A stretch of DNA of 35,600 nt from positions 1-35,600 of the forward strand of contig JAQVHL010000024.1 in the NCBI GenBank assembly GCA_028696185.1, written 5' to 3'. The notes under the pieces are model-generated. The model did not search any database and was not told where the DNA came from. It worked only from the letters and a program-made list of their open reading frames with translations. The stretch is from Halothiobacillaceae bacterium. Its GTDB lineage: Bacteria; Pseudomonadota; Gammaproteobacteria; Halothiobacillales; Halothiobacillaceae. Below, piece after piece: positions 1 through 35,600 of this stretch; within the stretch, counting starts at the first letter, position 1; each line of letters begins with the position of its first letter. A program made the position numbers and the translations under genes.

Positions 1-48
1 GGAGGCGCCCTTCGGGCAAGCCATGGCCGGGGCCGCTCCGACCGGGCC

Positions 49-104
49 GTCCCGACGCGACATCCTGTCGCGGCGGGACTGAAAGGGCCCTCCATGGCCC
101 TTTC
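49..104. repeat. Two tandem hairpins at the left edge
   Basis: Two inverted repeats lie one base apart. The first has 14-base arms at 49-62 and 66-79 with one A/G mismatch and a 3-base loop. The second has perfect 9-base arms GAAAGGGCC (81-89) and GGCCCTTTC (96-104) around a 6-base loop. Neither is followed by a clean T-tract, so they are not textbook terminators on the plus strand. They may end an upstream gene that lies outside the window, or be an intergenic repeat. The rest of 1-263 shows no gene that I can support. Confidence 0.5.
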
Positions 105-263
105 ACCCGGTCTCCACAACCCCGTCCATGGCGCCTCCAAGGGGGGATCTGCGGATCCTTCGTTCGGCGATGTCAAAGGCCGTTCAACAAACCTTCATTT
201 TGCGAACACCCTTGGCTAAAAAACACCTCCCCGTGAGGGGGGATAAACATACATGGAGCACCC

Positions 264-3200
264 ATGTCGATTTCCCGCCTCATCGTCGCCCATCCCCGCA
301 TCTACGTGCTGCTCTCGCTGGTGTTGGCTCTTGCGTTCGCGCTGCTGTCCGAGTGGGGCGCGCAGCGCTATGTCCATACGCAGAAGCGCCAGGCGCTGGA
401 GCATGCCGCCGAGCTCATGGTGTTGCGCATCATCGGTCATACGCTCGACGGCAACGCCATGGGGTCGGCCATGCTGCTGGGGCTGATCGACGACACCATC
501 AAGGCCGTGGCGGCGGGCGCCTTGCCGGAAGACGCGCCGGATGCACTGGAAATCCTCGATGTGGTGGCGCGCGAATTCCACGCGGAAAACGCCTTTGTCA
601 TGAATGCCGAGGGGCGGGTCGTAGCCTGGTCGCGTACGTCCGACGGGCCATCGTCCACCGGGGAAGTTCTGCCCTTTCGTCCGTATTTTCGCCAGGCGAT
701 GAGCGGTCTGCCCAATGTGTACGCTGCGGTGGGTACCACGGCAGGAAAGCGGGGGCTGTATTTCGCAGCACCCATTTATCACGGACGCACGGCCACTTCG
801 CGGGTAATCGGCGTCATGGTCATCAAGGTGGGTCTGGAGGAAATCGATGCCCTTTTGCGCCAATGGGTCGGGCAGGCGATCCTGGTTTCCCCCGACGGGG
901 TGGTCTTCGCCAGTAATCGCGAGGGCCTGCTGTACAAGGCGCTCTTCCCTCTGAGCGAGGTGCAGTGGAACGATCTGCGCGCCAGCCGGCAATTTGCCCT
1001 GATGTTTGAGCACGCCCCGCCTGCGGTGCTGCCCATCCCGCTGCAGGACCGGCGGCAGGTCATTATCGAGGGTGCGCGGCATGAGGTGGCGAGTTCCCCT
1101 GTGTTCTGGAACGACGCGATCGGCAACTGGAAGGTGCTGCTCAGTGAGCCGGTGGCAAACTGGCTGCCGTTCCAGGAACGCGCGCTGATCATCATCGTGG
1201 CGCTGTTCGTGGCCTTCCTGACGGCGTCTTCGCTGTTCTCCATGGCGCGGGTGCGCGACAACCGGCGTCGCACCGAAGCGCAGATCGAAGCTTCGCGTCG
1301 TCGACTGATGGACATCACCGACGGGGTGCAGGGCATTGTCTGGCAGTTGCAGCGCGAGAGGGGCGGTGTGTACCGCTTGCTGTTCGTCAGTCGCGGGCTG
1401 GAGCGGCTTCTCGAATTGCCCATTGCCGAGGCGCTGGAGAATGCCGATTCCTTCTTTGCGCGCATTGATGCCGACGGGCGCGGCCACCTGACGGAACTCA
1501 TCGAACAATCGGCAATGAGTCAGGAGCCTTTTACCTGTGAGCTGCCCTTTACGCGGGTGGATGGCGTGCCGCTGTGGCTGCGTCTGAGTGCAACGCCCCG
1601 CCGCGAGGCGGAGGTGACCGTCTGGTACGGTTATGTGGCGGATGTCACCGAAGAGCATCACGCCCGCGTGGCACTGGCCCAGCAGTTCGCTTTTCAGAGC
1701 GCCTTGCTGGAAACCCTGCCCAACCCGATCTTCGTCAAGGATGCTCAGGCGCGTTTCGTATCGGTAAACCGGGCGTATGAGCAGGCGTTCGGTGTGGCGC
1801 GCGAGATGCTTTTCGGGCGCACCGTACTCGATCTGCCCTATCTGCCGCCGGAGGATCGTCGCCGCTATCACGCCGAGGATCGACAGGCGATACGCGAACG
1901 CGACACGGTGCGTCATGAGTTGTGCTTTACCTTCGCCGATGGTGCGGAACACGACTGTCTGTACTGGGTCAGCGGCTTTGGCGTGGGCGAGGAGGGGAGC
2001 GAGGACAGCGCCGGGGGGCTGGTCGGGGTGATTGTCGATATTTCCGAGCAGAAACGCATCGAACGTGAACTGGCAGAAGCGCGCTTGACGGCCGAAGCCG
2101 CCACGCGCGCCAAAAGCGAGTTTCTGGCCAATATGAGCCATGAGATCCGTACGCCGATGAATGCCATCATCGGCCTGACCCAGCTTGCGCTTGCCACCGA
2201 GCTCAATGCACGTCAGCGCGACTACCTGACCAAGGTGGACGCCGCTGCCCAGTCCCTGCTGGGGATCATCAACGACATTCTTGATTTCTCCAAGATCGAG
2301 GCCGGCCGCATGACCATCGAGCAGGTGGATTTCGATCTGCATGCCGTGCTGGACAATGTGGCCAACCTGATCGGCCTGCGTGCCAGTGAAAAAGGGCTGG
2401 AGTTGATTATCGACGTGGCCCCCGACCTGCCGGCCTGGCTGGTCGGTGACCCGTTGCGCCTGGGGCAAATCCTGCTCAATCTCGCGGGAAATGCGGTGAA
2501 GTTCACGGAAAAAGGGGAAATCAGCCTGCAGGTGCGGTCGATTGTCGACGCGCGTGCTGCGTCAGTCCTGCGTTTTTGCGTGCGCGACACCGGCATTGGC
2601 ATGACCGAGGAACAGCAAACCCGTCTCTTTCAGTCTTTCTCCCAGGCCGACAGCTCCACCACGCGCCGTTTTGGCGGGACCGGGCTGGGCTTGTCGATCT
2701 GCAAGCATCTGGTCGATCTGATGGGCGGGGTAATTCATGTACAGAGCACGCCGGGGCAGGGCAGTGAGTTCTGCTTCGAGCTGCCGCTGCGCCTGTCCAG
2801 CCATCCGCACGAGGGAGTGACCCGCCGGATCGCGCCGGAACGCCTGGCCGGCCTGCATGTGCTGGTGGTGGACGACAACGCCAACACGCGCGACATCTTC
2901 GCGCAGTATCTTTCCACCTTCGGCTTCACGGTGGATACGCTGGATGCCGGGGCGCGCGCCCTTAACGTCGTGCGCGAGGCTCAGCCGCCCTACGGGCTGG
3001 TGCTGATGGACTGGAAAATGCCGGACATGGACGGCATCGAAGCCGGGTGCGCCATCAAAAAAGCGCTGGCCGAGCGGGCGCCGCCGGTGCTGATCGTTTC
3101 GGCCTACGGGCGGGACCGCCTGATGCATGAGGTGGAAAAAGCCGGGCTCGATGGTTATCTGCTCAAGCCGGTCACGCCGTCCTCGCTGTTCGATGGCATC

Positions 3201-4313
3201 GTGGGGGCGCTGCTTGGCGAAGGGGGCGAAAGCCACCCGGGCGAACACCGCCTGACGGCGCGTGAGGATTTGCGCGGTGTGCGTGCCCTGGTGGTTGAAG
3301 ACAACGAGATCAACCAGCAGGTTGCGCGCGAGTTGCTCGAATCGGCGGGCATGCGGGTCGATGTCGCGGCCGATGGTGAGCAGGGCGTGGCGGCGGCCCG
3401 CGCCGGGGACTACGATGTCATCCTGATGGACATGCAGATGCCGGTGATGGATGGCATTGCCGCAACCCGCGCCCTGCGCGCGGAGCCACGCTTTGCCGAC
3501 CTGCCGATCATCGCCATGACGGCCAACGCGATGGTCGAGGACGTACGGCGCTGTCTGGAGGCCGGCATGAACGACCATATCGCCAAGCCCATCGATGTGC
3601 CGCATCTGTTCGATACGCTGGCGCGCTGGGTGTCACTCTCTGTCAGGGCGCCGTCGCCCGCCGTGCCGTCCACTTCGTCCGGTGGGTTGAAACCGGTCCA
3701 GCCGACGCAGGCGCTGCCCGAGGTCGAGGGTTTGGACACTGCCTTGGGGTTGCACCATGTCGGCGGCAATGCCGTGCTGTACCGGCAACTGCTTGAACGC
3801 TTCCTGCAGACCCAGGTGCAGGCTCCCGAGCGCCTTTCGGCGGCGCTGGCGGAGGGCGATACCGCCAGCGCCGAGCGCGAAGCGCATACGCTCAAGGGTG
3901 TTGCCGCCACACTGGGGGCGACGGGGCTCTCCGCCTTGGCAAGGGCTGTGGAGCGGACGCTGCACGAAGGGGGAGACCCCCAGCCGGGTCTGGATGCGCT
4001 GGTGCCGGCGGTGAACGCCCTGGGTGAGGGCTTGGCGGCCTGGTATGCCGCGACCCGTACCGCGCCCGTGCTCCTGGATACCCCCTGTGTCAGCGCAGCG
4101 CAGTGGCACCGTCTGCGCGAATTGCTGAGCCAGGACGATGCCGAAGCCACCGACCTTGCCCGCGCTCTGGCGGCGCGGCTGTCCGGCACTCTGGCGTCGG
4201 ATCAGGCCACGGCGCTTGCCAAGGCGGCCGGCGAGTATGATTTTGAAACCGCGCTGCGGGTGCTCGATGCCCTGGAGGCGAAGCTGCAGGCCCATGGACT
4301 GATTCAGGAGTAA
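264..4313 (+). CDS. Membrane hybrid sensor histidine kinase (PAS-PAS-HisKA-HATPase-REC-REC-Hpt)
   Basis: A 1349-residue hybrid kinase that would sense a signal at or outside the inner membrane and pass phosphate through an internal relay. Two membrane segments (about 12-31 and 307-328) flank an extracytoplasmic region resembling a Cache/PDC sensor. Two PAS-like regions follow (about 345-470 and 475-610). The HisKA motif [11 protein letters not shown] places the phosphorylated histidine at 626. The ATPase has an N-box (NLAGNAVKF) and the G boxes DTGIGM and GGTGLGLSI. Receiver aspartates are D916 ([11 protein letters not shown]) and D1056 ([11 protein letters not shown]), and the Hpt histidine is H1208 (AHTLKG). 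The start is chosen from GGAG at 254-257, seven bases upstream. The next gene starts 5 bases after the stop, so the HD-GYP protein is the likely phosphorylation partner. The ligand is unknown. Confidence 0.93.
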
Positions 4314-4318
4314 TCATC

Positions 4319-5386
4319 ATGCACGACGAGGCGCAAACGCTTGGACCGGCCACGATTCTCGTGGTCGACGATACCCCGGAAAACGTGGATGTGCTGCGCG
4401 GCATCCTGCAACCGGATTACCGCGTCAAGGTCGCCATGAACGGTCAGCGGGCGCTGTCGATCATGCGCAACGGCGAGTTGCCGGACCTGATTTTGCTGGA
4501 TGTCATGATGCCCGGTCTGTCCGGGTATGACGTCTGCCGTCAGCTCAAGGAAGACGTGACCACAGCGGCGATTCCGGTGATTTTCGTCACGGCCCTGACC
4601 GACGTGGAGGACGAAGAGTACGGTTTTCGCGCGGGCGCGGTCGATTACATCACCAAGCCGGTCAGCGCGCCCATCGTGCGCGCCCGTGTGCGCACCCATC
4701 TGGCGCTGTTCAACCAGAAGCGCCATCTGGAACAGCTGGTGCGTTCGCGCACGGCAGAGCTTTTGCAAACCCGCCTGCAGATCATCCGCGCCCTGGGCCG
4801 GGCGGCGGAGTATCGTGACGAGAACACTGGCATGCACGTCGTGCGCATGAGTCACTACAGCCGGCTGATTGCGGTCGAAGCCGGATTTTCCGACGACGAG
4901 GCGGATATGCTCCTCAATGCGGCTCCCATGCACGATCTGGGCAAGATTGCCGTACCCGATAGCGTGTTGCAGAAAGCCGGACCGCTGGATGAGACCGAAT
5001 GGGCGCAGATGCGCCAGCATCCGCAGGTCGGTGCCGACATTCTCGGGTCGATCCAGCCCTCCTCGCCCTTGATCGAAATGGCGCGGCAGATTGCGCTGAC
5101 CCATCACGAGCGCTGGGATGGGCGCGGTTACCCTGCCGGCCTTGCCGGCGAGTCCATACCGCGCGTCGGGCGCGTGGTCGCCCTGGCGGATGTGTTCGAT
5201 GCCCTGACCAGCGAACGCCCGTACAAGCAGGCCTGGTCATGGGAGGAGGCCCTGGCCCACATCCAGGCCGAAAGCGGCAGCCATTTCGATCCGGCGCTGG
5301 TGCCCGCGCTTGCGCGCGCCTTGCCAGCGATGATGGAAATTCGCAGCTTCTGCGCGCAGAGCGAGAGCCGGGGGGATACGGTTTGA
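4319..5386 (+). CDS. Response regulator with receiver and HD-GYP domains (probable c-di-GMP phosphodiesterase)
   Basis: A 355-residue cytoplasmic response regulator. The N-terminal receiver has the phosphoacceptor D61 in LILLDVMMPGLSG and the conserved K in ITKPV. A coiled linker leads to an HD-GYP domain with HD at 205-206 (MHDLGK), HHERWDGRGYP from 262, and the GYP triplet at 270-272, so the metal and substrate residues appear intact. HD-GYP proteins of this kind hydrolyse cyclic di-GMP to pGpG or GMP. The SD GGAG (4307-4310) lies in the last codons of the kinase gene, indicating translational coupling. I infer that the upstream kinase controls the phosphodiesterase and hence motility or biofilm state. 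Confidence 0.93.
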   Translation: MHDEAQTLGPATILVVDDTPENVDVLRGILQPDYRVKVAMNGQRALSIMRNGELPDLILLDVMMPGLSGYDVCRQLKEDVTTAAIPVIFVTALTDVEDEEYGFRAGAVDYITKPVSAPIVRARVRTHLALFNQKRHLEQLVRSRTAELLQTRLQIIRALGRAAEYRDENTGMHVVRMSHYSRLIAVEAGFSDDEADMLLNAAPMHDLGKIAVPDSVLQKAGPLDETEWAQMRQHPQVGADILGSIQPSSPLIEMARQIALTHHERWDGRGYPAGLAGESIPRVGRVVALADVFDALTSERPYKQAWSWEEALAHIQAESGSHFDPALVPALARALPAMMEIRSFCAQSESRGDTV

Positions 5387-5416
5387 GCCGAAGAGCTGGG
5401 CAAGTGTTCGACGGGG

Positions 5417-5445
5417 TTCACAGCATTAGAAGACATGTATAGAAT
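5417..5445 (+). promoter_or_regulatory. Possible sigma-70 promoter for argD
   Basis: TTCACA at 5417-5422 and TAGAAT at 5440-5445 are separated by 17 bases, a good spacing for a housekeeping promoter. It lies after the HD-GYP gene and about 85 bases before argD. Transcription would start near 5452, just upstream of the hairpin at 5459-5485. This is a pattern match only. Confidence 0.45.
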
Positions 5446-5458
5446 CGAATCCCTTGGC

Positions 5459-5485
5459 AAGGGGGCGGATATGTCCCCCTTTTTT
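5459..5485 (+). terminator. Intrinsic terminator, possibly an attenuator in the argD leader
   Basis: Arms AAGGGGG (5459-5465) and CCCCCTT (5475-5481) form a 7-base stem around a 9-base loop, followed by a run of T through 5485. It can end the kinase/HD-GYP operon. The 5' arm can alternatively pair with CCCTT at 5451-5455, giving a competing hairpin, which is the arrangement seen in attenuators. Because a promoter-like sequence lies upstream, conditional control of argD is possible but unproven. Confidence 0.6.
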
Positions 5486-5530
5486 GTTGCGGCCGCGTGC
5501 CGCCCGTGATGCAAGTTCGAGGTGTAGCCG

Positions 5531-6712
5531 ATGCCCGGTCATCTGATGAGTACCTACAACCGCCAGCCCGTGACCTTCGTGAAGGGGCAGGGTACGCGCC
5601 TTTGGGATACGTCCGGGCGCGAGTACCTTGACGCGCTGACCGGTGTGGCGGTGGCCGGGCTCGGGCATGCGCATCCGGATATTGCGCAGGCGATCTGCGA
5701 GCAGGCCTCGACGCTGATCCACACCTCCAACATCTATGGCATCGCCTGGCAGGAAGCGCTGGGTGACAAGCTCGCCCAGTTGTCCGGCATGGATCGCGCG
5801 TTTTTTTGCAATTCCGGTGCCGAGGCCAACGAGGCCGCCATCAAGCTGGCGCGCCTGCATGCGCGGCGCAAGGGCATCGACGATCCCGCCATCGTGGTCA
5901 TGGAAAACAGCTTTCACGGCCGCACCCTGGCCACGTTGTCCGCCACCGGCAACCGCAAGGTCCAGGCCGGTTTCGAGCCGCTGGTGCATGGTTTCATCCG
6001 CGCGCCTTATGGCGATGTGGAGGCGGTGCGCGCCATCGCGGCGCATCAGCGCAATATCGTCGCCGTTCTGGTCGAGCCGGTACAGGGGGAAGGGGGGGTG
6101 CGTCCGGCGCCGCAAGGCTACCTTGCCGCGCTGCGCACGCTATGTGATGAGCACGGCTGGCTGCTGATGCTTGACGAGGTGCAGACCGGGATTGGCCGCA
6201 CCGGCCGCTGGTTCGCCTTCCAGCACGACGGCATCCGCCCGGATGTCATGAGCCTGGCCAAGGGGCTGGGCAATGGCGTACCCATCGGGGCCTGCCTTGC
6301 GGCGGGTGCGGCGGCAGAACTGTTTGCGCCCGGAAACCACGGCTCGACCTTCGGTGGCAACCCCCTGGTCTGTCGCGTGGGGCACACCGTGCTTTCGGTG
6401 ATCGAACGCGAGGGGCTGGTGCAGCGTGCCGAGGTGCTGGGGCAGCGCTTTGTGGATGGTTTGAAGGCGCGCCTGTCCGGTGTGCCCGGCGTGGTCGAGG
6501 TGCGTGGACGCGGTCTGCTGGTGGGTGTGCAGCTGGATCGCCCCTGCGGCGAGCTGGTGGGGCGCGCCCTGAGCGAGGAGGCCCTGCTGATCAACGTCAC
6601 GGCGGATTCGACCATACGGCTGCTTCCCGCGCTGATAATGAGCGATGCAGACGCCGACCGGGTCATGGACGGTGTAAGCCGTCTGGTACACGCTTTCCTG
6701 GCTGGGGGTTGA
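5531..6712 (+). CDS. argD: Acetylornithine aminotransferase
   Basis: A 393-residue class III pyridoxal-phosphate aminotransferase that converts N-acetylglutamate semialdehyde to N-acetylornithine in arginine synthesis; ArgD enzymes often also act in lysine synthesis as the N-succinyl-diaminopimelate aminotransferase. Visible family features are FCNSGAEANEAAIKLAR, HGRTLATLSATG, LDEVQTGIGRTG with the cofactor-binding Asp, and the Schiff-base lysine K244 in SLAKGLGNGVPIG. The C-terminal part has VRGRGLLVGVQL. The start at 5531 has GAGGTG at 5518-5523; a second ATG at 5546 is possible. The following argF and argA support assignment to arginine synthesis rather than ornithine or GABA catabolism. 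Confidence 0.93.
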   Translation: MPGHLMSTYNRQPVTFVKGQGTRLWDTSGREYLDALTGVAVAGLGHAHPDIAQAICEQASTLIHTSNIYGIAWQEALGDKLAQLSGMDRAFFCNSGAEANEAAIKLARLHARRKGIDDPAIVVMENSFHGRTLATLSATGNRKVQAGFEPLVHGFIRAPYGDVEAVRAIAAHQRNIVAVLVEPVQGEGGVRPAPQGYLAALRTLCDEHGWLLMLDEVQTGIGRTGRWFAFQHDGIRPDVMSLAKGLGNGVPIGACLAAGAAAELFAPGNHGSTFGGNPLVCRVGHTVLSVIEREGLVQRAEVLGQRFVDGLKARLSGVPGVVEVRGRGLLVGVQLDRPCGELVGRALSEEALLINVTADSTIRLLPALIMSDADADRVMDGVSRLVHAFLAGG

Positions 6713-6820
6713 AGCCGCCTTCGGTCTCGCCGCGTCAGGCGTTTTCGCGGGCGCGTAGGCAAACAACGGACACAGGGGGTGCCGGCTGTTTGCGCGAAGC
6801 CGGGGTGCTTCGCATTTCCG

Positions 6821-6848
6821 GGTGACTGAAACCGGTATTTCAGTCACC
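6821..6848. repeat. Perfect 11-bp hairpin downstream of argD
   Basis: Arms GGTGACTGAAA (6821-6831) and TTTCAGTCACC (6838-6848) pair perfectly around a 6-base loop. No T-tract follows, so it may protect an mRNA end or mark a protein site rather than terminate. It is the first of a run of inverted repeats that fills the 263-base gap between argD and argF. Confidence 0.55.
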
Positions 6849-6867
6849 TGCTTGCCGGTTAACAGAA

Positions 6868-6900
6868 CGTTGAAAAAAGGATTTCCTGCCTTTTTCAACG
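6868..6900. repeat. Hairpin with A/T-rich arms; copy A of a 28-bp dispersed repeat
   Basis: CGTTGAAAAA pairs with TTTTTCAACG (6891-6900) in a nearly perfect stem. The core 6870-6897 closely matches 15617-15644 downstream of gyrA; both copies read TTGAAAAA, then GG, TTTCCTGCC, and a T-run ending in CA. The A-run and T-run could act as a bidirectional terminator. Further small palindromes follow at 6904-6915 (GCCAT/ATGGC) and 6921-6945 (GGCGCGT/ACGCGCC). Confidence 0.5.
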
Positions 6901-6975
6901 CAAGCCATTCATGGCATGCCGGCGCGTGTCGCGGTTTTACGCGCCACGCTACCCTGACGAATAACGGAGAATTTC

Positions 6976-7899
6976 ATGACGGTGCGTCATTTCCTATCGC
7001 TGCTTGATTTCAAGACCGATGAGCATCGGCGGGTGCTCAGGCGCGCGGCGGCCCTGAAGGCCATGAAGGTGCGTGGCGAACGCCCTGAAAGTCTGCGTCA
7101 TCGTGTACTGGGCATGATCTTCGAGAAGGCATCCACCCGGACCCGTGTTTCCTTCGAAGCGGGCATGGTGCAGCTGGGGGGCAGCGCGATTTTCCTCTCG
7201 CCGCGCGATACCCAGCTTGGGCGCGGCGAGCCGGTGGAAGATTCGGCGCGCGTTCTATCGCGCATGGTCGATGCGGTGATGATCCGCACCAAGGACCATG
7301 CCATGGTGGAAACCTTCGCCGCCCATTCGCGGGTGCCGGTCATCAATGCCCTCACCGATTACAACCACCCCTGCCAGTTGCTGGCGGATGTCTTCACGTT
7401 CGAGGAGCATCGCGGCGCCATCGCGGGACGGAAGGTGGCCTGGGTGGGCGACGGCTTCAATATGTGCAACACCTACATCAACGCGGCGCGCGTGTTCGAT
7501 TTCGAGCTGAGTATCGCCTGTCCGGCCGGTTACGATCCGGATCCGGCGCTGGTTGAGGACGCGGGGGCGCGTGTGCATCTGCTGCGTGACCCGCGCGAGG
7601 CGGTGGTCGGGGCCGATCTTGTGGTTACCGATGTCTGGGCCAGCATGGGGCAGGAAGAAGAAAGCGCACGCCGGCGGGTGGATTTTGCACCCTATCAGGT
7701 CAATGGCGCACTGATGGCCCTGGCCGCGCCGGATGCGCTGTTCATGCACTGCCTGCCGGCGCATCGGGGCGAGGAAGTCACCGACGAGGTGATGGAAGGC
7801 GCGCAGAGCGTGGTATGGGATGAGGCCGAAGCGCGCCTGCATACACAAAAGGCCCTGCTGGAGTTTCTCCTGCTGGGCGATGCCTTCGACCGGAACTGA
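6976..7899 (+). CDS. argF: Ornithine carbamoyltransferase
   Basis: A 307-residue cytoplasmic enzyme that joins carbamoyl phosphate and ornithine to give citrulline. The carbamoyl-phosphate site STRTR is at 53-57, HPCQ at 131-134, and the ornithine-binding HCLP at 258-261, all matching the transcarbamoylase family. The ornithine-specific loop region reads [10 protein letters not shown], which separates it from aspartate transcarbamoylase. SD GGAG (6966-6969) lies six bases before the ATG. It leads a short operon: argA starts 13 bases after the stop and rsmJ overlaps argA. Confidence 0.95.
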
Positions 7900-7912
7900 C
7901 ACGGAACGAACC

Positions 7913-9220
7913 ATGAACAGCGATGCGACGGCTTCCCAGGCATTCGTGAGAGGTTTGCGGGATGCCGTCCCGTATGTGCGCGAGCACCATGACCGCGTGT
8001 TTGTGGTCAGTTTCGGCGGCGAGGCGATAGAGCATCCCAGCTTTGCCGGTGTGGCCGAGGATCTGGTCCATCTGGCCAATCTGGGCGCACGGCTGGTGCT
8101 GGTGCCCGGCGCCCGCCCGCAGATTGACCGTCGCCTGGCGGCCGCCGGCATCGAGCCACGCTACCACAAGGGCCTGCGCGTCACCGAGCCTGAAGCGCTG
8201 AGTGCCGTCAAGGAGGCCATTGGACAGGTCATGCTCGATTTGATGGCCGCCCTGTCCGCGCGGCATGGCATGACCTCCGGTTCCGGGTTATCGCATCGCG
8301 TGCTCAGTGGCAACTTCATTCTTGCCCGGCCCATGGGCGTTATCGATGGTGTGGATTTTGGTTACACGGGCCGGCTGCGCCGTGTGGACGTGGCCGGTCT
8401 CAAGGACGCGGTGGAGGACGGCAGCCTTGTGGTGCAGCCCAGCCTGGGGTTCTCGCCCACGGGGGAAATCTTCAACCTGCGCGCCGAGGAAGTGGCTGTG
8501 GCCACGGCCGTCGCTCTGGGCGCCGACAAACTGATCTTCCTTACGGACCCGATCGAGGGTTTGCCTGCGGAGATGACGCCGACCGATGCGGGGCGCATGC
8601 GTCACGACGTGGCCTTGTCGGAGGAATTTCGCCTGCATCTGGACAGCGCGGTGGAAGCTTGCGCACGCGGCGTATCGCGTGTGCATCTGGTTGACCGCGA
8701 GACGCCGGGCAGCCTGCTTCTGGAACTGTTCACCCGCGATGGTTCCGGTACGCTCATCACCGCCGAGCCCTACGAGCGAACCCGCACCGCACAGATGGAA
8801 GACATCGGCGGTATCGTGGCGCTCATTACCCCCCTGGAAGAAGAAGGCGTGCTGGTGCGGCGTTCGCGCGAACAGCTGGAACTGGAAATCGACCGTTTCG
8901 TGGTCATCGAGCGCGATGGCGACGTGATCGGTTGCGCGGCGCTTTATCCTTACCCGGAAAATGCCATGGGCGAGCTGGCCTGCCTCGTCATCCATCCGGA
9001 TTACCAGCGCGCCGGGCGTGCCCAGCGCCTGCTCACCCATATGGAGCACCTGGCTCGCCGTCTGGGTCTGGCGCGCTTGTTCGTGCTGACGACCCAGACC
9101 GCGCAATGGTTCCAGGAGCGTGGCTTTGCCCTGGCGGAGCTGTCCAAGCTGCCGTTGCCGCGCCAGCAGCTTTACAACTTCAGCCGCAATTCCAAAATTT
9201 TCATCAAGCCACTGGCATGA
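7913..9220 (+). CDS. argA: N-acetylglutamate synthase (amino-acid N-acetyltransferase)
   Basis: A 435-residue enzyme that acetylates glutamate with acetyl-CoA, the first step of arginine synthesis. The N-terminal two thirds is an amino-acid-kinase fold (VFVVSFGGEAIE, LVLVPGARPQIDRRL), which in this family binds arginine for feedback inhibition. The C-terminal GNAT domain shows VIHPDYQRAGRAQRLL and the conserved QTAQWFQERGF. The reading frame opens earlier at 7820, but that part overlaps argF; the ATG at 7913 gives the usual family length (E. coli ArgA has 443). No strong SD is visible, so coupling to argF is likely. Its ATGA overlap with rsmJ points to co-translation. Confidence 0.93.
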   Translation: MNSDATASQAFVRGLRDAVPYVREHHDRVFVVSFGGEAIEHPSFAGVAEDLVHLANLGARLVLVPGARPQIDRRLAAAGIEPRYHKGLRVTEPEALSAVKEAIGQVMLDLMAALSARHGMTSGSGLSHRVLSGNFILARPMGVIDGVDFGYTGRLRRVDVAGLKDAVEDGSLVVQPSLGFSPTGEIFNLRAEEVAVATAVALGADKLIFLTDPIEGLPAEMTPTDAGRMRHDVALSEEFRLHLDSAVEACARGVSRVHLVDRETPGSLLLELFTRDGSGTLITAEPYERTRTAQMEDIGGIVALITPLEEEGVLVRRSREQLELEIDRFVVIERDGDVIGCAALYPYPENAMGELACLVIHPDYQRAGRAQRLLTHMEHLARRLGLARLFVLTTQTAQWFQERGFALAELSKLPLPRQQLYNFSRNSKIFIKPLA

Positions 9221-9987
9221 TCCCGAATGTCAACGTCGAGGCGCGTGACCCGGCGCTCATCGCGCCAGCGCGCGATCTGGCAACGCGTCTTGGGCTGCCC
9301 TTGTTCGCGGCCGATCAATCCCCGCCCGCTGAGCCCGTGCTGAGCCTGGATGCCCAGGGTTGGGCACTGGGTGTGCGTGGGGCGCGGGAAAACCCCGTGC
9401 GTGTGGATTTTGTCGGCGGCACCCAGGGACATCGTTTCCGTCAGGGTGTCGGCCCACGCGAGCCATTGGCAAGGGCCGTCGGTGCCCGCGAAGGGGTTCG
9501 CCCCACGGTGCTCGATGCCACGGCCGGCCTGGGGCGCGATGCGTTCCTTCTGGCCTTGATCGGCTGTCCGGTACGGGCGCTGGAGCGATCGCCCATCGTA
9601 TACACCCTGCTGGCAGATGGTCTGGCCCGTGCGGCGCGAGAAGCGCGTCTGGCATCGGCGGTGGCGCGGATTGGCCTTGAGTGCGCCTGTGCCCGCGCTG
9701 TGCTGGAATCATTGCTGCCCGCCGACCGGCCCGATGTGATCTATCTTGACCCGATGTTCCCTGAGCGTGAAAAAAGCGCGCTGGTAAAAAAGGAAATGCG
9801 CCTGTTCCGCGCGGTGGTCGGGGAGGATGACGATGCGGACAGTCTTCTGTCGCTGGCCCTGACCCGTGCGCGCAAGCGCGTGGTGGTCAAGCGCCCCGTT
9901 CACGCGCCTTTTTTGGCGGGATTGCCGCCACATCATGCTCAAACAGGGCCGAGCATACGTTTCGATGTTTATCTGACGGGGGAGTGA
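9217..9987 (+). CDS. rsmJ: 16S rRNA (guanine1516-N2)-methyltransferase
   Basis: A 256-residue S-adenosylmethionine methyltransferase of the RsmJ (YhiQ) family, which methylates G1516 in 16S rRNA. The SAM-binding motif DATAGLGRDAF spans 100-110 and the catalytic DPMFP begins at D178, followed by KSALVKKEM typical of the family. The ATG at 9217 overlaps the argA stop (ATGA). The frame is open further upstream, but only as a shadow of argA. Its presence behind argA is probably a matter of shared transcription rather than function. Confidence 0.92.
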   Translation: MIPNVNVEARDPALIAPARDLATRLGLPLFAADQSPPAEPVLSLDAQGWALGVRGARENPVRVDFVGGTQGHRFRQGVGPREPLARAVGAREGVRPTVLDATAGLGRDAFLLALIGCPVRALERSPIVYTLLADGLARAAREARLASAVARIGLECACARAVLESLLPADRPDVIYLDPMFPEREKSALVKKEMRLFRAVVGEDDDADSLLSLALTRARKRVVVKRPVHAPFLAGLPPHHAQTGPSIRFDVYLTGE

Positions 9988-10089
9988 GGGGCGCGTCAAG
10001 GAAGATGTGGCGCCTTCCCCCTTTTCACGCGTGCGTCCGCTGGGCTTGGCCAGGAAGAAAGGCCAGTGCCTCCCGGTGGGCGTTTCCTG
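9988..10089. other. Convergent intergenic region between rsmJ and mscS
   Basis: This 102-base gap lies between converging genes. GGAAG and CTTCC (10001-10015) followed by CCCTTTT form a weak terminator-like hairpin on the plus strand, and TGGCC/GGCCA (about 10049-10063) gives another short stem. Neither is strong enough to call confidently. Confidence 0.3.
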
Positions 10090-10914
10090 TCAGGCGTTAC
10101 GCCCAGTGGCCCCGTTCTGCAGCACCCTGTGCGGATAGGGAATGGTGATGCCTTCCTCATCGAAAGCGAGCTTGATGCGCTCGCGCAGCTCGAACTGCAC
10201 GGCACCGAAATCCTCGCGCAGCACCCAGGGACGCACGATGAGATTCACGCTGAAATCCGCAAGATCGCCTACCACGACCTGCGGCGCAGGGTCGGGCAGG
10301 ATGCGTGTGTCCTCACGCATCAGGCGCTCGATAATGTCGCGCGCCTTGCGGATGTCATCCTTGTAGTCGATGCCGATCAGAAGTTCGATGCGGCGGGTCG
10401 GCAGGGCGGTCAGATTGGTGATGGGCGCGTTGTAGAGCGCCCCGTTGGGCAGGATGACCAGCCGGTTGTCCGGCGTGCGCAGCAAGGTATGGAAGATATT
10501 GATGCGATCCACCGTTCCCAGCACGCTGCCAGTTTCAATAACATCACCGAGCTTGAAGGGACGGAAGACAATCAGCATGACGCCGGCAGCGAGATTGCCC
10601 AAGGATTCCTTCAGCGCCAGACCGACAGCCAGCCCGGCCGCGCCGACCAGGGCCACCAGCGAGGTGGTATCCAGTCCGAGCTGACTCAGGGCGGCGATGA
10701 CGAGGAGCAGGAGAAGGGCTGTCTGGGCAAGGGAGTGGATGAAGCGTTGCAGCATCTCGTCGATGCGAGCGCGCTTCAGGGCTTTTTCCAGTACACGCAG
10801 GGCCAGGTTGCCCAGCCAGCGACCGATGAAGAAAATGGCCAGCGCGGTCAGAATGCGCAGCCCCCAGTCCAGCGCCAGGGTTTGCAGGCTGGTGAGGTTG
10901 ATGATTTCGCTCAT
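10090..10914 (-). CDS. mscS: MscS-family small-conductance mechanosensitive channel
   Basis: A 274-residue inner-membrane protein that would open under membrane tension and release solutes during osmotic down-shock. It has three hydrophobic segments: about 19-41, 63-80 and the pore-lining helix with VALVGAAGLAVGLALKE and SLGNLAAGVMLIV. After the pore comes the conserved FRPFKLGDVIE and the beta domain with GTVDRINIFHTLL and PNGALYNAPITN. Length and layout match E. coli MscS (286). SD GGGGATA on the minus strand lies at 10921-10927. A perfect 6-bp hairpin (10926-10940) partly overlaps that SD and could affect translation. Confidence 0.93.
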   Translation of the reverse strand: MSEIINLTSLQTLALDWGLRILTALAIFFIGRWLGNLALRVLEKALKRARIDEMLQRFIHSLAQTALLLLLVIAALSQLGLDTTSLVALVGAAGLAVGLALKESLGNLAAGVMLIVFRPFKLGDVIETGSVLGTVDRINIFHTLLRTPDNRLVILPNGALYNAPITNLTALPTRRIELLIGIDYKDDIRKARDIIERLMREDTRILPDPAPQVVVGDLADFSVNLIVRPWVLREDFGAVQFELRERIKLAFDEEGITIPYPHRVLQNGATGRNA

Positions 10915-10956
10915 GGTTTATATCCCCGCATGAAATGCGGACATGAAATCCGGGTG

Positions 10957-10980
10957 AAAAAAAAGGCGCCCGAAGGCGCC
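10957..10980 (-). terminator. Strong intrinsic terminator after the ompA-family gene
   Basis: On the minus strand GGCGCC-TTCG-GGCGCC (10965-10980) forms a tetraloop hairpin followed by eight T residues (10964-10957). A second hairpin CCGGACC/GGTCCGG (10990-11007) precedes it. Together they should efficiently separate the ompA-family transcript from the downstream mscS gene. Confidence 0.9.
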
Positions 10981-11016
10981 CCTGGCGGTCCGGACCAACC
11001 GGTCCGGCGCGGAAGA

Positions 11017-11634
11017 TCACTTGCCGTTGACGGTGCCGTCGACGCTGACGTCGACGCGACGGTTCTTGGCGCGGCCTTCCTTGGTCTTGTTGTCGGCGAT
11101 CGGATCGGATTCGCCCTTGCCCATGGCCTCGATCTTGGAGCCGTCAATACCACCTTCGGTCAGGTACTTCTTGACGGTTGCCGCGCGACGCTCGGAGAGC
11201 TTCTGGTTGTAGGCTTCGGTGCCGATGCTGTCGGTGTGGCCGACAACGAGGATCTTGTCGACAGACTTCATGCCCTTGAGTTCGGCGATCAGCTCGTCCA
11301 GTGCCTTCTTGCCAGCCGGCTTCAGGGTGGACTTGTCGAAGTCGAAATAGGTGTCTGCGCTCAGGGTGACGGTCTTCTTGACCGGTACCGGAGCAGGAGC
11401 CGGGGCCGGCTTCGCTGCGTCGGCCTTCTTGATCAGCTCCGGGTTGCATTCTTCAGAGGCGTTTTCCGGGGTGAGCGGGTTATGGCCGTTCAGCACGCAA
11501 CGCTTGAAACCGTCACGAACAACTTTCTTGCTGTTGTCGTAAACATACGGGCTGCCTACGCCGGCGAAAGCGGCTGTACTGGCGAGCAGGGAAGCGGCAA
11601 CGATGCTGCTCCCAATGATGGCGAATTTTTTCAT
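11017..11634 (-). CDS. OmpA-family peptidoglycan-binding envelope protein
   Basis: A 205-residue exported protein. Residues 1-24 form a signal peptide with cleavage after AFA. A short N-terminal segment carries two cysteines (C46, C63) that could form a disulfide. It is followed by an Ala/Pro-rich linker (about 75-87) and an OmpA C-terminal domain with TYFDFDKSTL, VVGHTDSIGTEAYN and LSERRA, ending in NRRVDVSV. D135 and an arginine of SERR are the likely diaminopimelate contacts. There is no beta-barrel domain, so it is not a classic OmpA porin; it probably tethers the outer membrane or periplasm to peptidoglycan. The purine-rich leader aaggggaagg lies just before the ATG. It has its own promoter and terminator, suggesting strong single-gene expression. 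Confidence 0.9.
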   Translation of the reverse strand: MKKFAIIGSSIVAASLLASTAAFAGVGSPYVYDNSKKVVRDGFKRCVLNGHNPLTPENASEECNPELIKKADAAKPAPAPAPVPVKKTVTLSADTYFDFDKSTLKPAGKKALDELIAELKGMKSVDKILVVGHTDSIGTEAYNQKLSERRAATVKKYLTEGGIDGSKIEAMGKGESDPIADNKTKEGRAKNRRVDVSVDGTVNGK

Positions 11635-11692
11635 TTTTCCTTCCCCTTGTTGTGAACGTAATCACGGACCCGATAATCGGCGTTTCAGATTT

Positions 11693-11721
11693 ATAATACT
11701 TGCTCTTTAAGGAAAAGTGAA
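11693..11721 (-). promoter_or_regulatory. Sigma-70 promoter of the ompA-family gene
   Basis: Read on the minus strand, TTCACT (11721-11716) and TATTAT (11698-11693) are 17 bases apart, in an AT-rich stretch that stands out from the GC-rich surroundings. The start site would give a leader of about 50 bases containing the palindrome CCGATTATCGG. Confidence 0.65.
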
Positions 11722-11819
11722 AACTGTTGCGGACTCGCGTCAGTCGGGGGGAAGGAGCCGGCGTGGGTGAGGCTGCGCCTCATGTGGGTATAGGGGTTGA
11801 AAGCAGGGGTGAGTCTGAG

Positions 11820-12866
<1,047 letters not shown>

Positions 12867-12881
12867 ACGGGAGCGGCTTTG

Positions 12882-12890
12882 TGCTAGAAT
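12882..12890 (+). promoter_or_regulatory. Extended -10 promoter for gyrA
   Basis: TGCTAGAAT at 12882-12890 matches the extended -10 form (TGn then TAGAAT). The -35 is weak (CTGAAC at 12863-12868, spacing 16), as is common with extended -10 promoters. It lies 16 bases after mtnA stops and gives a gyrA leader of about 105 bases. Confidence 0.55.
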
Positions 12891-13002
12891 CGCGCGATTG
12901 TTCTCGATGAGTCGCCGCTTTGTGGTGGCTTCGGGCTTGTGACGATACAGGGTCCGCCAGGCGCAGGGCGGTCCGTCAGGTGGATAAGTCTTAGGAAGGT
13001 TC

Positions 13003-15609
<2,607 letters not shown>

Positions 15610-15616
15610 CAGGCGC

Positions 15617-15644
15617 TTGAAAAAGGGTTTCCTGCCTTTTTTCA
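15617..15644 (+). terminator. Probable gyrA terminator; copy B of the 28-bp dispersed repeat
   Basis: TGAAAAAGG (15618-15626) pairs with CCTTTTTTCA (15635-15644) seven bases after the gyrA stop. The T-run forms the 3' arm, so it could work on both strands. The sequence is nearly identical to 6870-6897 in the argD-argF gap, so this is a repeated element rather than a one-off terminator. Confidence 0.5.
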
Positions 15645-15673
15645 GCCCTTGGGTAAAGGCTTTCGAGCGTGTC

Positions 15674-15763
15674 GTGGCTTCAGGCTCGCGACAGCCCGCC
15701 AAGGCAAGCCTGGGACGGTTTGCATGAAGATTATCGTATCCGCCACGGTTTCGGCCGTGGCGG
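15674..15763. repeat. gyrA-flanking repeat and perfect 9-bp hairpin
   Basis: Positions 15674-15692 match 12925-12943, upstream of gyrA, in 16 of 19 bases (GTGGCTTC.GGCT.G.GAC), and both copies are followed by a CCGCCA-containing stretch. A perfect hairpin CCGCCACGG/CCGTGGCGG lies at 15740-15763 with a 6-base loop. No gene is visible between gyrA and serC. Confidence 0.4.
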
Positions 15764-15807
15764 ACCACGCCGGAAGAGGTGGATGTCTTTATCCGGCATC
15801 CTGCTCG

Positions 15808-15836
15808 ACACGCGCATGACGCCATGCGCGTGTTTT
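15808..15836 (+). terminator. Intrinsic terminator upstream of serC
   Basis: A perfect 11-bp stem ACACGCGCATG (15808-15818) / CATGCGCGTGT (15823-15833) with an ACGC loop is followed by TTT. It lies only 30 bases before serC. It may stop gyrA transcription, or act as a conditional leader terminator for serC if the serC promoter is upstream. Confidence 0.65.
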
Positions 15837-15866
15837 CATCGTTACTCCCAAGGGGGATCAGGGTTC

Positions 15867-16949
15867 ATGGGTCGAGTATTCAATTTCAGCGCCGGTCCGG
15901 CGATGCTGCCTGCCGAGGTTCTTGAGCGCGCGCGCGAGGAAATGCTGGATTGGCACGGTTCGGGCATGTCGGTCATGGAAATGAGCCATCGTGGCAAGGA
16001 GTACGTCTCCATCGCCGAAAAGGCCGAAGCCGACCTGCGCGAGTTGATGAAGGTGCCGGCCAACTACAAGATCCTGTTCCTGCAGGGAGGCGCCTCCAGC
16101 CAGTTCTCGATGGTTCCGATGAATATCCTGCGCGGCAAGACCAGCGCGGATTACCTCAATACCGGGCATTGGTCCGAGAAGGCGGTTGCCGAAGGCAAAC
16201 GTTACTGCAACGTGAATATCGTCGCTGACACCAAGGGCAGCAAGTACACCACCCTGCCCAAAGCGGGCGAACTGTCCTTCAATGCGGACGCCGCCTATGT
16301 GCATTACACCCCGAACGAGACCATCGCCGGGGTGGAGTTCGGCTACGTGCCCGATACCGGTGATATTCCGCTGGTAGCGGATATGTCCTCCACTCTTCTT
16401 TCCCGTCCGGTCGATGTGTCGAAGTTCGGCATCATTTACGCCGGCGCGCAGAAAAACATCGGCCCGGCCGGCCTGACCATCGCCATCGTGCGCGAGGATC
16501 TGATCGGTCACGCCCAGGCCGGCACCCCGGTCATGTTCGACTACAAAACCCATGCCGACAACGGCTCGATGTACAACACCCCGCCGACCTACGCCTGGTA
16601 TGTTGCCGGCCTGGTCTTCGAGTGGCTCAAGGAGCGCGGCGGGCTGGAAGGCATGGCGCTCATCAACGAGCGCAAGGCCAAGAAGCTTTACGACTTCATC
16701 GACGGCAACGACTTCTATTCCAACCCGGTGGACCGCGACTGCCGCTCGTGGATGAACGTGCCGTTCATTCTGGCGAACAGCGAGCTGGACAAGGCCTTCC
16801 TCAAGGAAGCCGAGGCTGCCGGCCTGTCCACCCTGGCCGGTCACCGCTCGGTAGGCGGTATGCGCGCCAGCATCTACAACGCCATGCCCGAAGCCGGCGT
16901 TGATGCGCTGGTCGATTTCATGGCCGATTTTGCCCGTCGTAACGGCTGA
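15867..16949 (+). CDS. serC: Phosphoserine aminotransferase
   Basis: A 360-residue pyridoxal-phosphate aminotransferase that makes phosphoserine from 3-phosphohydroxypyruvate; the same enzyme often serves pyridoxal-phosphate synthesis. It opens with FNFSAGPAMLP, has LQGGASSQF, the Schiff-base lysine K196 in YAGAQKNIGPAG, and HRSVGGMRASIYNAMP near the end. Length matches E. coli SerC (362). The frame is open further upstream from 15669, but family alignment and the G-rich SD (15851-15857) support the ATG at 15867. It begins the amino-acid run and is followed after 29 bases by serA, so two consecutive serine enzymes are together. Confidence 0.95.
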   Translation: MGRVFNFSAGPAMLPAEVLERAREEMLDWHGSGMSVMEMSHRGKEYVSIAEKAEADLRELMKVPANYKILFLQGGASSQFSMVPMNILRGKTSADYLNTGHWSEKAVAEGKRYCNVNIVADTKGSKYTTLPKAGELSFNADAAYVHYTPNETIAGVEFGYVPDTGDIPLVADMSSTLLSRPVDVSKFGIIYAGAQKNIGPAGLTIAIVREDLIGHAQAGTPVMFDYKTHADNGSMYNTPPTYAWYVAGLVFEWLKERGGLEGMALINERKAKKLYDFIDGNDFYSNPVDRDCRSWMNVPFILANSELDKAFLKEAEAAGLSTLAGHRSVGGMRASIYNAMPEAGVDALVDFMADFARRNG

Positions 16950-16978
16950 TCCACCCGAACATCTCCCCAGGAGTCGTC

Positions 16979-18142
16979 ATGTACAAGATTCTGACCCTGA
17001 ACAATATTTCCTCCAAGGGCCTCGACCGCCTGCCGCACGATACCTACGAAGTGGCTTCCGAGTTCCAGAGCCCGGATGCCGTGCTTGTGCGCTCTGCCAA
17101 GATGCACGACATGGAGATCCCCGCGAGCCTCAAGGCTGTCGGCCGTGCCGGCGCTGGTGTGAACAACATCCCGGTCGACAAGATGAGCGAGCGCGGCGTG
17201 GTGGTGTTCAATGCCCCTGGCGCCAACGCCAACGCCGTGAAGGAGCTGGTTGTCGCTGGCATGCTGATGGCCGCGCGCAACATCGCTCCGGCCTGGAAAT
17301 TCGCCACCTCCCTGCAGGGCGATGATGCCTACCTGCACAAGGCGGTCGAGGACGGCAAGAAGAACTTCGTCGGCTTCGAGCTGCCGGGCCGTACCCTGGG
17401 CGTGATCGGCCTGGGCGCCATCGGCGTGCGGGTGGCCAACGCGGCCCGCGCGCTGGGCATGAAAGTCATCGGCTTCGATCCGGGTATCACCGTCGAGCGC
17501 GCCTGGGAGCTGTCCGCCGAAGTGCAGCAGGCCACCAGCGTTGACGAAGTCCTGGTCAAATCCGACTTTGTCAGCTTCCACGTCCCGCTGATCGATGCCA
17601 CCCGCGGCCTCGTGAATGCCGACCGCCTGAAGTTCATGAAAGATGACGTTGTGGTCTTGAACTTCGCGCGCGAAGGCGTGGTGGACGAAGCCGCGATGGT
17701 CGAGGCGCTGAATTCCGGCAAGGCGCATGCCTATGTGTCCGATTTCCCGACCAATGCCACCAAGGATCACCCGCGCTGCATCACCCTGCCGCATCTGGGC
17801 GCGTCCACCATGGAAGCCGAGGACAACTGCGCGATCATGGTCGCCGAGCAGGTGCGTGACTTCCTCGAAAACGGCAACATCAAAAACTCCGTCAACTTCC
17901 CGGATGTGCGCATGGCACGTCAGGGCGTGCAGCGTCTGTCGGTGGCCAACGCCAACCGTCCGGACATGGTGGGGCAGATCTCCCATCTTCTGGGTAAGGC
18001 CGGGGTGAATATCGAGCATCTCGTCAACGAGTCGCGCAAGAACCTCGCCTACACCCTGATGGATGTGGACAAGGAAATCCCGGCGGCGACCGTGGATGCC
18101 ATTCGCGCCATTGACGGCGTACTGAACGTCCGCATCCTGTAA
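16979..18142 (+). CDS. serA: D-3-phosphoglycerate dehydrogenase
   Basis: A 387-residue NAD-dependent dehydrogenase for the first step of serine synthesis. The Rossmann motif GLGAIG is at 144-149, the substrate Arg is R231 (NFAREGVVDE), and the catalytic His is H272 (LPHLGAST). A C-terminal ACT domain starts near residue 317 (NRPDMVGQISHLLGKAGVN), a potential serine sensor. The position equivalent to the usual catalytic Glu (E. coli E269) falls in DFPTNA, where Asn259 or Ala260 is found; I believe short-form SerA relatives vary here too. SD AGGAG (16969-16973) precedes the ATG. Its place between serC and pheA is an insertion compared with the Pseudomonas order. Confidence 0.92.
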   Translation: MYKILTLNNISSKGLDRLPHDTYEVASEFQSPDAVLVRSAKMHDMEIPASLKAVGRAGAGVNNIPVDKMSERGVVVFNAPGANANAVKELVVAGMLMAARNIAPAWKFATSLQGDDAYLHKAVEDGKKNFVGFELPGRTLGVIGLGAIGVRVANAARALGMKVIGFDPGITVERAWELSAEVQQATSVDEVLVKSDFVSFHVPLIDATRGLVNADRLKFMKDDVVVLNFAREGVVDEAAMVEALNSGKAHAYVSDFPTNATKDHPRCITLPHLGASTMEAEDNCAIMVAEQVRDFLENGNIKNSVNFPDVRMARQGVQRLSVANANRPDMVGQISHLLGKAGVNIEHLVNESRKNLAYTLMDVDKEIPAATVDAIRAIDGVLNVRIL

Positions 18143-18154
18143 GCGGGGGCTGGC

Positions 18155-19240
18155 GTGTCCGAACGTGAGGCCCTCTCCCGGGTTCGTGCCCGCATCGATG
18201 CCATCGACAGCGAGATTCTGCGTCTGATTTCCGATCGCGCCCGCTGCGCGATCGAGGTCGGCGAGATCAAGCGTGCCGCAGGCGATGCCGGCAGCTTCTA
18301 CCGCCCGGAACGTGAGGCGCAGGTACTTACCCGCGTCCGCGAACAGAATCCCGGCCCGCTCTCCGGCGAGTCGGTGGCCTGGCTGTTCCGCGAACTCATG
18401 TCGGCCTGTCTTGCGCTTGAGCAGCCTCTGAGCATCGCCTTTCTCGGTCCCGAAGGCAGTTTCACACACATGGCGGTGACGCGGGCTTTCGGGCATGCCG
18501 CGCGTGGCCTGCCCGCCGTCGATATGGCGGGTGTGCTGCGCGAGGTCGAGGCAGGCAATGCCGATTTTGGTGTTCTTCCCATCGAAAATTCGACCGAAGG
18601 CAGCGTGGGGCAAACCCTCGATGCCCTGGTCGATTCGGATTTGACGCTGTGCGGCGAAGTCGAACTGCGTGTTCATCAACAGCTGATGAGCCACGCGGGG
18701 GGGCTATCCGCCGTGCGCAAGGTGCTTTCCCATGCCCAGTCGCTGGCCCAGTGCCGGCACTGGCTGGATCGCCATCTGCCGGGCGTCGAGCGCCTGGCTG
18801 TTTCCAGTAACAGCGAGGCGGCGCGTCTGGTGGCGGAGGATGCCACTCTGGCCGCGATCGGCCCGGCGCTGGCCGCCCAGCGGTATGGCCTGCCCATCCT
18901 CGTGCCCAATATCGAAGATTCCCCGCACAATGCGACCCGGTTCGTGGTGGTCGGCCGCGAGGCCGTCGCGCCCAGCGGCGAGGATAAAACCTCACTGGTT
19001 CTGTCCACGCACAATCTTCCCGGCGCGCTGTATGCCTTGCTGCAGCCTCTGGCCGAGCGCGGCATCGGCATGACGCGCATCGAATCGCGTCCGGCACGCG
19101 CGCGCGCCTGGGAATACCTCTTTTTTGTCGACCTGGAAGGGCATCGCGACGATCCCGCGCTGGCCGAGGCGCTGTCGGTGATGAGCGCGCGCGCGTCCAT
19201 GCTGCGTGTTCTGGGTTCCTATCCCCGCGCCCGCCTCTGA
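18155..19240 (+). CDS. pheA: Bifunctional chorismate mutase / prephenate dehydratase (P-protein)
   Basis: A 361-residue bifunctional enzyme converting chorismate to prephenate and on to phenylpyruvate for phenylalanine. An AroQ-type chorismate mutase covers about 1-88 (ARIDAIDSEILRLISDRA). The dehydratase begins at IAFLGPEGSFTHMA and contains LPIENSTEGSVGQTLD and the catalytic T261-R262-F263. An ACT domain follows, with ESRP at 310-313, the phenylalanine-binding motif. The start is GTG at 18155, 12 bases after serA, with a G-run as a weak SD. Feedback control by phenylalanine is expected from the ACT domain. Confidence 0.95.
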   Translation: MSEREALSRVRARIDAIDSEILRLISDRARCAIEVGEIKRAAGDAGSFYRPEREAQVLTRVREQNPGPLSGESVAWLFRELMSACLALEQPLSIAFLGPEGSFTHMAVTRAFGHAARGLPAVDMAGVLREVEAGNADFGVLPIENSTEGSVGQTLDALVDSDLTLCGEVELRVHQQLMSHAGGLSAVRKVLSHAQSLAQCRHWLDRHLPGVERLAVSSNSEAARLVAEDATLAAIGPALAAQRYGLPILVPNIEDSPHNATRFVVVGREAVAPSGEDKTSLVLSTHNLPGALYALLQPLAERGIGMTRIESRPARARAWEYLFFVDLEGHRDDPALAEALSVMSARASMLRVLGSYPRARL

Positions 19241-19270
19241 AAGCGGTTGCGCTGCACGAGTCCGTCCAAC

Positions 19271-20386
19271 ATGTCCCTGATTGAACTGGCCCTGCCCAAT
19301 ATCCAGCGTCTTGCCCCCTATGTGCCGGGCAAACCCATCGAAGAGCTGGAGCGCGAGCTGGGCATTACCGACATCCTCAAACTGGCCTCCAACGAAAACC
19401 CCTTGGGGGCCAGCCAGAGAGCCCGTGCCGCCATTGATGCAGCCTTGCATGCGCTGGCGCTGTATCCCGATGGCAGCGGTTTCCGCCTGCGTCAGGCCAT
19501 TGCGCGGCGCCAGGGGCTGTCTGCCGAGGGCGTGACCCTGGGAAACGGGTCCAACGATGTGCTGGATCTGATCGCGCGGGCCTATCTCGGGCCGGGCCGT
19601 GAAGCCGTATTTTCCGAGCATGCCTTTGCCGTCTATCCCATCGCCACCCAGTCGGTCGGCGCCGATGCGCGGGTCGCCCGAGCCCATGGCATGGATCATC
19701 CCATGCCCTATGGCAGCGATCCGCAGGCGCTGGCCGACGCCGTGGGGCCGCGCACACGCGTGTTGTTCGTCGCCAATCCCAACAACCCCACCGGAACCTG
19801 GATCGGACGTGAGGCGCTGCGCGCCCTGCTGGATGCCGTGCCTGCGCATGTCCTGGTTGTGGTCGATGAGGCGTACACCGACTATGTCGAGGATCCGGAT
19901 TTCCCCGATGCGGCCGCCTGGTTGCCCGATTATCCGAATCTGATTGTGACCCGCACCTTCTCCAAGATTCACGGTCTGGCCGCCCTGCGTGTGGGCTATG
20001 CCCTGTCGCACCCTTCCGTGGCCGATGCCCTGAACCGGGTGCGCCAGCCCTTCAATGTCAATACGCTTGCGCTGATTGCCGCTGAGGCGGCGCTTGAGGA
20101 TACCGAACATCTGCAACGCAGCCGCGAGCTGAACACGCGCGGCCTGGCCCAGCTCAAAGCGGCCTTTGCCGAGCGTGGCCTGGGCTATATTCCCAGCGTG
20201 GCCAACTTCCTGACCGTGGATGTCGCGCGTCCGGCGCAGCCGGTTTTCGAGGCCCTGCTGCGCGAGGGGGTCATCGTGCGTCCGGTGGCCAACTACGGCC
20301 TGCCCAATCACCTGCGCGTGACCATCGGTCGCGCACAGGAAAACGCGCGCTTCCTGACGGCGCTGGACAAGGTGCTGGGGCTGTGA
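19271..20386 (+). CDS. hisC: Histidinol-phosphate / aromatic aminotransferase
   Basis: A 371-residue class I/II aminotransferase with KLASNENPLG, VANPNNPTGTW, VVVDEAYTDYV and the Schiff-base lysine K232 in TRTFSKIHGLAALRVGY. Sequence features are those of HisC, histidinol-phosphate aminotransferase. Its location between pheA and tyrA suggests it also or mainly transaminates phenylpyruvate and hydroxyphenylpyruvate (or prephenate), like the HisC2 paralogue at this site in Pseudomonas. The ATG at 19271 is preferred over a TTG at 19247 because the protein then begins as the family does. Its stop overlaps the tyrA start. Confidence 0.92.
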   Translation: MSLIELALPNIQRLAPYVPGKPIEELERELGITDILKLASNENPLGASQRARAAIDAALHALALYPDGSGFRLRQAIARRQGLSAEGVTLGNGSNDVLDLIARAYLGPGREAVFSEHAFAVYPIATQSVGADARVARAHGMDHPMPYGSDPQALADAVGPRTRVLFVANPNNPTGTWIGREALRALLDAVPAHVLVVVDEAYTDYVEDPDFPDAAAWLPDYPNLIVTRTFSKIHGLAALRVGYALSHPSVADALNRVRQPFNVNTLALIAAEAALEDTEHLQRSRELNTRGLAQLKAAFAERGLGYIPSVANFLTVDVARPAQPVFEALLREGVIVRPVANYGLPNHLRVTIGRAQENARFLTALDKVLGL

Positions 20387-21243
20387 TCGAACGACTGGCC
20401 CTGATCGGCACCGGCCTGATTGGCGGCTCGCTCGCGCTGGCCCTGAAAGCGGCGGGCGCGGTGGGTGAGGTGGTCGGCTGCGGGCGCAACCCCGCGACGC
20501 TCGAACGTGCCCGCGAGCTGGGCATCATCGACCGCTACGCGACCGACCCCGCGCAAGCGGTGGCCGGGGCGGACGTGGTGTTCCTCGCCGTGCCCATCGC
20601 GGCGATGCGCGAAGTTTTCCGCGCGCTGCGTCCCGGGCTTGCGGGCGAGGTGCTGATTACCGACGGCGGCAGCGCCAAGGGCTGCGTGGTCGAGGATGCG
20701 CGGGCGGAACTCGGGCCGTGGTTCGCGCACTTCGTGCCGGGACACCCGATTGCCGGCACCGAGCAGAGTGGGCCGGATGCCGCCTTCGCCACCTTGTTTG
20801 CCGGGCGCCGGGTGATCCTCACGCCTTTGCCGGAGAACAGCGCCGAAGACGTGGCGCGAGCCGAAGCCCTGTGGCTGGCGACCGGCGCGCAGCTGGAGAC
20901 GATGAGCGTTGCGCACCATGACCATGTTCTGGCCGCGACCAGCCATCTGCCGCATGTGCTGGCCTTCACCCTGGTCGACAGCCTCGCGCGCATGGAGGAG
21001 CGGCAGGAAATCTTCCGTTACGCCGCCGGGGGGTTCCGCGATTTTACCCGCATCGCCTCCAGTGACCCGACCATGTGGCGCGACATCTGTCTGGGCAACC
21101 GCACGGAGCTGCTGGCCCTGATCGGGCGCTTCCAGCAGGACTTGTCCGCGCTCGCCGCATCGATAGAGGCCGGGGAGGGCGAGGCCCTGAGCGCGCTGTT
21201 CGCGCGAGCCAAGCGCGTGCGCGACACGCTTTACTCTTTGTGA
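20383..21243 (+). CDS. tyrA: Prephenate (or arogenate) dehydrogenase
   Basis: A 286-residue dehydrogenase for tyrosine synthesis. The nucleotide-binding motif GTGLIGGS begins at G9, the catalytic-region HPIAGTEQSG has H121, and SHLPH is at 187-191. There is no fused chorismate mutase and no ACT domain, so it differs from enteric TyrA. Whether it prefers prephenate or arogenate, and NAD or NADP, cannot be read with confidence. The GTG start overlaps the hisC stop (GTGA). In Pseudomonas this domain is fused to AroA; here the two are separate, 40 bases apart. Confidence 0.93.
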   Translation: MIERLALIGTGLIGGSLALALKAAGAVGEVVGCGRNPATLERARELGIIDRYATDPAQAVAGADVVFLAVPIAAMREVFRALRPGLAGEVLITDGGSAKGCVVEDARAELGPWFAHFVPGHPIAGTEQSGPDAAFATLFAGRRVILTPLPENSAEDVARAEALWLATGAQLETMSVAHHDHVLAATSHLPHVLAFTLVDSLARMEERQEIFRYAAGGFRDFTRIASSDPTMWRDICLGNRTELLALIGRFQQDLSALAASIEAGEGEALSALFARAKRVRDTLYSL

Positions 21244-21283
21244 TGCTTCCTTCTTTTCCTCTTTTGAACGGAGTGACGGCGCG

Positions 21284-22597
21284 ATGAGTGCGTTGAGCTA
21301 TGTACTGAACCCCGGCGGCGTGCTCACCGGCGATATCCGGGTGCCGGGCGACAAGTCAATTTCCCACCGTTCGATCATGCTCGGTTCGCTGGCCGAAGGC
21401 GTGACCGAGGTTACCGGATTCCTCGAAGGCGAGGACAGCCTCAACACGCTCAAGTGCTTCCAGGCCATGGGCGTGAAGATCGACGGCCCGACCGAAGGGC
21501 GGGTGCGCATCCAGGGCGTGGGACTGCGCGGGCTGAAGGCTCCGGCCGCGCCGCTGTACGTTGGCAACTCGGGCACATCGATGCGCCTGATGGCCGGCAT
21601 TCTGGCCGCCCAGGGCTTCGACAGCGAGATGAGTGGCGACAGCTCCCTGGCCAAGCGGCCGATGCGTCGCGTCACCGAGCCCCTGGCGCAGATGGGCGCG
21701 AAGATCGACACCGGCGAAGGGGGACGTCCGCCACTGCATATCCATGGCGGCCAGACCCTGCACGGCATCGACTACGTGCTGCCGATGGCCAGCGCCCAGG
21801 TGAAATCCTGCCTGCTGCTGGCCGGTCTGTATGCCGAAGGCGAGACCCGCGTCACTGAGCCGGCGCCGACCCGAGACCACACCGAACGCATGCTGGCAGG
21901 CTTCGGCTACAAGGTCGAACGCGAGGGCGCGACGGTCGCGCTGCGCGGTGGCGGTCGGCTGCTCGGCACGCGCATCGACGTGCCTTCCGATATCTCCTCC
22001 GCCGCCTTCTTTCTGGTTGGTGCGAGCATTGCCGAAGGCTCGGACCTGACCCTGCGCCATGTGGGCATGAACCCGACCCGCACGGGCGTCATCGACATCC
22101 TGCGTCTGATGGGGGCGGACCTTTGCGTGCACAACGAGCGCGAGGTGGGGGGTGAGCCGGTGGCGGACATCCGGGTGAAAAGTGCCCCGCTGCGCGGCAT
22201 CCGCATCCCCGAGGAACTGGTGCCGCTCGCCATCGACGAGTTTCCGGCCCTGTTCATCGCCGCCGCCTGTGCGGAAGGGGAAACCGTACTGACCGGTGCG
22301 GAGGAACTGCGCGTCAAGGAATCCGACCGCATCCAGGTCATGGCCGACGGGCTCGTGACGCTGGGCATCGACGCGCGGCCGACGGCAGACGGCATCGTGA
22401 TCCGTGGCGGGCGCATGGGCGGCGGGGAGATCGTCAGCCACGGCGATCACCGCATTGCCATGTCCTTCGCCATGGCCTCGCTGCGCGCACAGGAGGCCAT
22501 CCGCATCCGCGAGTGCGAATACGTCAACACCTCCTTCCCCGGCTTTGCCGTACTGGCACGCGCGGCAGGCGTGCAACTTGCCGAGGTGGCCGAATGA
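21284..22597 (+). CDS. aroA: 3-phosphoshikimate 1-carboxyvinyltransferase (EPSP synthase, class II-like)
   Basis: A 437-residue enzyme of the shikimate pathway joining phosphoenolpyruvate and shikimate-3-phosphate. It has PGDKSISHR near the start, the active-site loop GNSGTSMR (94-101), SLAKRPMRR, and KESDRI near the end. All four motifs described for class II enzymes are present: GDKS, SAQVK (170-174), RDHTE (197-201) and NPTR (263-266). The residue matching Ala100 of glyphosate-insensitive CP4 synthase is Gly97. SD GGAGTGA (21270-21276) precedes the ATG. The stop overlaps cmk by ATGA. Confidence 0.95.
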   Translation: MSALSYVLNPGGVLTGDIRVPGDKSISHRSIMLGSLAEGVTEVTGFLEGEDSLNTLKCFQAMGVKIDGPTEGRVRIQGVGLRGLKAPAAPLYVGNSGTSMRLMAGILAAQGFDSEMSGDSSLAKRPMRRVTEPLAQMGAKIDTGEGGRPPLHIHGGQTLHGIDYVLPMASAQVKSCLLLAGLYAEGETRVTEPAPTRDHTERMLAGFGYKVEREGATVALRGGGRLLGTRIDVPSDISSAAFFLVGASIAEGSDLTLRHVGMNPTRTGVIDILRLMGADLCVHNEREVGGEPVADIRVKSAPLRGIRIPEELVPLAIDEFPALFIAAACAEGETVLTGAEELRVKESDRIQVMADGLVTLGIDARPTADGIVIRGGRMGGGEIVSHGDHRIAMSFAMASLRAQEAIRIRECEYVNTSFPGFAVLARAAGVQLAEVAE

Positions 22598-23280
22598 ACG
22601 TGCCGGTCATCGCCATCGACGGGCCGAGCGGTTCGGGCAAGGGCACCCTGGCGCGGCTCCTGGCCGCGCGGCTCGGTTGGCACCTGCTGGATTCCGGTGC
22701 GCTGTATCGCCTCACGGCCCTGGCGGCCCTGCGCCGGGGCGTGGCGCTGGACGACGCCCCGACACTTGCGCGCGTTGCCGCGGAACTGGATGTGCATTTC
22801 GAGAGCGACGGCTCGCGCGAAGGGCGCATCCTGCTCGATGGCGTGGAAGTGGGCGCTGAGCTGCGCACCGAAACCACCGGCAATGCCGCGTCCTGTGTCG
22901 CCTCCGTGCCGCAAGTGCGCGAGGCCCTGTTCGAGCGCCAGCGCCGCTTCGCCGTGGCGCCGGGACTGGTGGCGGACGGACGTGATATGGGCACGGTGGT
23001 CTTTCCGGACGCAGCGCTCAAGGTCTACCTGGACGCCAGTGCGCAAGTGCGTGCCGAACGGCGCTATAAGCAGTTGAAGGAAAAAGGGATCGGTGCTAAC
23101 TTAGCCGACCTAGTGGCGGAGATACGCGCGCGGGATGAGCGGGACATGAACCGTTCGGTCGCGCCGCTTCGCCCCGCGGAAGATGCCCTGATGCTCGATT
23201 CGAGCACGATAGGGATCGACGCGGTGCTCGATCAGGTGATGGTCTGGATGCGTGAACGCCTGGGCGAAGCCCGGCACTGA
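22594..23280 (+). CDS. cmk: Cytidylate kinase
   Basis: A 228-residue kinase phosphorylating CMP and dCMP. The P-loop GPSGSGKGT is at 10-18, followed by LLDSGALYR. DGRDMGTVVFPDA carries the conserved nucleotide-binding Arg and Asp, and RDERDMNRSVAPL forms the lid region. The length matches E. coli Cmk (227). The ATG overlaps the aroA stop; GAGG at 22583-22586 serves as SD. The cmk-rpsA pairing downstream of aroA is widely conserved. Confidence 0.95.
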   Translation: MNVPVIAIDGPSGSGKGTLARLLAARLGWHLLDSGALYRLTALAALRRGVALDDAPTLARVAAELDVHFESDGSREGRILLDGVEVGAELRTETTGNAASCVASVPQVREALFERQRRFAVAPGLVADGRDMGTVVFPDAALKVYLDASAQVRAERRYKQLKEKGIGANLADLVAEIRARDERDMNRSVAPLRPAEDALMLDSSTIGIDAVLDQVMVWMRERLGEARH

Positions 23281-23308
23281 CGCGTAATTTCAGATAGCAA
23301 CCGATGGT

Positions 23309-23345
23309 CCGGCCTGCCAGGAACGGCGGGGCGGTTTTTATTTTT
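23309..23345 (+). terminator. Terminator between cmk and rpsA
   Basis: CCGGCCTGCC (23309-23318) pairs with GGCGGGGCGG (23325-23334), with one mismatch and one G-U, followed by TTTTTATTTTT. It should end the amino-acid transcript, so rpsA probably uses its own promoter, as it does in E. coli. Confidence 0.85.
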
Positions 23346-23404
23346 GACGCAGCGCATCACGGAACGATTGTCTGCCTTAAACGTGATATCACAGGTTCAT
23401 TTTG

Positions 23405-25072
23405 ATGACCGAGAGTTTTGCCCAGCTTTTCGAGGAAAGCCTCAAGTCCAGCGCCATGCAGCCCGGCGCCATTGTCAACGGCACCGTAATCGCCATCTCC
23501 GGCGATTTCGTGGTGGTCGATGCCGGTTTCAAGAGCGAAGGCGTCATCCCCGTTGAGCAGTTCCGTGACGAAAACGGCGAGCTGCACGTCAATGTCGGCG
23601 ATGTCGTGGAAGTGGCGCTGGAGTCCCTTGAGGACGGTTTCGGCGACACCCGTCTCTCGCACGAGAAGGCCAAGCGCGCCAAGGCATGGACCGTTCTTGA
23701 GAAGGCTTTCGATGCCGAAGAGATCGTCAAGGGCCGCATCACCGGCAAGGTCAAGGGCGGTTTCACCGTCGAACTGGGCGACATCCGTGCCTTCCTGCCG
23801 GGCTCGCTGGTTGACGTGCGTCCGATCCGCGACACCACCTACCTCGAAGGCAAGGACATCGAGTTCAAGATCATCAAGCTGGACCAGAAGCGCAACAACG
23901 TGGTGGTATCCCGCCGCGCGGTGGTCGAGCAGGAATACAGCGCCGAGCGCGAAGCCCTGCTGGGCGCGCTGCAGGAAGGCGCGGTGGTCAAGGGCGTGGT
24001 CAAGAACCTCACCGACTACGGTGCGTTCCTCGACCTGGGCGGCATCGACGGCCTGCTGCATATCACCGACATGGCATGGAAACGCGTCAAGCATCCGTCC
24101 GAGATGGTCAACATCGGTGACGAGATCGACGTCAAGGTTCTCAAGTTCGACCGCGAGCGCAACCGCGTCTCCCTGGGCCTCAAGCAGCTGGGCGAGGATC
24201 CGTGGAGCGATCTGGCCCGCCGTTACCCGGTCGGCAGCCGCCTGTTCGGCAAGGTCACCAACCTGACCGATTACGGCTGCTTCGTCGAAATCGAGAACGG
24301 CGTCGAAGGTCTGGTACACGTTTCCGAAATGGACTGGACCAACAAGAACGTCAACCCGGCCAAGGTGGTTGCCGTAGGCGACGAGACCGAAGTGATGATC
24401 CTCGACATCGACGAGGAACGCCGCCGCATCTCCCTGGGCATGAAGCAGTGCCAGGCCAACCCCTGGGATGCGTTCTCCGCCACCCACAACAAGGGCGACA
24501 AGGTTGTCGGTCAGATCAAGTCGATCACCGATTTCGGCATCTTCGTCGGCCTGGATGGTGGCATCGACGGCCTCATCCACCTCTCCGACATCTCCTGGAA
24601 CGACTCCGGCGAAGACGCCGTGCGTCAATTCAAGAAGGGCGACGAGATCGAAGCCGTGGTCATCGCCATCGATCCGGAGCGCGAGCGCATCTCCCTGGGC
24701 CTCAAGCAGCTGGAGCGCGATCCGTTCTCCAACTACGTGGCTGAGAATCCCAAAGGCGCCATCGTGACCGGTATCGTCAAAGAGGTTGATGCCAAAGGCG
24801 CCACCATTGGTCTGATTGAAGGCGTGGATGGCTACATCCGTGCTTCCGACATCTCGCGCGACCGCATCGAAGATGCGCGCAGCGTGCTGAAAGCCGGTGA
24901 CGAAGTCGAAGCCAAGTTCATGGGTATCGACCGCAAGAACCGTGTCATCAGTCTGTCCATCAAAGCGAAGGACAGCCAGGAAGAAGCCGAAGCGATGGAA
25001 GACTACAATCGCTCCGCGACCGTCGCGCCGACCCTTGGCGATCTGCTCAAGGAACAGCTGGCACAGAAATAA
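23405..25072 (+). CDS. rpsA: 30S ribosomal protein S1
   Basis: A 555-residue ribosomal protein that recruits and unfolds mRNA on the 30S subunit. Six S1 RNA-binding repeats of about 70 residues are visible, near 20, 105, 190, 277, 364 and 451, with recurring blocks such as [19 protein letters not shown] and RISLGLKQL. The length matches E. coli S1 (557). The start is taken as the ATG at 23405 rather than the TTG three bases earlier. No strong SD is present, which agrees with the SD-poor, S1-autoregulated leader known in E. coli. Confidence 0.97.
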
Positions 25073-25107
25073 GGCATCGTCCTTATTCGTCGTCAGCTCA
25101 TGGTGCG

Positions 25108-25139
25108 CGCCGCTCCGGGGCGACCCGGGGCGGCGTTTT
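25108..25139 (+). terminator. Terminator after rpsA
   Basis: CGCCGCTCCGGG (25108-25119) and CCCGGGGCGGCG (25124-25135) form a 12-bp stem with one G-U pair and a GCGA tetraloop, followed by TTTT. It is strong, but readthrough or a further promoter must serve ihfB 34 bases downstream. Confidence 0.88.
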
Positions 25140-25173
25140 CCTTCGAAGGTGATAACCGGGTGAACTGCATTCG

Positions 25174-25464
25174 ATGACCAAGTCAGAATTCATCAACCTT
25201 CTGGCCTCGCGTCAGGAGCATCTCCCATTGCGCGATGTGGAAGCTTCCGTAAAGCTGATGCTCGACATGATGGGGGATGCCCTGTCCGGCGGTGAACGTA
25301 TCGAAATCCGCGGTTTTGGCAGCTTCAGTCTGCATTACCGGCGTCCGCGCACTGGGCGCAACCCCAAGACCGGGGAGCCGGTGACCCTGGAAGGTAAGTA
25401 CGTCCCGCACTTCAAGCCGGGCAAGGAACTACGTGAACGTGTCAACGAACACGCCGCGTCTTAA
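25174..25464 (+). CDS. ihfB: Integration host factor subunit beta
   Basis: A 96-residue DNA-bending protein of the HU/IHF family, the partner of IHF alpha. It starts [11 protein letters not shown] and has [11 protein letters not shown] and the beta-arm motif [11 protein letters not shown] with the intercalating proline. Location directly after rpsA is the classic position of ihfB, which separates it from HU. IHF bends DNA in recombination and regulation, and is used by several type I CRISPR systems for spacer integration; any link with the cas genes in this window is only a speculation. SD GGGTGA lies at 25157-25162. Confidence 0.95.
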
Positions 25465-25486
25465 GTTTCCGACGCTGGTTTACCGC

Positions 25487-25517
25487 AACCCCTCCCGCTG
25501 CGGCGGAGGGGTTTTTT
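25487..25517 (+). terminator. Terminator after ihfB
   Basis: AACCCCTCC (25487-25495) and GGAGGGGTT (25505-25513) form a perfect 9-bp stem with a 9-base loop, followed by a T-run through 25517. Confidence 0.9.
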
Positions 25518-25525
25518 CTTGGTGG

Positions 25526-25561
25526 ACAAGGCAAAATCTCCGCTTGGGGCTTTTGCCTTGT
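25526..25561 (+). promoter_or_regulatory. Perfect 11-bp inverted repeat in the lapB leader
   Basis: ACAAGGCAAAA (25526-25536) and TTTTGCCTTGT (25551-25561) are perfect inverse complements separated by 14 bases. The element sits between the ihfB terminator and the lapB SD (AAGGAGG, 25580-25586). It could be an RNA hairpin in the leader or an operator. No obvious promoter is seen beside it. Confidence 0.55.
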
Positions 25562-25593
25562 TTGACCTGCATCGATCGCAAGGAGGCCGACCG

Positions 25594-26736
25594 ATGATGA
25601 ACGGCCTGCTGCTGTTACTCGCTACTGCGCTGGGTGCGATGCTCGGCTATCTGGGGCGCCGTCGTCGTTCGGATGCGGTCGAGTCTACGCACCGCTGTCA
25701 TCCGGACTACTTCCGTGGGCTGGATCTGCTGCTCAACGAGCGCCCCGACGATGCCCTGCAGGTGTTCATCAATCTGGCCGAACAGGAACCGCGCACCATC
25801 GAGCCCCTGCTGGCGTTGGGTGCGCTGTACCGGCGGCGTGGTGAAACGGAACAGGCCGTGCGCATTCACCAAGGCTTGCTTTCCCGACCGGGCATGGGGG
25901 AGGGGGATCGCGGCCGTGTGCTGCTGGAGCTGGGGCGCGATTACCGCGCCATCGGCTGGCTGGATCGTGCCGAAGACATGTTCCGCGAGTTGCTCGCGCA
26001 GGCCGAGCACGCCGGTGAGGCACGCCTGAATCTTCTTGAAATCTACGAGCAGTGGCGCTCCTGGCCCCAAGCGGTAGAGATAGCGGAAACCCTGGTGCGT
26101 GAAACCGGCGTGGGATGTTGGCGTGAGCGGCAGGCCCATCTGCTTGCACAGCAGGCCAGCGATGCCCTGAAGAGCGCAGATGAAGCAAGTGCCGAACGAC
26201 TGATCCGCCAGGCTTTGGATGTCGAACCGAGCCTGCCACGGGCGCTGATCGTGCTGGCGCGTCTGGCGCGGCAGAAGGGCGACTGCGCCAGCGCCCTGGC
26301 CCTGTATGCGCGCATGGAGGAAACCGCACCGGAATTCGTCGGTCTGGTGCTGGAGGATTGGCAGGCCTGCGTGGGCGATGGTGATGCCTGGCTGGTCATT
26401 CTGGAGCGTCTGACCGCACGCCGTCCCAGCCTCGCGATTGCCGAAGCCCGTGCTCAGGCGCTCAAGGCTCAGGGGCGCCTGGCCGAAGCCATCGGCGTGC
26501 TGCATGCGCATTATCTGGCCCGTCCGGGCAGGGCGGCACTGGAACGTTTTCTGGCCTTCGCGGTGGAATGTCGGGAACCCGGCCCCGTGCTTGCCACCTG
26601 GCGGGCGCAGCATGCCTCGGTACCGGCCCCGCTGGCCTACCGCTGTGAAAAATGCGGGCTCCACGGCGAAACCCTGCATTGGCAATGCCCAAGCTGCCGC
26701 GCCTGGGGAAGCGTCAAACCGGTGGAAGCGCCCTGA
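25594..26736 (+). CDS. lapB: Lipopolysaccharide assembly protein B (TPR and rubredoxin-like)
   Basis: A 380-residue inner-membrane protein that in E. coli (LapB/YciM) controls LpxC turnover by FtsH and coordinates LPS synthesis with export. Residues 3-19 form a single N-terminal membrane anchor followed by RRRR. Several tetratricopeptide repeats span about 45-330, and the C-terminus is a rubredoxin-type metal site with C351-x2-C354 and C365-x2-C368. The ATG at 25594 has an ideal SD (AAGGAGG) seven bases upstream; the longer frame from 25519 runs through the terminator region. The small lapA gene that normally lies between ihfB and lapB is absent. Confidence 0.93.
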   Translation: MMNGLLLLLATALGAMLGYLGRRRRSDAVESTHRCHPDYFRGLDLLLNERPDDALQVFINLAEQEPRTIEPLLALGALYRRRGETEQAVRIHQGLLSRPGMGEGDRGRVLLELGRDYRAIGWLDRAEDMFRELLAQAEHAGEARLNLLEIYEQWRSWPQAVEIAETLVRETGVGCWRERQAHLLAQQASDALKSADEASAERLIRQALDVEPSLPRALIVLARLARQKGDCASALALYARMEETAPEFVGLVLEDWQACVGDGDAWLVILERLTARRPSLAIAEARAQALKAQGRLAEAIGVLHAHYLARPGRAALERFLAFAVECREPGPVLATWRAQHASVPAPLAYRCEKCGLHGETLHWQCPSCRAWGSVKPVEAP

Positions 26737-26910
26737 GGGCCGTACAATGGAATACACGAACCGTTTCCGGCGCCGGGTGCGGGCTTAGCTTACGCCGGAA
26801 GCCTGTTCGGGGCGTGCTCCTGCATGGGATTCCAAGGTGTCGGCGCCGGATCAACCCTGCTACCCAAACCGCCGCAAGCTGCGCCGTTCAACCTCCCTGG
26901 AGAGCTCCGC
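26737..26910 (+). other. Intergenic region between lapB and pyrF
   Basis: A 174-base gap. TACAAT at 26743-26748 resembles a -10 box, but no good -35 is seen at the right distance. The reading frame of pyrF is open back to 26824, but the GGAGAG at 26899-26904 supports the later ATG. Confidence 0.3.
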
Positions 26911-27615
26911 ATGTCCCGTTCCGATTCTGCCCTCTACGTGGCTTTCGACTACGCCGATCCCGCCGATGCGCGCGCCCTGATCGACAGGCTGGATCCTCGA
27001 CTGTGCGGGGTAAAGATCGGCAAGGAGCTGTTTACCGCCGGTGGACCGGTCATCGTTGACTATGCGGTCTCGCGCGGGTTCGATGTCTTTCTGGACCTTA
27101 AATTTCACGATATTCCCAACACCGTGGCCCAGGCCTGCCTTGCGGCAGCGCGGCTGGGCGTGGGGCTTATCAATGTGCACGCCCTGGGCGGGCGGCGCAT
27201 GATGAGTGCGGCGCGCGAAGCGCTGGAAACTCTGCCGGAGCGGCCGGCGCTGATTGCCGTGACCGTCCTGACCAGCATGGAACGCGCCGATCTGGCCGAA
27301 CTGGGGCTGGATAGCCCGGTGAGCGATGTCGTGGAGCGGCTGGCGAGGCTGACCCACGCCTGTGGCCTGGATGGCGTGGTCTGTTCGGCATTCGAAGTGA
27401 GCGCCATGCGCGCGCTATTTGGCCCGCAGGGCGTACTGGTCACACCGGGCGTACGCCCCGCCGGTACGGACGCCGGCGACCAGCGCCGGGTGGCTACCCC
27501 GGCCCAGGCGCTGAAAAATGGCGCCAGCCATCTGGTCATCGGGCGTCCCATTACCCGCGCGGCGGATCCCCGGGCCGCGCTGGAGGCGATTCGCGCCGAA
27601 ATGTCCGGGGCCTGA
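26911..27615 (+). CDS. pyrF: Orotidine 5'-phosphate decarboxylase
   Basis: A 234-residue TIM-barrel enzyme forming UMP from orotidine monophosphate, the last step of de novo pyrimidine synthesis. The catalytic signature [11 protein letters not shown] gives D62, K64 and D67, with D13 and K35 (GVKIG) completing the substrate site; the phosphate-binding loop VIGRPITRA is near the C-terminus. This is the bacterial PyrF group I form. SD GGAGAG lies six bases before the ATG. The lapB-pyrF order is conserved in enteric bacteria. Confidence 0.95.
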
Positions 27616-27618
27616 CGC

Positions 27619-27699
27619 CCGCCGAAAGTATCGGCGGCCTTGCATCGCGTTATTGATCCGGCTTCCTAAAAGCGTGAGCTTCCCCCTGCCTTGCAGGGG
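27619..27699. terminator. Hairpins between converging pyrF and mltF
   Basis: CCGCCGA/TCGGCGG (27619-27637) follows pyrF but lacks a T-tract. On the minus strand, CCCCTGC-AAG-GCAGGGG (27699-27683) immediately after the mltF stop is followed by a small AAGC/GCTT stem and TTTT (27681-27668), which together look like an mltF terminator. Confidence 0.55.
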
Positions 27700-29280
27700 C
27701 TATTCTGCCGCCGGCTGAGCCTTCAAGGGGCTGGAGTAAGTCGCCAGGGCGTCGCCATTTGCTGCCTTGTCTGCGTGCCTGGGATTGTCGCGCTCCGACA
27801 GCCAGACCAGCATATCGTGGAAGGCACGGATGTTTTCCACATAGCGCGCCGTGTGCTGGCCGTGTGCGAAGCCGTGACGCAGCTTGCGATGCCAGCGCGG
27901 CTCGGAAAGCAAGGGAAGGTGCATGCGCACGTCCTTCCAGCGCTTGGCATTGTGCCCGTTCTCCTCGGTGATCTTGCGCGCATCGTCCAGATGGCCGTGC
28001 CCCATGTTGTAGGACGCCAGCGCCATGTAGGTGCGATCCGGCTCGGGGATGTCGTCCGGCAGCAGGCTGCGCAACTGGGCCAGATAGGCCGCAGCTCCCA
28101 TAATGCTGGCTTCCGGGTCCACCGGATTGCTGATCCCCATGTGCCGCGCGGTGGGCAGGGTGAATTGCATCAAGCCCACCGCCCCGGCGGGAGACACCGC
28201 CTCGGGCTGCCATTTCGACTCCTGATAACCGATGGCGGCGAGCAGACGCCAATCCATGGAATAGCGCTTTCCCGCGGCCTCGAACAGCTTGCGGTAACGG
28301 TGCAGATTGCGCCGTATGTCGCGGATGAACTGCGCCGAGAGCAGGGTATCCATCTCTTCGAACTGATTGTTGTAGCGGTCGAGGAGATCATCAAGACGTC
28401 CGCTCTGGCGCAACTGCTGGAAAAACACAGTAGCGCGCTGATACAGGCTGCGATCCTGCGAGCGCGGGAAAACCCAGGCGTATTGCACAGGCTCACCCAG
28501 ATCGAAGGCCACCTTCAGGGTCGGATTGAACTGCCGGGCCACCTGCACCTCGTTGGAATAGGCAATGGCGTAATTGACCTTGCCCTCTTCGAGCAGATCC
28601 AGCACCTCCATCCCGTCACGCCCGGTATGGCTCTGCACCACAATGTCGGGAAACTCCTCGCTCATCTCGCGCAGCCATTGCTCATGGCTCGCGCCCGAGG
28701 GTGTTTCGATATTGACATTGCCCAGTTGCGCCAGCGTTTCCGGTCGGGACGTGGTATCACGGTAAAGCAGCTGGCGCGTGACCTCCATGTACGGTGGCGT
28801 GAAGCGGAAATGCCGCTCGCGATCCTCGCTCACGGCCAGCCCCGCCGCGGCCAGATGCGCCTTGCCCGTGCGCACCGCCTCGAAAAGCGCGCCCGGATCG
28901 TCGAACAGCACGAACTCCACCCTCACGCCCAGCGATTCGGCAAAAGCGACCGCCAGATCATGCTCCAGCCCGTAGGGCTCCGGCTCGGCCGGGACATACG
29001 TTGTCGGGCTGATGCGCGTCGCCACGCGCAGCGTGCCGTGGCGCAGCACATCCTCCATCTGCGTCTCGCGTGAAAAGGGCAGCGCCGGATGCCAGAGAAA
29101 AACACGCGGCGGCTCGCCCGGATCAACCGGCAGCTCCAGATACATCGACGCCCACCAGATCACCGGCAAAACGAACAGCGCGAGCACCCCCAGCCCGCAG
29201 GTAGAGGCGCCGCAGCGGCGCGGCGCTCCCGGCTGATCGGTTTTGCTGTCGGAAGGCTTATCAACCATTGTGACACTCAT
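27700..29280 (-). CDS. mltF: Membrane-bound lytic murein transglycosylase F
   Basis: A 526-residue envelope enzyme that cleaves peptidoglycan with formation of 1,6-anhydromuramic ends. An N-terminal hydrophobic segment (about 30-48) acts as signal or anchor. A periplasmic solute-binding (SBP_bac_3-like) domain follows at about 82-310 (GTLRVATRISPTTYV), which in MltF acts as a regulatory module. The C-terminal SLT domain has the catalytic Glu354 in GYQESKWQP, AGAVGLMQFT, and ASYNMGHGHLDDAR. The first ATG (29280) and another four codons later (29268) are both possible, since neither has a strong SD. Length is close to E. coli MltF (518). Confidence 0.93.
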   Translation of the reverse strand: MSVTMVDKPSDSKTDQPGAPRRCGASTCGLGVLALFVLPVIWWASMYLELPVDPGEPPRVFLWHPALPFSRETQMEDVLRHGTLRVATRISPTTYVPAEPEPYGLEHDLAVAFAESLGVRVEFVLFDDPGALFEAVRTGKAHLAAAGLAVSEDRERHFRFTPPYMEVTRQLLYRDTTSRPETLAQLGNVNIETPSGASHEQWLREMSEEFPDIVVQSHTGRDGMEVLDLLEEGKVNYAIAYSNEVQVARQFNPTLKVAFDLGEPVQYAWVFPRSQDRSLYQRATVFFQQLRQSGRLDDLLDRYNNQFEEMDTLLSAQFIRDIRRNLHRYRKLFEAAGKRYSMDWRLLAAIGYQESKWQPEAVSPAGAVGLMQFTLPTARHMGISNPVDPEASIMGAAAYLAQLRSLLPDDIPEPDRTYMALASYNMGHGHLDDARKITEENGHNAKRWKDVRMHLPLLSEPRWHRKLRHGFAHGQHTARYVENIRAFHDMLVWLSERDNPRHADKAANGDALATYSSPLKAQPAAE

Positions 29281-29345
29281 GCAGTCTTGTTAAGCTATGC
29301 GCCGTCCTGAAAAGCCGGTAGCGCCTCCGCCCCGGCATCCCCCCC

Positions 29346-29438
29346 GGAGGGGTACCGAAGTGGCCGTAACGGGCTCGACTCGAAATCGAGTTGGGGCTTA
29401 ACCGCCCCACGTGGGTTCGAATCCCACTCCCTCCGCCA
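29346..29438 (+). tRNA. tRNA-Ser (anticodon CGA)
   Basis: A 93-base tRNA of class II with long variable arm. The acceptor stem pairs GGAGGGG (29346-29352) with TCCCTCC, discriminator G and an encoded CCA (29436-29438). The anticodon stem CTCGA/TCGAG (29374-29378, 29386-29390) encloses CGA at 29381-29383, which reads UCG. The T arm is GTGGG-TTCGAAT-CCCAC. It lies at the border between conserved core genes and accessory genes, a position typical of island attachment sites. Confidence 0.97.
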
Positions 29439-29591
29439 ATATTCCGCGCTGCCGGCTCCGGCGCCGCGCCATCTTAGCAGGAATCCTGCCATCCTGCGTG
29501 TAACCCGTTCTGTTATCAGGGAATAGGCCCGTTGGGCAGGCGTAAAGCCGCCTCATTGACCGCCCCGATTCGCCCAAGGTTCCCGAAATCG

Positions 29592-29634
29592 GCTATAACA
29601 AGCTATCGAAAAGCGTTTTTCAATAGCTGTTAGC
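29592..29634 (+). promoter_or_regulatory. Long imperfect palindrome upstream of the WYL regulator
   Basis: The outer arms are GCTATAACAAGCTAT (29592-29606) and ATAGCTGTTAGC (29623-29634), which pair if three bases bulge. Inside them AGCTAT/ATAGCT is perfect, and GAAAA/TTTTC (29608-29621) continues the symmetry around a GCGT centre. It is AT-rich in a GC-rich background and ends 20 bases before the WYL start codon. I infer an operator, possibly bound by the WYL protein itself; a hairpin in the leader is the alternative. The rest of 29439-29591 shows no gene. Confidence 0.6.
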
Positions 29635-29654
29635 AACACTGTGGCGCGAACCCC

Positions 29655-30659
29655 ATGGACGGACTTGAACGTACCTACAAATTACATACCTTGCTCTCCC
29701 GCCATCGCCAGCCGCTTTCCCAGGCCCGGCTGTGCCAGGAGCTCGACTGCTCCCGCGCCACCCTTCACCGCCTCATCGAACGCCTGCGCGACTTCTACGG
29801 CGCCCCCATCCTCAACCGGCGCGGGCGCGGCTATCTCTACGACACCCGCCAAAGCTTCGAACTGCCCGGACTATGGTTCAGCGCCGACGAACTGCAAGCC
29901 ATCCTCGCCGTCCAGCACATCCTCGACGAACTGGAGCCGGGCATCTTTGCCGAACACCTCGCCCCCCTGCGTGAACGGCTGGAAAGCCTGCTGCACAAAG
30001 CCGCCCCCGGCTTCGACGGCGAACGGCTCGCCCACAGCCTGAGCCTGCAACCTGCCTTCCGCCGCCGCTACGCCGGCAACCCCACCCACTTCGCCACCCT
30101 CGTCGCCGCCTGCGTCGAACGGCAACGCGTTTTCATCCGCTACCACGGCCGCGGCCGCAACCAGACGAGCGAACGCGAAATCTCCCCCTGCCGCCTGCTG
30201 CACTACCGCGACAACTGGTACCTCGACGCCTGGTGCCACCGCGAAAACGCCCCCCGACGGTTCTCCATCGACCGCATCCAGCACGCCGAACGACTCGACC
30301 GCCCTGCCGACATACCGCCCGAAGCCAGGGACGACGCAGGGCAAGCCGCCTACGGCATCTTCGCCGGCCCCGCCCGCCACACCGCCATCCTGCGTTTCTC
30401 TGCCGAACGCGCCCGCTGGGTGGCCGATGAAAGCTGGCACCCCGAACAGCAAAACCAATGGCTGCCCGACGGACGCTACGAACTGCGCTTCCCCTACGCC
30501 GACCCTCGTGAACTCATCGGCGACATCCTCCGCCACGGCCACCACGTCGAAGTCATCGCCCCCGACAGCCTGCGTCACGAAGTCACGCAGGAAATTTCAC
30601 GCATGGCCCGAACATACTCAGGATTTGAGACAAACGAGGCGCACACTGAGACAAAGTGA
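29655..30659 (+). CDS. WYL-domain transcriptional regulator
   Basis: A 334-residue regulator with an N-terminal winged helix-turn-helix (about 1-60; LSQARLCQELDCSRATLHR), a WYL domain and a C-terminal WCX-type extension. The namesake residues are W188-Y189-L190 in DNWYLDAW, preceded by RGRNQTSEREISP. WYL domains are thought to bind nucleic acid or nucleotide ligands, and proteins of this architecture (such as the BrxR/CapW group) repress defence operons and their own genes. The gene lies between a tRNA and a cas operon, so control of the neighbouring defence genes is a reasonable inference. The third codon positions are strikingly rich in C compared with the core genes. No clear SD is seen. 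Confidence 0.9.
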   Translation: MDGLERTYKLHTLLSRHRQPLSQARLCQELDCSRATLHRLIERLRDFYGAPILNRRGRGYLYDTRQSFELPGLWFSADELQAILAVQHILDELEPGIFAEHLAPLRERLESLLHKAAPGFDGERLAHSLSLQPAFRRRYAGNPTHFATLVAACVERQRVFIRYHGRGRNQTSEREISPCRLLHYRDNWYLDAWCHRENAPRRFSIDRIQHAERLDRPADIPPEARDDAGQAAYGIFAGPARHTAILRFSAERARWVADESWHPEQQNQWLPDGRYELRFPYADPRELIGDILRHGHHVEVIAPDSLRHEVTQEISRMARTYSGFETNEAHTETK

Positions 30660-30683
30660 ACCCCCAGGGAGGAGAACAACGCC

Positions 30684-31094
30684 ATGCTCACCCGTCGCCA
30701 CGTCCTGCGCCACCTGCTGGCCCTCGCCGGACTCGCCGCCGCCCCCGTCCCGCTGCGCGCCGCGCCCACGCCGCAACCGCCCCTGCGCCTGCGCATCCAG
30801 ACCTCCCCGGTCGCCGGCTTCCAGTACCACCACGGCCCAACACTCTGGGCGCAACTGGCCGAAGGCGACCCCCTCGATTTGATCCGCGAACCCGCCAACC
30901 CCCACGACCCCATGGCCGTGCGCATCGACTGGCAGGGATACAAACTCGGCTACCTCCCGCGCCGCGAAAACCACGCCGTCAGCCAGATGCTGGATCGGGG
31001 GGAACGGATGAGCACGCGCATCGTGCGGTTCGCGGAATCGAGGAATCCGTGGGAACGGGTTGAGGTGGAGGTTGGGCTGGAGATGGTGTCATGA
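30684..31094 (+). CDS. Exported HIRAN-domain protein
   Basis: A 136-residue protein with an N-terminal export signal (TRRHVLRHLLALAGLAAAP, about residues 3-22; the twin arginine suggests Tat but the motif is incomplete) followed by a HIRAN domain. The HIRAN signature is REPANPHDPMAVRI and YKLGYLPRREN. HIRAN domains usually bind DNA 3' ends within helicases, so a free-standing exported copy has no obvious job. SD GGGAGGAG (30668-30675) is strong. It follows the WYL gene after 24 bases, probably in one transcript. Strand composition changes inside the gene near 30985, from C-rich to G-rich. Confidence 0.82.
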   Translation: MLTRRHVLRHLLALAGLAAAPVPLRAAPTPQPPLRLRIQTSPVAGFQYHHGPTLWAQLAEGDPLDLIREPANPHDPMAVRIDWQGYKLGYLPRRENHAVSQMLDRGERMSTRIVRFAESRNPWERVEVEVGLEMVS

Positions 31095-31240
31095 CTGGCA
31101 TTGAGAGCGGCCATCGTTGCGGATCTGGGCCTGACATTCGCAGTGTCCGTCGCTCAGGATGCACCGAGTACGGGGAGCCCCTCTTTTGGGTCAGTGCCGG
31201 ACTCGGTTTCTTGGGGCGGGCGAGGGAGGAGGGGGCATGA
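31091..31240 (+). CDS. Possible small hypothetical protein
   Basis: A 49-codon frame whose ATG overlaps the HIRAN stop (ATGA), ending at 31240. The product has a hydrophobic patch (LFWVSAGLGFLG) but no recognised domain. Only the stop-start overlap supports it; it may equally be noncoding spacer between the HIRAN gene and brnA. Confidence 0.2.
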   Translation: MTGIESGHRCGSGPDIRSVRRSGCTEYGEPLFWVSAGLGFLGRAREEGA

Positions 31241-31268
31241 GTGTTACTGTCGGCCCGGTGCCGCCAAC

Positions 31269-31574
31269 TCATTTTCCTTGGCGGTGCGCCTCCACATATG
31301 CACGCAGCAGCGCATTGATGCGGGACTGGTATCCCCGACCGCCCTCCTTGAACCACTGCAATACATCGGCGTCGATGCGCAAGGTCAACTGCTGCTTGCG
31401 TGGCAAGGGCTTCAAGCCGTGGCGCGCAACAGCGCGAGCGAACTGCTCAGGGGTCGGTTCGGGAATATCGGAGTTATCGATATCCTCGTCGGGCAACTGT
31501 TCCAGCCTTCCCCAGTCAGTTGCGGAAGTGCTCGGAGTAGTGACGCGCGGTTTCTTTGCTGGCTTTGCGGGCAT
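31269..31574 (-). CDS. brnA: BrnA-family antitoxin
   Basis: A 101-residue antitoxin of the BrnA family. The N-terminal half is basic and disordered, then comes the toxin-binding stretch with DSDIPE-like spacing (DIDNSDIPEPTPEQFARAV). The C-terminal ribbon-helix-helix region has KQQLTLRIDADVLQWFKEGGRGYQSRINALLRAYV, given here in family terms by the motifs LTLRID, WFKEGG and YQSRIN. The start at 31574 lies within the 3' end of brnT (59-base overlap), the usual toxin-first arrangement. In known systems BrnA neutralises BrnT and represses the operon. Confidence 0.88.
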   Translation of the reverse strand: MPAKPAKKPRVTTPSTSATDWGRLEQLPDEDIDNSDIPEPTPEQFARAVARHGLKPLPRKQQLTLRIDADVLQWFKEGGRGYQSRINALLRAYVEAHRQGK

Positions 31575-31794
31575 GGATGATGCGGATCGTGTCGTCGGTT
31601 TCGGTATGGGCGACAAGGACTACAAAGTCCCGGAGACGTCCGATGGTTATGAGGCGGTACTCGCGGTACTCGAAGCGAGTGTCCTCATAGCTGAGAGTAT
31701 CACCCTCAAACATGGCAGGCATATCGACGAAATCGATCCCGTGCTTCCGGATGTTGGCGAGACGCTTGTCCTCATCCCATTCGAACTTGGTCAT
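31516..31794 (-). CDS. brnT: BrnT-family ribonuclease toxin
   Basis: A 92-residue toxin of the BrnT family (RelE-like fold), an mRNA-cleaving ribonuclease that halts growth when free. It begins FEWDEDKRLANIRKHGIDF, the family signature, then YREYRLITIGRLRDF and DDTIRIIHARKASKET near the end. The ATG at 31794 gives the standard family length; an earlier ATG at 31824 is unlikely. The gene appears intact. It lies just upstream of and divergent from csb1, with the two operons sharing a 292-base regulatory gap. Confidence 0.9.
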   Translation of the reverse strand: MTKFEWDEDKRLANIRKHGIDFVDMPAMFEGDTLSYEDTRFEYREYRLITIGRLRDFVVLVAHTETDDTIRIIHARKASKETARHYSEHFRN

Positions 31795-32086
31795 AGTGTA
31801 CCTACAAATCGACGTTACGGTCATCCGCTGGTGATCTCGGCGAGATTGTATGGCATGCTATCCAAAATTTATCTATTCACTAGATTTGTATTTAGATTGA
31901 CGATCATTTCTGTGGCAAGTAGCATCTTCAATGCCGACTCAATGCATCGGTCCTCATTGAAGAACTAGATTTGTTTTTAGTTGTTGATAATTAAGTGATT
32001 TTTCCGTGGTTTTGTCCCGGCCTCGTTGACCCTAAGCCGGCATCTGTGACTGCCGCCCACGCCCAAACTGAAGTAAGGAGCGCGAC
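31795..32086. other. AT-rich divergent spacer with a 17-bp direct repeat
   Basis: This 292-base region between brnT and csb1 is the most AT-rich stretch of the window (about 31850-32010). ACTAGATTTGTaTTTAG (31879-31895) is repeated with one change at 31964-31980, 85 bases apart. TTGACG (31897-31902) and TAGCAT (31920-31925), 17 bases apart, are a possible promoter towards csb1. The SD TAAGGAG for csb1 is at 32074-32080. No gene and no CRISPR repeats are visible here. Confidence 0.6.
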
Positions 32087-33334
32087 ATGCATGTTGAAGA
32101 ACTGAATAGGATGGTTTCCAAAGATGCCGCCTTGCGGCGACGCCAAACCTTGCAGCCCGTTGGCGGCAGGGGCGACAAAATTTTTCCGCCAACCTACCCG
32201 CCTTCGGATGCGGAGAAACGGACCGACAGAAACGCGCCGCCGAGACATGTCTTCGAGAAAAGGCGCATCGGCGACAAGGAAATCTGGTGTGTGCTGGTGG
32301 ATAGCGTGCAATCGCAGGCGAACCGGCTCGAGGAATCTCTGTTGGACGCCATCGCCGACGGCGTGACGATTCCGCACGTCGTGGTGGATTTCTCCGGCAG
32401 CAATCTGACCGGGGTAACGCAGATTACCTCGTTGGACGCGCCGCACCGCGTTTATGACGCCATCCTGCGCGACAGTCTGAACAATGGCGCGCCTTTCATG
32501 GCAAGTGACGTTGGTCAGCGGCTCGCAACGGCCAGTTTGAAGGATGCGTCCGCGCTGCTGGAAATCTCGCCCAATGCCCTGTTGTTCGGCGCTTGGCACT
32601 CGACCGGACAAGGTGGTGGGCTGGGGGCGAAGTTCGCACGTTGCCTGACTTCGGAGATCGTGGCTATTGATGTACCGGTGGAAGAGGTCGTGGATAGGCG
32701 CACAGGAGAGATTTCGGTTACGACTTCCGGGCGGCGCACAGGTAGTCGCATGGACCCGTTGGGTGTGTTGCGCAAGGTAGAGATATTCAAAGGCGCCAAT
32801 GGGTGGGCGACGACCGAGGTGGATGCCGGTGCGGGTGCCAAACAGGTCAGACCATCTGAAGTTAACCACGGCAATATCGCACCATCTGTGCAGCCGCTCG
32901 GCATTACCTGCGACCACCTCGAACACAGCTTCGTTCTGAGCTTTGCGGCTTTGCGCCACCTGCGATTTGGTGGAGACGCCAGCAAAGATGCCGCTGGCCG
33001 TGCATTGCTCGCCGCGCTGGGAGTGCTGGCGCTCACCGAGCAGGACGCTCGCGGCTATGCTCTGCGTTCGCGTTGCGATCTGGTATGCGATGGTGCGACT
33101 CCTCTGGAGCTCGTTCATGCGGATGGCTCTACCAAAGAGGTAGTGGTTGACCGTGAGGCAGCACGCAAGCTCTACAACGAGGCATTTGAGGAAGCCAAGA
33201 GTAAAGGCTTCACGCTATCTGCCAAGACCGAGTTGAAGCCGCAAGAAAAACTCGTCGAGATCGTGCGTCGGAGCCAGGAACTGGCCCTGAGTGGCGCAGG
33301 CGAATCGGAGGACGACGATGGCGCTGGCACTTGA
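32087..33334 (+). CDS. csb1: Type I-G (I-U) CRISPR-associated protein Csb1/Cas7
   Basis: A 415-residue protein matching the Csb1 (GSU0053) family, the Cas7 backbone subunit of type I-G Cascade, which would coat the crRNA spacer. Family-like segments are FSGSNLTGVTQITSLDAPHR, LFGAWHSTG, DPLGV..VEIFK, and EVNHGNIAPS (258-267), a strongly conserved block. The C-terminus is acidic (ESEDDDGAG). SD TAAGGAG lies six bases before the ATG. The 3' end overlaps csb2 by 17 bases, so the two are translated together. Subunit contacts and RNA binding are known for the family, not shown here. Confidence 0.9.
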   Translation: MHVEELNRMVSKDAALRRRQTLQPVGGRGDKIFPPTYPPSDAEKRTDRNAPPRHVFEKRRIGDKEIWCVLVDSVQSQANRLEESLLDAIADGVTIPHVVVDFSGSNLTGVTQITSLDAPHRVYDAILRDSLNNGAPFMASDVGQRLATASLKDASALLEISPNALLFGAWHSTGQGGGLGAKFARCLTSEIVAIDVPVEEVVDRRTGEISVTTSGRRTGSRMDPLGVLRKVEIFKGANGWATTEVDAGAGAKQVRPSEVNHGNIAPSVQPLGITCDHLEHSFVLSFAALRHLRFGGDASKDAAGRALLAALGVLALTEQDARGYALRSRCDLVCDGATPLELVHADGSTKEVVVDREAARKLYNEAFEEAKSKGFTLSAKTELKPQEKLVEIVRRSQELALSGAGESEDDDGAGT

Positions 33335-34811
33335 GATCGAATATCTCGGCGGCGTGTGTTTTTCCGCGATAAGCCCGGACAGCGAAGAACCCGATTGGCC
33401 GCCGCAGCCAGACCGCGTCTTTTCGGCATTGGTGGCGACTTGGGGCACGCATGGTGGTTTGAAAGAAGCGCAGTCCGAGCGCGAGGCGCTGGAATGGTTG
33501 GAAAGACAATTGCCGCCTATGTACGAGGCATCCGATGCCGATGCACGTACCACACCTTCGGTGTTCGTGCCACCGAATGATCCGCGCACCGACAAAGCAA
33601 AGAATGCCGCAGGCGTCTTGCCAGCCATGCGCAGTCGCCAACCTCGGCGTTTCCCGGCTGCCAGACCGCACGATCCCATCGTGCGTTATATCTGGAACGA
33701 AGAGCCCGACGAAGACGCATTCAACGCGCTCGACCGATTGGCACGAGACACTCCGTATGTCGGCCATTCGTCCAGTTTGACGCGCTGCCGATTTACGCGA
33801 ATGGAATCGCCATCTATAGAAACGATGCGGGAGCCGAAACGCCGTGTCTATGAGGGCCGATTGAAAGAGCTTTGCGAAAGTCACGCTCGCTTCGTGCAAA
33901 CAGCGGACAAGAAAGACCGGCCTCGCCCCGGTGCTCCGATGACGGCCAAGCCGCAAACACCTGAATCACGCCGCAATGTATTCTCCGACCGCTGGTTGGT
34001 ACTGGAGCATGTCGGTGGCGAAATGCCGGACATGCGCGCGGCTGCCATCGTTGCGCGCGGCATCCGCACCGCGCTGATGAGTGGTTACGGTCAAATCGGC
34101 GAAGCGATTCCTGCCGTCGTCAGCGGGCATGAAGATGGTGGCAGCCCGGCCCGTGCGCCTCACATGGCGGTTGTGCCCTTGAGCTTCACCGGATTTGCGC
34201 ACGCTGACGGGCGTGTGCTTGGCTTTGCGCTGGTTCCGCCAACAAGTTTTGACCTGCTCGAAGACGAAACCTTTCGCAAAGTGCTGCGGAAACTCGCACC
34301 GTTGAATGACGATTACGGGCGGCGCGTGCTGGAAGTGAAGTCCGTGCAAGGCGCGGCGGCAAACCAGTCCTTCGCGCTCAAGTTCTCGCCATCGTTCGAG
34401 GTTCCACCGAGTTTCCGCTCCTCGCTCAAGCCTGCGATCTATACCGACGCTGCCTGTCGTTTTGCCACAGTCACGCCTATCGTTCTTGATCGCTATCTCA
34501 AAAAGCAGGGCGAAGCGCGCATCGAAGAAATCTCGGAGTTGGTCGCCGCTGCCTGTGAACGCATCAGCTTGCCGCGACCCATCGCCGTGTTCCCGGACAA
34601 ACATTCCGCCTTGCAAGGTGCTGTCTCTGCCTATCCGTCGGGTCGCGGACCAGCGTGGATGAACTGGCGGTTGCCGGATTCGATGGCGGGGCGGCAACTG
34701 ACGCACGCGGTCATCGAATTTTCTGAGCCAGTCGAAGGCCCGTTGTTGCTGGGTGCGGGGCGCTTTCTTGGTATGGGGCTGTGCCGTTCGCTCGGTGGGG
34801 AGAAGGGGTGA
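33318..34811 (+). CDS. csb2: Type I-G (I-U) CRISPR-associated protein Csb2 (Cas5/Cas6-like)
   Basis: A 497-residue protein of the GSU0054/Csb2 family, the signature of subtype I-U (now I-G), regarded as a Cas5-Cas6 type RAMP protein that would process crRNA and hold its end. The N-terminal segment WPPQPDRVFSALVATWG is typical. The C-terminus has the glycine-rich RAMP loop GPLLLGAGRFLGMGLC (474-489). H and K/R residues for cleavage cannot be assigned without alignment. The ATG at 33318 has SD GGAGG (33307-33311) and lies inside the end of csb1; the longer frame from 33291 is less likely. The stop overlaps cas3 (TGATG). Confidence 0.9.
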   Translation: MALALEIEYLGGVCFSAISPDSEEPDWPPQPDRVFSALVATWGTHGGLKEAQSEREALEWLERQLPPMYEASDADARTTPSVFVPPNDPRTDKAKNAAGVLPAMRSRQPRRFPAARPHDPIVRYIWNEEPDEDAFNALDRLARDTPYVGHSSSLTRCRFTRMESPSIETMREPKRRVYEGRLKELCESHARFVQTADKKDRPRPGAPMTAKPQTPESRRNVFSDRWLVLEHVGGEMPDMRAAAIVARGIRTALMSGYGQIGEAIPAVVSGHEDGGSPARAPHMAVVPLSFTGFAHADGRVLGFALVPPTSFDLLEDETFRKVLRKLAPLNDDYGRRVLEVKSVQGAAANQSFALKFSPSFEVPPSFRSSLKPAIYTDAACRFATVTPIVLDRYLKKQGEARIEEISELVAAACERISLPRPIAVFPDKHSALQGAVSAYPSGRGPAWMNWRLPDSMAGRQLTHAVIEFSEPVEGPLLLGAGRFLGMGLCRSLGGEKG

Positions 34812-35600
34812 TGCTGACCGTCAATGACTTTGCGGAATTCTTCAGGGAAGTTCACGGTGTTGATCCTTTCCCGTGGCAAAAACGCCTGCTGGCAAAGGTC
34901 GGGCAGGGCGGTAAATGGCCCGCGACGCTGGATTTGCCCACGGGCTCAGGCAAAACAGCAGCCATAGACATTGCAGTGTTCCACCTTGCGTTACAAGCCG
35001 ACCGCGGCTCTGAACGCGAGGCGCCAGTTCGTATTGCCTTCGTTGTGGATCGCCGACTGGTGGTGGATGACGCTTTCGGGCGCGCGCAAAAAATCACGGA
35101 CGCCTTAGATTGGTCTTTACTGACGGATGGCGATGCCGAAAATCTCAAGAAGAAGTTTCAAGACGAGACGCAGCATGAACGCACTGAAACACTGGATCGT
35201 ATTCGTCAAGGGCGAGTAGTTCGATCTGTTGCTGCAAAGCTCAAGTCCCTTTCTGGTGACGGACCGCCGCTGATCACGCGCCGGTTGCGCGGCGGCATCC
35301 CGCGCGAGGAAGATTGGGCACGCACGCCTTCGCAACCGACGGTCCTGTGTTCGACGGTGGACCAAGTCGGTTCACGCCTGCTGTTTCGCGGTTACGGCGT
35401 TTCCGATTCCATGAAGCCTGTACATGCCGGACTGGTTGGTTCGGACTGCCTGATTCTGCTGGACGAGGCTCATTTGGCCGAGCCGTTCCGCCAAACGCTC
35501 GAATGGGCACAGCTTTACCGCAGCGATAAATGGCGCCAAAGCACGTATGCCGCGCCTTTCAGCGTTGCCTTGTTGACTGCGACGCCTGGCGCTGCGGCGG
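34811..35600 (+). CDS. cas3: Cas3 helicase, type I-G (partial, runs off the right edge)
   Basis: The first 263 codons of a DEAD/DEAH superfamily 2 helicase. Walker A is LPTGSGKT with K48, Walker B is LILLDEAH (D218-H221), and motif III is LTATP (T256-P259). The frame starts at the ATG overlapping the csb2 stop (TGATG) and stays open to the last base. No HD nuclease motif occurs before the helicase, which fits the type I-U/I-G form where the HD domain follows the helicase; the C-terminal part lies outside the window. It would unwind and degrade DNA after Cascade binding. Confidence 0.88.
   Translation, partial: MLTVNDFAEFFREVHGVDPFPWQKRLLAKVGQGGKWPATLDLPTGSGKTAAIDIAVFHLALQADRGSEREAPVRIAFVVDRRLVVDDAFGRAQKITDALDWSLLTDGDAENLKKKFQDETQHERTETLDRIRQGRVVRSVAAKLKSLSGDGPPLITRRLRGGIPREEDWARTPSQPTVLCSTVDQVGSRLLFRGYGVSDSMKPVHAGLVGSDCLILLDEAHLAEPFRQTLEWAQLYRSDKWRQSTYAAPFSVALLTATPGAAA

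What the first reader, a model, noticed from the sequence alone, without database searches (positions are those of the whole stretch)
32087..35600. Left end of a type I-G (I-U) CRISPR-Cas operon in the order csb1-csb2-cas3
Three overlapping genes (17-base overlap, then TGATG) form a tightly coupled effector operon. Seen directly: Csb1 motif EVNHGNIAPS, Csb2 glycine-rich loop, and Cas3 Walker A, DEAH and TATP without an N-terminal HD. Type I-G is one of the rarer and less studied type I subtypes. The gene order differs from Geobacter sulfurreducens, where I recall cas3 and csx17 preceding csb1. The adaptation genes and array must be outside the window.
Basis: partly seen in the sequence, partly recalled or inferred. 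Interest (0 to 1): 0.75.

Follow-up and report, generated by a model that had tools for sequence, protein, structure and literature searches.

The report
Type I-G CRISPR operon, apparently self-repressing
The contig ends inside a real but otherwise ordinary type I-G CRISPR immune operon; just in front of it lies a tiny decayed CRISPR unit whose guide matches the operon's own predicted promoter beside a proper target motif, so the immune system probably switches its own genes down, a trick shown so far in other CRISPR types but, in the papers I could search, not in type I-G.

Summary
csb1 (32087-33334), csb2 (33318-34811) and the first 263 codons of cas3 (34811 to the contig end) match the type I-G models. 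The contig stops at 35600, and no other piece of this locus (rest of cas3, large subunit, Cas4-Cas1, array) was found in the 2.9-Mb assembly. In relatives with this gene order, including the closest cas3 relative, cas3 is followed by a 320-390-aa protein (NF049934), a short relative of Csx17, not by full-length Csx17. The order csb1-csb2-cas3-cas8u1 is published, so it is not unusual. The locus probably starts at a WYL regulator (29655), found in no other sampled genome of the order. New: between brnT and csb1 lies a two-repeat degenerate I-G mini-CRISPR (31928-32032). Its spacer matches a site 85 nt upstream (31879-31897) from spacer nt 1, next to a TTC PAM; within 19 nt it differs only at positions 12 and 18. 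The site overlaps the predicted promoter. Three other I-G loci have the same arrangement, Thermus plasmids a weaker one; seven first-round loci do not. Best explanation: a CreR-type RNA that directs I-G Cascade to repress its own operon (untested).

The parts
29655..30659 (+). HTH_11-WYL-WCX regulator; probable left end of the acquired locus
   Evidence: PF13280, PF25583, PF08279. 45% identical to the WYL protein next to the I-G operon in L027 and 46% to the one beside cas3 in L058; absent from the 26 other sampled genomes of the order at E<=1e-20.
30684..31094 (+). HIRAN-domain protein with a signal-peptide-like N-terminus; role unknown
   Evidence: PF08797 62.7 bits.
31269..31616 (-). brnA antitoxin
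   Evidence: PF14384 70.5 bits.
31516..31824 (-). brnT toxin, divergent to csb1 (the true start may be the ATG at 31794)
   Evidence: PF04365 75.9 bits, aligned from residue 16.
31876..31914 (+). PAM TTC (31876-31878) and protospacer of the mini-CRISPR; matched stretch 31879-31897
   Evidence: Spacer nt 1-19 match except positions 12 and 18. 15/15 of the scored positions; 0 of 300 shuffles; chance expectation about 7e-8 for one spacer in this region.
31897..31925 (+). predicted sigma-70-like promoter TTGACG-17-TAGCAT, overlapped by the protospacer
   Evidence: 9 of 12 consensus matches; the only such site in 29000-32300, where shuffles give 0.8: a weak prediction on its own.
31928..31963 (+). 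degenerate repeat psiR1 (ends ...GGTCCTCATTGAAGA)
   Evidence: 3 mismatches in the 15-nt tail CGGCCTCATTGAAGC of I-G repeats from relatives; 5' half diverged.
31964..31996 (+). spacer ACTAGATTTGTTTTTAGTTG..., about 33 nt
   Evidence: Lies between the two degenerate repeats.
31997..32032 (+). degenerate repeat psiR2 (ends ...CGGCCTCGTTGACCC); weak hairpin
   Evidence: 3 mismatches in the 15-nt tail, 69 nt after psiR1 (I-G period 72-75); hairpin only -5.2 kcal/mol.
32087..33334 (+). csb1 (cas7g), backbone subunit
   Evidence: TIGR02570, PF09617; the family profile finds Cas7 of PDB 8ane at E=1.5e-4.
33318..34811 (+). csb2 (cas5-cas6 fusion), crRNA processing subunit
   Evidence: TIGR02165 304 bits; His463 near the C-terminus is invariant in 9 of 9 homologues.
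34811..35600 (+). cas3g, N-terminal helicase part only; cut by the contig end
   Evidence: TIGR02621 positions 1-214 of 854, 282 bits; contig ends at 35600.

Best explanation
This is the 5' part of a type I-G CRISPR-Cas interference operon of the csb1-csb2-cas3 order, acquired together with a WYL regulator. Its leader carries a CreR-like mini-CRISPR. Inferred mechanism: a transcript through 31928-32032 is cut by Csb2 at psiR1 (and psiR2) into a crRNA-like RNA. Csb1, Csb2 and a short Cas8g (a gene beyond the contig end) load it. The complex binds the TTC-flanked site at 31879-31914, where pairing is limited to about the first 19 nt. That blocks the promoter that makes both the RNA and the cas mRNA. 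Pairing is probably too short to trigger destruction by Cas3. Ordinary crRNAs, or anti-CRISPR proteins, would compete the repressor away and raise cas expression. Shown here: the genes, the degenerate repeats, the PAM and the self-match, and its recurrence at other I-G loci. Inferred: transcription, processing, binding, repression, and the identity of the missing large subunit.
For: Gene identities. Two tails of the I-G repeat 69 nt apart directly before csb1. The spacer matches from its first nucleotide a TTC-flanked site 85 nt upstream, mismatched within 19 nt only at positions 12 and 18; the first hit came from a plain contiguous-seed scan. TTN is the I-G PAM (PMC9638904). A fixed-rule scan finds the same arrangement at L015 (14 of 15 positions, TTC), L025 (13 of 15, TTG) and L056 (12 of 15, TTC), and a weaker one in the Thermus JL-18 plasmid (13 of 15, TTC, repeat tail only 5 of 8), repeated in four of six further Thermus plasmids. 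300 shuffles of 12 regions give on average 0.5 loci with a hit (maximum 3); observed 5. The summed score of the window, L015, L025 and L056 hits is never reached by shuffles of their own regions. Among 406 tiles of 700 nt, hits with repeat tail >=7/8 and >=12/15 matches occur only at these four leaders. Targets overlap, abut or lie within a few bases of a promoter-like -35 in the window, L015, L056 and L023; none was called at L025. psiR2 of L015, L025 and L056 keeps the repeat hairpin while psiR1 does not, as described for CreA (PMC9458426).
Against: No transcript, processing or repression data exist. The window promoter is only a weak consensus match and psiR2 has a poor hairpin. The rest of the effector and any I-G array are missing from the assembly, so the system might not work in this genome. 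Seven of the twelve first-round loci and the three Streptomyces and one Cereibacter plasmids show no such element. The scoring rule was set after seeing the window hit, so that hit is not an independent test of the rule. Two Thermus plasmids lack the match. The site also lies upstream of brnT.
Confidence: 0.72

Rival explanations
1. The mini-CRISPR represses the divergent brnT toxin promoter (a CrePA-like addiction or alarm module), so that loss or inhibition of the effector releases the BrnT ribonuclease.
For: brnT starts at 31794 or 31824 and is transcribed away from the same intergenic region, so the protospacer lies about 55-120 nt upstream of it. CrePA modules exist (PMC13131331, PMC12737573).
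Against: The promoter scan finds no site on the minus strand there. No toxin gene was found between target and mini-CRISPR at the other loci with the arrangement. brnA already supplies an antitoxin.
Confidence: 0.12
2. An ordinary I-G operon with a decayed, non-functional array remnant in its leader; the spacer match is a leftover of a local DNA duplication.
For: Both repeats are degenerate, psiR2 barely folds in the window, and the contig lacks the rest of the system.
Against: The match starts exactly at spacer nt 1 with a TTC PAM and fades after nt 19; unrelated sequences at three other loci do the same. A plain duplication predicts neither.
Confidence: 0.13
3. A CreTA-like unit: the target is the promoter of a small toxic RNA.
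For: CreTA uses the same anatomy (PMC9458426); in L015 and L056 a strong hairpin follows the targeted promoter (seen by eye).
Against: In the window the predicted start of transcription falls at psiR1, leaving no room for a toxin RNA between promoter and repeat.
Confidence: 0.03

Closest known systems
Type I-G (formerly I-U) CRISPR-Cas, Thioalkalivibrio sulfidiphilus / Geobacter layout (PMC9638904)
   Same: csb1, csb2 and cas3 without N-terminal HD; toxin-antitoxin genes nearby; I-G repeats of relatives are 36 nt.
   Different: There the order is cas3-cas8g(csx17)-csb1-csb2; here csb1-csb2-cas3, and relatives have a 320-390-aa NF049934 protein after cas3.
Type I-G1/I-G2 of myxobacteria, csb1-csb2-cas3-cas8u1 or -csx17 (PMC11237760)
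   Same: Same order; a WYL-domain regulator is also discussed there; repeats 36 nt ending TTGAAGC, partly in remote arrays.
   Different: No mini-CRISPR was seen in the passages I read.
CreR, Cas-regulating RNAs of types I-B, I-E and V-A (Liu et al. 2023, cited in PMC13131331)
   Same: Mini-CRISPR near the cas operon whose spacer partly matches the cas promoter.
   Different: Here type I-G, with Csb2 as the processing enzyme; in the window the element sits in the leader of csb1 itself.
CreTA / CrePA (PMC9458426, PMC12737573)
   Same: Degenerate repeats, limited complementarity, TTC PAM in haloarchaeal CreTA.
   Different: No toxin RNA fits between the predicted promoter and psiR1; a toxin gene (brnT) lies on the other side and is not excluded.

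Membership tests
Type I-G CRISPR-Cas | csb1 (Cas7g) | tested here: met
   TIGR02570 and PF09617 over cut-off
Type I-G CRISPR-Cas | csb2 (Cas5-Cas6 fusion) | tested here: met
   TIGR02165 304 bits, full length
Type I-G CRISPR-Cas | cas3g without N-terminal HD, HD at the C-terminus | tested here: inconclusive
   N-terminal quarter matches TIGR02621; the C-terminus lies beyond the contig end
Type I-G CRISPR-Cas | large subunit (Csx17 or short Cas8) | tested here: inconclusive
   Neither TIGR04113 nor NF049934 matches in the assembly, but the contig ends before the expected place
Type I-G CRISPR-Cas | cas4-cas1 fusion, cas2 and 36-nt repeat array | tested here: inconclusive
   Cas1 hits in G000 are only an RT-Cas1 (C78) and a Cas1 beside an I-E-like array (C104); no I-G array pattern. 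Present in relatives
CreR | one or two degenerate repeats of the cognate type near the cas operon | tested here: met
   Two tails, 3 mismatches in 15 each, 69 nt apart; psiR2 hairpin weak
CreR | spacer with limited complementarity beside a PAM | tested here: met
   TTC; 17 of the first 19 nt; shuffle and tile controls
CreR | target lies in the cas promoter | tested here: inconclusive
   Overlaps a weak predicted promoter upstream of csb1
CreR | RNA is made, bound by the effector and represses cas | not testable with these tools
   Needs RNA and mutants
CrePA | the repressed promoter is that of a toxin gene | tested here: inconclusive
   brnT diverges from the same region but no minus-strand promoter was called

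The most novel reading that the evidence does not exclude
Type I-G systems commonly carry built-in CreR RNAs that use the small I-G Cascade for autorepression, and in this locus one RNA-guided site controls both the cas operon and a neighbouring BrnTA toxin-antitoxin pair.
Probability: 0.12. Interest if true: 0.75.

Novelty: new member of a known kind. Interest (0 to 1): 0.5.

Why it matters
Type I-G is called the least understood type I subtype (PMC9638904). A natural guide RNA with a defined target, PAM and limited pairing would give a ready test of how I-G Cascade binds without destroying DNA and of how its genes are regulated. It would also extend CreR autorepression from types I-B, I-E and V-A to I-G. 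As a plain type I-G operon the finding is ordinary.

Tried and rejected
(1) Completing the locus: searches of G000 for the rest of cas3, Csx17, NF049934, Cas1 and I-G arrays found nothing belonging to it; the contig-end sequence has no other copy in G000 and no match in viral contigs. (2) An idea that L015 and L017 are array-less orphan effectors: rejected, both genomes have I-G arrays elsewhere. (3) AlphaFold model of the NF049934 protein from three sequences: pLDDT 37, useless. (4) Mapping the catalytic His of Csb2 (H503 in T. sulfidiphilus) on a solved chain: no Csb2 chain was found in the PDB set; the invariant His463 is only a candidate. (5) The NF049934 family as unrelated to Cas8: rejected, its profile finds PDB 8b2x Csx17 (E=4e-4) in two colinear stretches, and its N-terminus aligns with Csx17. 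(6) Non-TT PAMs in the self-match scan: no match above 12 of 15. (7) Type I-G csb2 in annotated phages: none.

Full report
OBSERVATION. The window is the whole contig G000:C50 (35600 nt) of a 2.92-Mb, 112-contig genome. Three genes at its right end match type I-G models: csb1 32087-33334 (TIGR02570, PF09617), csb2 33318-34811 (TIGR02165, 304 bits) and the N-terminal quarter of cas3g from 34811 (TIGR02621 positions 1-214).

WHAT LIES BEYOND. Nothing more of the locus is in the assembly: no further piece of I-G cas3, no Csx17 (a model that does find Csx17 in two other genomes), no NF049934 protein, no Cas4-Cas1 and no array with the I-G repeat tail. The genome has two other Cas1 genes. One is an RT-Cas1 beside a Card1-like gene and a 35-nt-repeat array, probably type III; the other lies next to a long array of 61-nt period, probably type I-E. 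The closest cas3 relative, in another family of the same phylum (83% DNA identity over 193 nt), runs cas3 - NF049934 protein - cas4g/cas1g - cas2-like gene - array of 36-nt repeats ending CGGCCTCATTGAAGC. G027 and G367 are similar; in G367 the cas4-cas1 reading frame is broken. The order csb1-csb2-cas3-NF049934 also stands in Acidobacteriota and Vicinamibacterales genomes and on Thermus and Azotobacter plasmids. The NF049934 family is related to the Csx17 large subunit: its profile finds PDB 8b2x_M at E=4e-4 in two colinear stretches, and its N-terminus aligns with Csx17. This order was described as csb1-csb2-cas3-cas8u1 in myxobacteria (PMC11237760), and a Bifidobacterium locus without cas8u2 and with cas3 after cas5/6 is also reported (PMC7284854). 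So the expected next gene is a short Cas8, not csx17, and the order is not new. Some relatives keep their arrays far from the effector genes (G424, G425).

LEFT END. The gene at 27700-29280 has homologues in all 27 sampled genomes of the order. csb2 and the WYL regulator at 29655-30659 occur only in G000 among them. WYL proteins also stand next to I-G genes in L027, L058, L030, L055 and L089. The acquired segment therefore probably begins near 29655 and includes a HIRAN protein and brnTA. G+C falls from about 0.64 to 0.56-0.60 only from about 31500 on.

THE MINI-CRISPR. Reading the brnT-csb1 gap showed two copies of the I-G repeat tail, GGTCCTCATTGAAGA and CGGCCTCGTTGACCC, 69 nt apart, each with 3 mismatches to CGGCCTCATTGAAGC. 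The sequence after the first copy, ACTAGATTTGTTTTTAGTTG, recurs at 31879 behind TTC as ACTAGATTTGTATTTAGATT: the first 19 nt agree except at 12 and 18 and similarity is lost from nt 20. TTN is the PAM of type I-G (PMC9638904). That every sixth base of a type I guide is not read is established for other type I effectors (my own knowledge, not tested for I-G). The site overlaps the one predicted promoter in front of csb1 (TTGACG-17-TAGCAT), which is a weak prediction.

CONTROLS AND RECURRENCE. I then fixed a rule (repeat tail >=5/8, TTN, >=12 of the 15 scored positions among the first 17) and scanned 12 I-G leaders. Five have a hit: the window 15/15, L015 14/15, L023 13/15, L025 13/15, L056 12/15. 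In 300 shuffles of all regions a mean of 0.5 and at most 3 loci have a hit, and the summed scores of the window, L015, L025 and L056 are never reached by shuffles of their own regions. By match count alone the L056 hit is not unusual (20 of 300 shuffles); its support comes from the 7/8 tail and the second repeat. In 406 tiles of 700 nt, hits with tail >=7/8 are only these four; weaker hits with a poorer tail do occur by chance or within true arrays. At these four loci a second repeat follows after 69-72 nt; in L015, L025 and L056 it keeps the repeat hairpin (-13 kcal/mol) while the first does not. The Thermus case has a poorer tail (5/8) but lies beside a good csb1 promoter and recurs in four of six further plasmids. 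The scored positions 6, 12 and 18 were left free by the rule, so their mismatches (14 of 15) are expected either way and are not evidence. The rule was chosen after the window hit, so the window is a discovery case and the others are the test. Loci without a hit: L017, L027, L030, L055, L024, L026, L058, three Streptomyces plasmids, one Cereibacter plasmid and two Thermus plasmids.

MECHANISM. The best reading is CreR: a crRNA-like RNA, processed by Csb2, guides the I-G effector to its own promoter with pairing too short for destruction. CreR was shown for types I-B, I-E and V-A (PMC13131331); a search of the library for CreR together with I-G gave nothing, but the original CreR paper is not held, so it may list I-G loci. 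A role on the divergent brnT promoter cannot be excluded. All steps after the DNA match are inferred.

VERDICT.

Noticed in passing
G000:C78 (L013 7574-15017): Probable type III locus with an RT-Cas1 fusion, a Card1-like CARF nuclease, a possible Cas6 and two blocks of a 35-nt-repeat array.
   Followed up: partly
G000:C104 (L012 1-8700): Cas1 (306 aa) and Cas2-like gene followed by an array of about 70 repeats of 61-nt period (I-E-like repeat), interrupted by other sequence.
   Followed up: partly
L055 (IMG/VR contig, 16.8 kb): Phage-like genes (AAA_24, DUF3799, RusA) next to a WYL regulator and csb1-csb2-cas3: a possibly virus-borne I-G effector.
   Followed up: partly
G425:C1, array 5238078-5244431 and operon in L017 (about 0.5 Mb): A long I-G array (about 85 repeats) lies some 4.7 Mb from the I-G effector operon in the same chromosome.
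   Followed up: partly
L025 (Methylomagnum plasmid pRS11DPr1): I-G operon annotated in pieces (csb1 and cas3 split), with two intact repeats at 14941-15048 and transposase genes around.
   Followed up: no
L023, L080-L082, L086 upstream of csb1: A hairpin GTCCTCC-GTGA-GGAGGAC just before the csb1 start could hide its ribosome binding site; strong hairpins also follow the promoters in L015 and L056.
   Followed up: no
window 30684-31094: HIRAN-domain protein with a signal-peptide-like start beside the WYL gene; purpose unknown.
   Followed up: no
L029 1-1500: In the closest relative the 5' part of cas3 is rearranged next to a transposase-like gene; csb1 and csb2 were not found there.
   Followed up: no
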